Part shown: piece after piece, positions 1 through 64,000 of the stretch
How positions within the stretch are numbered: the first letter of the stretch is position 1
How the letters are laid out: every line of letters begins with the position of its first letter
NCBI RefSeq assembly: GCF_005870035.1
Contig: NZ_SWJG01000001.1
Location: 1,909,639 to 1,973,638 of the forward strand
DNA length: 64,000 nt
Source of the DNA: Spirosoma lacussanchae
GTDB taxonomy: Bacteria; Bacteroidota; Bacteroidia; Cytophagales; Spirosomataceae
Reading direction: 5' to 3'
Program-made: the position numbers and the translations under genes
The notes under the pieces: generated by a model
What the model was told of the DNA's origin: nothing
Database searches by the model: none
What the model saw: only the letters and a program-made list of their open reading frames with translations

Positions 1-1
1 C

Positions 2-64
2 CCCCAGACGCGTATCGAACAGCGGATCGAGAAATTCTGCAGCATGGGCGTGGTGGTCGAATAG
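2..64 (+). CDS. C-terminal end of an unidentified protein (partial)
   Basis: An open frame runs in from the left edge and ends at a TAG stop, giving about 20 residues that finish CSMGVVVE. A strong intrinsic terminator follows 24 bases later, which fits a real gene end. Too little is visible to name a family. It is probably the last gene of a transcription unit separate from the iclR gene that follows. Confidence 0.6.
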   Translation, partial: PQTRIEQRIEKFCSMGVVVE

Positions 65-88
65 ACCCGTATTTATTAGCTTAACAGG

Positions 89-120
89 AATCCGCGGAGA
101 TTGTCTCCGCGGATTTTTTG
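89..120 (+). terminator. Intrinsic terminator of the upstream gene
   Basis: A perfect 12-bp stem (AATCCGCGGAGA with its complement) closes a 3-base loop and runs straight into a T-rich tract. It ends the gene whose stop codon is at 62-64. Confidence 0.9.
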
Positions 121-248
121 TTGAGGTACGGTCAACATCAGGTAAGTGCTACGACACACCGAAAGGGCCGCGCGCGTTGCAGGCTGATGCGGAGACCGTC
201 AATAGAAAGCGATAGATAAATAAGGGGGAGAAAATCACGATTTGCCTA

Positions 249-278
249 TTGACATATTCATTAGTGTCGTTAGCTTTG
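249..278 (+). promoter_or_regulatory. Bacteroidota-type promoter of the iclR gene
   Basis: TTG at 249-251 is followed after 19 bases by TAGCTTTG at 271-278. This matches the -33 TTG / -7 TAnnTTTG consensus of Bacteroidota primary-sigma promoters. Transcription would start near 285, so the in-frame TTG at 249 cannot be the translation start and the ATG at 300 is favoured. Confidence 0.75.
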
Positions 279-293
279 TTTTATAATATAAAA
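279..293. promoter_or_regulatory. Candidate operator, copy 1 (15-bp palindrome)
   Basis: TTTTATA-A-TATAAAA is a perfect 7-bp inverted repeat around one central base. It lies just downstream of the predicted -7 element and six bases before the iclR start codon. The identical 15 bases recur at 1216-1230 before susC. IclR-family operators are commonly short palindromes of about this size, so autoregulation plus control of susC is a reasonable inference. A-rich leaders are also normal in this phylum, which keeps confidence moderate. Confidence 0.5.
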
Positions 294-299
294 TTAAAT

Positions 300-1037
300 A
301 TGATTCAGGTTATCAATCGGGCCATTGATATTATCGAGTACATTGCCCAGGACCCCGATAGACCCAAGGCGCTGGGGGATATAGCCGATGCTGTTGGACT
401 AAATCATGGTACCTGCGCCAACATTCTGAAGACGCTGGTCAGTCGTGATTTCATTGAACAGATCGGTGCCAAGAAAGGGTATATACTGGGGGCTAAGGCC
501 TATGCGCTGACTGGGAACGATAATTACCGGAAAGACATCGTTGAGGCCGCCACCGACGAGATGGACCGGCTTACGACGCTCCTTAACGAGAATACCTTAC
601 TGGCCGCCCTGAAAGGAAATCAGCGCATCGTCCTGCTCCGTACTTTCTCCGAACACGATCTGCAGGTACGCACGCCCGATCAGAAAGATGCTTATAATAC
701 GGCCTCAGGCCGTCTGTTGCTGGCTTTTCATACCGACGCCGAACTGGTAAAGTATACCGCCCGGTACGGATTACCCACGGCAGACATCTGGACCGAAGCC
801 GCCAGTCCAGGCCACTTTCAACAGGCCATCGATTTGATCAGGCGTGAAGAACTGGCTATCCAGACCACCACCGGACGACAGGTGGTAGGGCTGGCGGTGC
901 CGGTTCGGAAAGCAGATCGGGTAGTGGCCAGTCTGAGCATATACATGCCCGAATATCGATACATGGTTACCGATAAAGCGCGGGTCGTTCAGGAACTGCG
1001 TAACACCGCCAACCGGATATCTGCCAGGTTAGTCTAA
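300..1037 (+). CDS. IclR-family transcriptional regulator
   Basis: A 245-residue protein with the IclR layout: an N-terminal winged helix-turn-helix (about residues 1-65, including AVGLNHGTCANILKTL) and a C-terminal effector-binding domain (about 75-245) with typical segments such as TASGRLLLAF and GLAVPVRKADRVVASL. IclR proteins are dimeric repressors or activators that bind small metabolites, often aromatic or sugar acids. The start at ATG 300 is chosen because the longer frame begins inside the promoter. It is immediately upstream of the SusC/SusD operon and shares a palindromic leader with it, so it probably senses a product of that pathway. The ligand is not known. Confidence 0.9.
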   Translation: MIQVINRAIDIIEYIAQDPDRPKALGDIADAVGLNHGTCANILKTLVSRDFIEQIGAKKGYILGAKAYALTGNDNYRKDIVEAATDEMDRLTTLLNENTLLAALKGNQRIVLLRTFSEHDLQVRTPDQKDAYNTASGRLLLAFHTDAELVKYTARYGLPTADIWTEAASPGHFQQAIDLIRREELAIQTTTGRQVVGLAVPVRKADRVVASLSIYMPEYRYMVTDKARVVQELRNTANRISARLV

Positions 1038-1086
1038 ACGGCTAGCGGCCTTGATCGGCTCATAGATAATCATAAAATTACTCCAT

Positions 1087-1117
1087 ACGCCCGCTACTTG
1101 CAGCGGGCGTTTTTTAT
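1087..1117 (+). terminator. Intrinsic terminator of iclR
   Basis: A 9-bp GC-rich stem ACGCCCGCT / AGCGGGCGT is followed by a run of T. It separates iclR from the susC operon, so the operon needs its own promoter. Confidence 0.85.
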
Positions 1118-1137
1118 TTCTTGGCTATTTCCAAGAA
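1118..1137. other. Small inverted repeat upstream of susC
   Basis: TTCTTGG, six bases, CCAAGAA form a perfect 7-bp inverted repeat directly after the iclR terminator and about 55 bases upstream of the predicted susC -33 element. It could be a second part of the terminator or a regulator site. Nothing else distinguishes these. Confidence 0.4.
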
Positions 1138-1192
1138 TATATAAAAAAAAATATGACTGAATCCTTTGAGAAAGAGGAAAGAGTAATTTTAT

Positions 1193-1219
1193 TTGCCTAT
1201 CAATATGGTATTAAATTTT
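1193..1219 (+). promoter_or_regulatory. Probable promoter of the susC operon
   Basis: TTG at 1193-1195 and TAAATTTT at 1212-1219, spaced by 16 bases, give a weaker match to the Bacteroidota promoter pattern than the iclR promoter. The candidate operator at 1216-1230 overlaps the -7 element, so a bound protein would be expected to block initiation. Confidence 0.45.
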
Positions 1220-1230
1220 ATAATATAAAA
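1216..1230. promoter_or_regulatory. Candidate operator, copy 2 (15-bp palindrome)
   Basis: The same 15 bases as at 279-293, TTTTATAATATAAAA, lie 13 bases before the susC start. Both copies sit in the same place relative to promoter and start codon, and both are preceded further upstream by TTTGCCTAT. Confidence 0.5.
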
Positions 1231-1243
1231 ATTACTAAACCCT

Positions 1244-4237
1244 ATGCAATCAAAACTACAATGCCTGGTACTGATGGGGTTATTAGCCCTCGTCTCAGTA
1301 GCAGTCCAGAGCCAGTCCATTACCCTGACAGGTAAGGTCGTAACGGGCGACTCCCGTGTTGCGCTCCCTGGGGTGAACGTTTCCGTTGAAGGAACGACCA
1401 CCGGCACCAGCACCGATGCCAATGGCGCGTACCGGCTGAACCTGCCTTCGGGGAACAGCACGGTGGTTTTCTCCTATATCGGCTACGTAACCCAGCGGGT
1501 GGAAGTTGGCGGCCGTACGCAGCTGGAGGTTTCCCTGGAAGAAGATAATAAGTCGCTCAACGAGGTGGTCGTCGTGGGTTACGGAACGGTGAGAAAGTCG
1601 GATCTGACGGGTTCCCTGGCCTCCGTGAAGGCAAAGGATATCAACGCATTTCCGGCCACCAACGTGCTGCAGGCGCTTTCGGGGCGCGCACCGGGGGTGC
1701 AGGTTATTCAGAATACCGGAGCTCCTGGCGCTGCGGTCAGCGTGCGCATTCGGGGTACCAACTCGGTGCAGGGCAGTAATGAGCCGCTGTACGTAATTGA
1801 CGGGTTTCCGACCTCGGGCAGTAACCCCACCATTCTGAACAACAGCGATATCGAAAGTATTGAAATCCTGAAAGATGCCTCGGCCACGGCCATTTACGGA
1901 TCGCGCGGAGCAAACGGCGTCGTACTGATTACCACCCGGCAGGGCAAAGCCGGGCAGATGCGGGTAGATTACGAAGGGAGTTACAGCGTGCAGAGCCTGC
2001 GTAAAAAGCTGGACCTGATGAATGCCAGGGAGTACGCTACCTTTTATAACGAGCAGGCCGCCAACGACAGGCTGGCTCCCTACTTTACCCAGGCCCAGAT
2101 CGACTCGTTTGGCGAGGGGTTCGACTGGCAGAACCTGATTTTCCGGAAAGCGCCCATGCAAACGCACAACCTGACCGTCAGCGGGGGTAATGAGAAAACC
2201 CGTTTTTCGGTCGGTGGCAGCATCTTCAATCAGGATGGTATCCTGATCAACAGTGATTACAAACGCTACTCGCTCCGGGCCAACGTCACGTCTGATATCA
2301 GCAAGAAATTCAACCTGACCTATGGCGCTACCCTAACCAAAATCCAGACCAGCCGGCAGAACAACGGGGGCGGCAACCGGGGCGGTTCGCTGATTTCGGC
2401 GGCCATATCGGCTCCTCCCACGCTCACCCCCTATAACGACGACGGCACCTACCGGGTGCTGGCAACGGCCTATCCGTTCATCTCGAACGTACTGATCAAC
2501 CCGCTCAACTACATCTACCAGCAAACCGATCGGATCGACGCTAACCGGGTACTGGCCAACGCAGCCCTGACGTTCAAGCCCGTCGATGGGTTATCGATCA
2601 AACTGTCGGGCGGGATCGAGAACAGCGACGACCGGTCTGATTTTTACACCTCTACCCAGTTTATTAACTCGCAGGGGAGCGCCAGTGTATCGAGCACGCG
2701 CGGCACCAGCCTGCTGAGCGAAAATACCATCAGTTATCTCAAAACGCTGGCACAGAAGCACAGCATCTCCGCCGTTGTGGGGCTGACCTATCAGGACTTC
2801 CTGAACACCTCGCTGGGTGGGTCGGGAAATGGCTTTCTGAGCAACGTTACCGAAACCTACAACCTGGGTTCGGCCAATACGCCCGGTATTCCGAGTTCGG
2901 GCTATTCGTTCGCCACCCTGCTGTCGTACCTGGGCCGGGTCAATTACAGCTACGACAATAAATACCTGCTGACGGCCAGTTTCCGGGCCGACGGTTCGTC
3001 TCGCTACAGCGAGGGGAACAAATGGGGGTATTTCCCATCGGGTGCGCTGGCCTGGCGGGTGTCGGAAGAGGATTTTCTGAAGAGCTCAGCCTTCATTAGC
3101 GACCTGAAGGTGAGAGCCAGCTGGGGTCGTACCGGTAGTCAGGCCATCAACCCCTATGCTACGCTGAACAACCTCCTGGCCGGTAAGACGGTATTTGATG
3201 ATGCCCTCTACAACACCTTTGCGCCCGGTACCGTACTGCCCGGTAACCTGAAATGGGAAACTACCGAACAAACCGACTTCGGGATTGACGCCGGGTTCTT
3301 CAACAACCGCTACCGGCTCACCCTCGACTATTACATCAAGAATACCTTTGATCTGCTGAATACGGTACAGCTGCCGGTCGGCTTTGGCTTTACCAGCACC
3401 ATCCAGAACGTGGGCGAAATCCAGAACAAAGGGCTGGAAGTGGCCCTCGACGCGCGGGTGATCGACAAAGCCTTCAAGTGGGACCTGAGCGGTAACATTG
3501 CCTTCAACCGAAATAAAGTTATCAAACTGTACGGCGGCAAAGACATTCTGGGTGGTAACGTGGGCGTAACGCTGATCAGCGATGCTGCTAACCTGCTGCG
3601 CGAGGGACAGCCGATGAGCGTCTTTTTCGGTTACCTCGAAAATGGCTACAACGAGCAGGGGCGGGTCGTTTATCAGGATCTGAACGGCGACAAGGTCATC
3701 AACCAGCTCGATAAAGCCATCATCGGTAATCCAAACCCGGACTTTATCTACGGGCTTAACTCCACGATGTCGTTCAAAGGCCTGGAGCTGACCATGTTCT
3801 GGCAGGGGTCTCAGGGGAACGATCTGCTCAACGTTAGCTCGATCAATAATACCCTCGACTACGGATTCGGGCTGAATATGCCGAGAGAGGTCTTTACCAA
3901 TCACTGGACGCCCGACCGGCCCAACGCTAAGTACCCGGTCATTTCCCGCTCCAACACCTATAACTACTCGAACCGGCTGGTTGAAGATGGCTCGTTTCTG
4001 CGCCTGCGTAACATTCAGCTCGCCTATAACCTGCCCCTGCAACAGTGGGGCGTCAGCTGGATGCGAAACGCGCAGATCTACGCCAGCGGTCAGAACCTGC
4101 TCACCTTCACCAGGTACTCCTGGTGGGACCCCGAGACGAACTCGCAGGGTGGTGCCAACTCCATCGGTCAGGGTATCGATCACTACAGCTACCCGACCTC
4201 CAAAGCCGTTACGTTCGGCCTGCGCGTAGGATTTTAA
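1244..4237 (+). CDS. SusC-family TonB-dependent outer-membrane glycan transporter
   Basis: A 997-residue outer-membrane receptor of the SusC/RagA type. It has a signal peptide (about 1-23), a carboxypeptidase-regulatory-like domain (about 26-105), the segment NEVVVVGYGT, a plug domain (about 115-235) with VRIRGTNSV and AIYGSRGANGVVLITT, and a long beta-barrel ending in an aromatic residue (GLRVGF). It would import oligosaccharides using TonB energy, together with the SusD lipoprotein encoded 35 bases downstream. No N-terminal STN signalling domain is present, so control through a FecR/sigma relay is unlikely and the adjacent IclR protein is the better candidate. The substrate is inferred from the neighbouring hydrolases to be a hemicellulose. 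Confidence 0.95.
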   Translation: MQSKLQCLVLMGLLALVSVAVQSQSITLTGKVVTGDSRVALPGVNVSVEGTTTGTSTDANGAYRLNLPSGNSTVVFSYIGYVTQRVEVGGRTQLEVSLEEDNKSLNEVVVVGYGTVRKSDLTGSLASVKAKDINAFPATNVLQALSGRAPGVQVIQNTGAPGAAVSVRIRGTNSVQGSNEPLYVIDGFPTSGSNPTILNNSDIESIEILKDASATAIYGSRGANGVVLITTRQGKAGQMRVDYEGSYSVQSLRKKLDLMNAREYATFYNEQAANDRLAPYFTQAQIDSFGEGFDWQNLIFRKAPMQTHNLTVSGGNEKTRFSVGGSIFNQDGILINSDYKRYSLRANVTSDISKKFNLTYGATLTKIQTSRQNNGGGNRGGSLISAAISAPPTLTPYNDDGTYRVLATAYPFISNVLINPLNYIYQQTDRIDANRVLANAALTFKPVDGLSIKLSGGIENSDDRSDFYTSTQFINSQGSASVSSTRGTSLLSENTISYLKTLAQKHSISAVVGLTYQDFLNTSLGGSGNGFLSNVTETYNLGSANTPGIPSSGYSFATLLSYLGRVNYSYDNKYLLTASFRADGSSRYSEGNKWGYFPSGALAWRVSEEDFLKSSAFISDLKVRASWGRTGSQAINPYATLNNLLAGKTVFDDALYNTFAPGTVLPGNLKWETTEQTDFGIDAGFFNNRYRLTLDYYIKNTFDLLNTVQLPVGFGFTSTIQNVGEIQNKGLEVALDARVIDKAFKWDLSGNIAFNRNKVIKLYGGKDILGGNVGVTLISDAANLLREGQPMSVFFGYLENGYNEQGRVVYQDLNGDKVINQLDKAIIGNPNPDFIYGLNSTMSFKGLELTMFWQGSQGNDLLNVSSINNTLDYGFGLNMPREVFTNHWTPDRPNAKYPVISRSNTYNYSNRLVEDGSFLRLRNIQLAYNLPLQQWGVSWMRNAQIYASGQNLLTFTRYSWWDPETNSQGGANSIGQGIDHYSYPTSKAVTFGLRVGF

Positions 4238-4272
4238 TGAGTTTGCCCCTTACTCTTCATGTTGTTAATCCG

Positions 4273-5733
4273 ATGAAATCTCTCATTCACATAATCGCGC
4301 TATCACTCGCCATTGTTGTCTTCACAGCCTGCGAGGAGGTACTGCAGGAATCGCCGAAGGCGGTAGCGGTCGAAACGTTTTACAATACCGCCGGCGAGGT
4401 AGAAGCGGCCGTCAACGCGGCTTACGCCCAGCTTCGGGCGCCCAACAACATCAGTGGTCAGCTGGGCGCGCAGCTGGAAGCCTATACCGATTACAGCTAC
4501 GGACGCGGTAGTTACCAGGTCCTGAGCGATTTTCAGGGGCTCAACAGCACCAATATTCCCCGTACCGATGCTGGCTGGACCTTATTCTACCTGACCATCC
4601 GCAATGCCAATCTGGTTATTCAGAACGCGCCCAAAGGATCGTCGATCAGTCAGGCCGACGTGGCCCGCTACGTAGCCGAAGCCAAATTTCTCCGCGCGTT
4701 TAGCTACTTCTGGCTCGTGCGTAACTGGGGTGGGGTGCCAATCCGTACCGAAGCCACGCTTAATGAGCCTAACATAAAACGGTCGACGCCCGAAGAGGTT
4801 TATACGCTGATTCTGGCCGATCTGAAAGAAGCCGAAACGGTATTGCCCGACAAAGGAGCACAGGTGGGCCGGGCTACCAAGTGGGCCGCCAAGGCCGCGC
4901 TGGCCGAGGTCTATTTCTACCGGAACCAGTATGCCGAAGCGCGGGATAAAGCCAACGAGATTATCCAGTCGAAGCTGTTTTCGCTGGTGCCCGTTACGGT
5001 AGCTAATGATTTCGACAAAGTATTTGGCCCTACCGTTGTATCGACGACCGAAGAAATCTGGTACCTGAAAATGACCAGGCAGGCCGGTCAGGGGCAGTAC
5101 CTGGCTATGTTTGCCCACCATCCGGGTTCCCGTCTCCACGGGGCCGGTGGGTTTTTCGCCCATTATACCGATGCGCAGACCAACTCGGTCTTCAAGAACT
5201 GGGATAATGCCGATCTGCGCAAGGGCTACAACTGGTACAGCTGGAATATCGGTTTGGGCGCCAATTCGTTCCTCTGCAAAAAATTTGCCGATCCCCTGGC
5301 GCCGGGTAGTGATGCCGCCGGTAACGATTTCCCGATCTATCGCTATGCCGACATCCTGCTGCTCTATGCCGAAGCCGCCAGCCGGGCCGGTAACGGACCC
5401 ACCGCTGCTGCTCTCGACGCGCTGAATCAGGTACACCGCCGGGCCTATGGTCAGCCACCCACCGTGGCTTCGGCCGTCGATTTCAAACTGGCCGATTATA
5501 ACGCCACTTCGTTTGCCAATCTGGTCATTCAGGAGCGGGGGTACGAAACCCAGTACGAAGCCAAACGCTGGCTCGACCTCAAACGCCTGGGCACCGCCGA
5601 ACTGAAAGCCCGTATCAAGGCCGCTACGGGTAAAGACGTGGCCGATAAGCATCTGTTCTGGCCCATTCCTGTAGGTGAGCTAAACTTTAATACGGCGCTG
5701 GACCCCGCCAAAGACCAGAACCCAGGCTATTGA
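4273..5733 (+). CDS. SusD/RagB-family surface glycan-binding lipoprotein
   Basis: A 486-residue lipoprotein. The ATG at 4273 is chosen because it begins a clean lipoprotein signal peptide ending in FTAC, where Cys becomes the lipidated N-terminus; a longer frame starts inside susC. SusD hallmarks are the helical TPR-like segments (YVAEAKFLRAFSYFWLVRNW; ATKWAAKAALAEVYFYRNQY), the STPEEVY region and the usual C-terminal ending with PIPVGELNFN and QNPGY. It caps the SusC barrel and binds the oligosaccharide. It is the second gene of the operon. Confidence 0.94.
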   Translation: MKSLIHIIALSLAIVVFTACEEVLQESPKAVAVETFYNTAGEVEAAVNAAYAQLRAPNNISGQLGAQLEAYTDYSYGRGSYQVLSDFQGLNSTNIPRTDAGWTLFYLTIRNANLVIQNAPKGSSISQADVARYVAEAKFLRAFSYFWLVRNWGGVPIRTEATLNEPNIKRSTPEEVYTLILADLKEAETVLPDKGAQVGRATKWAAKAALAEVYFYRNQYAEARDKANEIIQSKLFSLVPVTVANDFDKVFGPTVVSTTEEIWYLKMTRQAGQGQYLAMFAHHPGSRLHGAGGFFAHYTDAQTNSVFKNWDNADLRKGYNWYSWNIGLGANSFLCKKFADPLAPGSDAAGNDFPIYRYADILLLYAEAASRAGNGPTAAALDALNQVHRRAYGQPPTVASAVDFKLADYNATSFANLVIQERGYETQYEAKRWLDLKRLGTAELKARIKAATGKDVADKHLFWPIPVGELNFNTALDPAKDQNPGY

Positions 5734-5758
5734 TTGACAATGTTTAGGTATGATCCCG

Positions 5759-5787
5759 TCAGGTAGCTGACCCTATCGGCTACCTGA
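5759..5787 (+). other. Inter-gene hairpin in the operon
   Basis: TCAGGTAGC, 11 bases, GCTACCTGA form a 9-bp stem between susD and the GH5-like gene, followed by a short TTTGT. It is either a weak terminator or attenuator or an mRNA-stability element that sets SusCD levels above enzyme levels. Confidence 0.55.
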
Positions 5788-5815
5788 TTTGTACTCTTCT
5801 TTGATTGATTGAGTT

Positions 5816-7726
5816 ATGTTGAGAGCAATCGTTCTGCGTATCGTTGTCATTCTGGTATCGGCCATCCAGCCACGTGCGAATGCCTTTACGCATTTTATTA
5901 CCAGAGATGGTGACCGGCTAAAGGAGGGCAATCAGGTGTTCAGGTTCATATCGGTAAATACACCAACCATCAATGGGCACTATGACGGCTATAAACATAC
6001 CAACCCGGCCAGTGGGTATGTCTATGATCCGGTAGAACTCTCTTACGAGATGGAAGCCCATTTCAAGGACATGGCCCAGATGGGGGTTACCGTCATCCGC
6101 ACCTGGGGAATCACGGTTAACGATGGCTCTGGCGAATTTGAAGCCCTGGTTTCGGGACCACACACCTACAACGAAACGGCATTCCGGCGCATCGATAAAA
6201 TGCTGGAATTGTGTAACAAGTATAACATCCGGGTCATTCTCTGCCTGGTTAAGGAAAACAAATACTGGGGCGGAACAGCTGCGTTCAGCAAGCTCTACGG
6301 CGGGGGCGACTACTACCAGGCAGCGGCTGTTAAAGCCGGCTTTAAGGAGTTGCTACAGACTGCTGTCAGTCGGAAAAATCGGTTTACGGGCGTACTGTAT
6401 AAAAACGACAAGGCTATTCTGGCCTGGGAATTTGGTAACGAGGTGCCGAACAACCAGGGCGCCTGGATCGCCGAAATGGCCGCCTATCTGAAGAGTATTG
6501 ACCCCAACCACTTGATTGCCGATCCACGTCGGGCCAATGGGGTACAGCAGATGAACGACATCGTGACAGATGTAATGGCCAATAATACCAACATCGACAT
6601 TGTTAAAACCCGGCAATACCCCAACTATCGGAATACGGTCGCCGAACTCTGGAACGAATGCCAGGGTAAACGCCCGCTGATTATTGACGAGTTTCAGCGC
6701 TTCGATGGATTCAAAGACGTTCTGGAAGCGGTTTGTAACACGGGTACAAGCGGGGCGCTGCTCTGGAGTTTAATGAAACCGCAGTACAATGGCGGCATTG
6801 GTGGCCATGCGCTGTTTCATTCCTATTCCTGGGGTGGCAGCCGCTGGCCCGGGTTCGACAGTGGCGACTATTTCAAGGAACGGGAAAATCTGATGTTGGT
6901 CCGGGCGTATGGCTATAAAATCCGGGGGAAGCAGCTGCCCGCCCTGCCTGCTCCGACGGATGCTCCCTACCTGTATCCCAGTTTACGAAGCGATGCCGTC
7001 GCCCTAAAATGGCGCGTTTCGCCCGGCGCGAGATATTATATCATCGAAAGAGCCAGTACGGCAAAAGGTCCCTGGCAGGTGATCAGTACCGATCTGGATA
7101 TCAGCTATCATCTTTATTTCTATCCGTTGTTTACCGATGCCAGCGCCATTCCCGGAAAGGCCTATTATTACCGGGTCAAGGGTAAAAACGAGGCTGGCAT
7201 ATCACCCGCATCGAATGTAATCGGGCCCGTAGTACCCACATCCCGCCTAGTGATGGATAACCTGAAAGACTTTTCACTGACCGCATCGCATTCCAACAAT
7301 CTGCGGATCAGCCAGGAATCATGGCCCCGGCTCCGGCAAACAGAAGAAGATTTTTTTCAGGCGGAGCGGGTCGTCGGCAGTGAGTCGGGCGAACTGGTCT
7401 ACCGGGCCGATACGCTGAGCTGGATTGAAGTGATCGCTTTTAGCGACAAGGTAGATGCCGTTAATCTGTTTTACTCGACCGATGGCTCATCCTGGACCGC
7501 ACTTCCGGAGGGAGGGCTGCATAAAACCCACCGAGCCGCCTATCCCAGCCAGATTTCTGGCAACAAGGATAATTCGATTGATAAGTACACCTACACCGTG
7601 CCGGCATTGCCCCACGGTACGGTTGCAGTCAGGGTCGTAACCGGCAACGCGGGGGCCACCAATACCTACCCCTGGCTTGCGCGGGTGCATCTCGGATTCA
7701 AAGGATCACTAAAAACGGCCAGATAG
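5816..7726 (+). CDS. GH5-like clan-A glycoside hydrolase (probable beta-mannanase type)
   Basis: A 636-residue exported protein: signal peptide (about 1-24), a (beta/alpha)8 catalytic domain (about 28-380), a fibronectin-III-like module (about 385-470) and a C-terminal beta-rich domain (about 480-630). Clan GH-A residues are visible: the acid/base Glu209 in WEFGNE and the nucleophile Glu292 in IIDEFQ. The layout resembles GH5 endo-mannanases, where the enzyme cleaves beta-1,4-mannan internally, but the subfamily is not certain from reading alone. Its place between SusD and a GH10 gene supports hemicellulose breakdown. Confidence 0.75.
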   Translation: MLRAIVLRIVVILVSAIQPRANAFTHFITRDGDRLKEGNQVFRFISVNTPTINGHYDGYKHTNPASGYVYDPVELSYEMEAHFKDMAQMGVTVIRTWGITVNDGSGEFEALVSGPHTYNETAFRRIDKMLELCNKYNIRVILCLVKENKYWGGTAAFSKLYGGGDYYQAAAVKAGFKELLQTAVSRKNRFTGVLYKNDKAILAWEFGNEVPNNQGAWIAEMAAYLKSIDPNHLIADPRRANGVQQMNDIVTDVMANNTNIDIVKTRQYPNYRNTVAELWNECQGKRPLIIDEFQRFDGFKDVLEAVCNTGTSGALLWSLMKPQYNGGIGGHALFHSYSWGGSRWPGFDSGDYFKERENLMLVRAYGYKIRGKQLPALPAPTDAPYLYPSLRSDAVALKWRVSPGARYYIIERASTAKGPWQVISTDLDISYHLYFYPLFTDASAIPGKAYYYRVKGKNEAGISPASNVIGPVVPTSRLVMDNLKDFSLTASHSNNLRISQESWPRLRQTEEDFFQAERVVGSESGELVYRADTLSWIEVIAFSDKVDAVNLFYSTDGSSWTALPEGGLHKTHRAAYPSQISGNKDNSIDKYTYTVPALPHGTVAVRVVTGNAGATNTYPWLARVHLGFKGSLKTAR

Positions 7727-7761
7727 GCCAGCCAAACAGCGTTAACCTCTTTCACAACGAA

Positions 7762-7781
7762 CCTGTCAGCCAGCTGACAGG
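7762..7781 (+). other. Inter-gene hairpin in the operon
   Basis: CCTGTCAG, four bases, CTGACAGG form a perfect 8-bp stem 14 bases before the GH10 start. No T tract follows, so it is more likely a processing or stability element, or a translation-control hairpin, than a terminator. Confidence 0.5.
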
Positions 7782-7795
7782 CTACTACCCTAAGT

Positions 7796-9172
7796 ATGAA
7801 ACAACTTGTCTTTGCCACCTGTCTGACGCTGTCGGCACTGCCCTTGTCGGCTCAGCTGTCTGACGACTACAAAAACCAGTGGGCCAGTCCCGCCGTGCAG
7901 CAGCGCATCGCTGACGGCATTCGCGAAAATCGTATGGGGGCCTTTACGGTGCGGTTTACGGATAAAGACGGAAATCCGGTTTCGCCGGGCGACGTCTCGT
8001 TGACCCAAACCCGCCACGATTTCTACTTTGGTGCCAATGGCTTTATGGTCAAGGGGTTTAAAAACCCGAAGGAGGATGCGCTGTACGAAGAACACTTTGC
8101 CCGGCTGTTCAACTTCGTCACCATTCCGTTCTACTGGCCCGAGCTGGAGCCCGAGCCTGGCAAGCTGCGTTTCGGCAAAGACAGCCCCTACAGCTACCGC
8201 CGACCGGCTCCCGACCTGGTGATGGAGTTTGCGCGGAAGCATGCTATTACCCCCAAAGGTCATACCCTCGTTTGGGATAACCCGCGCTGGTCCATACCGA
8301 CCTGGCTCCCGAAGGATGAGAAGATCATGGAGCAGAAAATCAGCAAACGCATCGAGCAGATTGCCCAACGCTATGGTCACGAGATTCAGATTTGGGATGT
8401 TGTCAACGAAGTGACTGACCGGCATGCCGACGTACTGATGCCCAAAGATTTCGCGTTCAAGGCTTTTAAGGACAGCGAACGGGTATTTCCGAACAGCAAT
8501 GTCTTTACCCTCAACTTCACGACCGCGATCTGGAAACGGAGCAACAAACGCGAATACAGCGCCGACTATCTGCTCACCGAAAGTCTGCTGCGCCGTAACG
8601 CCAAGATCAACGCCATCGGCCTGCAGTTTCACAACTTCAGCGAGCCGGAATACGAACAGATTGTGAAGGGCAAAGAGATGACACCTACTACGTTATTCAA
8701 CACGCTCGACCTGTATTCCGACTTTAACCTGCCGCTGCACATCACCGAGATTACGGTTTCGGCACTGTCTGATAAAGGCCCTGATTACCAGGCGGTCATG
8801 ACGGAGAACTATTATAAGCTGTGGTTCAGTCATCCAAAGGTAGAAGCCATTATCTGGTGGAATCTGGTCGATGGTACGGCGGCCCCGGCCGGAATCCGGG
8901 CCGATGGCAGCGTGATTCCCGGCGAAGACAAATGGAAAGGCGGGCTGCTGAACCGAGACTTTACCAAAAAGCCGGTTTACGACGTGCTCGACCGGCTGAT
9001 CAATAAAGAGTGGCGCACGAACCTGACCGTAAAACCAACCGCAAACGCGGCCAGCTACCGGGGTTTCTATGGTACATACAAGCTGGTAACCCAGCTAAAG
9101 GGCAAGACGTACGAGAAAGAAATTCAATGCCCGAAAAGCGGCACGCGCGATATCGTGGTGGTGCTGGATTAA
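7796..9172 (+). CDS. GH10-family endo-xylanase-like glycoside hydrolase
   Basis: A 458-residue exported enzyme with a signal peptide (about 1-20) and a GH10 barrel (about 85-400). Diagnostic segments are KGHTLVWDN, IWDVVNEV with acid/base Glu205, and LHITEITV with nucleophile Glu318. An N-terminal beta domain (about 30-85) precedes the barrel, as in many Bacteroidota GH10 proteins whose xylan specificity is unproven. GH10 enzymes hydrolyse beta-1,4-xylan with retention of configuration. It belongs to the susCD operon. The last 50 residues form a short beta extension of unknown role. Confidence 0.88.
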   Translation: MKQLVFATCLTLSALPLSAQLSDDYKNQWASPAVQQRIADGIRENRMGAFTVRFTDKDGNPVSPGDVSLTQTRHDFYFGANGFMVKGFKNPKEDALYEEHFARLFNFVTIPFYWPELEPEPGKLRFGKDSPYSYRRPAPDLVMEFARKHAITPKGHTLVWDNPRWSIPTWLPKDEKIMEQKISKRIEQIAQRYGHEIQIWDVVNEVTDRHADVLMPKDFAFKAFKDSERVFPNSNVFTLNFTTAIWKRSNKREYSADYLLTESLLRRNAKINAIGLQFHNFSEPEYEQIVKGKEMTPTTLFNTLDLYSDFNLPLHITEITVSALSDKGPDYQAVMTENYYKLWFSHPKVEAIIWWNLVDGTAAPAGIRADGSVIPGEDKWKGGLLNRDFTKKPVYDVLDRLINKEWRTNLTVKPTANAASYRGFYGTYKLVTQLKGKTYEKEIQCPKSGTRDIVVVLD

Positions 9173-9239
9173 CCCAACAACCTGACAGATACCCTTTAAC
9201 GGAACGGCCGGAATCAGTTGTCCGGTTCTTTATACTGCT

Positions 9240-10433
9240 ATGAAAATCATTGACTTACGTACCCGTTGTGTCGCTATTCCGCTCAACGCTCAGCTCCGCC
9301 ACAATACCGGCGTTCATCCGGGTTATTTTCTGCGTACCATTCTGGAAATCATCACCGACGAAGGGGTGGTGGGACTGGGCGAAGTGGGCGGGGGCGATCA
9401 GCGGGGCGCTCTACAGAAGCTGAAGCCGCGGATTGTGGGTGAAGACCCGTTTCACCTCGAAAAAATTAAGCTGAAAGTACTGCGCAGCATTTATTACATG
9501 TCCAATGCCCGCCTGTATGCCGCCATCGAAATGGCCTGTCTCGATATTCAGGGAAAGGTACTGAACCGGCCACTGAGTGATCTGCTGGGCGGTCGCGTAC
9601 GGGACGAAGTACCCTTTATTGCCTACCTGTTCTGGCGCTACGACCGCCCCGGCGATGGACGGCACGACGAAACCGCCGAAGACCTGGCCGATTTCTGCGT
9701 CGAACTGCACGAAACGCTGGGCGTTAACACCATGAAACTCAAAGCGGGGGTTATGGCGCCCAAAGAAGAGGTGCGGGTGCTCGAACTCTGCCGTCAGCAG
9801 CTGGGCGACGACTTCGGCCTGCGGATCGATCCGAACGGACTGTGGTCGGTGCAGACTGCTGTACAGATGGGCCACCGGCTCGAAGACCTCAACATCGAGT
9901 ATTTTGAAGACCCGTCCTGGGGGCTCGAAGGCAACGCGGCCGTTCGGAAGCAGATCCGAATTCCGATTGCGACCAATATGTACCCCGCCCGTTTCGACGA
10001 TCTCGCTCCGGCAATCCGGATGGGGGCGGTCGACATTGTCCTGACCGATATTCATTACTGGGAAGGCCCGCGTGGGGTGAAAGATCTGGTGGCCGTCTGT
10101 AACACCTTCAACCTGGGCGTGGCCATGCACTCCGGCGCCGAATTTGGTATCGAGCTGGCGGCCATGATCCATACAGCCTCGACGATTCCGACCATGAATT
10201 TTGCGGGCGATGCGCACTACCACTACCTGACCGACGACATCATTGAGGGGGGGCTGATGCGCTACGAAAACGGCTGTATCAAGGTGCCAACCGGGCCGGG
10301 GCTGGGCGTATCGCTCGACGAGGACAAGATGACGTTTTACGGAAAATACTACGAAGAAAAAGGCGATTACTACGCCCGTTTTCATCAGGACCCGTATCGG
10401 CCTGATTGGTTTCCGACGGTGGGCGGGATGTAA
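9240..10433 (+). CDS. Glucarate-dehydratase-like enolase-superfamily enzyme
   Basis: A 397-residue cytoplasmic protein with the enolase-superfamily N-terminal cap (1-125) and barrel. It looks closest to the glucarate dehydratase subgroup: GYFLRTILEI and GLGEVGGG near the N-terminus, a Lys-X-Lys motif in TMKLKAG, metal ligands in RIDPNG and EDPSW, ATNM, the catalytic His region AMHSG, and the late segment GPGLGVSLDED. Such enzymes remove water from aldarates or aldonates to give 2-keto-3-deoxy acids. Its presence among secreted hydrolases implies that a sugar acid is formed in this pathway. The exact substrate (glucarate, aldonate or other) cannot be read from sequence. Confidence 0.82.
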   Translation: MKIIDLRTRCVAIPLNAQLRHNTGVHPGYFLRTILEIITDEGVVGLGEVGGGDQRGALQKLKPRIVGEDPFHLEKIKLKVLRSIYYMSNARLYAAIEMACLDIQGKVLNRPLSDLLGGRVRDEVPFIAYLFWRYDRPGDGRHDETAEDLADFCVELHETLGVNTMKLKAGVMAPKEEVRVLELCRQQLGDDFGLRIDPNGLWSVQTAVQMGHRLEDLNIEYFEDPSWGLEGNAAVRKQIRIPIATNMYPARFDDLAPAIRMGAVDIVLTDIHYWEGPRGVKDLVAVCNTFNLGVAMHSGAEFGIELAAMIHTASTIPTMNFAGDAHYHYLTDDIIEGGLMRYENGCIKVPTGPGLGVSLDEDKMTFYGKYYEEKGDYYARFHQDPYRPDWFPTVGGM

Positions 10434-10447
10434 ATAACAGGGCTGTT

Positions 10448-11860
10448 ATGGAATATTCTCTGACTCGAAACGTACTGCTGCTGGCACTGCTCATTTGTCT
10501 GAAAGGGGTGGCCCAGCCGGTTGCGTTTGTACGGGTAAGCAAAACCAATCCGAGGTATCTGGAGCTGGCGGGCAAACCCTTTATTCCGGTGGGCCCCAAC
10601 ATCTGCTTTGCCCGCCTGGTGACCAATGGCGACAGCCTGCTGGCCTACTACGACCACTATTTTGGTCGGCTGGCTGCCAGTGGCGGAAATTTTACGCGCA
10701 TCTGGTTAAGTGCGCCCATGCTGGAAGTCGAAAAGCAGCAGCCGGGTTTGGTCGACAAACAAACCGAAACGCTGATCGACGGCCTGGTCGGGCTGGCCCA
10801 AAAGCACGGCATACGCATCAAATTCTGCCTGGAACATTTTCGCAAAATCACCGGCTCACCGGCGCCCTTTCCGTCTTCCGTGCCATTCGATAAGCCCGTT
10901 TATGCCGGGTCGATTTCGTCGATGGATGAATTTTTTCGCTTGGAAAAAGGAAAGCAACTGTATCTGAACCGGGTCGCTTTTTTCGCCGGAAAATACCGCA
11001 ATAACCCAACGGTTTTTGGCTGGGAATTATGGAATGAGCTGAACTCGGTACGGGTCGACGATGAGTCCTTGCTGCTGGCGTGGACAACCGACATGCTCGA
11101 CAGGGTGAAGGCGCTGGTGCCGAATCAGCTGGTAATGCAAACGCTCGGCAGTTACGACTCGCCCAAACAGCATGAGCTGTACCGGACGTACTCGGCGCTG
11201 CCGAACAATGAGCTGGCGCAGGCCCATCGCTACCTCGACAAAGGGGCGTCCTTACCCGTTTGTCAGGCACCGATGGATGTTTTGGCCAGCGACGCGGTCA
11301 CCAGTCTACTAGCCCTGGCACCGGCAAAACCTGTCCTGCTGTCGGAAGTGGGTGCCGTGGAACCGCATCATACCGGTCCCTTTGTACGGTACCCGGCCGA
11401 TACGCAGGGTACCGTACTGCACGACCTTCTGTTCGCACCCTTCTTTGCAGGAGCGGCCGGGCCGGGGCAGAGCTGGCACTGGGATTATTACATCGAAAAA
11501 AATAACCTGTGGTGGCATTTCAGCCGATTTAACGAAGCCGTCAGCGGGTTCGACCCAGTAGCGCAGCAGGCCGTTCCCTTCCGGCTATCGGCCGACAATG
11601 GCCTGACGATTTACGGCTTGCGGGGCCGGACAACCACCCTGCTTTGGGTGAGGGACACGGCCTCGAACTGGAAAAGCGAGCTGGAAGCTAACCGGCCGGC
11701 AGCCGTGCTGTCCCGAAAAACCATCCAACCGGGGCTTCCTGCCTCCCGAACGCTTTCCTTTTATAATCCCTGGAAAGGCGAGTGGACGAAGGGTGCCCCT
11801 GGCAAAGCGCTGTCGCTGCCTGATTTCTCCCGGTCAATCATCGTAAAACTGGACTACTGA
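10448..11860 (+). CDS. Exported GH5-like clan-A glycoside hydrolase
   Basis: A 470-residue protein with a signal peptide (about 1-22) and a clan-A catalytic barrel. The acid/base Glu197 lies in WELWNEL and the likely nucleophile Glu300 in LLSEVGA. A C-terminal beta domain follows (about 385-470). ATG 10448 is preferred because it begins the signal peptide; the longer frame starts inside the dehydratase gene. The family within clan GH-A is uncertain (GH5 or a related cellulase-like group), and the substrate is unknown. Its stop codon overlaps the start of the SDR gene by one base, so the two are translationally coupled. Confidence 0.72.
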   Translation: MEYSLTRNVLLLALLICLKGVAQPVAFVRVSKTNPRYLELAGKPFIPVGPNICFARLVTNGDSLLAYYDHYFGRLAASGGNFTRIWLSAPMLEVEKQQPGLVDKQTETLIDGLVGLAQKHGIRIKFCLEHFRKITGSPAPFPSSVPFDKPVYAGSISSMDEFFRLEKGKQLYLNRVAFFAGKYRNNPTVFGWELWNELNSVRVDDESLLLAWTTDMLDRVKALVPNQLVMQTLGSYDSPKQHELYRTYSALPNNELAQAHRYLDKGASLPVCQAPMDVLASDAVTSLLALAPAKPVLLSEVGAVEPHHTGPFVRYPADTQGTVLHDLLFAPFFAGAAGPGQSWHWDYYIEKNNLWWHFSRFNEAVSGFDPVAQQAVPFRLSADNGLTIYGLRGRTTTLLWVRDTASNWKSELEANRPAAVLSRKTIQPGLPASRTLSFYNPWKGEWTKGAPGKALSLPDFSRSIIVKLDY

Positions 11861-12648
11861 TGGAGTCAACACCCAAAAAAGCCCTGGTAACGGGTGCCTC
11901 CCGGGGCATAGGTAAGGCCATTGCGCTCCGTCTGGCCGACGAAGGCCATGAGGTGGTGGTGCATTTCCACGAGAACCAGGCCGAAGCCGCCGGAGTCGCC
12001 GAAGCCATTCGCGAAAAAGGGGGTACAGCGCATGTGTTACAGGCCGATCTGTCGGATGTAAAGCAGGCTATTCGACTGGGCGAAGCGGCCTGGGACATTA
12101 CCGGTGGGCTGGATATACTGGTGAACAATGCCGGGGTATCCTACAAACGCCATTTTCTGGATGTTACAGAAGCCGACTTTGAGCTGTTCAACACCGTCAA
12201 TTTCCAAAGCACCACGTTCCTGACCCAGTCGGTGGCCCGCAACATGGTCAGCCATCGGGTAGCGGGCAGCATCTGGACAGTTACGTCGGTCAATGGAATA
12301 CGGCCGGGGCTGGGACTGAGCGTGTACGGGGCAACCAAAGGGGCGCTGGAAACCCTCATGAAAGGCGTGGCCATGGAGCTGGGGCCGCACCACATTCGGG
12401 TCAATACGGTGGCCGTCGGGGCCGTGCAGACCGATATTAACCGGGATGTTTGGGAAAACCCCGATCTGCTTCAGACGGTGAACAACGGCATTCCCGCCGG
12501 TCGGTTTGGCCTGCCCGACGAGATCGCCGGTGTGCTGGTCGATTTAATCAATTCCGGTAGCTACATGACCGGTACTACCATCACCATCGATGGTGGGCTC
12601 CTGCTGATGCGGGGGTATGGACAGGTAAAACCCTACGAAACCAACTAA
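11860..12648 (+). CDS. Short-chain dehydrogenase/reductase (FabG-like)
   Basis: A 262-residue classical SDR. It shows the NAD(P)-binding TGASRGIG near the N-terminus, the NNAG motif, and the catalytic Ser with the YxxxK pair in YGATKGA. The C-terminal region SYMTGTTITIDGG is typical of 3-oxoacyl-ACP reductase-like SDRs. In this operon it more likely oxidises or reduces a sugar or keto-deoxy acid than a fatty acyl chain. That is an inference from neighbours. It overlaps the previous gene by one base. Confidence 0.88.
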   Translation: MESTPKKALVTGASRGIGKAIALRLADEGHEVVVHFHENQAEAAGVAEAIREKGGTAHVLQADLSDVKQAIRLGEAAWDITGGLDILVNNAGVSYKRHFLDVTEADFELFNTVNFQSTTFLTQSVARNMVSHRVAGSIWTVTSVNGIRPGLGLSVYGATKGALETLMKGVAMELGPHHIRVNTVAVGAVQTDINRDVWENPDLLQTVNNGIPAGRFGLPDEIAGVLVDLINSGSYMTGTTITIDGGLLLMRGYGQVKPYETN

Positions 12649-12661
12649 CCGAAAGCGCAGC

Positions 12662-15625
12662 ATGAAGATATATAGCACCCTCTTTTTAGGCCTCTGGCTG
12701 CTAACGAGCGAAGTGTTGGCCCAGTCTGACATGACCGCCAGAAAACTCTGGCAACCGTACCGCGTGACCCCCCGAACGGGCGCGCAGCACATCGATTTGT
12801 CGGGCAGTGGTTGGGAACTGTCCTATGCCGACAAGCCGGTAACGGACCTGAAACAAAGCCGACAGGGAGCTTTTCAGACGACCATACCCAACTCGGTTCA
12901 CTGGTCGCTGTTCAAGGCCGGAAAGTTGCCGCATCCATATTATAACCGGAATTCAACCCAGTACCGCTGGGTCGAAGAAAAGGCCTGGTACTACAAAAAG
13001 ACGGTCGACGTGCCGGCGGCTGCCCGGGATAACTTTGTTTTTCTCTGTTTCGACGGCGTCGACTACTTCTCGAAAGTCTGGGTCAACGACAGCCTGGTGG
13101 GGGTTCATGAAGGCATGTTTGGCGGGCCTACCGTTGAGGTGAGCCGTTTTTTGAAGCCGGGCTCTAACAACGACATCACGGTAGAGGTGCGGGCGGGTAA
13201 TTGGGGAAACCGGGCAACCGATTACGAGAACCTGCCCCGCACGGCCTCGGGCGAATTTGACTACTCGAAACGAACCGGCTTTAATCCCCGGGCCAGTGGT
13301 AAAATCATTAAGCCGTGGGTGATTTCGGGTGGATCGGGGGGCGAACCGTTTTTCTCGGTGGGGATGTGGCAGGGCGTCCGGCTCGAAATTGTACCGCCCT
13401 TTCATCTGGAGCGGCCGTATATGACCACCCGAAGCCTGACGGCCAGCGCGGCTCAGCTGCACCTCTCCGCCGAAGTATTTGCGAAGGCCCATTCGCTCCA
13501 GAAACAGCTTCATCCCTGGAACAACACCCAGCTGAACCATCCCAACGAAAAAGGAACGGTTTTTAAGCCGGTGGCCGAAAAGCTGAGTGTGCTGGTCGAA
13601 CTCAGACCAAAAGTAATGGCGTCAGCGACCGGGTCAGGCGGTCAGTCGACAAAGACAAAGCCGGGCGAAGCGTTCAGCCGAGAGTACCCGGTTACCGCCT
13701 ACGAAGGCCGCATCTGGCTCGAAGAGGACATCACCCTGCCGAACCCGAAGCGCTGGAATCCGAACGGTATGGGCGACCCGAACCTGTACGACGTCAGCCT
13801 GACGCTGAAGCAGAACGGGAGCCCGGTAGACCGAATGCAGTTTGACTATGGCATCCGAACCATTGAGCGCGTACCCACCGCCGGGCCGCGCACCGCCGAC
13901 CGGTGGGAAAACTGGCAATTTATCGTGAACGGGCAGAAGCTCTTCGTAAAGGGAATGAACTTTACCCCGCAGGATATTCTGCTCGATCTGCCCCGCGAAC
14001 GCTACCGCTGGACCCTCGAAGCGGCCAAAAAAATGGGCGTACAACTGATCCGCATCTGGGGCGGGGGGCTGCTCGAAACCGATCACTTCTACGACATCTG
14101 TAACGAGCTGGGGCTGATGGTCTGGCAGGACTTCCCGATCGGTAACCAGGATACGCCCGATTATCCGCAGGATGTCTGGGAAGCACAGGTGGTGCAGAAC
14201 ATTTTCCGGCTACGGAACCATCCCTCGCTCGTGATCTGGAATGGCGGTAACGAGTTTAACCCCTATTCGTACGGCAATGCCGCTTCGATGGGCATCATCG
14301 AACGAAACCTGGATATCTTCGATAAGTCGAGGCTGTTTGTCCGCACCACTCCCGACGATGGTTCCATGCACGCCTATCCCGACATGGACCCCACCTGGTA
14401 TAACCGCAGCTACCAGTTTGAGCCCTGGGTGTCGGAAACGGGTATGCACAGTATTCCCGAAGCGGGCGTATTTCTGGAAACTGTCGACAACAAGGAGTTT
14501 ACGGGGCTGGGCAAGATGTGGGATAAAGCGTTTGGGCCTTCGCACCCCGATTTTATTCATCATTTTACCGAGTATGGCCCCGGTCGGGTGCCGCGCATGC
14601 TGAGCCGGGCATCGCACATTGCCGACATGGCCGACCCAACGCTCGAGTCTATCTCCGAAGCGTCGCAGATTGGGGCGGGTGAATTTTATCAGGTCTTTTC
14701 GGAAAAGATGCAGGGCAACTACCCCGTTACGGCTGGCCTGATGCCCTGGGTCTTTAAACGCCACTGGCCCGTCATTGCCATTCAACTGATGGACTGGTTC
14801 GGACAGGCAGCCGCTCCGTACTATTTCCTGAAACGTACCTATGAGCCGACGCACGTAGCCATCGACCTGCCCCGGCTGATCTGGGCGTCCGGCGAAACCA
14901 TCGGGCTGACCACCAAAGTCACCCACGCCCAGCCCCAGGCGCTGGCTGGTCACACGGTACGCATAACGGTGCTGGACGATGGGTTCAACCCACTCTGGAA
15001 AGCCAGTAAACCGCTGGCCATTGCGGCCGGCCCCTCCGTCAGTTCGGCAACCATCGGGGCGTTTACGATTCCGGCTGGGTATAAAGACCGCTTTCTGTTT
15101 GTCGTAGCCGAACTAACCGACGCGTCGGGCAAGCTGGTGTCGCGCTCCCTCTATTACCCGCGTTCGCTGACGATGATGGACGACAAAGCCACTCATGATA
15201 GGTACGTAGCGGAACCCGTGGCCTGGCCGGCGATCGAGAAAGGGCCTTTCCTGAAAACAACCGTTCAGAAAACAACCACCACGCTCGAAAGCAAACTGCT
15301 GTCGGTGAAGCCGCTCGACGATAGCCGCTCGCAACTAACGGTGCAGGTACGGAACGCAGGTACGACACCCGCCTTTATGACCCGACTCGATGTTGCCGGG
15401 GCCAGACGCGCCCTCGTTGCCGATGATAACTATTTCTGGCTGGCCCCCGGCGAAGTCCGGACCCTGGCTGCTACGGTGCTCTGGCGGGGCGATACCCAGC
15501 AGCCCGACGCTCCCCGCGAGATGTCAGCCGGAACGGTATTGGTCACCGTGAGTGCCTGGAACGCGCCGGTGGTGAGCCTGCCGCTGGATACCAAAGCGCT
15601 GCTGGTTCAGAAAACAAGTAAGTAA
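12662..15625 (+). CDS. GH2 beta-mannosidase-like exo-glycosidase
   Basis: A 987-residue exported enzyme (signal peptide about 1-21) with the GH2 order: jelly-roll sugar-binding domain (about 40-260), immunoglobulin-like domain (about 265-420), the barrel (about 430-760) and C-terminal beta domains. The acid/base Glu531 is in GGNEFNPY and the likely nucleophile Glu592 is in WVSETGMHS. The barrel start (FVKGMNFTPQDIL) resembles beta-mannosidases and exo-glucosaminidases of GH2. It would trim oligosaccharides from the GH5-like and GH10 enzymes. It contains a longer than usual linker near residues 285-330. Confidence 0.82.
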   Translation: MKIYSTLFLGLWLLTSEVLAQSDMTARKLWQPYRVTPRTGAQHIDLSGSGWELSYADKPVTDLKQSRQGAFQTTIPNSVHWSLFKAGKLPHPYYNRNSTQYRWVEEKAWYYKKTVDVPAAARDNFVFLCFDGVDYFSKVWVNDSLVGVHEGMFGGPTVEVSRFLKPGSNNDITVEVRAGNWGNRATDYENLPRTASGEFDYSKRTGFNPRASGKIIKPWVISGGSGGEPFFSVGMWQGVRLEIVPPFHLERPYMTTRSLTASAAQLHLSAEVFAKAHSLQKQLHPWNNTQLNHPNEKGTVFKPVAEKLSVLVELRPKVMASATGSGGQSTKTKPGEAFSREYPVTAYEGRIWLEEDITLPNPKRWNPNGMGDPNLYDVSLTLKQNGSPVDRMQFDYGIRTIERVPTAGPRTADRWENWQFIVNGQKLFVKGMNFTPQDILLDLPRERYRWTLEAAKKMGVQLIRIWGGGLLETDHFYDICNELGLMVWQDFPIGNQDTPDYPQDVWEAQVVQNIFRLRNHPSLVIWNGGNEFNPYSYGNAASMGIIERNLDIFDKSRLFVRTTPDDGSMHAYPDMDPTWYNRSYQFEPWVSETGMHSIPEAGVFLETVDNKEFTGLGKMWDKAFGPSHPDFIHHFTEYGPGRVPRMLSRASHIADMADPTLESISEASQIGAGEFYQVFSEKMQGNYPVTAGLMPWVFKRHWPVIAIQLMDWFGQAAAPYYFLKRTYEPTHVAIDLPRLIWASGETIGLTTKVTHAQPQALAGHTVRITVLDDGFNPLWKASKPLAIAAGPSVSSATIGAFTIPAGYKDRFLFVVAELTDASGKLVSRSLYYPRSLTMMDDKATHDRYVAEPVAWPAIEKGPFLKTTVQKTTTTLESKLLSVKPLDDSRSQLTVQVRNAGTTPAFMTRLDVAGARRALVADDNYFWLAPGEVRTLAATVLWRGDTQQPDAPREMSAGTVLVTVSAWNAPVVSLPLDTKALLVQKTSK

Positions 15626-15637
15626 ACCCGATCCAAC

Positions 15638-16924
15638 ATGAACCCATCCGAACCACCGGGCCTCGTGCCGATCCCAGAGGCCGCCCGCCCGAAACCGCCC
15701 CAGATGCCCGTTCGCTGGACCCTGCTGATCCTGCTGTGGCTGGCCTTTTTCCTGAACCAGGCCGACCGGCAGATATTCAGCGTGGTGCTGCCGCTCATCC
15801 GCACCGAGCTGGGCCTGACCGACGCGGAACTGGGCCTGATTGCGTCGGCACTGGTCTGGACCTACGGACTGCTGGTGCCGGTAGCGGGCTTCATCGGCGA
15901 TCGGTTCTCGCGCCGGAATATCATCGGGTTCTGCCTGCTGTTCTGGTCGGGGGCCACCCTGTTCACGGGCCTTTGTTCGTCGGTGGTGCAGTTTGTTTTG
16001 CTGCGGGGCGTCGGAACGGGTGGGGGCGAAGCCTTCTACGCGCCATCGGCCAACGCGATGCTGGGCGAAAACTACCGCCACAACCGGTCCTTTGTGCTGT
16101 CCATTCACCAGTCGGCCGTCTATTTCGGCATCATTCTGAGCGGATTGATTGCGGGCTACATCGGTGAACGATATGGCTGGCGCCATGCCTTCTACCTGTT
16201 TGGTGGACTGGGCATCGTGCTGGCGGCTGTCTTCTTCCGGCTCATTCCCGAAGACGTACCGGCCGCCGGGCCCGCCAGCCGACAGGAATCCACGACTCAG
16301 ATCGTGGCCACGGCCCGGGCCATTATCCGCAAACCTACGGTGATACTGCTTACCCTGGGGTTTGGCTGCATGGTGTTTGTAAACGTGGGGTATCTGACCT
16401 GGATGCCCTCGTTTCTGGTCGATAAGTTTGGGCTGAGTCTTACGCAGGCGGGTTTCTCCGCGCTTTTCTACCACCATGCCGGTGCTTTTCTGGGCGTACT
16501 GTCGGGCGGGAAGCTGGCCGATCATTTTGCCCGCGTCAACCCCCGCAACCGACTGGTGATCCAGGCACTCGGGCTGTTGCTGGGCGCGCCCTTCATCTAC
16601 TGGATCAGCATGAGCCAGAGCCAGGTCATGACCTACGCAGCTCTGTTTGGTTTCGGCATATTCCGGGGCTGGTACGACTCCAACATCGTGGCTTCCCTCT
16701 ATGAGGTGGTTGCGCCCACCATTCGCTCATCGGCCTACGGACTGATGCTGGCCTGTGCCTTTCTGATCGGCGCATCGGCTCCTTATCTGCTGGGTGTGCT
16801 GAAACCAACGCTCGGGCTAACCATTGGGCTGGCCAGCCTCTCGGGGGTGTATGTGGTCGGGGGACTACTGATCGGGGCGGGGGCTGTCTGGTTTTTTGAG
16901 GCCGATAAAGAACATAGCCTATAA
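15638..16924 (+). CDS. Major facilitator superfamily transporter (anion:cation symporter-like)
   Basis: A 428-residue inner-membrane protein with 12 predicted transmembrane segments and the MFS loop motif GDRFSRR between helices 2 and 3. The first helix contains FFLNQADRQIFSVVLPLI, a pattern common in anion:cation symporter members that carry hexuronates, glucarate or similar acids. Its start is 12 bases after the GH2 stop. With the dehydratase and aldolase-like genes around it, uptake of a sugar acid by proton symport is the likely role. Substrate is inferred only. Confidence 0.85.
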   Translation: MNPSEPPGLVPIPEAARPKPPQMPVRWTLLILLWLAFFLNQADRQIFSVVLPLIRTELGLTDAELGLIASALVWTYGLLVPVAGFIGDRFSRRNIIGFCLLFWSGATLFTGLCSSVVQFVLLRGVGTGGGEAFYAPSANAMLGENYRHNRSFVLSIHQSAVYFGIILSGLIAGYIGERYGWRHAFYLFGGLGIVLAAVFFRLIPEDVPAAGPASRQESTTQIVATARAIIRKPTVILLTLGFGCMVFVNVGYLTWMPSFLVDKFGLSLTQAGFSALFYHHAGAFLGVLSGGKLADHFARVNPRNRLVIQALGLLLGAPFIYWISMSQSQVMTYAALFGFGIFRGWYDSNIVASLYEVVAPTIRSSAYGLMLACAFLIGASAPYLLGVLKPTLGLTIGLASLSGVYVVGGLLIGAGAVWFFEADKEHSL

Positions 16925-17017
16925 AAGGCAAGCGTCAACGCATAGGCCTGGTCTGCCCTGCGTTGCCTGAAACTGACTGAACGTATTGAAATTGTAACCT
17001 ATAAATCAACTGATTAC

Positions 17018-17731
17018 ATGGAAATCATTGCTAACGATTATCCTGTCCGCAAGCACTTCGTAGACTACGATACCGCCGAAGTGGCTTACCGCTACAAAAA
17101 ACTGTATGCCGCGTTGATCTCGGATGCCCTCGAAGGGCTGGGCTACCACAACCAGTGTATGTCGAGCGGTATCTACCCGCTGGTTCATACCATGAAAGTG
17201 GCCGGGCCAGCGTTTACCGCCCATGGTATCGCGACGCCCAGCCGCGACCATAAAGTGCATGATATTCGGCTGGGTATGTTCAAGAGCATGACCGATGGGG
17301 TTGTCCAGATCCGCGATACGCAGGGCGACACCTCCTGCGGGCAGTTTGGCGAAATATCCGCCACCGCGGCTGCGGCTGCGGGTTGTGTGGGAGCTGTCAT
17401 TGACGGGTCCACGCGCGACTCCAACTACCTGATCGATATGGGTTTCCCGACGTTCTGCCGGTTTCGGAATCCGGTCGAGGCTTTTGGCCGGTTCATGGTG
17501 GTCGATTACCAAATTCCTATCTACGTCAAAGGCATGAGCGGCCAGCTGCAGGTGAATCCCGGCGACTATATCTTCGGCGATAACGACGGGGTGGTGGTGG
17601 TACCACAGGAGCTGACCATCAAAGTGCTGGAAATTGCCGAACAGGCCTTTGCCGATGAGGCTCAGAGTCGTCAGGCGATGGCTACCGGCCGCGACCCGTT
17701 CGAGGTCTACCAGGAGTTTGGCCGTTTCTGA
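17018..17731 (+). CDS. RraA / HMG-aldolase-family protein
   Basis: A 237-residue protein of the RraA-like fold (formerly annotated as dimethylmenaquinone methyltransferase). Visible family features are SDALEGLGYHN near the N-terminus, AVIDGSTRD with the Arg-Asp pair used for substrate and metal binding, and GDNDGVVVVP. Members include class II 4-hydroxy-4-methyl-2-oxoglutarate/oxaloacetate aldolases and the RNase E inhibitor RraA. With a dehydratase upstream, aldol cleavage or decarboxylation of a keto acid is the better guess. It follows the MFS gene by 93 bases, with no clear promoter seen in the gap. Confidence 0.8.
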   Translation: MEIIANDYPVRKHFVDYDTAEVAYRYKKLYAALISDALEGLGYHNQCMSSGIYPLVHTMKVAGPAFTAHGIATPSRDHKVHDIRLGMFKSMTDGVVQIRDTQGDTSCGQFGEISATAAAAAGCVGAVIDGSTRDSNYLIDMGFPTFCRFRNPVEAFGRFMVVDYQIPIYVKGMSGQLQVNPGDYIFGDNDGVVVVPQELTIKVLEIAEQAFADEAQSRQAMATGRDPFEVYQEFGRF

Positions 17732-17752
17732 GCCGACTGGTTACCCGGCTGA

Positions 17753-17804
17753 CCGCCCGTTCGTCTGTCCGTTCCGGTTTCCGGGTAGCCAGGCGAACGG
17801 GCGG
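17753..17804. repeat. 11-bp perfect inverted repeat with 30-base loop
   Basis: CCGCCCGTTCG at 17753-17763 is exactly complementary to 17794-17804. The stem is very GC-rich and lies 22 bases after the rraA-like stop. No T tract follows on the + strand, so it may be a Rho-independent-like processing barrier or a mRNA end protector. Confidence 0.55.
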
Positions 17805-17913
17805 GTTGATGGACGAGTAAAAAAAGCGGCTACCCGCGCTTCGTTCAGGAAGGGGCTGGCTGTACGGACCGGCCCGGATTGTCGACCGCTCTAGTTCTCC
17901 CGAATCGGATAGT

Positions 17914-20037
17914 ATGGCTTACCTGTCTGGAATGCAACGTGTGCTGCTGGGGCTTATGACGGCTATGGGCTCGGCGGTCAATAGCCCCGAACCGAATACC
18001 GACTGGCCCGAATACAACGGCGACGGGCAGCGGAGCCATTACTCGCCCCTGGCTCAGATAACCCCCGTTAATGTGCAGCGGCTGGAAGTGGCCTGGCGCT
18101 ATGCGTCGGGTGGAGCTGATACCGTTGGTAACCGAACCCAGATGCAGTGCAACCCGATCGTTGTAGGCGGTATCCTCTACGGCGTATCGGCCAATACCCA
18201 GGCCTTTGCTGTAAACGCAGCTACCGGTAAGGAAATCTGGAAGACAAACCTGCCCGATACCGACGGTACCACCAGCCGGGGCGTGACCTACTGGACCGAT
18301 GGCCCCGACGAGCGGATCTTCTTCGGGGCTGGTAACAACCTCTACGCGCTACGGGCTCGCACCGGTGCCCTGATCGAGTCCTTCGGACAGGGCGGCTATA
18401 TCGATCTCAAGCAAGGCATCGACCGACCCGGTGGCGACAACTACGTTCGGGCCAATACGCCCAACACCATCTACAAAAATCTGCTTATCGTGGGGGCCCG
18501 GCTGGCCGAAGGCGAAACTGCGCTGCTGGGCGACGTGCGCGCCTACGACGTACGCACCGGCCGAACGGTCTGGACGTTTCGGACCATTCCGCAGCCGGGC
18601 GATTATGGGTACTCGACCTGGTCGCCCGCCAACCCCCGCCAACGGCTGGGTGGGGCCAATGCCTGGGCCGGTATGGCTATTGACCGGCAGCGGGGCATTG
18701 TCTACGTCCCCACCGGATCGGCCGCCTATGATTTTTACGGAGGAAACCGAAAAGGGGATAACCTGTTTGCCAACTGCCTGCTGGCGCTCGATGCCGCCAC
18801 CGGGAAGCGCCTGTGGCATTTTCAGTTCGTTCACCACGATATCTGGGACCGCGACCCGCCCGCGCCCCCCAACCTGCTGACGGTCGTGCAGAAAGGGCCA
18901 GACGGCAGACCCCGACGCATCGACGCCGTGGCTCAGATAACTAAACAGGGACACGTGTTTGTCTTTGATCGGGTAACGGGCAAACCTTTGTTTCCGGTTG
19001 TTGAACAACCGTTTCCCGGCGATGCCGTGGCGGGTGAGCAGACCAGCCGTACCCAGCCGATTCCTCTGAAACCAGCCCCGTTTACGCAGCAGACCTTTAC
19101 CGAAAAAGACATTAATCCCTGGGCTTCGGACCGACCCGCCCTGGTGGCTATGCTGCGAAAAGCCCGAACCGGCAGCCCGTATATACCCCTAACGGCGGAG
19201 ACAACCATTTTCTTTCCCGGCACCGACGGGGGCGCACAGTGGGGCGGAGCCGCTACCGATCCGGAAGGTACTATCTATATTCCGGCCAAGCAGAACCCTT
19301 GCTATTCGACGCTTATCCTGAAAGACCAGCCTGCCGAGAAGACCCTGGTGTCGACGGCGCAGCTGTACAGGGCAAACTGTTCATCCTGCCACGGAACCGA
19401 CCGGCGCGGTAATCACGACGGTTCGTATCCGTCGCTGCTCGGGATCGACCGGCGGCTCTCGGCGGAGGCTATTCATCAGGTAGTACTCAGGGGACGGGGT
19501 ATGATGCCCGGCTTCTCACACTTACCCGAAGCAGAGCGGAAAGCCATTGTCGACTATCTGCTGAACAAAACCACCCTGGCTCAGGCGAGTCGGGCTCGGA
19601 CCAGTGATATACCTTACCAGCATACGGGCTATAACCGCTGGTACGACAGCCAGGGCTACCCGGTCAGTGCGCCACCCTGGGGTACGCTGACCGCCATCGA
19701 CCTCAATACGGGCGAACACCGGTGGCAGGTGCCGCTGGGGGAGTACCCCGAACTGACCGCCAGAGGCATTCCGCCCACCGGCACCGATAATTACGGAGGG
19801 CCACTGGTAACGGGCAGCGGGCTGCTGTTCATCGCGGCCAGTAAAGACAGTCAGCTCAGGGCAATCGACAAGAAAACCGGCAGAATCCTCTGGCAAACAA
19901 GCCTGCCGGCTGCCGGATTCGCGACGCCGGCTACTTATTCAGTTGGTGGCCGGCAGTTTGTTGTGATTGCCTGTGGCGGGGGCAAGCTGAAATCAAAATC
20001 GGGCGATCAGTATGTGGCCTACGCGCTGGCCCCCTAA
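17914..20037 (+). CDS. PQQ-dependent dehydrogenase with embedded cytochrome c domain
   Basis: A 707-residue exported quinoprotein of the glucose/alcohol dehydrogenase type. A short signal peptide precedes a beta-propeller beginning WPEYNGDGQRSHYSPL, with blade tryptophan motifs such as DAATGKRLWHF and RGIVYVPTGS. A c-type haem site, CSSCHG, lies near residue 490 with an axial Met candidate in GMMPGFSH. Propeller sequence then resumes (DLNTGEHRWQVPLGEYPEL; LRAIDKKTGRILW). These periplasmic enzymes oxidise sugars or polyols to lactones or ketones and pass electrons to the respiratory chain; the haem domain would receive them directly. ATG 17932 is an alternative start. It is probably the last gene of the locus. 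Confidence 0.88.
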   Translation: MAYLSGMQRVLLGLMTAMGSAVNSPEPNTDWPEYNGDGQRSHYSPLAQITPVNVQRLEVAWRYASGGADTVGNRTQMQCNPIVVGGILYGVSANTQAFAVNAATGKEIWKTNLPDTDGTTSRGVTYWTDGPDERIFFGAGNNLYALRARTGALIESFGQGGYIDLKQGIDRPGGDNYVRANTPNTIYKNLLIVGARLAEGETALLGDVRAYDVRTGRTVWTFRTIPQPGDYGYSTWSPANPRQRLGGANAWAGMAIDRQRGIVYVPTGSAAYDFYGGNRKGDNLFANCLLALDAATGKRLWHFQFVHHDIWDRDPPAPPNLLTVVQKGPDGRPRRIDAVAQITKQGHVFVFDRVTGKPLFPVVEQPFPGDAVAGEQTSRTQPIPLKPAPFTQQTFTEKDINPWASDRPALVAMLRKARTGSPYIPLTAETTIFFPGTDGGAQWGGAATDPEGTIYIPAKQNPCYSTLILKDQPAEKTLVSTAQLYRANCSSCHGTDRRGNHDGSYPSLLGIDRRLSAEAIHQVVLRGRGMMPGFSHLPEAERKAIVDYLLNKTTLAQASRARTSDIPYQHTGYNRWYDSQGYPVSAPPWGTLTAIDLNTGEHRWQVPLGEYPELTARGIPPTGTDNYGGPLVTGSGLLFIAASKDSQLRAIDKKTGRILWQTSLPAAGFATPATYSVGGRQFVVIACGGGKLKSKSGDQYVAYALAP

Positions 20038-20069
20038 CGGGCAGCAATCGGGGAAAGAACGGATACGGG

Positions 20070-20096
20070 TTGTGTGCTGTTCTACCCGTATCTTTG
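20070..20096 (+). promoter_or_regulatory. Probable promoter of the HAD hydrolase gene
   Basis: TTG at 20070-20072 and TATCTTTG at 20089-20096 (perfect TAnnTTTG) are 16 bases apart. A start near 20103 supports the ATG at 20128 as the translation start. Confidence 0.6.
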
Positions 20097-20127
20097 GCTT
20101 TCTGAACCTACCGCTTACCGGCCAGTT

Positions 20128-20784
20128 ATGCAGTCTACACTCAACCCCGCAACGCTCAAAAACCTTATTTTCGACCTCGGCGACGTTATCATCCCCATCG
20201 ACCTGACGGCCCCGATCCGCAATTTTGCCATGCTGGCCAACATGCCCGAAGACGATGTTCGGGACCTGTGGCAACAGCACGATTTCCTGAACCACTACGA
20301 AACCGGCCTCATCGACGACGACGCTTTCCGCAACCATGTCCGGCAACTGATCAGCCAGTATAGCGATGCGCCCAAAGGCTGGGCCGACGAAGTCATTGAT
20401 ACGGCCTGGAATACGGTACTACTCGATCTGCCCGTGGAGCGCATCGAGCGCATCAAGCAGCTGAGGACCAGCTACCGACTGTTCTTGCTGAGCAACACCA
20501 GTCCCATCCATATCCGGCAGGTCAACCAGGTGCTGACCGGCATGGGGCAGCCAGCGCTGGAAGAGCTCTTCGAGACGGTGTTCTATTCGTATGACCTCCG
20601 GATGGCCAAACCAGCGCCCGGGATCTATCAGCACGTGCTGACCCAGGCTGGCATCCGGGCCGAAGAAACCGCTTTCTTCGACGATAACGCCCTGAACATC
20701 CGCGCAGCCGCCGAGTTAGGTATTCAGGCGGTTCAGGTGCAGCCACCCCTGACGATGCTGGACTACGTAAAGGATTTATCGTGA
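20128..20784 (+). CDS. HAD-superfamily hydrolase (HAD-IA type)
   Basis: A 218-residue cytoplasmic protein with the three HAD motifs: motif I near the N-terminus, FDLGDVI, where the second acidic residue is Gly and Asp comes later; motif II LLSNTS; and motif III with the lysine in MAKPAPGIYQ followed by FFDDNALNI. The variant motif I (DLGDV instead of DxDxT) is seen in haloacid-dehalogenase/phosphatase relatives of the YihX type, so sugar-phosphate phosphatase activity is possible. The longer frame upstream is rejected because a promoter lies within it. Confidence 0.82.
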   Translation: MQSTLNPATLKNLIFDLGDVIIPIDLTAPIRNFAMLANMPEDDVRDLWQQHDFLNHYETGLIDDDAFRNHVRQLISQYSDAPKGWADEVIDTAWNTVLLDLPVERIERIKQLRTSYRLFLLSNTSPIHIRQVNQVLTGMGQPALEELFETVFYSYDLRMAKPAPGIYQHVLTQAGIRAEETAFFDDNALNIRAAAELGIQAVQVQPPLTMLDYVKDLS

Positions 20785-20838
20785 TGCGGTCATACCGCCT
20801 TTCTGCTCACTGAACGGGTTTGTACCCGCGTTTTCGAC

Positions 20839-22011
20839 ATGAACCAGCGCACTCGTGCCTACCTCCTGCACGGAGGTCTTTTTTTGCTTACCCTGATTAC
20901 CACCACACTCTCAGGAGCGGAATGGATGTTTGGCCGGCTCTTCATCGCCATCGAGGGCATGAAACCCCTGGGTTGGGCCGAGTTTGTGGCCGGATTGCAG
21001 TTTTCGGTGCCCTTTCTGGCTATTCTGACCGTACACGAGTTTGGCCATTACTTTACCGCCAAAGCTAACCGGGTGCGGGTAACTCTGCCGTATTACATAC
21101 CACTCTGGTTCCTGGTCGGGCAAAGCATCGGTACGCTGGGCGCTTTTATCCGAATCAAAGACTACATTGGCAGCCGACGAAAATACTTCGATATCGGTAT
21201 TGCCGGACCGCTGGCCGGATTTGTGCTGGCGCTGGTTGTGCTTTGGTACGGATTTACTCACCTGCCACCCCCGGAATATGTCTTCAGCATCCACCCGGAG
21301 TACCAGAAATACGGCCTCGATTACGGAAAGTACGTGTATGCTAACCTGCCCCCGGGCGGAGCCGTAGGACTGGGCGATAACCTGCTGTTCTGGTTTTTTA
21401 AAACGTACGTGGCCGACCCTGCGCGGGTGCCGCACCCCTACGAAATGGTACACTATCCGTTTCTGCTGGCGGGGTATCTGGCTCTGTTCTTCACCGCGCT
21501 CAACCTGATTCCCATTGGTCAGCTGGATGGCGGACATATCCTGTACGGACTTATTGGCCGGACGTGGTTTAACCGGGTAGCGCCGGTGCTCTTCACGGGC
21601 TTTGTCTTCTACGCCGGACTCGGGGTTTTCAAACCCGCCGATTTTGCGGTGCCTACCGACGACGCTTTTTTCTCGCAGCTGGGATATTTCGGGCTGTATG
21701 TGCTGTTCCTGTACCTGTGTTTCTCCAGAATAGACGAGCAGGATGGCCCCCGGGCGGGCTTTCGCATGACTCCGCTGCTCGTAACGCTCAGCGTAGTTAT
21801 GGCGCAGCTGGTCATCTCTTCGTTCCGGCCCGATTGGGAAGGGTATTCGGGATTTCTGGCCTTTGCCTTTGTGCTAGGTCGCTTTCTTGGTATTTACCAT
21901 CCCGAAACCCAGCTCGACGAACCACTCGATGGGAAGCGCCAATTGCTGGGCTGGCTGGCGCTGCTGGTGCTGGCTCTTTGCGTGAGTCCACGCCCGTTTC
22001 TGATTCCATAG
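20839..22011 (+). CDS. M50-family (site-2-type) intramembrane metalloprotease
   Basis: A 390-residue polytopic membrane protein. The zinc-binding motif HEFGH is at residues 66-70 and the third ligand Asp230 is in QLDGGH, both within membrane segments as in site-2 proteases. No PDZ domain is evident. M50 proteases cut transmembrane anchors of anti-sigma factors or membrane regulators after a first cut outside the membrane. A single-pass anti-sigma-like protein is encoded 2 kb downstream, which makes it a plausible substrate, though M50 genes of this form are also common as housekeeping genes. Confidence 0.88.
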   Translation: MNQRTRAYLLHGGLFLLTLITTTLSGAEWMFGRLFIAIEGMKPLGWAEFVAGLQFSVPFLAILTVHEFGHYFTAKANRVRVTLPYYIPLWFLVGQSIGTLGAFIRIKDYIGSRRKYFDIGIAGPLAGFVLALVVLWYGFTHLPPPEYVFSIHPEYQKYGLDYGKYVYANLPPGGAVGLGDNLLFWFFKTYVADPARVPHPYEMVHYPFLLAGYLALFFTALNLIPIGQLDGGHILYGLIGRTWFNRVAPVLFTGFVFYAGLGVFKPADFAVPTDDAFFSQLGYFGLYVLFLYLCFSRIDEQDGPRAGFRMTPLLVTLSVVMAQLVISSFRPDWEGYSGFLAFAFVLGRFLGIYHPETQLDEPLDGKRQLLGWLALLVLALCVSPRPFLIP

Positions 22012-22030
22012 GAATATTCAGGCTTACTCG

Positions 22031-22038
22031 TATGTTTG
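22031..22038 (+). promoter_or_regulatory. Possible -7 element of the histidine kinase gene
   Basis: TATGTTTG matches TAnnTTTG exactly and lies 40 bases before the kinase start. No TTG is found at the proper distance upstream, so only the -7 half is supported. Confidence 0.4.
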
Positions 22039-22077
22039 TAGGATAACTGGTTGACCTATTGATCATAGGCTTTTAGT

Positions 22078-23451
22078 ATGGCCTTACCTGCCGCCTACAC
22101 GACGCTACGCCTGTTCCTCGACGGCATGCTATGCATGATGGCGCTGTATGCCCTGCTGAGCTATTTTCAGCAGCAAAAGTCAATCTATTGGCAGTATGCG
22201 CTCTACATCCTGTGTATGGTCGCTACCTTCTGGATCGATGACATTGGTTACGGTAAAGTCGATTACCTGCCCGGAGCCGATTACCGGGCTGCCCTACTCG
22301 AAACCATTGCCTTTGTCCTCTACATCCGGTTTTCAGTGCTGCTGATGAACATTGCCGCGCAGGACCCGGTCAGCTACCGAATACTCTGGGTCATTACCAC
22401 GATACTGATTGCCGGGGCCCTGCTCGATACGGTCCTGTGGCTGGCCGGGGCCTCCGACAGCCTGCGGAGCACTTTGTATACGATCAACCGGTTCGGCGTG
22501 GCGGCTGGTGCGCTGCTGGTGATGCCCCGGATTCTGCGGCTGCGGCAGGCCGTTGTTACCTACTTTATTGTCGGATCGCTGCTGTTTACATCGGGCTGTT
22601 TGCTGGCCCTCTGTATCAATTTCATACCAGCGCTGTTTACCCGCCAGATCGACCACCCGTTTACGTATCCAATAACCTTCATGCAACTCGGCGTGGTGGG
22701 CGAAGTACTGTGCTTCACGCTGGGTATGTCACTGCGGAACCGCGAGAATGAACAGGAAAAAATAAAATACCAGGCGCAGCTGATCGAACAGCTTCTCGAA
22801 AACGAACGAAAACAGCAAAAACTTCAGCGCATCCGCGACGATATTGCCCGCGACCTGCACGACGACGTAGGCTCAGACCTAAGTAGTATCAACCTGCTCA
22901 GCCAGGCAGCCGCCCGCCAGCTCGACCGCCAACCCGACGAAGCGCGCTCCCTGATCCTGACCATCGGGCAGACATCCCGGCGGGTGGTAGCCACCATGCG
23001 CGAAATTGTGTGGAGCCTGAACTCGGCGCAAACTTCGCTGGAGAGCTTCTCGTTCCGCCTGCGCGAAACGGCCAGCCTGCTCTTCGATCATCAGCCCACG
23101 GAGCTTCACCTGGATTTGCCGCTCGACAGCGACCCTACCTGGGTTCTGCCGGCCGAAGGACGGCGGGATCTGTTTCTGATGGTGAAAGAGATGCTGCACA
23201 ACGCCGTCCGACACGCGCAGGCGTCGCATGTCTACGTGCAGGTAAGGCAGCAGGCGGGCGTACTCCAGGTCCGTGTGCGCGATGATGGCCGGGGATTCAG
23301 GGTAGCGGATCGGACAACCGGCAATGGACTAAGAAGCCTGAACCAGCGGGCCGCATCGCTGAGCGGGCAGCTCCATATTGAGTCAGCGCCCGGAGCTGGT
23401 ACCCTCATTACGTTTCAGTGTCCGCTGACCGAAGACGTCGTTATAGCCTGA
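22078..23451 (+). CDS. Membrane sensor histidine kinase of the NarL-partner (HisKA_3) type
   Basis: A 457-residue protein: six or seven membrane segments (about 1-215), a short coiled coil (about 220-250, with ENEQEKIKYQAQLIEQLLEN), the dimerisation/phosphoacceptor segment with His261 in ARDLHDDVGSDLS, and a C-terminal ATPase domain with DDGRGF and GNGLRSLNQRA. This class normally phosphorylates LuxR/NarL-type response regulators, but none is encoded nearby. The next gene is an ECF sigma factor. The membrane part has no recognisable ligand-binding domain. Confidence 0.88.
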   Translation: MALPAAYTTLRLFLDGMLCMMALYALLSYFQQQKSIYWQYALYILCMVATFWIDDIGYGKVDYLPGADYRAALLETIAFVLYIRFSVLLMNIAAQDPVSYRILWVITTILIAGALLDTVLWLAGASDSLRSTLYTINRFGVAAGALLVMPRILRLRQAVVTYFIVGSLLFTSGCLLALCINFIPALFTRQIDHPFTYPITFMQLGVVGEVLCFTLGMSLRNRENEQEKIKYQAQLIEQLLENERKQQKLQRIRDDIARDLHDDVGSDLSSINLLSQAAARQLDRQPDEARSLILTIGQTSRRVVATMREIVWSLNSAQTSLESFSFRLRETASLLFDHQPTELHLDLPLDSDPTWVLPAEGRRDLFLMVKEMLHNAVRHAQASHVYVQVRQQAGVLQVRVRDDGRGFRVADRTTGNGLRSLNQRAASLSGQLHIESAPGAGTLITFQCPLTEDVVIA

Positions 23452-23565
23452 GCCAGATCGTGGTGCAGGCCGGCGCTGGCAGGGATGAATTATCGAATGA
23501 TCGTAGACTTTATTGCCTGTTTTTATCTACTTTACGTCCCATAAACCTCTCTACCTCTACTTCTT

Positions 23566-24156
23566 ATGGAGCCTTTACGCCGGCAGTTATCGGACGCTGA
23601 TTTGATGGCGGGTATCCGGTCGGGTGGTACACAGCGTCGGCTCTTTGAAAATAAGCTGTACGAAAAATACGATTACCTCATTGCCGACGGTGTGCGAAAA
23701 CACCGCCTGACCGAAGACGATTGCGCCAGTGCTTACTCCGATTCGGTCCTGACCCTCTTCGAACACATTACCACCGGCCGGTTTGAGGGCCGTTCGGAGC
23801 TTAAAACGTATCTCTATCAAATTTTTTCGAACAAATGTGTTGACGCTATTCGGAAAAAGACGACTAACCGAAGTAGTGTCCACGATGCCCTATCGCTCGA
23901 CGATACGCTCCTGCAATTACCCGATGAAGCCCGTTCGGCGGTACAGCGGCTCATTGCCCAGAGCGACGTAGACGCCCTGCATCGGCATTTGCGAAGTATT
24001 GGCGATAAGTGCCGCGCCATGATTCTGGCCTGGGGAGAAGGGTATTCTGACGACGAAATTGCGCAGACCATGGGCTACAACACGGCCGCTGTTGCCAAAA
24101 CCAGCCGACTGCGCTGTATCGAAAAGTTGCGCGAACGCTATCGCGACATGCTATGA
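23566..24156 (+). CDS. ECF-type RNA polymerase sigma factor
   Basis: A 196-residue sigma-70-family protein. Region 2 spans about residues 20-95 (DYLIADGVRKHRLTEDDCAS; ELKTYLYQIFSNKCVDAIRK) and region 4 about 130-190 (GYSDDEIAQTMGYNTAAVAK, a helix-turn-helix for the -35 element). Its stop overlaps the next start in ATGA, giving translational coupling to the anti-sigma-like gene. The pair would work as sigma plus inhibitor. Targets are unknown; an ECF-type promoter could not be recognised in the window. Confidence 0.88.
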   Translation: MEPLRRQLSDADLMAGIRSGGTQRRLFENKLYEKYDYLIADGVRKHRLTEDDCASAYSDSVLTLFEHITTGRFEGRSELKTYLYQIFSNKCVDAIRKKTTNRSSVHDALSLDDTLLQLPDEARSAVQRLIAQSDVDALHRHLRSIGDKCRAMILAWGEGYSDDEIAQTMGYNTAAVAKTSRLRCIEKLRERYRDML

Positions 24157-24929
24157 ACGATCTGGAGATCATTGAAAACTACCTGAACGGTCAACTCTCC
24201 GCCGATGAACGAATGCGGTTTGAGACCTCGCTCCGCACTGACCCGGCCGTGGCCGATGCGCTTGCCTTTTATGTGCTGACCAAACAGGTGGCCCGGCAGG
24301 AAGCCCGCGAGCAGCGCCTGGCCGAACTGGATGCCCTGCGCCGGAACAAACATCCGCAATCCGCCCTGTCCACCGGCACTGACGACTCCATACCGGCAAA
24401 GCCCCAGCTATGGCGGGCACCCATGCGCTGGGTTGCAGCGGCCAGCGTCGTGCTGCTGCTGGGGCTGGGCTGGTACATCTTCCGCCAGGCCGGCGGGCCA
24501 ACAAGTGCCGTAGAACTGGCCGACACCTACCTCAACCAGCAATACGGTCAGTTGAGCACGACCATGAGTGGCGGCCCGGCTGACCGGCTTAAACAGGGTA
24601 TTGACCTGTATAACCAGCAAAAATTTCAGGAAGCTGAACTGATTTTTAATCAGCTACTTACCGAGCAACCCGATAATAATCGCGTCCTGAAACTGGCCGG
24701 TCTTGTTGCCCTACGACAGGCAAATTACGACGAAGCCATAGCGTGTTTTCACCGCCTTAGTCAGCGGACAGACCTGTATTCAAATCCAGGCATGTTCCTC
24801 GAAGCACTCGCCCGGCTCAAACGGAACCAACCGATGGATAAAGAGCAGGCCAAAAAGTTGCTTGACGAGGTCATTACCAGCAACTTGGAAGGCAAAAGCA
24901 CCGCGCAGTCTCTTATTAAACAGCTGTAA
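24153..24929 (+). CDS. Single-pass TPR protein, probable anti-sigma factor
   Basis: A 258-residue protein. The N-terminal 60 residues (IIENYLNGQLSADERMRFET) have the look of cytoplasmic anti-sigma domains, without the zinc-binding His-Cys-Cys motif. One membrane helix (about 91-111, VAAASVVLLLGLGWYIF) is followed by a TPR-like region (about 140-225, including AELIFNQLLTEQPDN and ANYDEAIACFHRL) that would face the periplasm. The 4-base overlap with the sigma gene supports its assignment as the cognate inhibitor. Release would need loss or cleavage of this protein. Confidence 0.75.
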   Translation: MNDLEIIENYLNGQLSADERMRFETSLRTDPAVADALAFYVLTKQVARQEAREQRLAELDALRRNKHPQSALSTGTDDSIPAKPQLWRAPMRWVAAASVVLLLGLGWYIFRQAGGPTSAVELADTYLNQQYGQLSTTMSGGPADRLKQGIDLYNQQKFQEAELIFNQLLTEQPDNNRVLKLAGLVALRQANYDEAIACFHRLSQRTDLYSNPGMFLEALARLKRNQPMDKEQAKKLLDEVITSNLEGKSTAQSLIKQL

Positions 24930-24946
24930 TTAACCTATACCCAGTC

Positions 24947-26356
24947 ATGTCCCACTCTAAGGAAAAACCCATGTTGAACCCAGGGCGCCCCAATTTTCAT
25001 GTGAAGGTTAAGCGGTTATATGAAAAAGGTGAGCTCGTTCCCGATACGGTGCCAGACGAGATTGACCCGCGCCGACTGGTAGTACGTAATCAACTGGTTG
25101 CGCTGTTCGAAAAGCCTTTGGAGGTGGACCATGAGAAGAGCTTAGGTCTCGTGGGTATCGGGGGCCGGGACAAACGAAAAGTAGAAATCAGCCAAGCACG
25201 GGTCATCAAACGATCCCACTGTAATCCGAATCTGGTATTGCTCGAAGGTGATAACGCGCACCTGTTAACGGAGGATATAAAGATTATTTCTGGTCCTACC
25301 CTCGATATAGTCAAGAGTAGTGCCAATGATGTACACTACTCCGAGGGCGGTACCATTACTCCTCCGCCCAAAATCCTGGATTCCGGCGGGCCGGGCAACC
25401 CGAACCCACCGCGAATAAAGCCGACATTGTTCGATTTTCAACTCCGACGCATCATCCGTGATTCGCCGGCCTGGCAAGATTTTCCGATTGTGGGTATTAT
25501 GGATACGGGTATCGATTTTTCATACCCTAATACCGAGTCGATACCGATTCAGTTTAACGGCGGAAAACCCCTGTGCAGAAAAACCATTGAACCAGATTTT
25601 ATCGGCTGGGATTTCGTACACGACCAGAACTATCCCTACGACGACAACGACCGGAGCAAGCACGGAAGTCGTATTGCGGCCATCATCAGCAGACAGATGG
25701 AGCACAAGGTTCGCATTCTGCCGCTGAAAGTCATCGACAAGTACGGTATAGGTCAGCTATTCGATATTCTCTGCTGCTTTGAATACCTGCTTCACTCCGA
25801 CAGTTTGCCTCAAAAGCCGGTAGCGATCAATGCCAGCTGGGGATTTTATCAGTCGACAGAAGACCGATTACTAAGTAGTTATATACCGCGCCTGCAGGAT
25901 GCGGGAATCTGGCTGGTTAATGCGGCTGGTAACGAGGGTGATGTAAAGAATAATAAGACTGTAAATCTGGACGATGAGCGCAGATGGCCTTCTTGTTATA
26001 GTGACCAGTTTGCCAGCGTAGTGACGGTGACAACCGTGAAGCGAATTCCTCTGCGGGGTTTCGAGACGGTCGAAAACTTTTCAAAGAGGTTTGTTAACAT
26101 GGGTATCGGCAGCGGAAACGATGGCAAATTTATTGAGCCACTGGTGTCGGAAGATAATTTACCTCCGGTTACGTTTCCGCCGGTAAAGGGGTCATCATTT
26201 GCAACGCCATTTGCGGTTGCGCAAATCGTGAAATGCAACCAGCGCCCCACCACCATACCGGAGCGTCTGAGGATGCTCATGTCGATACCGGGCCGAATCA
26301 CCGCGCTCACCGATCAGATCGATCAGGGTACGGTTGTTCCAGTCGAGACGAACTAA
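24947..26356 (+). CDS. Subtilisin-family (S8) serine protease without signal peptide
   Basis: A 469-residue protein with the S8 catalytic triad: Asp186 in GIMDTGID, His239 in KHGSRIA and Ser417 in GSSFATP, with the oxyanion Asn in AAGNEG. The first 150 residues resemble no domain I recognise and may act as an inhibitory or targeting region. No signal peptide is seen, so it should act in the cytoplasm. It starts 17 bases after the anti-sigma gene and is co-transcribed with it. Degradation of the cytoplasmic anti-sigma fragment, or of another regulated target, is an inference. Confidence 0.85.
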   Translation: MSHSKEKPMLNPGRPNFHVKVKRLYEKGELVPDTVPDEIDPRRLVVRNQLVALFEKPLEVDHEKSLGLVGIGGRDKRKVEISQARVIKRSHCNPNLVLLEGDNAHLLTEDIKIISGPTLDIVKSSANDVHYSEGGTITPPPKILDSGGPGNPNPPRIKPTLFDFQLRRIIRDSPAWQDFPIVGIMDTGIDFSYPNTESIPIQFNGGKPLCRKTIEPDFIGWDFVHDQNYPYDDNDRSKHGSRIAAIISRQMEHKVRILPLKVIDKYGIGQLFDILCCFEYLLHSDSLPQKPVAINASWGFYQSTEDRLLSSYIPRLQDAGIWLVNAAGNEGDVKNNKTVNLDDERRWPSCYSDQFASVVTVTTVKRIPLRGFETVENFSKRFVNMGIGSGNDGKFIEPLVSEDNLPPVTFPPVKGSSFATPFAVAQIVKCNQRPTTIPERLRMLMSIPGRITALTDQIDQGTVVPVETN

Positions 26357-26422
26357 GGCCGGCCATCAGCGTAGTGGCGATCCGTGTAGTTGAGAGTGTC
26401 CGTTCAGTTATTAAGTATAGCT

Positions 26423-29209
26423 ATGAGAAACGCACGACTGCTTTGGGTGATCAGTGGCTATACGCTGGCTACGCTAACTACCTATGCCCAATGCCCTGCG
26501 CTCCGGTCAGACTGGGACCGGCTTCAGAAAAATACGACGCTCGAGGCTAGCCAGCTGGCCGGACAGGCCCTCGCCCTACAAAAACGATGGAGGGCTTGTC
26601 ATGAGCCTGTCGATACGTCTTTTGTGCGTCTACTCCTGTTTACCGGTACTCAATTCAGACAGCAGGGAAAATACGCCGAGGCCATCGGCTATTATCAGCA
26701 AGGGGTGAAACTGACCACTACTAGGCCCGAAAACCGGGCGCTGGCGGCTCAGGCTCACTATCTGGCTGGCTCGTCGTATCTGTATGATAACAGAGCGGAA
26801 CAGGCAACGGCATCCTTACTACAGGCCCTACGCTGGGCCAAAGGTCGTGATGCTGACCTGAAATGGGCGACCAGTTCGTTATTGAACCTGGCTTACATAA
26901 GCGCATCGGGAGGAGAGTACCAGCAGGCGCTGACTTATGCCGAATCGGGCTCGCGGCAGGCTGTCGGTCTGAATAAGCCGCGAATCGTTGCACAACTATT
27001 ACGCGAGAAAGCCAATGCCCTGTACTGGCTCGGCCGTTACGATGACGCCATTGTTACTATTGAAGAAGCCTGCCGACTCAGTATTGCGGCTGCTGTAACA
27101 GATGTTCTGCCGCAGTTGTATTTATTACTGGGCGACATAGAGAGCAATCGCAATAAGAATGTGTCGGCGATGAAGGCCTATCAGAAAGTGGTTCAGCTGG
27201 CCGATCAGGCCAATGATACCGCGCTGAAAGGGGTTGTTCTCAATAATCTTGGCTATTTGTATTTCAAACAGAAAAACTACCCCCGGGCGGTTCAGACCTA
27301 TCAGGAGGCCCTGCAGGTAGAAACCAATCCGATGAATCGGGTCCGCCTGCTCGATAACATTGCGTCGGCACTGCGTCGGCAGGGGCAGTATACGAAAGCC
27401 CTGTCCGTTTATCAGCAAAGCCTGGCAGCCGTGCCTAATATTCGGTTTGCTGCGTCGGATATAACAAAAAATCCGGCAGCCGAATCTATTCGATCCGTGC
27501 TTCAGCGCGAGTACCTGCTCACCACCGTTCAGGACAAAGCGGACGCCTGGTTAGACTACGCCAGGGCGACCGGAAACAACAAACAACGCCTGTACCATGC
27601 CCTGCATACCTACCAGGTGGCCGATCAGATGATCGACTTCATGCGGTGGGAACATACCGAGCAGCAGTCGAAACTGTTCTGGCGAAATAAAACCAGAACC
27701 CTTTACGAGCGCGCTATTGAAACCTGCTGGCGGTTGGGCGATGCCGAACAGGCATTTCGGTTTATTGAAAAAAGCCGGGCCGTCATGCTGGCCGACAAAC
27801 TGAACGAGCTGGGAGCCCGGCGGCAGCTGACAGTCGAACAGAATGCCGAAGAAAAACGATTACAGGCCACCCTCAGTGAACAGCAAACCGCGCTGGCCAA
27901 TGCACCGGCAGGCAGGGCTTACGATAGTTTGCGGGTAGCCCTGCTGGATGGCCAGGTTAAGCTTGATCGGTTCCGGCGGGGGCTGGAAGCTTCCAATCCG
28001 GCTTATTACCGTTATAAGTACGACACCACGACCACCCACCTGGCTGACCTGAAAGCATACCTGACCGAACGGAAAACATCGTATGTCAGCTATTTCATAG
28101 GAGATAGTAGCCTGTATGTACTGGGCGTGGCCGGTAGGCGTACAACGCTGGTTCGGCAACCGCTTAGTAACTACAGCCAGACCGTTCGCTCGTTTATGGA
28201 CTTGCTGGCCAATCCTGATGCGATGAACCAGCGGGCCAACGTGCGTCAGTTCATGCGGCTGGGACACTCACTCTATCAGCAGCTGCTGGCTCCAATTAGG
28301 CTACCCCAAGGCCGGGTTATCGTGTCGCCCGATGGGGCGTTTGTCCCGTTCGAGGCTCTGAGCCGCTCGGCCAGTACCGCCGACTATCTGGTGCAGACAA
28401 AGGCGTTCAGCTATGCCTATTCGGCGCGGCTGCTGCTGAAAAATGAAACGAGAGCCTCCGCTACGGCCAACTTGCGGAACACTGATTTTCTGGGGGTAGC
28501 ACCGGTAACCTTCGCGGCTAGTCTGGGGCAGGTGTCTCTCCCGGGATCAGATGCTGCGCTTCAGCCAATAGCCGATCGGTTCGGGTCGTCGGTGCTGCTT
28601 GTCCATGCGCAAGCCCGACGCCGAACCTTCCTCGACGAAGCCGCCAGCGCGCGCGTTGTTCACCTCTTTACCCACGCCATTGCTGATGATAGTACGGGCC
28701 AGGAGCCTCAGCTTTACTTTGCCGATTCGACCCTACAACTATCTGACTTAGGTAACAACGATTTATTTAATACTCAACTGGTAGTGCTGGCAGCCTGTAA
28801 AACCGGCATTGGAGCCAACCAGCGGGGCGAAGGCGTGTTCAGTTTAGCGCGGGGCTTCGCTGCCCTTGGTGTTCCCAGCGTACTGACAACCCTCTGGAGT
28901 GTTGAGAACAAAGCAACCTACGACATCACCAATTTATTCTATCGCTACCTGGCCGAAGGAATGCCCAAGGACTTAGCCCTGCAGCAGGCCCAGCGCGACT
29001 GGCTGGCAAAAGCCGAGGGCGAAAATCAACTACCCAACTATTGGGCAGGTCTGATCGTCGTAGGCGATGCGGCTCCGATCGACCAGCCGCTGGCCTGGCC
29101 CTGGATGGTCGGCAGCGCTTTGCTGTTGCTGAGCCTGGGTCTTATCTGGGCCTGGTGGCGTAGGAAACGTCGGGTCGCGCAGCCGTCTCCACAGTATAAC
29201 CTGTCGTAA
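26423..29209 (+). CDS. Exported TPR-CHAT caspase-like protease
   Basis: A 928-residue protein: signal peptide (about 1-23), many TPR repeats (about 60-380), a linker with coiled-coil character (about 450-540), the CHAT peptidase domain (about 600-880) and one C-terminal membrane helix followed by a basic tail. The CHAT catalytic dyad is intact, His751 in LFTHAIAD and Cys792 in LAACKTG. CHAT proteases are clan CD enzymes related to caspases and separase. The topology places both TPR and protease in the periplasm, anchored to the inner membrane. ATG 26423 is chosen since it begins the signal peptide. It ends the sigma/anti-sigma/S8 operon. Confidence 0.9.
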   Translation: MRNARLLWVISGYTLATLTTYAQCPALRSDWDRLQKNTTLEASQLAGQALALQKRWRACHEPVDTSFVRLLLFTGTQFRQQGKYAEAIGYYQQGVKLTTTRPENRALAAQAHYLAGSSYLYDNRAEQATASLLQALRWAKGRDADLKWATSSLLNLAYISASGGEYQQALTYAESGSRQAVGLNKPRIVAQLLREKANALYWLGRYDDAIVTIEEACRLSIAAAVTDVLPQLYLLLGDIESNRNKNVSAMKAYQKVVQLADQANDTALKGVVLNNLGYLYFKQKNYPRAVQTYQEALQVETNPMNRVRLLDNIASALRRQGQYTKALSVYQQSLAAVPNIRFAASDITKNPAAESIRSVLQREYLLTTVQDKADAWLDYARATGNNKQRLYHALHTYQVADQMIDFMRWEHTEQQSKLFWRNKTRTLYERAIETCWRLGDAEQAFRFIEKSRAVMLADKLNELGARRQLTVEQNAEEKRLQATLSEQQTALANAPAGRAYDSLRVALLDGQVKLDRFRRGLEASNPAYYRYKYDTTTTHLADLKAYLTERKTSYVSYFIGDSSLYVLGVAGRRTTLVRQPLSNYSQTVRSFMDLLANPDAMNQRANVRQFMRLGHSLYQQLLAPIRLPQGRVIVSPDGAFVPFEALSRSASTADYLVQTKAFSYAYSARLLLKNETRASATANLRNTDFLGVAPVTFAASLGQVSLPGSDAALQPIADRFGSSVLLVHAQARRRTFLDEAASARVVHLFTHAIADDSTGQEPQLYFADSTLQLSDLGNNDLFNTQLVVLAACKTGIGANQRGEGVFSLARGFAALGVPSVLTTLWSVENKATYDITNLFYRYLAEGMPKDLALQQAQRDWLAKAEGENQLPNYWAGLIVVGDAAPIDQPLAWPWMVGSALLLLSLGLIWAWWRRKRRVAQPSPQYNLS

Positions 29210-29227
29210 CGGGTAGCTAGCGTTTTC

Positions 29228-29845
29228 TTATAAATTGGGTTTCATGGTGTCCGCCAGTTTAAAAACCTCGGCCAGGCACTTTGCCGTGAGTTCCGCATCT
29301 TCGAGGGCATTATGAAAGCCATCTTCCCGTGCCAGACCGAAATAGCTGGCAATGGCTGTCAGGCTCAGCCGGTCCGGCACGTTACGGCCGTTCGCGCGCA
29401 GGACCCGGAAGGTAAAGTAGCTAAGTGTATGCAGATCGAGCAGCACCCGTGAAAACGGCCACTTTAGCTTTTCGTACCGATACGCTTCCTTCAAAAAATT
29501 GATGTCATTGATGACGCTCTGGCCACAGATAATCACGTCGCGCAGGTAAGGCGTACGGTCGAGCTGACCCGCCGGTACCCGTATAGAGAGTTGTTTGCAG
29601 ATCCATTCTTCCAGCTCGGGCAATACGTCGTACATCATGGGCGCATCCTGCAAATCAGCCAGAGACAAGTTATGAATCTTTTCCGAAGACGACGAGAAGG
29701 CATCTTCGTTCTCGGGGTAGACGTTTGTAAGGTACTGTCCCTTCCTGACCCAGTTGTCGTCGAAAAGTACTGCGCCAATCTGAATAATTTCGTTATAATC
29801 CGGCTCAGGGCCGGTCATTTCGAGGTCAAGTACAAGGTAGGGCAT
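29228..29845 (-). CDS. DnaQ-like 3'-5' exonuclease (DEDDh type)
   Basis: A 205-residue protein with exonuclease motifs: Exo I DLEMTG near the N-terminus, Exo II around QSVINDINFL, and Exo III HNALEDAELT with the His-Asp pair. Such enzymes degrade DNA or RNA from the 3' end with two metal ions. It stands alone and not fused to a polymerase, so proofreading or oligonucleotide clean-up are both possible. The ATG is used; the longer frame starts at a TTG five codons upstream. It converges on the TPR-CHAT gene with an 18-base gap. Confidence 0.87.
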   Translation of the reverse strand: MPYLVLDLEMTGPEPDYNEIIQIGAVLFDDNWVRKGQYLTNVYPENEDAFSSSSEKIHNLSLADLQDAPMMYDVLPELEEWICKQLSIRVPAGQLDRTPYLRDVIICGQSVINDINFLKEAYRYEKLKWPFSRVLLDLHTLSYFTFRVLRANGRNVPDRLSLTAIASYFGLAREDGFHNALEDAELTAKCLAEVFKLADTMKPNL

Positions 29846-29947
29846 GGGGTATGATGGCAAAGTTGATTAAAGTGAAAAATAACGACACAGTTTTTCAAGT
29901 GTGAAACAAACGGGATACGTTGGGCGTTTATCCCTTAACAACGCAGC

Positions 29948-29983
29948 AAAACCCCGACGACTTACGGTCCGTCGGGGTTTTTT
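29948..29983 (-). terminator. Intrinsic terminator overlapping the FUSC stop codon
   Basis: A 12-bp stem, AAAACCCCGACG with its complement, closes a 10-base loop. The FUSC stop codon lies inside the loop and the last codons lie in one arm. T-rich tails are present on both strands, six on + and four on -. It serves the minus-strand rpiB-FUSC unit. Confidence 0.8.
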
Positions 29984-32136
29984 GTTACCGGGTGATCGAC
30001 CCAGTTGCCCTTCGAAAGTACCTTGCCGATATCGCCACTTACCTGCTGGATAAACTGTAGATGTTCCATAAACAGCAGATCGGCCGAAGTCGGCTCAGGC
30101 GTGTCGATTGTGTCGGTAGGGGCGGGGCGGGCGGTGGCCGACTCCAGGGGCTGCGTTTCCAACAGGCGCTTCTGACTGTCGATCAGGGTGGCCGTGGCCC
30201 GCTTGATCGGTTTAAGTACCTCTGCCGAATACGGCCTGGGCCGGTCAGTCAGCAAGCCGGTAATTAGGGTAGCAATATTGGCCGATAGGATGTGGTTGAG
30301 TACCACAAATTCGTAGATGAGCGTTTCGTTGCGCTGTTTACGCTTCGGTTCCGACGTCATCCGTTGAAAGGCCGCTGCCAGGTTGGCCGAAGCTACGTAC
30401 ACCTCTTTTCTGACCAGTTTATAATCGACAACCGGCACTGATTTGCCCGACAGTCCATCGAGGAGCAGATTCATATACCGGATGTTGGCGCTGAGCATTT
30501 CGCGCATGGTGTTGACAATCTGGTTCGACTCCCAGTTGGGAAAAAGAAGATAGCTGGCGCCGAAGGCCAGCAGCCCGCCCAGCAGCGTATCCAGAAACCG
30601 CTCGCCCGCCACGTCGAGATAGCCCGTTCCCAGAAAGCTGAAAACAATTAGCAGGAAAGGAGTTACGCAGACAACCATGACCAGGTAGTTGAACCGGAGA
30701 AAGCTGTAGGTGCCCAGCATGAACAGGACCAGAAACGCGAACTGAGCGGCTTTGTCGGGCACAAACATCAGAATCAGAACTCCGATGATGGCCCCGGCCA
30801 GCGTGCCGGTAATGCGTTCAATGTTTCGTTGTTTGGTCAGGCTGAAAGCTGGTTTAAGAATGACTAATACCGTGAGCAGTACCCAGTAGCTATAGTCGCC
30901 GTACGGCAGTACGAGCGTGAGCAGGTAGCCAACGACCAGCGATACCGCCACCCGCACCGAATGCCGGAAAGCCGATGACTCCCGGGTCAGGTTGTTTCGG
31001 AAAGAAGACCAGTCGATGACCTGGTGAGATACAAACCGGCCGTATTCGAGGGTGTCGGCCCGATCGGTAGGCACCGAGGGTTGGCTAATGTTGTTCTGAA
31101 TAATTGACAGCCGCTGGCTGATGGCTCGTAGGCCGACCATGGCTTTTCGCAGAACGAGGGTACTGCCGTATTCGGGACTCAGCGCTTCGATGTGCTGCCA
31201 GAGATCATCGAGCTGTTTGCTGATGTCGATCGGTGGTCGCCGAATCACGCTGGCCTGTATCGATAAGCCAATGTAATCGAGCTCGATGGACAACTTACGA
31301 ATCAGGGCGGCAAAGCGCGGCAGAACCCCGGCCTGACCAAACCGCTCCAGCATATCGGCATAGTCGAGGTACATGGCCAGTATCTGGTCGTACAGATCAA
31401 CGACGTCCGTGAAGGTAAGCACGAGCAGGCGGCTGGTATTGTCGGACTCGGCCATCAGCTGTCGGCTTTTGAAGAGGATTTCGCGCACGGCATCCTGCTG
31501 CTCGCTCACCACAACCTGCTGGGCAACCAGCCGTCGGTAGTCGTCATCGAGCGGGGTGCTGATGTCATAAAAATCGGCTTTGATGGCCATGAAGGTAGCC
31601 ACGGCATGGATACACTGGCCCAGCGCCTGCCGGGCAGCCTGATAGGGGCGAAGCCTTGACGAGAGCAGACCAATGGCCGTATACCAGAGTCCGCCGGCCG
31701 CAATGAGTCCGCTCTCGCGTAAAATACCCATCAGATCGAGCGGCCGGTCGAGCATCAGGATCATCGTGAGTAAAGCGGCTGTACCGACCGAGGTAGCCCG
31801 GTTGCCGTAAATCACGAACATGGAAAAAAAGAACCCCAGCAACCCGATTTCCAGGGTCATGGAAATCGGGTGCAGGCGCGCTACGCCAGTCAGTAAGGTC
31901 ATCCCGACGCTGACGACAACCGTGGCCAGCATGGCATTCCGGCGGTGCTGAACCGGGCCGGGGGCATCGCTTAAACTGACGGCCAGTGCCCCCAGCGATA
32001 TAGCCATACCCGTATCCAGCTGCCCAAACTGGTCAAAAACCAGCGAGGGCAGCAGAATAGACAGCGTGGTACGAAAGCCGTTCGAGAAGTTCTGGCTTGA
32101 GAGAAAATAGGCGATTTCCCGGATGCGTCGGTTCAT
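29962..32136 (-). CDS. FUSC-family (YccS/YhfK-like) inner-membrane protein
   Basis: A 724-residue membrane protein with two clusters of about six transmembrane helices (about 20-165 and 395-520) separated by a long cytoplasmic helical region (about 170-385), plus a C-terminal cytoplasmic tail. This is the arrangement of the YccS/FUSC family, related to aromatic-acid exporters such as AaeB. Transport substrate is not known. It lies 13 bases after rpiB on the same strand. The last residues overlap its own terminator. Confidence 0.85.
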   Translation of the reverse strand: MNRRIREIAYFLSSQNFSNGFRTTLSILLPSLVFDQFGQLDTGMAISLGALAVSLSDAPGPVQHRRNAMLATVVVSVGMTLLTGVARLHPISMTLEIGLLGFFFSMFVIYGNRATSVGTAALLTMILMLDRPLDLMGILRESGLIAAGGLWYTAIGLLSSRLRPYQAARQALGQCIHAVATFMAIKADFYDISTPLDDDYRRLVAQQVVVSEQQDAVREILFKSRQLMAESDNTSRLLVLTFTDVVDLYDQILAMYLDYADMLERFGQAGVLPRFAALIRKLSIELDYIGLSIQASVIRRPPIDISKQLDDLWQHIEALSPEYGSTLVLRKAMVGLRAISQRLSIIQNNISQPSVPTDRADTLEYGRFVSHQVIDWSSFRNNLTRESSAFRHSVRVAVSLVVGYLLTLVLPYGDYSYWVLLTVLVILKPAFSLTKQRNIERITGTLAGAIIGVLILMFVPDKAAQFAFLVLFMLGTYSFLRFNYLVMVVCVTPFLLIVFSFLGTGYLDVAGERFLDTLLGGLLAFGASYLLFPNWESNQIVNTMREMLSANIRYMNLLLDGLSGKSVPVVDYKLVRKEVYVASANLAAAFQRMTSEPKRKQRNETLIYEFVVLNHILSANIATLITGLLTDRPRPYSAEVLKPIKRATATLIDSQKRLLETQPLESATARPAPTDTIDTPEPTSADLLFMEHLQFIQQVSGDIGKVLSKGNWVDHPVTKNPDGP

Positions 32137-32149
32137 AACGCCCCCGTTA

Positions 32150-32578
32150 CTATTCGTCCAGCTGCTGAATACGTGTCAGGTGCCGACCGCCTTCGAAGGG
32201 CGTATCTAGCCAGATTTGCACGAGTTTGAGCGCCGTTTCTTCACTCATCATCCGCTCGCCCAGCGAGATCACGTTGGCGTCGTTATGCTGGCGGCATAAG
32301 CGGGCCGATTCTTCATTCCAGCAGAGGGCCGCGCGGACGCCTTTGATGCGGTTCGACATAATGGCTTCGCCGTTGCCTGAGCCGCCCAGTACAACGCCAC
32401 GTTCTACCTCGCCAGCCGCTACGGCTTCGGCAACGGGCCGGATAAAACGCGGGTAATCAACCGAAGCGTCGGAGTAGGTACCCATGTCCGTTACGTCATG
32501 ACCCTGGTCAATCAGATACTGCTTAATGGCTTCTTTGTAGCGGAAACCGGCGTGGTCGGAGCCGATGGCAATTTTCAT
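32150..32578 (-). CDS. rpiB: Ribose-5-phosphate isomerase B
   Basis: A 142-residue enzyme interconverting ribose 5-phosphate and ribulose 5-phosphate in the pentose phosphate pathway. It begins MKIAIGSDHAGF, the family hallmark, and contains GSGNGEAIMSNRIKGVRAAL and the HNDANVISLGERM segment. The start at 32578 gives the usual RpiB length; a longer frame upstream is unlike any RpiB. The zwf and pgl genes, also of the pentose phosphate pathway, are 2 kb away on the other strand. Confidence 0.95.
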   Translation of the reverse strand: MKIAIGSDHAGFRYKEAIKQYLIDQGHDVTDMGTYSDASVDYPRFIRPVAEAVAAGEVERGVVLGGSGNGEAIMSNRIKGVRAALCWNEESARLCRQHNDANVISLGERMMSEETALKLVQIWLDTPFEGGRHLTRIQQLDE

Positions 32579-32698
32579 AAAGTAATGCGAGGTTGATATC
32601 AGGCTCAAAAGTAGCCAAAATGCGGGCCAGACGAAATAATAATGTAGATAACCCAGTGGTCGGATCATGTGGCTGAGCGCCATTCAGATTGACTGGCC

Positions 32699-33115
32699 TC
32701 AGACCGGCGCTGAGAAATAGGTATCCACGATTTTCTGGATCATATCCCGCGTTAAAGGTTTGCTGTAATAGCCAGCTACTTCGCCCATGCCAATGGCCCG
32801 CTGCCGGTCGGCGGGGTTTAGCGAAGTTGTCAGCATCAGCAGGATGAGTCGACTCTTTTGTGAGGCTGGCAGCTGGTGGTACCGATCCAGAAATTCGAAT
32901 CCGTTCATGCCGGGCATGTTGATGTCCAGCATGATGACGTCGGGCTGCAGATAGTCGGGACGATCGGTCTGGGTCAGGTAATCGAGGGCTTTCTGGCCGT
33001 TTTCGGCGATCCGTACTGTTTCGCAATAGCCCGACTCCTCAATAATCAGCTGATGAAAGAAATTATCGTCGGGGTCATCGTCAACCAACAGAATGCAGCG
33101 AATCGGTTTGGGCAT
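32699..33115 (-). CDS. Single-domain response regulator (Rcp1-like)
   Basis: A 138-residue receiver domain with no output domain. Acidic pocket DDDPDD, phosphoacceptor Asp in IMLDINMPGMNG, Thr in LMLTTS and Lys in YSKPL are all present. The extended loop DRPDYLQPDVI is typical of Rcp1-type partners of phytochrome-like kinases. It overlaps the 3' end of the kinase gene by 35 bases, so it is the cognate partner. Downstream action is through protein contacts. Confidence 0.92.
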   Translation of the reverse strand: MPKPIRCILLVDDDPDDNFFHQLIIEESGYCETVRIAENGQKALDYLTQTDRPDYLQPDVIMLDINMPGMNGFEFLDRYHQLPASQKSRLILLMLTTSLNPADRQRAIGMGEVAGYYSKPLTRDMIQKIVDTYFSAPV

Positions 33116-34247
33116 AATGCTGAAGTGTTTTTATAATTTTAGGAAGGGTAAAGTGAAAGGTACTGCCAGTGCCGGGGGTACTCTCGACCCAAATCCGGCC
33201 GCCGTAAATATCGATGACTTTCTTTACGGTGGCAAGTCCAATGCCGGTTCCTGAGTATTCGTTACGGCCGTGTAGGCGCTGAAAAATCTGAAAGATGCGG
33301 TCGTGGTATTTCAGATCGATACCAATACCGTTGTCACTGACCATAAAATGATAGCGGTCGCCCCGGTCGGTGACCCGGATCAGGACTTTAGGGTCGGTAG
33401 CCGGCCGGCGGTATTTGAGCGCGTTACTGACCAGGTTCTGAAACAGCTGATGAATATCGGTCTGGTGGGCGGTTAGCGTAGGAAGCGTGCCCTCCACACG
33501 AATGGTCGCGTGGGTAGCCTGTATGTCGGCCTGGTGTTCTTCGATCACATTGGCCACAACCTGATTCAGGTCAACAGGCGTAAACTCGACGGTGTTGCCA
33601 ACCCGTGAGAAAGCCAGCAGATCGTTGATCAGCGAGCGCATCCGGTCGGCCGCAGCGGTTGAAACGCTGATCAGCTTTCGGGCGTCGGTGTCGAGGTGGC
33701 TGCTGTGTTTAGCTTCCAGCAGCGTGAGGTAATTGGTAATGGTTTTCAGGGGCGACTGCAGATCGTGGGAGGCCACGTAGGCAAACTGCTGCAATTCTTC
33801 GTTGGAGCGGGCCAGTTCCTGCATGGCCTGTTGCCGAAGGGTAAGCTCCCGGCTGTACTCTTCCGATGTCCGCAACCCCAGGGCCTCGTTAAAATACCGG
33901 ATCAACGCTATTACGGTAGCAATTGAAACAAGACCCGTCATAAACCGGACAAGGGCATTGATGCGGTATGCAGGCCACCAGAACATGAGCGCATCGATCA
34001 GGTGAGTCAGGCCGCAGAGCAGAATGAAAGCGCCAAACAGCCAAAACACACCCGTAAGGGGAACCCCGGTTTTTTTGAGTAAAAACCGAATGAGTATGAG
34101 CGGTATGGCCATGTAGGCCAGCCAGATGGTAAGGTCCGAAACGATATAGAGCCATCCGTGGAACTCGGTCCAGGTACCACACAGCCAGCGGGGAGGCCAG
34201 TCGCTGGTGTCGGTAAGCCGTCGGAAAAACTCGAAAAACTGATCCAT
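33081..34247 (-). CDS. Sensor histidine kinase with ethylene-receptor-like membrane domain
   Basis: A 388-residue kinase. Three membrane helices (about 31-130) resemble the ethylene-binding domain of plant ETR1: Asp38, Tyr45, Ile48, Pro49, Ile75, Cys78 and His82 have exactly the spacing of ETR1 Asp25, Tyr32, Ile35, Pro36, Ile62, Cys65 and His69 (a constant shift of 13). Cys and His ligate copper in plants. No GAF domain follows; a coiled coil (about 130-155) leads straight to HisKA with His161 in ASHDLQSPL, then the ATPase with NALKYR, DNGIGID and GTGIGLATVKK. It pairs with the overlapping response regulator. Ethylene binding is an inference. Confidence 0.9.
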   Translation of the reverse strand: MDQFFEFFRRLTDTSDWPPRWLCGTWTEFHGWLYIVSDLTIWLAYMAIPLILIRFLLKKTGVPLTGVFWLFGAFILLCGLTHLIDALMFWWPAYRINALVRFMTGLVSIATVIALIRYFNEALGLRTSEEYSRELTLRQQAMQELARSNEELQQFAYVASHDLQSPLKTITNYLTLLEAKHSSHLDTDARKLISVSTAAADRMRSLINDLLAFSRVGNTVEFTPVDLNQVVANVIEEHQADIQATHATIRVEGTLPTLTAHQTDIHQLFQNLVSNALKYRRPATDPKVLIRVTDRGDRYHFMVSDNGIGIDLKYHDRIFQIFQRLHGRNEYSGTGIGLATVKKVIDIYGGRIWVESTPGTGSTFHFTLPKIIKTLQHYAQTDSLHSVG

Positions 34248-34430
34248 AGTAAGCGTAAGACTGGGGAGAGCCGGTAAAGAAAGTAAACCCCGCTGAACCG
34301 AACTATAAATGTACTAAGTCCGGTTGGGATGTAGATAATGCAAGTCTACCAAAAAAGAAGAACAGCCGTACATTTACCTATCCATCAGTCAGGGCGATAC
34401 CTAACCAGCGCGAACCTTATGCGCGTAGAC

Positions 34431-34460
34431 TTGTTCGGAACGGGGGGCATCGGTAATTTG
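34431..34460 (+). promoter_or_regulatory. Possible zwf promoter
   Basis: TTG at 34431-34433 and, 20 bases later, TAATTTG at 34454-34460, one base short of TAnnTTTG. It lies 23 bases before the zwf start. The remaining 180 bases back to the divergent kinase gene hold nothing else I can support. Confidence 0.35.
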
Positions 34461-34482
34461 CGGCCCTCAATACAACCAGCTT

Positions 34483-35979
34483 ATGATTCCAGCCACTAAT
34501 CAGCGGCCAGCCGCTACCATCCTCTTTATATTCGGCGGCAGCGGTGATCTGAACCTCCGGAAACTAACGCCAGCGCTTTACAACCTCTTTATCGACCAGT
34601 ACCTGCCCGAGCGGTTTGCCGTTGTTGGCCTGGGCCGTAGTCAGTATGATAACGATTCGTTCCGGGAGCGCCTGCTCGACGGGGTACAGTCTTTCTCGCG
34701 CCGTAAAAACGGACCCGAAGACGCCTGGAAATCATTTTCGCCCCTGGTATCCTACCTGCAGATGGACGCGGGCGATGCGGGCGCCTATGGTACGCTATCC
34801 GATTTTGTGCGTCAGAAAGAAGACGAATGGGGCGAGCATCCCAACGTGGTGTTCTACCTGGCCGTAGCTCCGCAGCTGGTTCCCAATATCGCTACCAACC
34901 TCAGCAAGCTGGAGCTGTGTGGCGACAAACGGCACGTGCGGATCGTGGTGGAGAAGCCGTTTGGCCATGACCTGAAAACGGCCCTCGAACTGAACGAACT
35001 ACTGGGTGGCCTCTTTGCCGAAGAACAGATCTATCGCATCGATCACTACCTGGGTAAGGAAACGGTACAGAATATTCTGGCACTCCGGTTCGCCAATTCG
35101 CTTTTTGAACCGATCTGGAACCGGCGCTACGTCGAATACGTGCAGATCACAGCCGCCGAAACGGTAGGGCTCGAAGGTCGGGGAGGCTACTACGAAGGCT
35201 CCGGTGCACTGCGTGATATGATTCAGAATCACCTGCTGCAGGTCATGTGCATGGTGGCTACCGAAGCTCCGGTCAATTTCGATGCGAATGAAGTCCGAAA
35301 CAAAAAAGTAGACGTACTGCACGCGATTCGCCCTATCAAGTCAGAAGACGTCAAAAACATGGCCGTTCGTGGTCAGTACGGACCGGGACGCGTAAAAGAT
35401 AAAGACATTCCGGGCTACCGGCAGGAAGAAGGCGTTAAGGCCGATTCGGCCACCGAAACGTTTGCCGCCGTAAAACTGTACGTCGATAACTGGCGGTGGG
35501 AGAATGTGCCGTTCTACCTGCGTACGGGCAAATCGCTGGCCGAAAAAACGACGGTCATTACGATTCAGTTTAAAGCGGCTCCGGATTTTGCCTTCCCCGA
35601 CGAAGCCATATCGACCTGGGAGTCGAACCGGCTAACGATTGGTATCCAGCCGGCCATGGATATACGGCTGCGCTTTCAGGCCAAACGCCCGGGGCAGACC
35701 CTGGCCATCGATCCGGTGGAGATGGTGTTCAGCTACAAAACGGCTTACGACGGGCAGGAACCCGAAGCCTACGAAACTCTGCTGCTCGACGTGATGACGG
35801 GCGATGCAACCCTGTTTATGCGCGCCGATCAGGTAGAAGCGGCCTGGCGGGTGGTTACCCCCATCCTCGACGCCTGGGAGAGCGAAGCCCCCACTGATTT
35901 CCCGAACTACACACCCGGCTCATGGGGTCCCGAAGCAGCCATGCGCCTGGTCGAAAAAGACGGGTTTTCGTGGAAATAA
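34483..35979 (+). CDS. zwf: Glucose-6-phosphate 1-dehydrogenase
   Basis: A 498-residue enzyme that oxidises glucose 6-phosphate to 6-phosphogluconolactone with NAD(P)+, the entry to the oxidative pentose phosphate pathway. N-terminal nucleotide-binding segment [18 protein letters not shown], the substrate and catalytic motif RIDHYLGKE, and the conserved KPFGHD are present. The length is usual for the family. The lactonase gene follows after a 71-base gap. No gnd gene lies beside it, unlike many Bacteroidota where gnd-zwf-pgl are clustered. Confidence 0.97.
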
Positions 35980-36050
35980 CCCGGTCCGGTGGTTGATCCG
36001 TCGTTCGTGCTGGCGTCAGCATCGTTTTCTACTAATTGCAAACCGATCGT

Positions 36051-36776
36051 ATGCAGGTTCTTATCAAGAAAAACCCGGACGCGCTGGCCAAGGCTGCGGC
36101 TGAGTTTATTACGAAGCAGATCAAAGAGGTTCTGAAAAAACAGGATCGTTTTACCATTGCCCTGTCGGGAGGCAGCACGCCCAAAGCCCTGCACGAACTG
36201 CTGGCGAAATCACCCTTTGCCGAGCAGATTCCGTGGCTGCAGCTGCATGTTTTCTGGGGCGACGAGCGGTACGTACCCATTGACGACGAGCAGAGCAATG
36301 CCGGGATGGCCTACGATACCCTGCTGGGGCACGTGTTCACCCCCGAAGAACAGATTCACGTCTGGCGCACCGAACTCGAACCCGAGGCTGCGGCTGCCGA
36401 CTATGACCGGGTTTTACACGACTATTTTGGCGACACCGGCCCCACCTTCGACCTGGTGTTGCTGGGCATGGGCGACGACGGGCATACGCTGTCCCTGTTT
36501 CCGGGTACCGAGGTCGTACATGAGCAAACCAGCTGGACAAAGGCTTATTTTCTGAAGCAGCAAAATATGTACCGGCTCACCCTCACGGCTCCGGTGGTAA
36601 ACCGGGCGTCGTGTGTGTTGTTTTTGGTGGCTGGTCCTAAAAAAGCGGCCCCGCTGAAAGAGGTCCTGGAAGGTGAGTTTCGGCCCGACACTTATCCGTC
36701 GCAGGTTATTAAACCCGCTGACGGCCAGCTCATCTGGATGGTCGATGAGAAGGCGGCAGCCAACCTCAGTCAGTAG
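36051..36776 (+). CDS. pgl: 6-phosphogluconolactonase
   Basis: A 241-residue DevB-type lactonase that hydrolyses 6-phosphogluconolactone, the product of the preceding enzyme. Conserved segments are LSGGSTPKALHELL, FWGDERYVP, and LLGMGDDGHTLSLFPG. ATG 36051 is used; the longer frame starts at a TTG. A strong terminator follows, closing a zwf-pgl unit. Confidence 0.95.
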   Translation: MQVLIKKNPDALAKAAAEFITKQIKEVLKKQDRFTIALSGGSTPKALHELLAKSPFAEQIPWLQLHVFWGDERYVPIDDEQSNAGMAYDTLLGHVFTPEEQIHVWRTELEPEAAAADYDRVLHDYFGDTGPTFDLVLLGMGDDGHTLSLFPGTEVVHEQTSWTKAYFLKQQNMYRLTLTAPVVNRASCVLFLVAGPKKAAPLKEVLEGEFRPDTYPSQVIKPADGQLIWMVDEKAAANLSQ

Positions 36777-36796
36777 CCGCCATCCGTGTAACGTAT

Positions 36797-36841
36797 AAAC
36801 CGCTCGACGCTACCGATCAGTAGGCGTCGGGCGGTTTTTTG
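36797..36841 (+). terminator. Intrinsic terminator of zwf-pgl
   Basis: A 14-bp stem with one G-T type mismatch (AAACCGCTCGACGC against GCGTCGGGCGGTTT), 12-base loop, then six T. It starts 21 bases past the pgl stop. Confidence 0.9.
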
Positions 36842-36903
36842 TTTAGGAAGCAATAGGAGATCGACTCCTGTATCATCCGGAACAAACTAACTTCTTCATT
36901 CTC

Positions 36904-37317
36904 ATGCGAATCCAATCCTTAGCATTCCTGCTCATGGCCTGGGCAGTCAGCTTCTCCATAGCTACCGCTCAGACAAGCGCGGCCCCGGCCGACTCATCGG
37001 CCATGCTCATCGGCAAATGGGCCGGTACGTACGAAGGCTCAGACGCGGGAAAATTCGACCTGATCATCAATCAGGACAACACCCGGAAGCTGACCGGCCA
37101 GGTTGTGATGCTGGCTCCCGACGGGAATCGGTATCCAATCGATCTGAAAGTGATTACTTGGCAAAACGGCAAACTCAACGCAGCCTATGCCGATCCGCAG
37201 GGCGGGAGTGACGTCACGTTTTCGGGTACCTTAGAACAGTCTGCGCTAAAAGGGAACTGGCGGGCGTCCGATGGTATGGCAACGGGTAGCTGGCAGGCCA
37301 CCCGGGCCGACAAGTAG
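36904..37317 (+). CDS. Small exported beta-rich protein of unknown function
   Basis: A 137-residue protein with a clear signal peptide (about 1-23, ending ATAQ) and a mature part of alternating beta strands (LIGKWAGTYEGSD; GKFDLIINQD; KGNWRASDGMATGSW). The pattern recalls lipocalin-like or META-like small barrels, where strands start with GxW, but no family can be named safely. It converges on the dienelactone hydrolase gene with 11 bases between stops. Confidence 0.7.
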   Translation: MRIQSLAFLLMAWAVSFSIATAQTSAAPADSSAMLIGKWAGTYEGSDAGKFDLIINQDNTRKLTGQVVMLAPDGNRYPIDLKVITWQNGKLNAAYADPQGGSDVTFSGTLEQSALKGNWRASDGMATGSWQATRADK

Positions 37318-37328
37318 CTGGCGGGTGA

Positions 37329-38186
37329 TTAGCTCAGGTTCTTTTTAAAGAATGAAATAGTGCGGTCCCAGGCTAGTTTGGCCGCGGTTTCGTTGTATCG
37401 GTTGGGCGCGGTGTCGTTGTGAAAAGCGTGCTGCGCGCCTTCGTATACGTAAAGTTCATAGGCGACCCCTGCCTTCTTCAGCGCTTCTTCGTAGGCCGGA
37501 ATCCCGGCGTTAACCCGCTCGTCCAGCCCGCCGTAATGGAGTTGTACGGCCGCTTTGATCTTAGGTACGTCGGCCGCGTCGGGCTGGCGACCGTAGAACG
37601 GGACCGCAGCTTTCAGGTCAGGCACGTGAACGGCGAGCTGATTGGCCATAGCTCCACCCCAGCAGAAACCAACGGCACCTATCTTGCGGGTACTGTCGGG
37701 GCGGGTTTTTAGGTAGTCGACGGCTTTCATGAAATTCTCGCGCGTTTTCTGGGCGTCCAGTTTGCCGAACAACTCCCGCATCTGGGTTTCGTCGGTTGGG
37801 GTGCCTCCGGCGGCCGACAGCGCATCCGGGGCGAGGGCAACAAAGCCCGCCAGCGCCACGCGTCGGGCTACGTCTTCGATGTGGGGGTTGAGGCCCCGGT
37901 TTTCGTGGATGACGATAACGGCCGGATACTTACCAGCTGCTGCGGGCCGGGCCAGGTACCCCTTCATGGTAGTATCGGAGCCGGGGTAAGTGATGGATTC
38001 GGTTTTGATACGATCGTCCTGAGCCGTGATGGTTTCGGCCTTGGCGTAGTTGACTTCCAGTAAGGGCAGCACCGCCAGAGCAGCGGCTGTTCCGCCCGTC
38101 AGTTGGGCCAGTCGTTTCAGAAAGTCGTCTCGTTTGAGCGGTTTATGGGTATACTCGTCGAAGAGGTTGATAATGCGCTGATCCAT
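37329..38186 (-). CDS. Dienelactone hydrolase family protein, probably exported
   Basis: A 285-residue alpha/beta hydrolase. The catalytic triad of the DLH family is visible: Cys in GFCWGG, Asp in GGLDERV and His in AQHAFHND. The N-terminus carries KRDDFLKRLAQLTGG followed by a hydrophobic stretch and AKAE, which resembles an export signal preceded by a basic helix, common in this subfamily. The start at 38186 is used since upstream codons overlap a different region. It may hydrolyse lactones or esters; the true substrate is unknown. Confidence 0.85.
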   Translation of the reverse strand: MDQRIINLFDEYTHKPLKRDDFLKRLAQLTGGTAAALAVLPLLEVNYAKAETITAQDDRIKTESITYPGSDTTMKGYLARPAAAGKYPAVIVIHENRGLNPHIEDVARRVALAGFVALAPDALSAAGGTPTDETQMRELFGKLDAQKTRENFMKAVDYLKTRPDSTRKIGAVGFCWGGAMANQLAVHVPDLKAAVPFYGRQPDAADVPKIKAAVQLHYGGLDERVNAGIPAYEEALKKAGVAYELYVYEGAQHAFHNDTAPNRYNETAAKLAWDRTISFFKKNLS

Positions 38187-38283
38187 GCCAGATTGGGGTT
38201 TAGTGCTCGTTTGGTAAAGCTGCCGAATCAACCGATCATTTGCAAATGTGGTTGCTCGATCGTCAACAAACACAGGTAAGCAA

Positions 38284-38295
38284 CGCCAGCTGGCG
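38284..38295. repeat. 12-bp perfect palindrome CGCCAGCTGGCG
   Basis: A GC-rich palindrome lying about 100 bases upstream of the dienelactone hydrolase start and 32 bases beyond the stop of the truncated SDR gene. It might be an operator or part of an old terminator; no T tract is attached. Confidence 0.3.
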
Positions 38296-38326
38296 CGCTC
38301 ACCCGTGTTGTCGATGGAGTCCGGAT

Positions 38327-38548
38327 TTACTGGAACATACCGCCCGATGCCTCGATTCGCTGGGTGCTAACCCAACGGGCGTCGGCCGAGCAAAGGAACG
38401 CTACCACACCACCCACATCGTCGGGAACGCCCAGTCTCCCCAGTGCCGTCTGCGATGATATAAACGCGCCCAGCTCGGGATGAGTGTCGCGGGCTGCCTG
38501 GGTGAAATCAGTTTCAATAAGACCGGGTGCTACCAGATTGGCCCGGAC
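38327..38548 (-). pseudogene. 3' remnant of a short-chain dehydrogenase gene
   Basis: Reading the minus strand, about 74 codons encode the C-terminal part of a FabG-like SDR: RANLVAPGLIETDFTQAA, then ALGRLGVPDDVGGVVAFLCS, then RIEASGGMFQ and a TAA stop. All motifs fit the region after the catalytic YxxxK. Nothing upstream (toward 38549 and beyond) continues the protein; the sequence changes abruptly to AT-richer DNA. The gene has lost its N-terminal two thirds by insertion or deletion. The AraC-type regulator at 39864-40280, on the same strand, may once have been its neighbour. Confidence 0.85.
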
Positions 38549-39075
38549 TAATTGAGTTATTGATTCAAGCTACTAGAGAGAAAATTTTGGCTGAAACACA
38601 AAAAATGAATGGACAAGAAATCAATATTTTGAGACAAATGTCGGTGCGGCAGTTAACTCAGTTTTATCAAACCGTAATTTATGCACATCATGTAACCGGA
38701 ACTTTGTTTAGGTATTCAGGTGGTTGGTCTTCGGACGGAAATCATGCCAACGCTTTCAAGTACGTACTATATGCTTTCCTTTTGGCCGACTCCTTCTGAC
38801 CGTTTAAAGCGGTTCCACTACTAAATGCCCACGAGATTGGTCAAAGAGGCTGCCTTACCCAAATGGACCAGCAGAATAACGCCATTGGCATTAATTTGTA
38901 CAATTCTGGCGTAAGAGTTGAGTCAAACGCAATTTCAGCTTTATGGGAAACGGCTTTACGCGGGCAACTATGGGTACTTGGGGGAAGTTACACAATTCAA
39001 ACACCATATATAGATAACTTTAGGTATGAGAGTCCCTGTGGCACTCTGTACGCTACTATTATTGGTGGCGTGTAA
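38548..39075 (+). pseudogene. Broken DUF6973-like reading frame (single in-frame TGA)
   Basis: One reading frame runs across this stretch, interrupted only by TGA at 38797-38799. Before the stop it encodes HANAFKYVLYAFLLADSF; after it, LLNAHEIGQ and MDQQNNAIGINLYNSG. Together these match the pattern of the DUF6973 domain (NAFRHA..., a His-Glu, then D-hN-NAVG), as I recall that family. The 5' part is also missing, since the frame enters from antisense of the SDR remnant. It is therefore the C-terminal domain of a larger protein, truncated and carrying a nonsense codon. Such domains are found in predicted secreted or toxin-like proteins; the role is unproven. Confidence 0.65.
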
Positions 39076-39388
39076 ATCAAATGAGTCAGAATCAACGCTT
39101 CCAATAGCAAACGTTGCTATGGACACTGTTTTTTATGTAAAAAGAACTGTTGGCAACCGAGCTCCTAGAATTTCTCTTTGTGCGGTTGGTTATTTAGATG
39201 ATTCCGCATCAATTATTTTAAAAAATCCACGTCAACCGCAAAAGATTTATTGGCAATTTTTCAAGCTTCCTAAAGGAAAAATCGATTCATTGAAATGTTC
39301 ACTTGATTGTTATGATTCTGATGTGAATATTCAATATCAGCATCAGAATACGAGACAAGGAAACTTAAAGCTCATAGTCAATTATTGA
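39026..39388 (+). CDS. Small lipoprotein, candidate immunity-type partner
   Basis: A 120-residue intact gene. It starts with a short lipoprotein signal, MRVPVALCTLLLLVAC, where the Cys would be lipidated. The mature part is beta-rich (MDTVFYVKRTVGN; IYWQFFKLPKGKIDS) with two Cys near the middle (LKCSLDCYD). It overlaps the 3' end of the DUF6973-like frame by 50 bases, as is usual for toxin/immunity-like gene pairs. Codon and base use is AT-richer than in flanking genes, consistent with transfer. No family recognised. Confidence 0.6.
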   Translation: MRVPVALCTLLLLVACKSNESESTLPIANVAMDTVFYVKRTVGNRAPRISLCAVGYLDDSASIILKNPRQPQKIYWQFFKLPKGKIDSLKCSLDCYDSDVNIQYQHQNTRQGNLKLIVNY

Positions 39389-39662
39389 TTAACCAACTTT
39401 GAGTTTTGATAATGGATGTATCACCTAATCGGGTGCTATAGCTTACTGGCAGATTTATTTTGCGCACCATTATTTATGGAATCATTCTACGGAAGTTAGA
39501 ACTTCGCTTAGTGCCAATAGCTTTCCGGTAACACGATGCTCGCCGATAGCTAAGAACGTGTTGGAGATTTGAAAAAGGTTGAGAGTCGTGTCAACTTTGT
39601 ATCGACTGCACCGGTGGCCCGGCAAAATGCAAAGACACGCCCAAACAGTGGCAGCCACCGCA
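39389..39662. other. Intergenic stretch between the island lipoprotein and IS remnant
   Basis: About 270 bases with no frame I can support. Short frames on both strands show no family pattern. The 3' half (about 39550-39660) may be degenerate transposase sequence or an IS end, because the following codons are a transposase tail, but I cannot align it by eye. Confidence 0.4.
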
Positions 39663-39764
39663 TGGGTGACCCCGTTCTTTCGATGCATCGTCAAGGATTA
39701 CGAGTATATACTATCTTCTTCAATAAGCTGGCTATTGTCAGCTAACAAACAACTCATGCTTTAG
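39663..39764 (+). mobile_element. C-terminal remnant of an IS5-type transposase
   Basis: The last 33 codons read WVTPFFRCIVKDYEYI, then SWLLSANKQLML and stop. This is close to the usual C-terminus of IS5-family DDE transposases (RWVVERT..., FFRRIVKDYEYT, SWLLLAN..., LML). The catalytic residues and the rest of the element are absent, and the Glu-containing RWVVERT segment is degenerate. It marks an old insertion at the right side of the AT-rich island. Confidence 0.6.
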
Positions 39765-39863
39765 CGAATCGACCCTAACTACGAAAGGTATCTCCCCAAC
39801 CGTTCTAACGAATGACACAAAATAGCGGGTTCCGACGGCTTGGGCTATGGTGACAGTTTCCGT
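39765..39863. other. Unassigned spacer before the AraC-type gene
   Basis: About 100 bases between the transposase remnant and the end of the AraC-type gene. I see no hairpin, T tract or reading frame worth naming. Confidence 0.4.
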
Positions 39864-40280
39864 TTAAATGGTGAGCATTTCAGTTTTTTCGCGCTCCGCC
39901 CGCCAGTACTCCTCCCGGTACTGCTTCGGAGTGACTCCCTGAAACCGCTTGAAAAACTTGGTGAAGTTGGAGGGGTCGAAGGTGAGCGTTTCGGCAATGC
40001 TGGCAACGGACTGCTGCGGATCGGTCAGCATGGACCGGGCTATGGTCATGATCTTTTCCTCAAAGAAGTAGCAGGGTGCCTGGCCAGTTGTGAGCTTGAT
40101 GGTGTTGCTTAGGTGGGTGGGATGAATATGCAGTTCGTCGGCTATGTCCCGAATCTCATTCATCTCCGTAATGCGTCCGGCCAGCAGGTCGGCCAGATGT
40201 CGGTCAATCACCATCAGGAAGTCGGCAGTGATTGCATGCTGCCGGGCGGCTATTTTCTTGGGTAGTGTGTAAGTGGCCAT
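39864..40280 (-). CDS. Short AraC-family transcriptional regulator
   Basis: A 138-residue protein made up almost entirely of the AraC DNA-binding region with two helix-turn-helix motifs: IRDIADELHIHPTHLSNTIK and VASIAETLTFDPSNFTKFFK, ending in the usual GVTPKQYREEY. There is no N-terminal ligand-binding domain. Small AraC proteins of this form are often found next to SDR oxidoreductase genes in Bacteroidota; here the SDR gene is only a remnant, so the regulator may have lost its target. Confidence 0.88.
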   Translation of the reverse strand: MATYTLPKKIAARQHAITADFLMVIDRHLADLLAGRITEMNEIRDIADELHIHPTHLSNTIKLTTGQAPCYFFEEKIMTIARSMLTDPQQSVASIAETLTFDPSNFTKFFKRFQGVTPKQYREEYWRAEREKTEMLTI

Positions 40281-40399
40281 GTTCTATTAATAAGACAAGG
40301 GTTACCCTATGAACCATCCTATGCTCCGTTTTGATCAGTATCACCCGGCAATTCGTGGCGCAAAGTGACCAGATCCATGGGAAAACACCGGCCCCCCTG

Positions 40400-40407
40400 T
40401 ACCTTTG
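40400..40407 (+). promoter_or_regulatory. Probable -7 element of the fumC promoter
   Basis: TACCTTTG matches TAnnTTTG exactly and is followed by CAGCC, a context common in this group. No TTG occurs at the ideal distance. It would give a leader of about 85 bases before the fumC start at 40498. Confidence 0.5.
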
Positions 40408-40497
40408 CAGCCGGATTTTAAAGAGTTAATAAAGGAAGGGACTCCAGACCTGGTACCCATTCTTTCGTTGACTCCTTCACTTTTTCGCTCTTACCAC

Positions 40498-41901
40498 ATG
40501 GAATACCGCATCGAGAAAGACACGATGGGCCAGGTTCAGGTGCCGGCCAACGTTTACTGGGGCGCGCAGACGCAGCGTTCCATCGAGAATTTTAAAATTG
40601 CTCAGGACATCAATAAAATGCCCCGCGAAATTATTCGGGCGTTTGCGTACCTCAAGAAAGCGGCTGCGCTGACCAACCTCGATGCCGGGGTGCTGGCGCC
40701 GGAAAAAGCCGAACTGATTGGCCGCGTCTGCGACGAAATTCTGGAAGGAACGCTGGACGATCAGTTTCCGCTGGTGGTATGGCAAACCGGATCGGGTACC
40801 CAGTCGAATATGAACGTTAACGAAGTGGTGGCCTACCGGGCGCACGTGCTGCAGGGTGGATCGCTCACTGACGAAAAGAAAGCGCTGCATCCGAACGATG
40901 ATGTGAATAAGTCGCAGTCGAGTAATGATACCTTCCCGACGGCCATGCACATTGCCGCCTACAAGATCCTGCTGGACGTAACCATTCCGGGCATTACCAA
41001 ACTGCGTGATACGCTGGCGGCCAAGGCCAACGCCTTTATGCACGTCGTAAAGATTGGCCGCACCCACTTCATGGACGCAACCCCGCTGACGGTTGGGCAG
41101 GAGTTTTCGGGATACGTGTCTCAACTCGATCACGGCCTGCGGGCTATCAACAACTCGCTGGCTCACCTGAGCGAGCTGGCGCTGGGCGGTACGGCCGTCG
41201 GAACGGGGATAAACACCCCGCCCAACTACGCCGACAACGTGGCCAAACACATTGCCAGCCTGACCGGTCTGCCGTTCGTTACGGCCGAGAACAAGTTTGA
41301 AGCCCTGGCTGCACACGATGCCATTGTTGAGGCACATGGCGCGTTGAAAACGGTAGCGGCCAGCCTGATGAAGATCGGCAACGACATCCGCATGTTGTCG
41401 AGTGGCCCGCGGGCGGGGATTGGTGAGTTATACATTCCGGACAACGAGCCGGGGAGCAGCATCATGCCGGGCAAGGTGAACCCGACCCAGTGTGAAGCCA
41501 TGACAATGGTAGCCGCTCAGGTAATGGGCAACGACGTAGCGATCAACATTGGCGGTATGAACGGCCATTTCGAGCTGAACGTATTCAAGCCGGTCATGAT
41601 CTATAATTTCCTGCATTCGGCCCGGCTTATCGGCGACGTATGCGTATCGTTCAACGACAAATGTGCCGAAGGTATCGAGCCGATCGAAGCCAACATCAAA
41701 AAGCACGTCGATTCGTCGCTGATGCTGGTAACGGCGCTGAATACCAAAATTGGCTACTACAAAGCCGCCGAAATTGCTCAAACTGCCCATAAAAATGGCT
41801 CTACGCTGAAAGAAACGGCCCTGCAACTGGGATACCTGACCGAAGAAGAGTTTAACGAGTGGGTCAAACCCGGCGACATGGTCGGCGAGCTGCCTGCCTG
41901 A
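40498..41901 (+). CDS. fumC: Class II fumarate hydratase
   Basis: A 467-residue enzyme converting fumarate to malate in the citric acid cycle. Family marks are [13 protein letters not shown] near residue 100, [27 protein letters not shown] with the catalytic-site His, and the signature [16 protein letters not shown]. The start at 40498 gives [11 protein letters not shown], the normal N-terminus of the family; a longer frame adds 31 unrelated residues. Aspartase has a similar fold, but the sequence fits FumC better. It stands alone with its own terminator. Confidence 0.96.
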
Positions 41902-41929
41902 CGATATCCCTTGCCGAACCATACATCAG

Positions 41930-41973
41930 AAACAACACGGGCCGGATGACAGCATCCGGCCCGTATTGTTTCC
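41930..41973 (+). terminator. Terminator of fumC
   Basis: A 19-bp stem with one mismatch (AAACAACACGGGCCGGATG against its complement), 4-base loop, with a short TTGTTT tail forming the end of the stem. Confidence 0.8.
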
Positions 41974-42018
41974 GGCAGCGCCAGGTTGTACTTTGTCGGG
42001 TACTTTCGCCACCGCCTT

Positions 42019-42726
42019 ATGCTTAATCAACTACCCCCATACGTTAGCCTGGTTTTTGGCGTTACTACGCTGATTACGGTCTGGCTGTTTTACCGGGCCA
42101 GCCGGCAGTCGACCACCGTGTTGCTGGTTCTGCTAGCCTGGATGGCTCTCCAGGCGGGCCTGAGTTTGTCGGGGGTTTACCGGCAGACCGATGCGATACC
42201 TCCGCGTTTTCCGGCCCTGGTAATTCCACCGCTCCTGTTGCTGATTGGGCTGCTGCGAACCACCGGGGGGCGCCGGTTTCTCGATTCGCTCCGGCTAGAC
42301 CAGCTGATTCTACTGCATACCGTGCGCATCCCGGTCGAGCTGGTGCTGTTCTGGCTGTTCGTTGCTGGCGCGGTGCCAAAGGAGATGACCTTCGAAGGAC
42401 GGAACGTCGATATCCTGTCTGGGCTATCAGCGCCCGTGGTGTACTATCTGTCATTTGTCCGGAAGCGGTTGTCAGGCAGGGGGGTGTTGATCTGGAACCT
42501 GATCTGTCTGGGTTTACTGGTCAATATTGTGCTGACAGCAGCTATGGCTGTTCCCTCGCCTGTTCAGCAGATCGCGTTCAGTCAGCCTAACATAGCTATC
42601 CTCTATTTTCCGTTTGTATGGCTGCCATCGGTGGTGGTGCCCATTGTGCTGGTGGCTCATGTGTCGGCGCTGCGTCAATTACGCCGGAAAGCGTCGGAGA
42701 AGCAGACCGATCTGTTTATACACTGA
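42019..42726 (+). CDS. Polytopic membrane protein of unknown function
   Basis: A 235-residue protein with six or seven hydrophobic helices (among them YVSLVFGVTTLITVWLFY and LVIPPLLLLIGLL) and short polar loops, ending in a basic, polar tail (LRRKASEKQTD). No family or motif was recognised. ATG 42019 is the first sound start; the longer frame uses TTG. It is followed by 160 bases without a clear signal before the FtsZ-like gene. Confidence 0.7.
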   Translation: MLNQLPPYVSLVFGVTTLITVWLFYRASRQSTTVLLVLLAWMALQAGLSLSGVYRQTDAIPPRFPALVIPPLLLLIGLLRTTGGRRFLDSLRLDQLILLHTVRIPVELVLFWLFVAGAVPKEMTFEGRNVDILSGLSAPVVYYLSFVRKRLSGRGVLIWNLICLGLLVNIVLTAAMAVPSPVQQIAFSQPNIAILYFPFVWLPSVVVPIVLVAHVSALRQLRRKASEKQTDLFIH

Positions 42727-42887
42727 ACCCCGCAGATCGGAGCCTGTGGGGCAGGATACACCATTTACTAACAAGGCGTCTCACTAATTGAATAAGTTCG
42801 GTTAGAACATCAACCCAATTCCTTTTTGGTGTATAGCTGTCCAGGCAACCCGTTTAGTAACTGGTTAAAATCCCTCTCTACGTGCTC

Positions 42888-43793
42888 ATGTACAATGATT
42901 CAGAAAACCCGGCTATCGCGTTGATAGGCCTTGGCGAAACCGGAACTGCCGTTAGCAATCAGCTTTACAGGAAAGCTATCCGGAACGTCGTCCCGATTCT
43001 CTGCGATACCGATCCGGACCGGCTTCGGGCCTCGCCCATACCCAATAAACTGTTTGTTGAATCCGGGAGGGATCATGCCGATGCAAGGTGGCACCTGGCC
43101 GATGCATTTAATGAGTTGCCAGCGCTGGGCGAGCTAGCCCTTATCGTTACGGATCTTCGAACACCTGCCGACTGCGAACTGGTGCCAATCCTGGTCGATC
43201 TACTGGCTGAATATGGGCTGTTTACGGTGGTGTGTATTGGCCTGCCGCCAGATATTGAGGCCGCGCAGCAGGATCTGGCCAACCAGACCATGCATCGTCT
43301 GCAGGCCGAGGCCGACAGTCTATGGATATACCCACTGTCAGATACAACCTGGTCGCAACAGGTTGATCAGCTTACCAGCGCGGTTGGCAAACTGGCTACA
43401 TTCGGCGAATCCATGCTGGGTAATGTCGATTTTATGGACTTTAAAAAAGTGGTCAGTAAGGCACGATTAACGCTGACAACGGCCAGGGCCAGGGGCCAAA
43501 GCCGGTCGGCCGAGATTATGCAGGAGCTAACCCGGCAGCTAAATCAGCAGATGGCAATCAGCGAATCGGGCGTATATCGGGTGTTGCTGGTTGTATGTTA
43601 CAGCGACGATAAGCCGTTGCTTGTGCGTGAACACGTGGACCTGTCGAACTGGGTCAGTGAGGTCGTCAAAACCGAGCCCCTTGTATGTAAGCTTGGAATG
43701 TTTGCCGATCCTGAACAGGGCGAATGGCTCGATGTGTCGGTACTGATCGGGATGCCCGTTGCGGACGCTTCAGCCGACCAGGCCAGCCGTTAG
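42888..43793 (+). CDS. Divergent FtsZ/tubulin-like protein lacking the GTP signature
   Basis: A 301-residue protein whose whole length matches the FtsZ fold by pattern. The first strand and loop, IALIGLGETGTAVSNQ, correspond to the FtsZ T1 loop, and ILCDTDPDRL to its T2/T3 region. Where FtsZ has GGGTGTG, this protein has TDLRTPAD (residues 88-95), so the main phosphate-binding loop is gone. The synergy loop that completes the neighbour's active site is kept: GNVDFMDFKK has Asn179, Asp181 and Asp184 of the NxDFxD motif. The C-terminal domain (about 215-290) ends with LDVSVLIG. It may be a non-polymerising modulator of FtsZ or a separate family. No division gene is nearby. Confidence 0.7.
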   Translation: MYNDSENPAIALIGLGETGTAVSNQLYRKAIRNVVPILCDTDPDRLRASPIPNKLFVESGRDHADARWHLADAFNELPALGELALIVTDLRTPADCELVPILVDLLAEYGLFTVVCIGLPPDIEAAQQDLANQTMHRLQAEADSLWIYPLSDTTWSQQVDQLTSAVGKLATFGESMLGNVDFMDFKKVVSKARLTLTTARARGQSRSAEIMQELTRQLNQQMAISESGVYRVLLVVCYSDDKPLLVREHVDLSNWVSEVVKTEPLVCKLGMFADPEQGEWLDVSVLIGMPVADASADQASR

Positions 43794-43821
43794 ACACCCA
43801 GCCTTCGGTCCATAGCAAGAT

Positions 43822-45519
43822 TTAGAAACCCGCAGCCTGCCCGTCTTTTCGGGATTCTGTAGCACCGTGGTAAATCTTGTTTTTGGCATCGTACATAATG
43901 GCCTGGTAGCCACCGTACCCGCCCAGGCCATAGCCTACCTTATGCCCTTTGCGCATCAGCTCGCGGATGGTTTCGTACGGGTATCCCGACTCGAGGGTAA
44001 TCAGACCGGAGTCGGTCATTTTCTCGCCGGTTGGTTCCGATGACCCCTGGTGGTCGATTCGGGGGGCATCGCCCGCTTCCTGTGGGTTCATGCCGTAGTC
44101 GATCATGTTCATCACGATCTGAACATGACCCAGTGGCTGAAAACTGCCTCCCATCACGCCGAAACTCATAAAAGGCTGCCCGTCTTTGGTGATGAAAGCG
44201 GGAATGATGGTCTGGAAGGGGCGTTTGTGGGGGGCGTAGGTGTTGTTCTGCCCATCGGTGAGGCTATACAACTCGCCCCGGTCCTGAAGCATGAAACCCA
44301 ACCCATCGGGAACCATGCCCGACCCAAACCCCCGGTAATTGCTCTGGATCAGCGACACCATATTGCCCTCTTCATCGGCCACTGTGAGGTAAATGGTGTC
44401 GCCCTGTTTGAGCGCCGGGTTACCCGCATCGACCCGGCTGGCGGCCCGATTCAGGTCGATCAGGGCCCGCCGTTCTGCCGCGTAGGGTTTACTGATGAGC
44501 GCCTGAACCGGAATAGTAGCAAAGGCCGGGTCGGCGTAATACCTGGCCCGGTCTTCGAAGGCCAGCTTCTTGGCTTCAACGAACCGGTGAATGTGTTCCG
44601 GGCTTCCCCAGGGAATCGTTGAGAAATCGTAGCCTTCCAGCACGTTCAGCATCTGCAGGGCCGCGATACCCTGGCTGTTGGGGGGCAGCTCCCAAACGTC
44701 GTACCCGCGATAGTTGGTCGATACGGGTTCGACCCACTCGGAGGTATGATCGGCCAGGTCGCGGGCACTCAGGTAGCCGCCCATCTTTTTCATGAACGCG
44801 TCGATCGTCTGCGCTATATCGCCTTTGTAAAACGCATCCCGACCGCCTTTGGCAATTTTTTCGAGGGTATTGGCCAGCGCCGGATTCCTGAACAGCTCAC
44901 CCCGTTTGGGGGCGGCTCCGGTGGGGGCGTAGGTTTCTTTAACGTTGGGGTACTTGCCAAAGCGGGCAATCATCAAGGGCCAGTAAAAAGCCGCTTCGTC
45001 ATGAACGGGGTAGCCTTCGCGGGCGTACCGGATCGCGTGGGAAAGAATGTCGGTCATGGGAGCTTTGCCAAACCGTTTGTGCAGCGAGAACCACCCATCC
45101 ACACAGCCCGGCACCGATACCGGTAGCGGACCGTCGGAAGGGATGTGTGTCAGCCCCCGTTTCTGGAACTCGGCCAGGGTCAGCGAATAGGGCGACCGCC
45201 CCGATGCGTTTAGGCCGTATAGTTTTTTGGTTTTGGCATCCCATACGATGGCAAACAGATCGCCACCGATCCCGTTAACATGGGGTTCTACTAGGCCTTC
45301 CACCGCGTTGGCAGCAATGGCGGCATCGATGGCGTTGCCGCCCGAGCGCAATACCTGTATCGCGGCCTGAGTCGAGAGCGGATGCGAGGTGCAGGCCATG
45401 CCGTGACGAGCCATCACGACCGCCCGTGTGGCAAAAGACCTGCCGCTGAGCCGGTCCTGAGCGGTCAGACGGGGAAGTAACAGGATCAGCAGACAGAGGG
45501 TAGAAAACAGCTTGTTCAT
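43822..45519 (-). CDS. ggt: Gamma-glutamyltransferase family protein
   Basis: A 565-residue exported enzyme (signal peptide about 1-18). It has the large-subunit segments GGNAIDAAIAAN and HVNGIGGDLFAI and the self-cleavage region where Thr in GDTIYLTVAD would become the nucleophile, followed by EEGNMVSLIQSN. Such enzymes hydrolyse or transfer gamma-glutamyl groups of glutathione; some close relatives act as cephalosporin acylases. The start at 45519 is chosen because the longer frame begins inside a hairpin. The leader contains a terminator-like structure right before the start. Confidence 0.9.
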   Translation of the reverse strand: MNKLFSTLCLLILLLPRLTAQDRLSGRSFATRAVVMARHGMACTSHPLSTQAAIQVLRSGGNAIDAAIAANAVEGLVEPHVNGIGGDLFAIVWDAKTKKLYGLNASGRSPYSLTLAEFQKRGLTHIPSDGPLPVSVPGCVDGWFSLHKRFGKAPMTDILSHAIRYAREGYPVHDEAAFYWPLMIARFGKYPNVKETYAPTGAAPKRGELFRNPALANTLEKIAKGGRDAFYKGDIAQTIDAFMKKMGGYLSARDLADHTSEWVEPVSTNYRGYDVWELPPNSQGIAALQMLNVLEGYDFSTIPWGSPEHIHRFVEAKKLAFEDRARYYADPAFATIPVQALISKPYAAERRALIDLNRAASRVDAGNPALKQGDTIYLTVADEEGNMVSLIQSNYRGFGSGMVPDGLGFMLQDRGELYSLTDGQNNTYAPHKRPFQTIIPAFITKDGQPFMSFGVMGGSFQPLGHVQIVMNMIDYGMNPQEAGDAPRIDHQGSSEPTGEKMTDSGLITLESGYPYETIRELMRKGHKVGYGLGGYGGYQAIMYDAKNKIYHGATESRKDGQAAGF

Positions 45520-45532
45520 GGGTGGGGCAGGG

Positions 45533-45571
45533 CTAAAAAAAGATGTGCCACGACCAGGCGGCCGTGGCACA
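45533..45571 (-). terminator. Terminator-like hairpin between mqo and ggt
   Basis: On the minus strand, TGTGCCACG and CGTGGCACA form a 9-bp stem with a 10-base loop, followed by a run of seven T ending 15 bases before the ggt start. It can end mqo transcripts. Because a TATCTTG sequence resembling a -7 element lies just upstream, it could instead be an attenuator in the ggt leader. Confidence 0.75.
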
Positions 45572-45614
45572 AGATACGTAAATAGAGCTATTTATGCAGT
45601 AAAACGCCCTGGCG

Positions 45615-45626
45615 TAGGTTAACCTA
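45615..45626. promoter_or_regulatory. 12-bp perfect palindrome TAGGTTAACCTA
   Basis: A symmetrical sequence in the mqo-ggt spacer, 12 bases beyond the mqo stop and about 40 bases before the possible ggt -7 element. A regulator site is possible; its owner is unknown. Confidence 0.35.
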
Positions 45627-45638
45627 ACGTAAAATACC

Positions 45639-47171
45639 TTAACGGGTTACTTCAGGTGTTTGCTCGTCGGTGGTCAGCCCCAGCACTTCGCTGGTTTGCC
45701 GACGGAGTTGCTGACCCAGTTCCGGGTTGTTGGCCAGTACTTGCCCGTAGGACGGAATCATCTGCTTCAGCTTGGTTTGCCAGTCGGCCGAGCTGACTCT
45801 GTCGGGGAAGCACCGCTTAATGAGGTCGAGCATGATCGATACCGCTGTCGACGCGCCCGGCGAAGCCCCCAGCAGGGCGGCAATGCTGCCATCGGCTGCG
45901 CTCACGACTTCGGTGCCGAACTCAAGAACGCCCCCTTCTTCGTCGTCTTTTTTGATGACCTGCACCCGCTGACCGGCAATCTCCAGTTCCCAGTCGTTCA
46001 TCTGAGCGTTGGGGAAGTATTCGCGCAAGGCGTTGAGCCGATCCTCGGGCGACTGCATCACCTGCTGAATCAGGTAGCGCGTCAGTGGTATGTTATGCAG
46101 ACCCGCCATCAGCATGGGGGCCATGTTGCTCAGCTGAATCGACTTGGGCAGGTCGAGGTACGAACCGCTTTTGAGAAACTTGGTAGAGAATCCCGCGTAA
46201 GGCCCGAACAGCAACTCCTGTTTGCCGTCAATCATGCGGGTGTCCAGGTGCGGCACCGACATAGGGGGGGCGCCAACCGACGCTTTCCCGTACACCTTGG
46301 CGTGATGCTGTTCGATAACAGAGCGGTTGGTACACTTGAGCCACTGTCCGCTTACGGGGAAGCCCCCGTAGCCGCGGCTCTCGGGAATATCTGACTTTTC
46401 GAGCAGCCGCAGCGAACCACCGCCGGCTCCGATAAAGACAAACTCGGTCTGTACATCACGGGTTTTGCCGTCGTTCAGGTTTTCAACTCTGATTTTCCAG
46501 CCGCCCAGACTTTTGGAACGCCACAGATCGCGCACATCGTAGCCGAAATGCATGGTTACTCCGTCCATCTGCTGTAACTTCTCGAACATACAGCGGGTCA
46601 GCGCGCCGAAATTGACGTCGGTGCCGATATCCATGCGAGTGGCGGCAACGGGCTGTGCCGGGTCTCGGCCTTCCATCACCAGCGGCATCCACTCTGCCAG
46701 TTGAGCGGGCTCTTCGGAGTACTGCATGCCGTGGAAGAGGTAGTTCTGCTGGAGTGCGTCGTACCGTTTGTGCAGGTAGTTCACGTTGTCTTCGCCCCAG
46801 ACAAAGCTCATGTGGGGAATGGAGCGGATGAAGTTGGGCGCGTCTTTCAGGAAACCCTGTTCAACCAGGTAGGCCCAGAACTGCTTCGACTGCTCAAACG
46901 ACTCGGCAATTTTGATGGCTTTGGAAGTCTCAACGCTGCCGTCTTCGCGCTCGGGGGTGTAGTTAAGCTCGCAGAAGGCTGAGTGGCCCGTACCGGCGTT
47001 GTTCCAGGCGTCGGAGCTTTCCGCTGCGGCACTGTCCAGACGCTCGTAAATCTCGATCGTGATAGTGGGTTGCAGTTCCTTGAGCATGACCCCGAGGGTG
47101 GCGCTCATGATACCTGCTCCGATCAACACAACATCAGGACCTTTTTCAGTTGTATTCGTATGTTTTGCCAT
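45639..47171 (-). CDS. mqo: Malate:quinone oxidoreductase
   Basis: A 510-residue membrane-associated FAD enzyme that oxidises malate to oxaloacetate and reduces quinone. The FAD-binding start VVLIGAGIMSATLG, the following IYERLDSAAAESSDAWNNAG, GTGHSAFCELNYTP, and SVPHLDTR are typical. The C-terminal SPGASTAV is the usual second FAD contact. The start at 47171 (MAKHTN) gives the expected length; the longer frame adds 76 unsupported residues. A perfect -7 element lies just upstream. With FumC it forms the last steps of the citric acid cycle. Confidence 0.96.
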   Translation of the reverse strand: MAKHTNTTEKGPDVVLIGAGIMSATLGVMLKELQPTITIEIYERLDSAAAESSDAWNNAGTGHSAFCELNYTPEREDGSVETSKAIKIAESFEQSKQFWAYLVEQGFLKDAPNFIRSIPHMSFVWGEDNVNYLHKRYDALQQNYLFHGMQYSEEPAQLAEWMPLVMEGRDPAQPVAATRMDIGTDVNFGALTRCMFEKLQQMDGVTMHFGYDVRDLWRSKSLGGWKIRVENLNDGKTRDVQTEFVFIGAGGGSLRLLEKSDIPESRGYGGFPVSGQWLKCTNRSVIEQHHAKVYGKASVGAPPMSVPHLDTRMIDGKQELLFGPYAGFSTKFLKSGSYLDLPKSIQLSNMAPMLMAGLHNIPLTRYLIQQVMQSPEDRLNALREYFPNAQMNDWELEIAGQRVQVIKKDDEEGGVLEFGTEVVSAADGSIAALLGASPGASTAVSIMLDLIKRCFPDRVSSADWQTKLKQMIPSYGQVLANNPELGQQLRRQTSEVLGLTTDEQTPEVTR

Positions 47172-47203
47172 AATGGTAGCTGGGGGATTCCCATACTCAT
47201 CTA

Positions 47204-47211
47204 CAAAATTA
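47204..47211 (-). promoter_or_regulatory. Probable -7 element of the mqo promoter
   Basis: On the minus strand TAATTTTG matches TAnnTTTG, 32 bases before the mqo start. No good TTG is seen upstream at the proper distance. Confidence 0.5.
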
Positions 47212-47307
47212 GTAGGTCTGATGTTCGGAAAAGTAAGGCTGTTGCTCCGTAAAATGGCTGATCGATGAGGTTTCTGGGAAAACGCAACTTTATCCCGTAG
47301 CAGTACC

Positions 47308-47354
47308 AAAAAAAGGTGCGCCCAGCCACAACCCGATGGGTTAGCTGAGCGCAC
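47308..47354 (-). terminator. Terminator of the DUF6909 gene
   Basis: On the minus strand a compound hairpin, outer arms GTGCGC/GCGCAC and inner arms CAGC/GCTG and AACCC/GGGTT, is followed by CC and seven T. It lies in the 256-base gap between the DUF6909 stop and the mqo start, so mqo is transcribed separately. Confidence 0.78.
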
Positions 47355-47427
47355 AATAAGACCGATGTGGTTCAGGGCCTTCAGGCATAGCACTTTCAAC
47401 CAGCCAGCAGCGTGTTTTGCTGGAAGG

Positions 47428-49134
47428 TTAGCTGGCCCGCAGTACTTTTTCGAGCCACTTCATGGTGATTAGGTAGGTCGGCTTGACACCCAGCGTACCC
47501 AGGCTGCCCGACGCCAGCGTAGCGCCGGTCAGGAGCGGGTTGTCCGATGCGTAATAGGCGTAACGCACTTTCACGTCGGCCGGTACGCTGTTCCGGATCT
47601 TGAGATGGGCCTGAATGGCTTTCTGGTAATGGGCTCCTTCCATCTCTAACCCAATGGCTTTCCAGGATGAATTGCAGAAGTAGCTGAGGATGTCCTTGTT
47701 CTGTAGCGACGTGCCCAGTACGGTAATCATCGCGCCTTCGTAGACGGCTAGCCCGTTGCCTTCGAAATCGTCTTTGCTGAAATCGTTATCCAGCGGGTAG
47801 TTGTCGGCGGTGCCCTCAAAGATGTGCGAGGTCGGGATCATCAGGTCGCCTTTGTCGCCGGTCAGGATACCGGCTTTGCCCATAATCGTTACCGAGGCTA
47901 CTTTCAGGGTTGCCGACTCGCTCTGCCGTTCATAGGGCTTCAGGAGTTCGTCCATCGTCTCGAAAGCCTGCTCGCCGAAGGCATAGTCCATGACCAGCAG
48001 CAGGGGCTGGTTTTCCTGAACAAAGGCCGGGTCGGGGTTGAGTTCGGCGGAAAGCTGCGATACGTCACAACGTGAGAGGTCGATCAGCTGTACCAGCAGA
48101 CTGGTGCCGGCGGTGTCTTCCAGCACGTGCATACCGTGTTCGGCTGCGTACTGGACGACCTGTTCCCGCAGCTCCCGCTGGTTGGGCTGACTCAGGGTCA
48201 TGGCCAGATCGTACAGGTTGTCCCAGGTGGTGGTTCCTTTCAGGGCGGCCGGTGCGTAGAGGCAGTTCATAACACTGTGCGGATTGGCGCTGATGATGTG
48301 CAGCGGCCGGTCCTGCAGGTTGTTTTGCCAGATGTATTGTTTGATGCGCGTTGCCCAGCGCTCGCCATAGAGATGCTGACCGATACGTTCGCGCAGCATG
48401 GGGGTGAAGTTAATTTCCCGGTCTACATTTGATTCACGCACCTCGCTGATCGAAACGCTACCCAGGCCGTAGACAATCTGAAACAAGCCGTTGTTGGTGC
48501 CCGCAGTTTCTTCGAAACGCCGGTAGGCCCGCTGGGTTTCTTCAAACGTGCGCCCCAGTATAGAACTCAGATACGTCAGGGCCAGCTCCCGCTCATCGTC
48601 AGTAACGGTGCCGCCCGATCGGATGATGGCTTCCAGTTTCTCCCACTCGCGCGATTTACTGCCCCGCTCCTGGAAGGCGTTGCGCCTGATCTTGTCGGCC
48701 TCCATAAACATGAAGGTCAGGTGGGTCAGAATATCGTAGATTTCGCTACGACCGTTGGTCACCTCAATGACCATCTGCTCCTGATCAATACGGTAGCAGT
48801 TGCGCCGGCGCTTGGCGGGAACCAGCACCGGGAAATGGGAATTCTCGAACCCTTCGCGCGAGGCCAGGGTAATGACCCGACAGGCTTCGATCCCTTTGGG
48901 GAGCCGGTCCATGACGTAAACCAGACCGTCGAGTTCAACCCGTTGGGGGTCGCCAACGAGGCCGTAGATTTCGGGTTGCAGCGTCAGCAACGCCCGTCGG
49001 ATTTCTTCGCCCGATACGCCCGACGGTTTGTAAAACCCCCGGTTAAAGAGGTGACGCATGGTAATATAAAGCCGTTCAATAGCAACGCGCGACTCCTGAG
49101 CGCGGGTGAGTGGGGGAGATGGTTGATCGTTCAT
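47428..49134 (-). CDS. DUF6909-like protein with nucleoside-phosphorylase-like C-terminal half
   Basis: A 568-residue soluble protein without signal peptide. The N-terminal half (about 1-270) is helical and not recognised. The C-terminal half contains MGKAGILTGDKGDLMIP, AMITVLGTS and GLEMEGAHY; the last resembles the DMEGAA-type base/ribose-binding motif of purine nucleoside phosphorylases and MTA/SAH nucleosidases. I associate this architecture with DUF6909, a Bacteroidota family, from memory. Activity on a nucleoside or nucleotide is inference. It forms its own unit with a strong terminator. Confidence 0.7.
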   Translation of the reverse strand: MNDQPSPPLTRAQESRVAIERLYITMRHLFNRGFYKPSGVSGEEIRRALLTLQPEIYGLVGDPQRVELDGLVYVMDRLPKGIEACRVITLASREGFENSHFPVLVPAKRRRNCYRIDQEQMVIEVTNGRSEIYDILTHLTFMFMEADKIRRNAFQERGSKSREWEKLEAIIRSGGTVTDDERELALTYLSSILGRTFEETQRAYRRFEETAGTNNGLFQIVYGLGSVSISEVRESNVDREINFTPMLRERIGQHLYGERWATRIKQYIWQNNLQDRPLHIISANPHSVMNCLYAPAALKGTTTWDNLYDLAMTLSQPNQRELREQVVQYAAEHGMHVLEDTAGTSLLVQLIDLSRCDVSQLSAELNPDPAFVQENQPLLLVMDYAFGEQAFETMDELLKPYERQSESATLKVASVTIMGKAGILTGDKGDLMIPTSHIFEGTADNYPLDNDFSKDDFEGNGLAVYEGAMITVLGTSLQNKDILSYFCNSSWKAIGLEMEGAHYQKAIQAHLKIRNSVPADVKVRYAYYASDNPLLTGATLASGSLGTLGVKPTYLITMKWLEKVLRAS

Positions 49135-49201
49135 GACGATAGGCAGCAAATCAAATTGATCGGCAAGTTACGTGGTCTGCCGTATAGGGTCGGTTAACTC
49201 C

Positions 49202-49231
49202 TTGTGAAATTGCCCCGCACGCGTACATTTG
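49202..49231 (+). promoter_or_regulatory. Promoter of the DUF1028 gene
   Basis: TTG at 49202-49204, 19 bases, then TACATTTG at 49224-49231: a textbook Bacteroidota promoter. Transcription starting near 49238 excludes the two upstream in-frame starts and fixes ATG 49256. Confidence 0.78.
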
Positions 49232-49255
49232 ATGATGTACAACTACTCATCAATC

Positions 49256-50251
49256 ATGCGTAAACGAATTCTCTTTTTGCTGCTTCTAACGGCCCCAGCC
49301 CTGGCCCAACACGTACGGATAGGCAGCAACGGCCAGCCCGAACCGTTTGCCCATACATTTTCTATCGTAGCCCGCGACGAAAAAACCGGCGACCTAGCCG
49401 TTGGTGTACAGAGCCACTGGTTTTCGGTGGGTACCTCGGTGTCGTGGGGCGAGGCCGGAGTAGGGGTAGTCGCTACGCAGTCGTTCACCAACAAATCATT
49501 TGGTATGCGGGGGCTGGCGCTGCTCAAAGCGGGTAAAACGGCCCAGCAGGCGCTGGACGAGTTGTTGCGCACGGACGAGGGGCGGGACGTACGGCAGGTA
49601 GCCATTGCCGACGCAAAGGGCAATATAGCCGTGCATACCGGTAAAAAATGCATCGACTTCGCCGGTCATCAGAAAGGGGCTGCCTATTCGGTTCAGGCGA
49701 ATATGATGCTGAACAACACAGTGCCCGAGGCTATGGCTGGTGCGTTCGAGAAAAATGCCGGCATGCCCCTGCCCGAACGGGTGCTCTCGGCCCTGCAGGC
49801 AGCCCAGGCCGCCGGTGGCGACATACGCGGTCGGCAGTCGGCGGTGCTGTTGATGGTAAAAGGCCGCGTATCAGACACCCCCTGGGACGATAATCACCTG
49901 GTCGACCTGCGCGTCGATGATGCCGAACAGCCGCTGGCCGAGCTGGACCGGCTGTTACGGACGCATCGGGCGTACGAACACATGAACCGGGGCGATCTGG
50001 CTACCGAAAAGAACGACATGAAAGGTGCTATGGATGCGTACGGCGCTGCCATGAAACTGTTTCCGGCCAATCTGGAAATGCAGTACTGGACGGCCATTGC
50101 GCTGGCAAACACCAAACAGGTCGATCAGGCTGTAACCATGCTGAAACGAATTTACGCGGCCGATCCCAACTGGCGGGAGCTGACCCGGCGGTTGCCCAAA
50201 GTCGGGCTACTGACGGTATCAGCCGCGGACTTAGCGAAGCTGGTCAACTAA
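49256..50251 (+). CDS. DUF1028-family Ntn-hydrolase-like exported protein with TPR tail
   Basis: A 331-residue exported protein: signal peptide (about 1-18), the DUF1028 domain (about 30-215) and a TPR-like C-terminal region (about 235-310). Family marks are the segment HTFSIVARDEKTGDLAVGVQ, SWGEAGVGVVATQ, and GNIAVHTGKKC. The domain is related to N-terminal nucleophile hydrolases, but the catalytic role is unknown. The start is set by the promoter and signal peptide. The next gene follows after 20 bases and may be co-transcribed. Confidence 0.85.
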   Translation: MRKRILFLLLLTAPALAQHVRIGSNGQPEPFAHTFSIVARDEKTGDLAVGVQSHWFSVGTSVSWGEAGVGVVATQSFTNKSFGMRGLALLKAGKTAQQALDELLRTDEGRDVRQVAIADAKGNIAVHTGKKCIDFAGHQKGAAYSVQANMMLNNTVPEAMAGAFEKNAGMPLPERVLSALQAAQAAGGDIRGRQSAVLLMVKGRVSDTPWDDNHLVDLRVDDAEQPLAELDRLLRTHRAYEHMNRGDLATEKNDMKGAMDAYGAAMKLFPANLEMQYWTAIALANTKQVDQAVTMLKRIYAADPNWRELTRRLPKVGLLTVSAADLAKLVN

Positions 50252-50271
50252 TTATCGGCTATTTTTAGGCC

Positions 50272-51204
50272 ATGAACTACAGGCTCTATGCCTTCCTGCT
50301 GGCCTGGCTGCTGGCAGTCAGCACCTTTGCTCAGCCGCAGCCGGTTATGCCGACTATACCCGACCCGTCTGGTATCAGACAGGGGCGCTTTATTGGGGTG
50401 GTGGCCGGAACAGCGGCTTTCTATACCGTAACGCTACTGGTGTTGCGGAAGCAGTGGTACAAAAAGCGCGTGCCTTTTCACGCGTTCAACGACAATCGGG
50501 AGTGGTTGCAGATGGACAAGGTCGGTCACGCGGCTACGGCTTACTGCATGAGCCGGGGCGGTTACGAACTCATGCGCTGGAGCGGGGTAAACGAGCGAAC
50601 CAGCATTTTGACCGGCGGTTTGCTGGCGCTGCTGTTTCAGAGTACGCTGGAGGTTTTCGACGGCTATTCTGAAGGATGGGGATTTTCGAAGGGCGATATG
50701 CTTGCCAATGCGGCCGGAACCGCGTTGTTTATGGGACAGCAGTACGGAGCCGGGCAGCAGATCGTGACTTTGAAATACGGGTTCCGGAAAACCATTTTCC
50801 CCCCTTTCCGGCCCAATCTGCTAGGGAAAACAACCGGGCAGCAACTGCTCAAAGACTACAATGGACAGCAGTACTGGCTATCGGTCAATCTGGCATCGGT
50901 ACTACCGGTCGGCTCCCAGTTTCCGCGCTGGCTGAATCTGGATGTCGGCTACAGCGGAAGCGGTATGATTGGGGGGCACGATAACCCCAGGGTCTGGGAC
51001 GCCAATGGCAATGAAGTTAAATTCGAGCGGTACCGGCAGTTCTTTATCTCGCCCGACGCTGACCTGTCGAGGGTTGGTACGTTCAGCCCGTCGTTGCAAC
51101 GGTTCATCGGTACCGCCCAGTTTTTTAAAATACCGGCCCCGACGCTCGAATTCAACCGCGTAAAAGGCCTCCGCTTCCACCCCTGGCAGGTACCAAAAGA
51201 CTAA
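50272..51204 (+). CDS. DUF2279-family exported/membrane protein
   Basis: A 310-residue protein with a signal peptide (about 1-20), one or two hydrophobic helices (about 40-60 and 115-130), and the DUF2279 pattern MDKVGHAATAYCMSRGGYEL followed by QSTLEVFDGYSEGWGFSKGD. The family is widespread in Bacteroidota as predicted periplasmic or membrane proteins with unknown function. Conserved His and Asp suggest a metal or lipid-related role, as in PAP2-like or VanZ-like folds, but this is speculation. The stop codon lies inside the stem of a 22-bp hairpin. Confidence 0.8.
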   Translation: MNYRLYAFLLAWLLAVSTFAQPQPVMPTIPDPSGIRQGRFIGVVAGTAAFYTVTLLVLRKQWYKKRVPFHAFNDNREWLQMDKVGHAATAYCMSRGGYELMRWSGVNERTSILTGGLLALLFQSTLEVFDGYSEGWGFSKGDMLANAAGTALFMGQQYGAGQQIVTLKYGFRKTIFPPFRPNLLGKTTGQQLLKDYNGQQYWLSVNLASVLPVGSQFPRWLNLDVGYSGSGMIGGHDNPRVWDANGNEVKFERYRQFFISPDADLSRVGTFSPSLQRFIGTAQFFKIPAPTLEFNRVKGLRFHPWQVPKD

Positions 51205-51251
51205 AAGAGAGAAAGAGCGGCCAGACTAACCGCTCTTTCTCTCTTTTAGTC
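51199..51251. terminator. Bidirectional hairpin with 22-bp perfect stem
   Basis: Positions 51199-51220 are exactly complementary to 51230-51251, with a 9-base loop. It includes the stop codon of the + gene and lies 18 bases beyond the stop of the convergent - gene. The T-rich part (CTCTTTT) is within the arm, not after it, so it ends transcripts of both strands by structure plus a T-rich arm. Confidence 0.75.
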
Positions 51252-51268
51252 GCTCGATCACGGCCGCC

Positions 51269-51856
51269 TTAGTACCGCCCTCCGCCAATGTCGAAGCCTA
51301 CTTTCACGCCGAGGTAAGCGTTTTTGCTTTCGATGGTCGTGTTCGTCAGCCGGTTCGACGTGGTCGGGACCGCATTGTATTCTACGCCCAGAACGAAGTG
51401 GCCGGCCTTGATGCCGCCCCGGATCATGCCGCCAAATTTGGTAGCGCCAACCAGCGTGACATCTTCCGGTGCCTGGCCATCAACAACCGTTACGACACCG
51501 CCCGAAGCGATGCTGTACAGGCCAGCGCCCAAACCCAGAAAAGGACGTACTCCGCCCGTTCCGAACAGGTAATTGCCCGTCAGCAGGTACGAGCCAAAGG
51601 CGCCAATCTCACCCGAAACGGTGTTGCCGCTACTAACCACGGCCCGGGCTACCAGGGCAGATTCCAGGCGCAAACCCAGGTCTATATTATCGTTTATGCC
51701 GTATTTAGGTTCGATGGCAAACAAAACACCACCCGATGCACCCGACGCCAGCGGTTTGGCAAAACCCAGAGAGAGATTCACTTTAAATGGTTTGAATTCC
51801 TGAGCCGTAGCTGAGAAGGCAACCAGTGTGAACAGGATAAATAGGACTCGTTTCAT
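51269..51856 (-). CDS. Small outer-membrane beta-barrel protein
   Basis: A 195-residue exported protein: signal peptide (about 1-19, ending ATAQ), then about eight amphipathic strands (VNLSLGFAKPL, GLRLESALVAR, GGMIRGGIKAG, FVLGVEYNAVP) typical of OmpW/porin-like small barrels. The start at 51856 begins the signal peptide; upstream residues are dropped. No specific function can be given. Confidence 0.78.
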   Translation of the reverse strand: MKRVLFILFTLVAFSATAQEFKPFKVNLSLGFAKPLASGASGGVLFAIEPKYGINDNIDLGLRLESALVARAVVSSGNTVSGEIGAFGSYLLTGNYLFGTGGVRPFLGLGAGLYSIASGGVVTVVDGQAPEDVTLVGATKFGGMIRGGIKAGHFVLGVEYNAVPTTSNRLTNTTIESKNAYLGVKVGFDIGGGRY

Positions 51857-51983
51857 AATGAAATTGTGAATGAATGGAAATAAACCGTGCAAACATACTT
51901 CCTGCAGGGGGGAAAACAATACCACTCACATGGCTATCGGGCCATTCATGGGCAATGGCTACATGTAGTAAGAGAACAGGCGA

Positions 51984-54218
51984 TCAGGGCTGCTGGCGTA
52001 TAAAAACGAACTCACCTCCCTTGTCTTCCTGGCCTGCAAAGACACCATATTGAGGTACCTGATTTTTCAGGCGGCTTTCTTTCATGACCGCTTCCCGAAA
52101 GCTGTAAAATAACCGGCTGGCAGATAAGTATTTTTCTTTATTCTGATTCAGTCGTCGAAGCATATAGTCACTAAATAAACTTCGTTCCGGAACGGCTGTC
52201 AAACTACCGCTGGTCATTACTGTACGGCCCGGCTGGCTTAGTAAATCAATGGCTGTGCCGGCGGCTACTTCAGATTTGGCAATCATACTGCCACTGAAGC
52301 AGGCATCCGAAATGAGCAGCAGATGCCGGGCCGGGATGGCGTTGAGCGACTGCTGAATTTCAGCATTGTTTATCCAGGTTCCCCGGCGTCGGCTGGCATC
52401 GCGGAGCATCCAGTAACCCTGTTGGGTGACCGGGTCGAATTGGCCGTGGCCGGAAAAAAACACCAGTAATTTATCGTCTTCCCGAATACGGGAGACGAGG
52501 TCGTCGAGTTCGTCGAGTAGATCGGCCCGGGTAGGGTCCTGTAAATGAATAACCCGGGTAGAATCGAAACCGTAGTGCTGTATTAGGGTGGCTGCGAGAC
52601 GGCGGGCGTCGTTATGTGGCTCACTGAGGCTGGGTAATAGAATGTCCTGATAGGTTTGTACGGAAATAAGCAAGGCAAAGAAGCGCCCTTTGCTTCCAGT
52701 AGTGAAGGACACGGCGGCCTGGTTATAAACGGTCAAATCGCGCTGGATGGTGTTGCGCGATGCGTCGGTAACCCGAATCGAAAGCCGGTTAAGGCCGGGA
52801 CGCAACGTAAGCTCGTGAGCAAATGAATTGTCGGCTGCCAGCTTTACCGGACTACCGTTAATTTGCATAAGGGCTATCCGGTCGTTATCAGAGGCTTTGC
52901 CCCGCAGGGTAAGTCGATTGCCGGTTTGTGAGGTTGTGTAAGCACCATCGAGAAAAACCGGCTCGGTAATAGTCAGATCGGGACTGGTATAGTCGCCGAC
53001 GGTCTGTTGCTGGTAGGTGATGGGGGTGCAGGGAGTTTTATAATCGGCAAATCGTTTCAGGACATCCCGGAGCGTGGCGATATTTTTGGGTAGTTCGGGG
53101 TCGTTTTTGTTCAGCTTTTCGGCGCGTTCGAAGTAAGGAAGTGCACTGGCAAACAAGCCACAAACCTGCTTTTCTTTTTCTTTACCGTTTAACTTATACT
53201 CCGCAGTCGTCATGGCATCGACAAGGCGTTTCTGTTCAACGGCCAGATTGAAATAGAACACCGCCATATTATACAGCGCGTCATAATTGGTAGGCGACAA
53301 ATCGAGGGCGCGTTTGTAGTACAAATAACACTGAGTGCGCTGAGTCAGGGTAAGCCGTCGGAACTCCTCCAGGTCGCTGATCGATTCGCTTCCTTTTTTA
53401 CCCAGCATCTGCTTTAGCGTCTCCTGGTTTTTAGTCGAAATATTGTCGTACAGAATACCGACATTAAGCACGTTTGTTGCATTGAGCGGATCCTGTTCAA
53501 GCAGCAGAATCAGGCGTTGGAGGGCTTCTTCGGACCGGCCTGACCGGAGTAGTGTGTTAACATATTCGCTGCGCAGGTCAACATTGCCGGGTAGTAGCTC
53601 GCTACCCCGCTCCAGCGTTCTGAGCGCCCGGTCTGTATCCCCTTTTTTGCTGTAGCTGAGCGCCAGTGCATAAAAAATACCAGCATCACGGCCGCCATTC
53701 TGTATGTACGTTTCAAAGAAAGACATGCTGGCTGTTGAATCAATGTTCAGGGCCGTAATGCCGGCATACAATAGGGCCAGCGTGTCTTTAGGTGATACCT
53801 TGTGCGCATAAGACATGAGTTGGAGAGCCTTACTGAACTCTTTGTCTTTATACCTGAATGCGCCCGCTCGTAGTAAAAGCGTAGATAAAGCGTTGTCAGA
53901 TAGCGCTTTTCGGATGTCGTCTTTCAGGTTGACCGAAGCCCCCGGCAGCAAGACTGCTTTTTGAAACGATTCATAGGCTACCAGTGCCGCATCGGCATAC
54001 TGGGGGGTGGTATCACTAACAGTAGCGATGGCCTGATAGACTACACCCCGGTAATACCAGCCCTCCGGCGCATTGGGATTGGTTTCTGTAGCTTCATCGA
54101 CTAACGTCCGGGCTTCGTTGTATCGACCCCGATCAAGTAAGCCCCGAACTTTGCCAAACTGGGCTTTTGCGGGCAGGGCAACGATCAGACAGAGAAGGCA
54201 AAGGGTAAAATACTTCAT
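51984..54218 (-). CDS. TPR-caspase (peptidase C14-like) exported protease
   Basis: A 744-residue exported protein: signal peptide (about 1-20), TPR repeats (about 22-390), an immunoglobulin-like beta domain (about 410-500, with LTLRGKASDNDRIALMQING), and a caspase-like C14 domain (about 515-744). The catalytic dyad is intact: His591 in FSGHGQFD and Cys640 in SDACFSG. Clan CD proteases of this type cut after specific basic or acidic residues. A periplasmic or surface location is expected. It is divergent from the gene pair at 54371-56729. It is a second exported clan CD protease, besides the TPR-CHAT protein at 26423. Confidence 0.9.
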   Translation of the reverse strand: MKYFTLCLLCLIVALPAKAQFGKVRGLLDRGRYNEARTLVDEATETNPNAPEGWYYRGVVYQAIATVSDTTPQYADAALVAYESFQKAVLLPGASVNLKDDIRKALSDNALSTLLLRAGAFRYKDKEFSKALQLMSYAHKVSPKDTLALLYAGITALNIDSTASMSFFETYIQNGGRDAGIFYALALSYSKKGDTDRALRTLERGSELLPGNVDLRSEYVNTLLRSGRSEEALQRLILLLEQDPLNATNVLNVGILYDNISTKNQETLKQMLGKKGSESISDLEEFRRLTLTQRTQCYLYYKRALDLSPTNYDALYNMAVFYFNLAVEQKRLVDAMTTAEYKLNGKEKEKQVCGLFASALPYFERAEKLNKNDPELPKNIATLRDVLKRFADYKTPCTPITYQQQTVGDYTSPDLTITEPVFLDGAYTTSQTGNRLTLRGKASDNDRIALMQINGSPVKLAADNSFAHELTLRPGLNRLSIRVTDASRNTIQRDLTVYNQAAVSFTTGSKGRFFALLISVQTYQDILLPSLSEPHNDARRLAATLIQHYGFDSTRVIHLQDPTRADLLDELDDLVSRIREDDKLLVFFSGHGQFDPVTQQGYWMLRDASRRRGTWINNAEIQQSLNAIPARHLLLISDACFSGSMIAKSEVAAGTAIDLLSQPGRTVMTSGSLTAVPERSLFSDYMLRRLNQNKEKYLSASRLFYSFREAVMKESRLKNQVPQYGVFAGQEDKGGEFVFIRQQP

Positions 54219-54370
54219 AAACTGGGGTTAACAGGGCTAACTGCCGTACTTACATCGATATGGGCGGATAAATAACCGAAAATAAGCCATATGGCCTGAT
54301 CCTCAGTTGTCAGATCATCTAAATTTCGTTTTTTTACCCCTGCATATCCCAACCTGACTACTTTGTCATC

Positions 54371-55162
54371 ATGAAGAGCGTATTAATTGTCTGGCTGCTA
54401 TTTGGGCTGACCACAACCAGTCTGGCTCAGTCAAATGTTTACGAATTAGTATCCTGCCCGGGCCGGTCGGCCAGCGTTGCTGATTTGCAAAAACAGCTTC
54501 GGCGTGTCAGAACCGATGCCGACGCACTCCAGACGATTACCCGCTGGGTTCGGGTGCAACGCCTGAGCAACTGCCGGATTCTCCTGCTTCGTAACGAAGT
54601 ATGCTATTGGTTCGATAGCCGATCCAGCACATCCCGGCGGCCTTTTGTCGAGGCAACGGCCAGCGCGCTCGTTAGTAAAGGACTCAGTTCCGGCTCCGTA
54701 TCCCTGGCCGACTTTGTGCGGGATACACTCGTGGTGGTCGATACGCTCTGGATGGATGCCGGACGGCAGCGTCGGCATACATTCTCTGTCGTTCTTGACG
54801 GACAGGTGTACCGACTGCCAACTGATCCCGGTTCGGGCTACGTGTATCTGACCAGTCGTCAGTTTCCGTCGGCATCGGGTCGTTACAGTACGATTACCAT
54901 TATGGACGATACGAGCCATGAACCCGTCGGGTCATCGGCCGTGCGGCTGTACTGCCTCAACGACGAGCAGCGGCAAACCCTGCGCGACGCCATGCGCCGG
55001 GGGACAAGGGTGGTGCCTTGTTTGCAGCTGCTGCCTTTGGTTGCCGATTTTGTCTTAGCTAACTGGGGAGGCTTATCAGGACCGGATGATGACGACTTCG
55101 TAACCGCACAGCGACAGGCCCTGAAACGGTTTGCGATAGCGGCCGGTATCACCTGTCCCTAA
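54371..55162 (+). CDS. Exported protein of unknown function next to a CHASE2-like gene
   Basis: A 263-residue protein with a signal peptide (about 1-19) and a mature part having several Cys (ELVSCPGRS, LSNCRILLL, EVCYWFD, LYCLND, RVVPCLQLL, GITCP). The spacing suggests disulfides, so a periplasmic or extracellular location. No domain recognised. It starts 152 bases from the divergent caspase gene and is 19 bases before the CHASE2-like gene, with which it seems to form an operon. Confidence 0.72.
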   Translation: MKSVLIVWLLFGLTTTSLAQSNVYELVSCPGRSASVADLQKQLRRVRTDADALQTITRWVRVQRLSNCRILLLRNEVCYWFDSRSSTSRRPFVEATASALVSKGLSSGSVSLADFVRDTLVVVDTLWMDAGRQRRHTFSVVLDGQVYRLPTDPGSGYVYLTSRQFPSASGRYSTITIMDDTSHEPVGSSAVRLYCLNDEQRQTLRDAMRRGTRVVPCLQLLPLVADFVLANWGGLSGPDDDDFVTAQRQALKRFAIAAGITCP

Positions 55163-55181
55163 CCGTTTCTTACTGCTTTTC

Positions 55182-56729
55182 ATGGAAGATATTATTCTGT
55201 CACTCATCGTGTTTGCCGGTGCTTTTGTGCTGGCATTCTTCGTGGTTGAGCGGTTACGAAATCCCGTATTTAAGTGGATATTCATCATGGCTCATGCCTG
55301 CCTGCTGACCCTGCTAACCCTGTTTCTCGGCGTACGGTATCCTTATTTCTGGACAGAGCAGGCAGCCGCTATGACGTTGCTTCGGCCTGTCAGTGACCTG
55401 CTCAAACCAGATCGGATCGGCCCGGTCATGAAAAAAAATCAATTCCTGATGTTTGACGTAACGCGGGATATTGCGCTGGTGCCCAGTCGTGGCAGCGATG
55501 AGGATGCTGATGCCAATGGAAAAAAGGTCATTACCGACCGTCAGAAACTAGCCGATCTGCTGGAGTGGCTGGGGCAGGATAGCATAGGCAGTCAAATCGA
55601 TCAGGTGGTTTGCGATGTTCAGTTTCAAATGCCAACCGATTCGATCACCGATGGTCGCTTACTACAGGCCCTGAACCGTCTCAATAATCAGCATAAGTTA
55701 CTGATGGCTCGCAGTCTACTCCCTGACTACGATCTGGCTGAACCCGCCTGGCCTAACCTGTTCGGGCCTGATCTGGACGGTGGCCTGGTCGATTATACCG
55801 CATATGGAGGTACATTTTTTAACTATCAGCTCATGACAGCTCCTGACGACCAGCGTCCCTTGCCAAACGGATGGGCTTCGGTAAGTCTGCCTTATGTTCT
55901 TTATCAGCGCACCCATCGGTTGGAGCCACCGCTAACTGGGATATGGTTTAGAGAGCGCCGGGACGATGGGTCTAACACCGCCTGGGGTTTGTCTACATTC
56001 ATTCCTGAGTTATTTCTCACCGATGATGACATACTGAATCTGGAAAGTCCCGGCGATTCGGTCAATGTGCTGGAAAAGGCGTTGATATGGCTGGGTAATC
56101 TCCGTTCCGACGCCCCGCGCTTGACCGATGCGTCTCAATCAATGGCTCTTCTGCGGCAGGATGTTGGATTCGTTACAAGTCCGCGGGGCCGTCTGCTGAC
56201 AAACATTTTGCTTAAGCAGGGGCGCCAGGCTGGTAAACGAACGATTGTCTGGATCGGTGTTTTTAAGGATGCCGAGCGCGACAAGCATATGACCGCATTT
56301 GGTCTGATGCACGGGTCTCTGCTACTGATTAATGTTTACCTGAACCTGGTTATTGGCAACCACCACATCCAGTTTGAATACCTGTGTTTTCTCTTGTTCG
56401 CATTTGGCGGAATAAGCTGGTTGCTGGTACGAACCAAGATACATCGGGCTGCCGCCAGTAAGCAGACCACTGGCCAGCCAGATAGGTTCGCCAGTGAGGC
56501 ACAGCGCACAACGATTCACTATGTGCGTCATGCCACCCGCGACATACTGAACAGCGTGTTCATTGAAAAGTCTCATTACTGGTTACTGCTCATCACGCTG
56601 ACATTGTCAGCGCTACTTTTCGGGCATATAGTCAACGTGATGGGGTTGGGCATCTACCTGGGGGCGTTCAGTACGTCATTGACCTGGCTAATACAGCGGT
56701 CAGATCATTCCGCAGGCGTCTGGGCATAA
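55182..56729 (+). CDS. Membrane protein with CHASE2-like sensor domain
   Basis: A 515-residue protein with two N-terminal helices (about 5-20 and 30-50), an extracytoplasmic region (about 55-370), then helices near 380-425 and 460-510. The end of the outer region, IVWIGVFKDAERDKHMTAFG followed by LMHGSLLLINVYLNLVIG, follows the CHASE2 pattern (IGxF... DxHxTPFGxMPGxxIHAN). CHASE2 domains sense unknown signals for kinases and, in cyanobacteria, are often joined to CHAT proteases. Here no output domain is attached; the caspase gene beside it may be the partner. Assignment is by eye. Confidence 0.65.
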   Translation: MEDIILSLIVFAGAFVLAFFVVERLRNPVFKWIFIMAHACLLTLLTLFLGVRYPYFWTEQAAAMTLLRPVSDLLKPDRIGPVMKKNQFLMFDVTRDIALVPSRGSDEDADANGKKVITDRQKLADLLEWLGQDSIGSQIDQVVCDVQFQMPTDSITDGRLLQALNRLNNQHKLLMARSLLPDYDLAEPAWPNLFGPDLDGGLVDYTAYGGTFFNYQLMTAPDDQRPLPNGWASVSLPYVLYQRTHRLEPPLTGIWFRERRDDGSNTAWGLSTFIPELFLTDDDILNLESPGDSVNVLEKALIWLGNLRSDAPRLTDASQSMALLRQDVGFVTSPRGRLLTNILLKQGRQAGKRTIVWIGVFKDAERDKHMTAFGLMHGSLLLINVYLNLVIGNHHIQFEYLCFLLFAFGGISWLLVRTKIHRAAASKQTTGQPDRFASEAQRTTIHYVRHATRDILNSVFIEKSHYWLLLITLTLSALLFGHIVNVMGLGIYLGAFSTSLTWLIQRSDHSAGVWA

Positions 56730-56752
56730 TGAACCAGCGCCGACTGCTTCTC

Positions 56753-56782
56753 TTGATCTAAACAGTAAGTAGATTAACTTTA
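56753..56782 (+). promoter_or_regulatory. Probable promoter of the small gene at 56851
   Basis: TTG at 56753-56755, 19 bases, then TAACTTTA at 56775-56782 (seven of eight to TAnnTTTG in the fixed positions apart from the last base). It lies about 70 bases before the start codon. Confidence 0.55.
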
Positions 56783-56850
56783 CGCCCCACACTGGGCGGA
56801 CCGGGATTGATGTCACAATGAATTAACTGCTTTGATAAAGACTAAATAAA

Positions 56851-57033
56851 ATGAATGAACTCTTCGATAACTATTTGTTACAGAAGAAGATAGATGCCAT
56901 TCGGTTCCGGGAGCAAGAGCCAGAACGCTATGCAGCCTGGGAGCGGGAGTACGCTCAACTGCATCCGGACAGCTTTACCGCTCAGAAAAAATTTCTTTTA
57001 AACGATACCCGAAGAAAGTACCTTGTTCGTTGA
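56851..57033 (+). CDS. Small soluble protein of unknown function
   Basis: A 60-residue, highly charged protein (IDAIRFREQEPERYAAWERE; HPDSFTAQKKFLLNDTRR). The composition and a good upstream promoter support a real gene. I recall similar small proteins in related Cytophagales, but no function. It is 65 bases before the DUF4332 gene and may be co-transcribed with it. Confidence 0.65.
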   Translation: MNELFDNYLLQKKIDAIRFREQEPERYAAWEREYAQLHPDSFTAQKKFLLNDTRRKYLVR

Positions 57034-57098
57034 AAAAGTACTCTGCGGCCTGAAGGTCGGGTCGATTACCTCTGTTTAACCCATATCCTCTTTTTGCA

Positions 57099-57506
57099 AT
57101 GAGTGTTACGTTAGGAGAACTGCGCGGTATTACGGATGCCGTTCTAAACGCCCTGAAAGGGCAAGGTTTAGGCGACAGTGACGCGCTTCTGGAAGCCGCA
57201 AAAACCCCGGGCGGTCGAAAAACGCTGGCTTCAGCAGCTGGTGTCGATGCAACCGCTATTCTGGAACTGGCCAATCGGGCAGATCTGGCCCGAATCAAAG
57301 GCATTGGTCGGGTGTATAGTGATCTGATGGAAGAAGCCGGGGTGGATACGGTGAAGGAGCTGGCCCAGCGGTCGCCCAACAATCTGCATGCAAAATTGAT
57401 TGAGATTAACAAGAAACGACAGTTTACACAACGTCCGCCATCTGTAGAACAGGTAAGCGATTTTGTTGAACAGGCCAAGAGCCTGCCCGGTATGCTGGAA
57501 TACTAA
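57099..57506 (+). CDS. DUF4332 helix-hairpin-helix protein
   Basis: A 135-residue soluble protein with two helix-hairpin-helix segments: near 5-25 (ELRGITDAVLNALKGQGLGD) and 60-90 (LARIKGIGRVYSDLMEEAGV). These loops (GIG) bind DNA or proteins without sequence specificity. The second half VKELAQRSPNNLHAKLIEIN is typical of DUF4332. The biological role is unknown. A convergent terminator follows. Confidence 0.85.
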   Translation: MSVTLGELRGITDAVLNALKGQGLGDSDALLEAAKTPGGRKTLASAAGVDATAILELANRADLARIKGIGRVYSDLMEEAGVDTVKELAQRSPNNLHAKLIEINKKRQFTQRPPSVEQVSDFVEQAKSLPGMLEY

Positions 57507-57533
57507 CGGCAGCGACGCGCCCGGATGATACTG

Positions 57534-57584
57534 ACTCGTCCTGCGGAAGATCGATCGGATCGGCTTTCCGCAGGACGAGTTTCG
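57534..57584. terminator. Bidirectional terminator between convergent genes
   Basis: Perfect 15-bp stem ACTCGTCCTGCGGAA with its complement, 17-base loop, followed on the + strand by TTCGTTT. It separates the DUF4332 gene (+) from the barrel gene (-), whose stop is two bases beyond it. Confidence 0.82.
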
Positions 57585-57585
57585 T

Positions 57586-58341
57586 TTACAGGGTTATGAG
57601 CAGCCCGGCCGATGCGTAGTTGATCCAGGTGAAGTTATAAATCGTATCGACGTTAGCACCGCCTTCAACGACCCTATAGCCGGCTTTCAGACCGAAGGCA
57701 TCGCTGAGCTGGTAGGTAGCTCCCGCAAAAATATCCTCGGCCCGGCCCTGTCTGGCCCCCAGCGCATCGCCCTCCAGCAGCAGGCCCAGCCGTTGCGTGG
57801 GCCGGTAGCTGACATAAAAGTTAATGAGCGGCACAAACCCCAGGTTATCAAAATTCGTATCCCGATTGCTGGTTTCGTTCGTAAACTGAACATTGGCATC
57901 CCGGATTTTGCCTGTGAAGCCCAAACCCACTCGCCAGCGTTCGTCGGCTACAATATCGTACCGATACGTTAGCCGGTATGAGTTGAAGGTATAGTTGACC
58001 CGGGTGGCCTGCCCGGCCGGGAAAATCTGACCATTGTAATACACATCCCGATCGAAAGCCCCATCGTAACGAACCGTAAGGGGAGCATATAACGCAGAGA
58101 TCGTGTGTCGGTTGTTAATGGTATAACCCAGTCGAACACGGTAAAAGGCGGTTGGTTTAGCCGACAGTTCGGTCGGTAAGTCAACGAGAGTTCCGCCCGT
58201 ATTGGGGATACGTACTTCGTTATAAGGAGTGCCGAGGACAAGACCCGATTCGAGGTCGAGCCGGAGCTGGGCGTGAACAGCTGGCCCGGAAAGCAGCAGG
58301 AAGGCCAGACAAAAGCTGAGCCGTAGTATCGTGTTTTTCAT
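57586..58341 (-). CDS. Outer-membrane beta-barrel protein
   Basis: A 251-residue exported protein with a signal peptide (about 1-24, ending VHAQ) and regularly alternating strands (FYRVRLGYTI, HTISALYAPLTVRY, SYRLTYRYDIV, WRVGLGFTGKI, INFYVSYRP, RLGLLLEGDALG), ending AGLLITL. This suggests a 10-12-strand barrel. Substrate or partner unknown. Confidence 0.78.
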   Translation of the reverse strand: MKNTILRLSFCLAFLLLSGPAVHAQLRLDLESGLVLGTPYNEVRIPNTGGTLVDLPTELSAKPTAFYRVRLGYTINNRHTISALYAPLTVRYDGAFDRDVYYNGQIFPAGQATRVNYTFNSYRLTYRYDIVADERWRVGLGFTGKIRDANVQFTNETSNRDTNFDNLGFVPLINFYVSYRPTQRLGLLLEGDALGARQGRAEDIFAGATYQLSDAFGLKAGYRVVEGGANVDTIYNFTWINYASAGLLITL

Positions 58342-58391
58342 AGCGTATTGACTGATGGTAATTCACTCAACCGGCTATGGTCGGTAATGGT

Positions 58392-59216
58392 TTAGTGCCC
58401 GATTCGGGGTTCGCGTAGATATTGGTCCAGCCGGTTTTCCAGCTCAGAGAGGCTCAGGCTCGTAAACAATTCGCCGTTTATGGCCAGCGCAAGCCGGCCG
58501 CTTTCTTCCGAAATAGCGATAACGGCGGCATCGGTGGCTTCACTCATACCAAGAGCGGCCCGGTGCCGGAACCCCAGCGCCGGCGGTAGTTCATCATCGT
58601 TGGATACGGGTAAAATGCAGCGCGCTGACCGGATTCGTCCGTCGCTGATTACCACGGCGCCATCGTGTAAGGGGCTGTACTGGCTGAAGATGGCCAGCAG
58701 CAACGATTTGGACAGATCGGCGTTGATGATCTCGCCCGACTGGATAAACTTCTCCAGATCGTCATTCTTCTGCAGAACCAGCAAGCCCCCCGAAAACTCG
58801 GTACTTAGCGCTTTACAGGTATCGAGAACAGGCTTTAGGGCTGTCTGGTGATCGGGCTGCAGGGGCTGACGCAGGAGCCAACGGCGAATCCATCGGCTGT
58901 TGGTCAGGTTGGTCGACTTGCCGATGTAGAGCAGAAACCGCCGAATCTCCTGCTGAAAAATAATGATAAGCGCCAGGGCACCCACACTGATAAAATACTC
59001 CAGTATGGTGGTCATCAGGTTCAGGCCGAGTGCCTTTACCAGCAGGTAAGCCAGGTAAACCAGCAGGTAGCCGATAAACACCCGGCTGGCCACACTGCCC
59101 CGAACGAGGTTATAAATCTGGTAGATCAACAAGGCTACCAGGCCCATGTCGAGCAGGTCTAGCCAGCCAATCTCAAGAAAGCCCAGTCTGAACCCCAGCA
59201 TAAAGAATAAGTACAT
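58392..59216 (-). CDS. cdaA: Diadenylate cyclase (c-di-AMP synthase, CdaA type)
   Basis: A 274-residue membrane-bound enzyme making cyclic di-AMP from two ATP. Three N-terminal helices (about 15-95) are followed by the DAC domain with the catalytic DGA in YSPLHDGAVVI and RHR in FRHRAALGMSE. A Thr at SEATDAAVIA is also conserved. No CdaR partner is encoded here. It is the last gene of purC-STAS-rnz-cdaA on the minus strand. ATG 59201 is an equally possible start. Confidence 0.93.
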   Translation of the reverse strand: MYLFFMLGFRLGFLEIGWLDLLDMGLVALLIYQIYNLVRGSVASRVFIGYLLVYLAYLLVKALGLNLMTTILEYFISVGALALIIIFQQEIRRFLLYIGKSTNLTNSRWIRRWLLRQPLQPDHQTALKPVLDTCKALSTEFSGGLLVLQKNDDLEKFIQSGEIINADLSKSLLLAIFSQYSPLHDGAVVISDGRIRSARCILPVSNDDELPPALGFRHRAALGMSEATDAAVIAISEESGRLALAINGELFTSLSLSELENRLDQYLREPRIGH

Positions 59217-59245
59217 AGCAACTGTAAAGGTAGGCCGCCGGCGGC

Positions 59246-60196
59246 TTAAACGGCCAGTGTCTCGCCTTCTATAGCCAGGTAAGTTTCGGGAAAGACGGTA
59301 CGGGCTTCGTCCAAGAACGGCTCGTACTGCTTATAACGAGACGAAAAATGACCGATAAGTAACCGGCCTACGTCGGCTTTTGCGGCAATGGTAGCTGCCT
59401 GGCGAGCCGTGGAGTGATACACTTCAGCCGCGCGCAGGGCGTTATCTTCCAGGAACGTGGCTTCGTGATAAAGCAGGCTGACCCCCTGCAGCTGCGGCAC
59501 TAGCTCCTCAACGTACCGGGTATCCGAACAAAAAGCGTAGGAGCGCGGCTCCGGCCCCGGCGCGGTGTACTCAGCCGCAGCGTAGCGCACCTGTCCGCTT
59601 TCGTCCAGCACATCCTGTCCTTCTTTCAGTCGCTTCAACACCTCAATCGGGACATCGGCCGGCAGTTTTTCGCGAAGCAGGTGGGGCTTGTGGGGCTTTT
59701 CCCGAAAGATGTAGCCTGTGCAACTGATCCGGTGCTGCAGAGGGATCGATTCTGCCGTTACCAGCGGATGATCGAGCAGCAATGCCGACTGGTCAGGCTC
59801 AACCGCCTGGAAGTGGAGTTTGTAGCCCAACCGAGAATCAGACACCCGAAAAATGGTCGTCAATACGTCATCGAGTCCTCTGGGGCCGAACAGGTACAGA
59901 TCCTCCGTTCGGCCACTTAGATTGAGCGTCGACAGGAGCGGGGCCAGCCCGAAGTAGTGATCGCCGTGGAGGTGGCTAATAAAGATGTACCGCAGTCGAC
60001 CCGGCCGTATCCGGTGTTCGAGTAATCGAAGCTGCGTACCTTCGCCACAGTCGATCAATATGTGATCATTGCCAACCGTTAGCAGCTGGGCTGTTGGATG
60101 AAACCGTAGGCTGGGCGTGGCCGAACCGGCGCCCAGCACGGTGAGCGTAAATGGCAAATGAGCGGGTCTGGAATGATCTGAAACTTGGTTGGGCAT
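59246..60196 (-). CDS. rnz: Ribonuclease Z
   Basis: A 316-residue metallo-beta-lactamase-fold enzyme that trims the 3' end of tRNA precursors. The start LTVLGAGSATPSL, the metal motif SHLHGDHYFG, the exosite-like region (about 175-195), the FCSDTRY segment and the C-terminal IGHFSSRYK are typical for tRNase Z. The CCA-less tRNA processing role is established for the family. It lies 9 bases after the STAS gene. Confidence 0.95.
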   Translation of the reverse strand: MPNQVSDHSRPAHLPFTLTVLGAGSATPSLRFHPTAQLLTVGNDHILIDCGEGTQLRLLEHRIRPGRLRYIFISHLHGDHYFGLAPLLSTLNLSGRTEDLYLFGPRGLDDVLTTIFRVSDSRLGYKLHFQAVEPDQSALLLDHPLVTAESIPLQHRISCTGYIFREKPHKPHLLREKLPADVPIEVLKRLKEGQDVLDESGQVRYAAAEYTAPGPEPRSYAFCSDTRYVEELVPQLQGVSLLYHEATFLEDNALRAAEVYHSTARQAATIAAKADVGRLLIGHFSSRYKQYEPFLDEARTVFPETYLAIEGETLAV

Positions 60197-60205
60197 AGGG
60201 TTAGA

Positions 60206-60622
60206 TTAGGCTTCCTCGCGACCGACGCTGCCCCCGGCGTCGTACTCATCGTCGTCTTCGCTGCGAAAATCGTTTTCCAATTCGTTCATAAATACGGCAT
60301 CGATGGCTTCCTCTACCGTGGGCAGAATGGTCAGGTCACTACCGCCGGCTGAGTCGAGTAGCTCGATCAGGTCGTCATCTTTCGTAACGAGTACCAATAA
60401 CCCAACTTCATTCGTGCACTGACGGTTTATTTTTCGTATCGCCGTGATGCCTGCCATGTCGATGAATTTCAGCGAAGCCATGTCCAGAATAATATTGCTG
60501 TATCCTTCACGAAACAGGCTGCGGCTGAGGGTTTCGAAGGCCGTTGGCAGTTCACCCCCCAGGGCTGTTTCGTTCAGGCGAATCAGGGCGTACTGCTCGT
60601 TTTTTTCAATGGTATAATTCAT
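60206..60622 (-). CDS. STAS-domain protein without the phosphorylatable Ser
   Basis: A 138-residue protein. The STAS domain covers residues 1-105, with the sequence [13 protein letters not shown] at the place where anti-sigma-antagonists have FIDSSGLG. The Ser that would be phosphorylated is Met-Ala here, so control by a classic anti-sigma kinase is unlikely. A short acidic tail ([12 protein letters not shown]) follows. It overlaps the purC stop by four bases (ATGA). Role unknown; it might be a structural or signalling adaptor. Confidence 0.85.
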
Positions 60623-61563
60623 AGGGTTGTATCAGTAAGGGTCTTCAGAATATTGGTTTCAATCCGGTTAAGTGGGTCAGTCTCGTCGGCGCGCAGAAAC
60701 GTCTGGCCCGTTACGGTTTCAAACAACTCAATGTACCGCCCCGAAATCTGGTCTACCCACTCATCGGACATGGTCGGAACGGTCTGGCCGGTTTTACCCT
60801 GAAAACCGTTCGCGATAAGCCATTCTCTAACGAACTCTTTCGACAATTGTTTTTGAGGCTGGTTTGACCGAAGCTGCTCTTCGTAGGTATCGGCGTAAAA
60901 ATAGCGCGATGAGTCAGGGGTATGGACTTCGTCGATCAGGATCACGGTGCCGTTCAGATTCCCGAACTCGTATTTCGTATCGACCAGGATAAGACCGCGC
61001 TCGGCAGCCATCTGTGTACCCCGCTCAAAGAGCGCCAGGGCGTACCGCTCCAGCTGCACGTAATCACCTTCCGGGACAATGCCCCGACTCAGGATTTCTT
61101 CGCGGCTGATGTCCTCATCATGGCCTTCGTGGGCTTTGGTTGAGGGGGTTATAATGGGCGTGGGGAGCCGGTCGTTCTCGCGTAATCCGTCGGGCAGGGC
61201 AACGCCACACAGCATGCGGTGACCATCGCGGTACTGCCGCCAGGCGTGTCCGGCCAGGTACCCCCGTACTACCATTTCGACCGCATAGGGTTCGCAGCGC
61301 AGCCCCACACTGATGTTGGGATCGGGAACCGTCAGTAACCAGTTGGGAACCAGATCGGCGGTGGCCCGCAGAAAATACTCGGCGGTCTGGTTCAGAACCT
61401 GTCCTTTATAAGGAATGGGGCGGGGCAGAACGACATCAAAGGCCGAAATTCGGTCGGACGCAATCATGATCAAACGGTCCGGGAACGAATACACATCACG
61501 GACTTTGCCGCGGTAAAATCCCGTTTGGCCGGGAAAATGGAAGTTGGTTTCCTGAATGGGCAT
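60619..61563 (-). CDS. purC: Phosphoribosylaminoimidazole-succinocarboxamide synthase
   Basis: A 314-residue enzyme of purine synthesis that joins aspartate to CAIR using ATP. Conserved features are [12 protein letters not shown] near the N-terminus, [11 protein letters not shown], the [13 protein letters not shown] signature, and [11 protein letters not shown] with the metal site followed by [14 protein letters not shown]. This is the longer SAICAR synthetase form found in many bacteria and yeast. It heads the minus-strand operon with STAS, rnz and cdaA. Confidence 0.97.
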
Positions 61564-61578
61564 TGGTTACATAGTCGG

Positions 61579-61631
61579 TTTTGGGACCGGTGGAGTGGAA
61601 AGGTTCACTACAGGGAACACCGGACCCAAAA
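61579..61631 (-). terminator. Possible terminator after the thiolase gene
   Basis: On the minus strand a 14-bp stem with one mismatch (TTTTGGGTCCGGTG against CACCGGTCCCAAAA) lies just after the thiolase stop, with a 25-base loop. The downstream T tract is short, so it is a weak terminator. It separates thiolase from purC. Confidence 0.5.
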
Positions 61632-61636
61632 CCCGT

Positions 61637-62812
61637 TTATAGTTTTTCGATGACAAGCGCTGACGCTCCTCCTCCGCCGTTGCAGATACCGACCGCACCG
61701 ATGCGGCCCTCGGTCTGTTGCAGCACGTTGGTTAGCGTCGTCACAATTCGGGCCCCCGACGCGCCCAGCGGATGACCAATCGATACGGCACCACCGAACA
61801 CGTTTAGTTTCTCCTGAGGCACCTCCAGCAGCTGACTAAATGCCAGGGGTACTACGGCGAATGCTTCGTTGATTTCGAAATAATCGACGTCGGCCGTGGT
61901 CAGGCCTGCCCGCTCCAGCGCCAGCGGTACGGCTTTGGTGGGAGCGGTTGTAAACCACTCGGGTTGCTGTTCAGCGTCGGCATAGGCCAAAATACGCGCC
62001 AGTGGCTTTAGTCCGAGTTCATCGGCTTTGCGCTGGCTCATGATAACGAGCGCAGCGGCTCCGTCGCTGATTGGCGATGAGCTGGCCGGCGTTACGGTAC
62101 CGTCGGGAGTGAAGGCGGCCTTCAGCGTTGGTACTTTATCGTAAATAACGTTCTTGTACTCTTCATCTTCGCTGACGGTTACAGAGCCTTTACGACCAGC
62201 CACCTCAACGGCAACGATCTCCGCTGCAAACCGTCCGGTTTGGGTGCTGTCTTCGGCCCGCCGATACGACTGCACCGTATACGCATCCTGAGCCTCTCGG
62301 CTAATGCTGTAGGTTTGCGCGGTTCGGTCGGCAAAGACCCCCATCGCACACTGATCATAGACGTCGACCAGTCCATCCCGGGCCAGCCCGTCAACAAGTT
62401 CGGCATTCCCGTATTTGTAGCCGAAGCGGGCTCTAGGCACGTAATACGGGGTGTTCGACATGCTCTCCATGCCGCCCGCCACCACGACGTCGGCCTGGCC
62501 AAGCTGGATTGCCTGTGCCGCCAGCATAACGGCTTTTGTGCCGGATGCACATACTTTGTTGATCGTGGTGCTGGGAATGGTGGCCGGGAGGCCCGCCTTG
62601 AGAGCCGCCTGTTTGGCCGGGGCCTGACCCACATTGGCCGAGACAACGTTCCCCATAATGACCTCCTGTACCTGGTCGGGCTGCACACCGGCCCGGCTGA
62701 GCGCTCCCCGGATGGCGGCTGCACCAAGGTCAGTAGCCGAGAGGGAAGACAAAACCCCACCAAATCCCCCAATCGGGGTTCGGACAGCGGAAATAATTAC
62801 GACTTCGTTCAT
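61637..62812 (-). CDS. Acetyl-CoA acetyltransferase (thiolase)
   Basis: A 391-residue thiolase II-like enzyme that condenses two acetyl-CoA or cleaves acetoacetyl-CoA. The active-site Cys is in INKVCASGTKA, His in GHPLGASGARI and the second Cys in CNGGGGASA. Length and motifs fit AtoB-type acetoacetyl-CoA thiolases. It follows the Bat-like TPR gene by 16 bases, though a functional link is unlikely. Confidence 0.94.
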   Translation of the reverse strand: MNEVVIISAVRTPIGGFGGVLSSLSATDLGAAAIRGALSRAGVQPDQVQEVIMGNVVSANVGQAPAKQAALKAGLPATIPSTTINKVCASGTKAVMLAAQAIQLGQADVVVAGGMESMSNTPYYVPRARFGYKYGNAELVDGLARDGLVDVYDQCAMGVFADRTAQTYSISREAQDAYTVQSYRRAEDSTQTGRFAAEIVAVEVAGRKGSVTVSEDEEYKNVIYDKVPTLKAAFTPDGTVTPASSSPISDGAAALVIMSQRKADELGLKPLARILAYADAEQQPEWFTTAPTKAVPLALERAGLTTADVDYFEINEAFAVVPLAFSQLLEVPQEKLNVFGGAVSIGHPLGASGARIVTTLTNVLQQTEGRIGAVGICNGGGGASALVIEKL

Positions 62813-62828
62813 GGTTAGTTTGTGATTA

Positions 62829-63518
62829 CTACCAGCGGTTTTCCCCCGCTGTCGGGCTTGTGACGCGTCGGGCTGATCGCGTCAGCGCATACGGTAAATC
62901 ATCGGTCTGCATAGCATCGAGCAGCTGAAGCGCCTGATCCTGCGTCAGGTTCAGTTGCCTGAAGCGTCGGAGCAGATCATCCTGCCGCGACGACCGTTCT
63001 ACCTGACCATTGCCCATAGACGGTTGATCTGCCTGTTGCTGGGTTTCGGCGGTCGATTTAGCCGACACCTGTTTGGAAGGTGGACGCGGAGTATACCGGT
63101 TACTTACCAACTCAAAGTTATACCGCGCCGGTTCATTCGTGAAATCTTCAAGCAACGCCTGGCGAAACAGGGTCAGAGCCGCCGTACTGTCGTGGTTAAT
63201 ACAGGCAATGATGCCCAGCTGGGTAGCGGCTACCGTACGCAGAGCAGACTGGTCTGAGTCGAGTAACGTCTGATACTGCTGACCTGCTTTTTTATATTGT
63301 CTCAGCTGAAAGTACGTGTGGCCCAGGTTAAGCCGGACGGCAGGATCGGCAGTTGAAGTGGCCTGGCTAAGAAAGACATATAATCTAAGGGCCTGTTGGT
63401 AGCGGCCCGCCCGATAAGCTGATTCCGCTTCCTGCCGGGCCTGGTTATTTAACGAAATCTGGTTGACCGGCACGGTCTCGCTCCACCAGAGCCAGGCAAT
63501 CATCAACACATAGATCAT
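62829..63518 (-). CDS. TPR protein of the BatC/BatE type
   Basis: A 229-residue protein with an N-terminal hydrophobic segment (about 1-15), TPR repeats (about 25-140, including AESAYRAGRYQQALRLYVF and LGHTYFQLRQYKKAGQQYQ) and a low-complexity, polar C-terminal part (about 150-200). It follows a VWA-domain gene on the same strand, the usual arrangement of BatB-BatC in Bacteroidota aerotolerance operons. The exact role of Bat proteins is not settled. The assignment relies on context and pattern. Confidence 0.75.
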   Translation of the reverse strand: MIYVLMIAWLWWSETVPVNQISLNNQARQEAESAYRAGRYQQALRLYVFLSQATSTADPAVRLNLGHTYFQLRQYKKAGQQYQTLLDSDQSALRTVAATQLGIIACINHDSTAALTLFRQALLEDFTNEPARYNFELVSNRYTPRPPSKQVSAKSTAETQQQADQPSMGNGQVERSSRQDDLLRRFRQLNLTQDQALQLLDAMQTDDLPYALTRSARRVTSPTAGENRW

Positions 63519-63569
63519 ACGCTACGAACAAACAGGAGTCCAAAAATAAGACGAAAGATTGAGACCACC

Positions 63570-64000
63570 CTACAGCCGAAACGTCCGTACGGTTATGATC
63601 AGATCAAACAGAATCAGGACCAGCGCTGCCAGAACGAAGTAGTAATATTTGTTGGTCGATACGGCCACCTGCTGCTGGTCAACGACCCGCCCCTGTAACG
63701 ACCGCATGTAGCTGGCCAGCTCGTCAATATGCTGATCCTGGCTTTCTACTTCTATGTAACGCCCCTGCGTTTCGAGCGCCAGGCGTTGTAAAAAGCTTCT
63801 GTTCAGCCGACTGCGTACAATTTGCCTGTCGGCGTCACGTATAAAATCCCGGCCCTGTCGGATTGATGCGCCACCCTCCGTACCCACGCCCATGGTCACC
63901 AGCGGAATCCGAAACGTACGAAGCCGGGCCATGGCCGTACGATCGCAGGTGTTGAAGTTTTCGCCGTCGCTAAAAATAACAATAGCCTTGGCGTTCTGAC
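63570..64000 (-). CDS. VWA-domain protein of the BatB type (5' end outside the window)
   Basis: The frame is open to the right edge; about 142 residues of the C-terminal part are visible. AIVIFSDGENFNT is a von Willebrand factor A segment, followed by MARLRTFRIPLVTMGVGTEG. A single membrane helix near the end (YYYFVLAALVLILFDLIITV) is as in BatB, where the VWA domain lies in the periplasm. An internal Met at 63932 is not the true start, as coding continues upstream. Confidence 0.85.
   Translation of the reverse strand, partial: QNAKAIVIFSDGENFNTCDRTAMARLRTFRIPLVTMGVGTEGGASIRQGRDFIRDADRQIVRSRLNRSFLQRLALETQGRYIEVESQDQHIDELASYMRSLQGRVVDQQQVAVSTNKYYYFVLAALVLILFDLIITVRTFRL

Follow-up and report, generated by a model that had tools for sequence, protein, structure and literature searches.

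An FtsZ-like protein of Spirosoma with a dismantled nucleotide face and a conserved T7 face: a candidate partner of FtsZ

Introduction

The active site of FtsZ is divided between two subunits. Within the filament, each upper subunit inserts its T7 loop into the nucleotide site of the subunit below, and in Staphylococcus aureus FtsZ the T7 residues D210 and D213 of the upper subunit hydrolyse the GTP held by the lower (PMC8936486). D210 swings and places the catalytic water, D213 and residue G72 of the lower subunit assist, and the substitutions N208L, D210N and D213N suppress assembly (PMC8936486). What, then, becomes of a subunit that has lost one half of this site while the other half is kept under selection? 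A natural protein of this kind would be a test of the T7 half alone at a filament end, where it might form a cap, trigger hydrolysis or sequester monomers. Here we describe a candidate encoded in a stretch of 64,000 nucleotides from a Spirosoma genome (the window).

An FtsZ homologue and its family

The preliminary description of the window had placed the protein at 42888-43793, and an open reading frame of 301 codons for amino acids is present there on the + strand (Table 1). Its ATG at 42888 was favoured over an in-frame GTG at 42882, as the starts of the homologues align with the ATG. The host genome (6.33 Mb) encodes a separate canonical FtsZ (G000:C2:11981-12928), which scores 335 bits, above the TIGR00065 cut-off, in a frame of 510 aa.

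The same description had read the protein as FtsZ-like from end to end, and this was borne out by profile, chain and alignment comparisons. The NCBIfam model TIGR00065 (ftsZ) matched the single window protein with E = 2.3e-9 at a score far under the equivalog cut-off, and the FtsZ chain 2r6r matched its residues 9-285 with E = 6.5e-4. A profile of the family matched FtsZ chains of the PDB over nearly the full length with E values down to 1.8e-21, and the best 49 sequences listed in that search were all FtsZ. The protein also aligns throughout with the FtsZs of the host and of E. coli. In Pfam it has no more than a marginal match (Tubulin, E = 0.05). The family-profile search of the PDB matched neither tubulin nor CetZ; one chain described as 'Tubulin/FtsZ GTPase domain' appeared at E = 0.11.

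Structure prediction agreed with this assignment. AlphaFold2 gave a poor model from two sequences only (pLDDT 43), and with 20 sequences it returned an FtsZ-like model of pLDDT 82 and pTM 0.80, for which the 50 PDB matches listed in a fold search were all FtsZ (TM 0.69-0.78). The larger alignment included 18 FtsZs from viral contigs and the model was steered by these canonical rows; it therefore supports the fold and is not independent proof of it, which is given by the sequence evidence.

A search of genome contigs with the single sequence found one near-identical relative only, and the family was revealed by whole-genome searches, in which 222 genomes of the taxonomic family were examined in six frames and then with a profile of seven members. 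Eight orthologues were found, the window protein included: five among 36 Spirosoma genomes (G000, G201, G191, G211 and G214) and three among the nine genomes of one sister genus (G136, G138 and G141). Of the relatives that carry the gene, Spirosoma sordidisoli (G201) is the closest, its protein being 90% identical. The gap in scores is clean, with E = 2e-101 for the weakest member and 1e-50 for the best canonical FtsZ. No further members were found at member-like scores among 390 genomes sampled across the order, nor any besides the window protein at E <= 1e-60 among 395 genomes of the class. A gene present in so few genomes of two genera must be dispensable.

Table 1. Positions in the window of the FtsZ-like gene, its motifs and its upstream neighbours. 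Residue numbers are those of the window protein unless E. coli is named.
Feature	Position	Strand	Basis or remark
CDS of FtsZ-like protein (predicted pseudo-GTPase), 301 aa	42888..43793	+	ATG at 42888, stop 43791-43793; TIGR00065 match; orthologues in 7 further genomes
T1 remnant GxGxxG, residues 14-19, GLGETG	42927..42944	+	three glycines invariant in the family
Point of T3 loop deletion (GLGAG and flanks) relative to FtsZ, residues 57/58	43056..43061	+	alignment; missing or disrupted in 8/8
TDLRTPAD, residues 88-95, at the T4 (GGGTGTG) position	43149..43172	+	motif kept by 0/8 members
Deletion of ~12 aa at T6 and the start of H7, residues 150-153	43335..43346	+	alignment and column table
T7 loop NVDFMD, residues 179-184	43422..43439	+	D181 and D184 are E. 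coli D209 and D212; 8/8 members
R247-E248, near or in helix H10, bottom interface side of FtsZ	43626..43631	+	both invariant, 8/8 members
Fumarase class II (fumC), context gene	40495..41901	+	upstream neighbour of the FtsZ-like gene
Membrane-type protein, 246 aa, between fumC and the FtsZ-like gene	41986-42726		without Pfam or PADLOC match

Loss of the nucleotide face and retention of the T7 face

The anatomy was read from an alignment with the host and E. coli FtsZs and from a column table over the eight members, and E. coli numbering is used below. TDLRTPAD aligns exactly with the GGGTGTG of both reference proteins. The replacement of this motif had been noted in the window protein, and T4 proved to be lost in all eight orthologues. 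Taken alone, however, it understates the change. T3 has gone as well, and the deletion at T6 removes a region that in FtsZ contains N165 and runs towards F182 and N186; these guanine and ribose contacts (N165, F182 and N186) were found in no member. Most of T5 is also lost, E138 being present in two members and R142 in none. The glycine pattern of T1 persists, although G20 is lost throughout and N24 in all members save one, and D45 of T2 is present in six of the eight. An intact GTP signature among the homologues was looked for and none of the eight was found to regain it. With T3, T4, T6 and the base contacts lost in every member, the family cannot plausibly bind GTP in the manner of FtsZ, in keeping with what had been proposed for the window protein.

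The T7 loop presents a different picture. NVDFMD aligns with NADFAD or NVDFAD of the reference FtsZs; both aspartates occur in all eight members and F210 in seven. The earlier statement that the NxDFxD loop is kept thus stands for the aspartates but not for the asparagine, since N207 is found in the window protein only and is H, S, T or M elsewhere. In H10, E274 is invariant in FtsZ and in the eight members, and position 273 is R in all of them (K in the host FtsZ). The proteins terminate where the C-terminal (GAD) subdomain ends, to within about 11 residues, so that the linker and the partner-binding tail of the host FtsZ are absent.

The contrast between the two faces was quantified on 80 reference columns that are invariant at 95% or more among 81 distinct canonical FtsZs. 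Nine of these are intact throughout the family (G17, G19, G22, D209, D212, G232, R235, L261 and E274), and the probability that nine random picks of 80 would include both T7 aspartates is 0.011. Retention averaged 0.65 over the T7/H8/S9-H10 face, against 0.21 over the nucleotide face (Mann-Whitney p = 0.001, for regions drawn by hand). Moreover, when each member was compared with the FtsZ of its own host, identity in the GAD half (0.25-0.39) was equal to or higher than that in the nucleotide domain (0.22-0.28) in eight of eight cases, whereas canonical FtsZs on average show the reverse (0.62 in the GAD half, 0.68 in the nucleotide domain). The alignments thus show a nucleotide ('top') face that has been dismantled and a T7 ('bottom') face that is the best-preserved part of the molecule.

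The invariance of GxGxxG, in proteins whose FtsZ-specific loops are gone, invites the reading that the fold has been turned to a role unconnected with FtsZ, such as the binding of another nucleotide through this motif or of another protein. The very long branch of the family (see below) fits such a change, as do weak matches to NAD-type Rossmann domains, namely KtrA/YuaA and oxidoreductases in the PDB profile search and Shikimate_DH in the Pfam search (E = 0.15). These matches span just 30-55 or so N-terminal residues, however, and are explained by the GxGxxG pattern being common to both folds. A new role of this kind would also leave the invariance of the T7 aspartates and of the H10 glutamate without a reason, and we regard it as unlikely, though a serious alternative.

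Origin and selection

Selection was estimated from three independent pairs of orthologues, in which most differences lie at third codon positions. dN/dS was about 0.20 in each: 0.048/0.236 for the window gene and G201, 0.128/0.704 for G191 and G211, and 0.107/0.505 for G138 and G141. For canonical ftsZ the ratio was 0 between G000 and G201 and 0.009 between G138 and G141. The FtsZ-like genes are therefore under purifying selection that is far weaker than that on ftsZ, and their reading as pseudogenes was rejected. A duplicate of ftsZ on its way to loss would account for long branches, patchy presence and a lost active site. Yet neutral drift is contradicted by these ratios, the frames are intact in eight species (282-301 aa), and the T7 aspartates are invariant although identity within the family falls to about 23%; decay is therefore very improbable.

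In a maximum-likelihood tree of 49 rows the eight members group as a single clade (100/100), and the branch leading to it is very long, at 6.3 changes per column as drawn. The clade was placed inside the FtsZs of its own family, beside those of Spirosoma and related genera (84/62). Under long-branch attraction such a clade should be pulled to the outgroup, which is not what the tree shows. Approximately unbiased (AU) tests rejected trees that place it outside the order's FtsZs (p = 0.0055), those of the class (p = 0.0077) and those of the phylum (p = 0.012). Exclusion from the FtsZs of the family was not rejected (p = 0.20), which puts the branching point within or beside the family.

It had been suggested that the protein may stand for an undescribed branch of the tubulin superfamily, a view for which one could cite how little it resembles any FtsZ in sequence (identity of about 17-39% by half-domain). 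This suggestion did not survive the analysis: the PDB profile matches are to FtsZ and not to tubulin or CetZ, the clade is nested in Cytophagales FtsZ with the AU rejections just given, and the family is confined to two genera in the genomes searched. A deep branch is thus the least credible of the alternatives and is largely refuted. On phylogenetic grounds the family is a lineage-specific, fast-evolving duplicate of Cytophagales FtsZ.

Other unusual FtsZs were met in the course of the searches. Nine genomes gave two profile matches at FtsZ-like scores (G100, G177, G180, G181, G273, G278, G405, G477 and G497), which suggests that the order contains additional FtsZ duplicates, or else split genes. 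A second family of divergent FtsZ paralogues was seen in another family of the phylum (L129:538-1506, which is G576:C111:24137-25105, and L130:527-1426, which is G598:C69:1826-2725). Here T4 is largely present, as GKGTSTT or GKGTGTS, and D209 of T7 is replaced by glycine (xxGFxD). These paralogues, apparently independent, are possibly a mirror case in which the nucleotide face was kept and the catalytic loop lost. Finally, 74 IMG/VR viral-contig stretches (L166-L239) carry the exact FtsZ T4 motif AGMGGGTGTG; their FtsZs amount to about 18 distinct sequences and are either viral genes or host carry-over.

Genomic setting

In G000, G201 and G214 the FtsZ-like gene closely follows fumC on its downstream side, and in G191 the two share a contig at a distance of about 15 kb. 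This shared vicinity in four Spirosoma genomes points to an old chromosomal locus followed by losses rather than to recent mobility. The copies of the sister genus sit at other loci, and in the further Spirosoma genomes that were checked the vicinity of fumC held no convincing remnants of the gene, which also speaks against decay. In G000 and G201 the two genes are separated by the 246-aa membrane protein, which among the loci compared recurs solely in this 90%-identical relative. No conserved partner gene was found in the loci compared, nor any operon partner pointing to cell division.

A type IV (Mrr) restriction endonuclease directly adjoins the FtsZ-like gene in two Spirosoma genomes (L074:8567-9484 and L075:10315-11232; PADLOC mREase_IV, E = 8e-91), which are 90% identical to each other. 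Beside the gene in the window no defence genes were recognised, and the protein itself had no PADLOC match.

The setting bears on a further reading, in which the protein would be a decoy whose non-polymerising bottom face and C-terminal half absorb division inhibitors borne by phages or toxins. The retained bottom face would suit this role, since several FtsZ inhibitors bind the bottom face or the C-terminal half, MciZ among them at the bottom interface (PMC8936486). The C-terminal half moreover tracks the host FtsZ, evolution is fast and distribution patchy, and the adjoining Mrr enzyme is the sole positional support. Conversely, both catalytic aspartates would be superfluous in a decoy, and the lack of PADLOC matches and of defence neighbours in the window counts against it. 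We also know of no phage inhibitor for these hosts, and on balance a decoy appears improbable.

A possible mode of action

The retention of both T7 aspartates and the purifying selection across the family fit a subunit that acts on a neighbouring FtsZ. We consider it about an even chance that the protein is an FtsZ partner with a bottom face only, whose T7 face would dock on the GTP face of normal FtsZ and so regulate assembly. The anatomy is read directly from the alignments; it is from this anatomy that we infer the docking and its effect.

The growing end of FtsZ filaments has been proposed to be the bottom, T7-exposing end, which incoming monomers join with their GTP-loaded top face (PMC8936486). 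In simulations, said to agree with mutants, the top is the kinetic minus end (PMC8042166). The pseudo-GTPase would be unable to extend a filament, because no subunit would stack normally on its dead top face. Its bottom face could, however, dock wherever normal FtsZ exposes its GTP face. Bound to a free GTP-FtsZ monomer, it would cover the surface used for joining the growing bottom end, which would amount to sequestration. On a filament it would sit at the top, kinetic-minus end as a cap, and may there also provide D209 and D212 and hydrolyse the terminal GTP. In sum, the protein would regulate FtsZ assembly, most likely by restraining it or by promoting turnover.

The preliminary description had seen in the protein a subunit able to complete the active site of a neighbouring FtsZ. 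In its full form this would be a trans-acting 'half FtsZ', docking on the nucleotide face, supplying the T7 catalytic residues and serving as a minus-end cap or as a GTPase activator and monomer sequesterer, and we put it forward tentatively, with rather less than even confidence. The T7 asparagine is lost in seven of the eight members, so that catalysis in trans is uncertain even if docking remains. As N208L suppresses the assembly of S. aureus FtsZ (PMC8936486), docking or catalysis may be altered in these proteins. Furthermore, bottom-face mutations of FtsZ are toxic, unlike top-face ones (PMC8936486), from which it follows that a subunit with a dead top need not be a strong poison and that its effect may be mild. 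The dispensability of the gene and the lack of an operon partner pointing to cell division also weigh against a regulator of FtsZ assembly.

Comparison with known systems

The family shares with canonical Bacteroidota (Cytophagales) FtsZ its fold, an end-to-end alignment, both T7 aspartates, the GExR pattern and the H10 glutamate; the C-terminal pattern FKFG..D..LG is clearest in members G191 and G211. It differs in lacking T3, T4, T6, the base contacts, the C-terminal linker and the tail, and in evolving far faster (dN/dS of about 0.2 against 0-0.01). No description of a bacterial FtsZ paralogue with both T7 aspartates and an erased nucleotide face was found in the open-access literature searched.

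Among divergent FtsZ homologues, Nmar_1262 of the thaumarchaeon Nitrosopumilus maritimus has AGKAGSA instead of GGGTGTG and is thought to be unable to bind GTP (PMC3684127). It resembles the present family in the loss of this motif, but lacks the T7 loop too (PMC3684127), whose aspartates are kept here in all eight members. As it belongs to a different domain of life, the loss was independent. The FtsZl1 and FtsZl2 families (Makarova and Koonin 2010) are divergent and fall outside classical FtsZ; they keep GGGTG(S/T)G, the motif used to find them, and FtsZl1 occurs in VWA/OmpA operons (PMC2875224). Membership in these families was rejected, the motif being absent in all eight members and no VWA or OmpA genes being found among the neighbours scanned.

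The best precedent for the proposed role is ARC3, which combines a degenerate FtsZ-like domain with a MORN region. In chloroplasts ARC3 inhibits assembly of the FtsZ ring (PMC13335998). Like the protein described here it is FtsZ-derived and lacks a normal GTPase, and it regulates true FtsZ, as the Spirosoma protein may. It is a plant protein, however, longer and equipped with the MORN region, and it is likened here by description. Membership in the ARC3 group was rejected for the window protein (301 aa, no MORN match).

SulA is an FtsZ-binding inhibitor of division, and with MciZ it resembles the pseudo-GTPase in the proposed outcome, in that FtsZ assembly is limited through one longitudinal face. 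MciZ is not an FtsZ homologue and binds the bottom (T7) face (PMC8936486), whereas the pseudo-GTPase would act on the opposite, nucleotide face. If this is true, an FtsZ-derived regulator of the top face would be the mirror case of MciZ and would serve as a tool in work on the kinetics of FtsZ filament ends.

The septin pseudo-GTPases have followed the same evolutionary path: they are fast-evolving paralogues of a filament-forming GTPase that have lost the use of nucleotide and serve at an assembly interface (PMC10731463). They are eukaryotic, have a different fold and are incorporated within filaments (PMC10731463), unlike the role suggested here. The Spirosoma protein would thus offer a bacterial parallel both to ARC3 and to the septin pseudo-GTPases.
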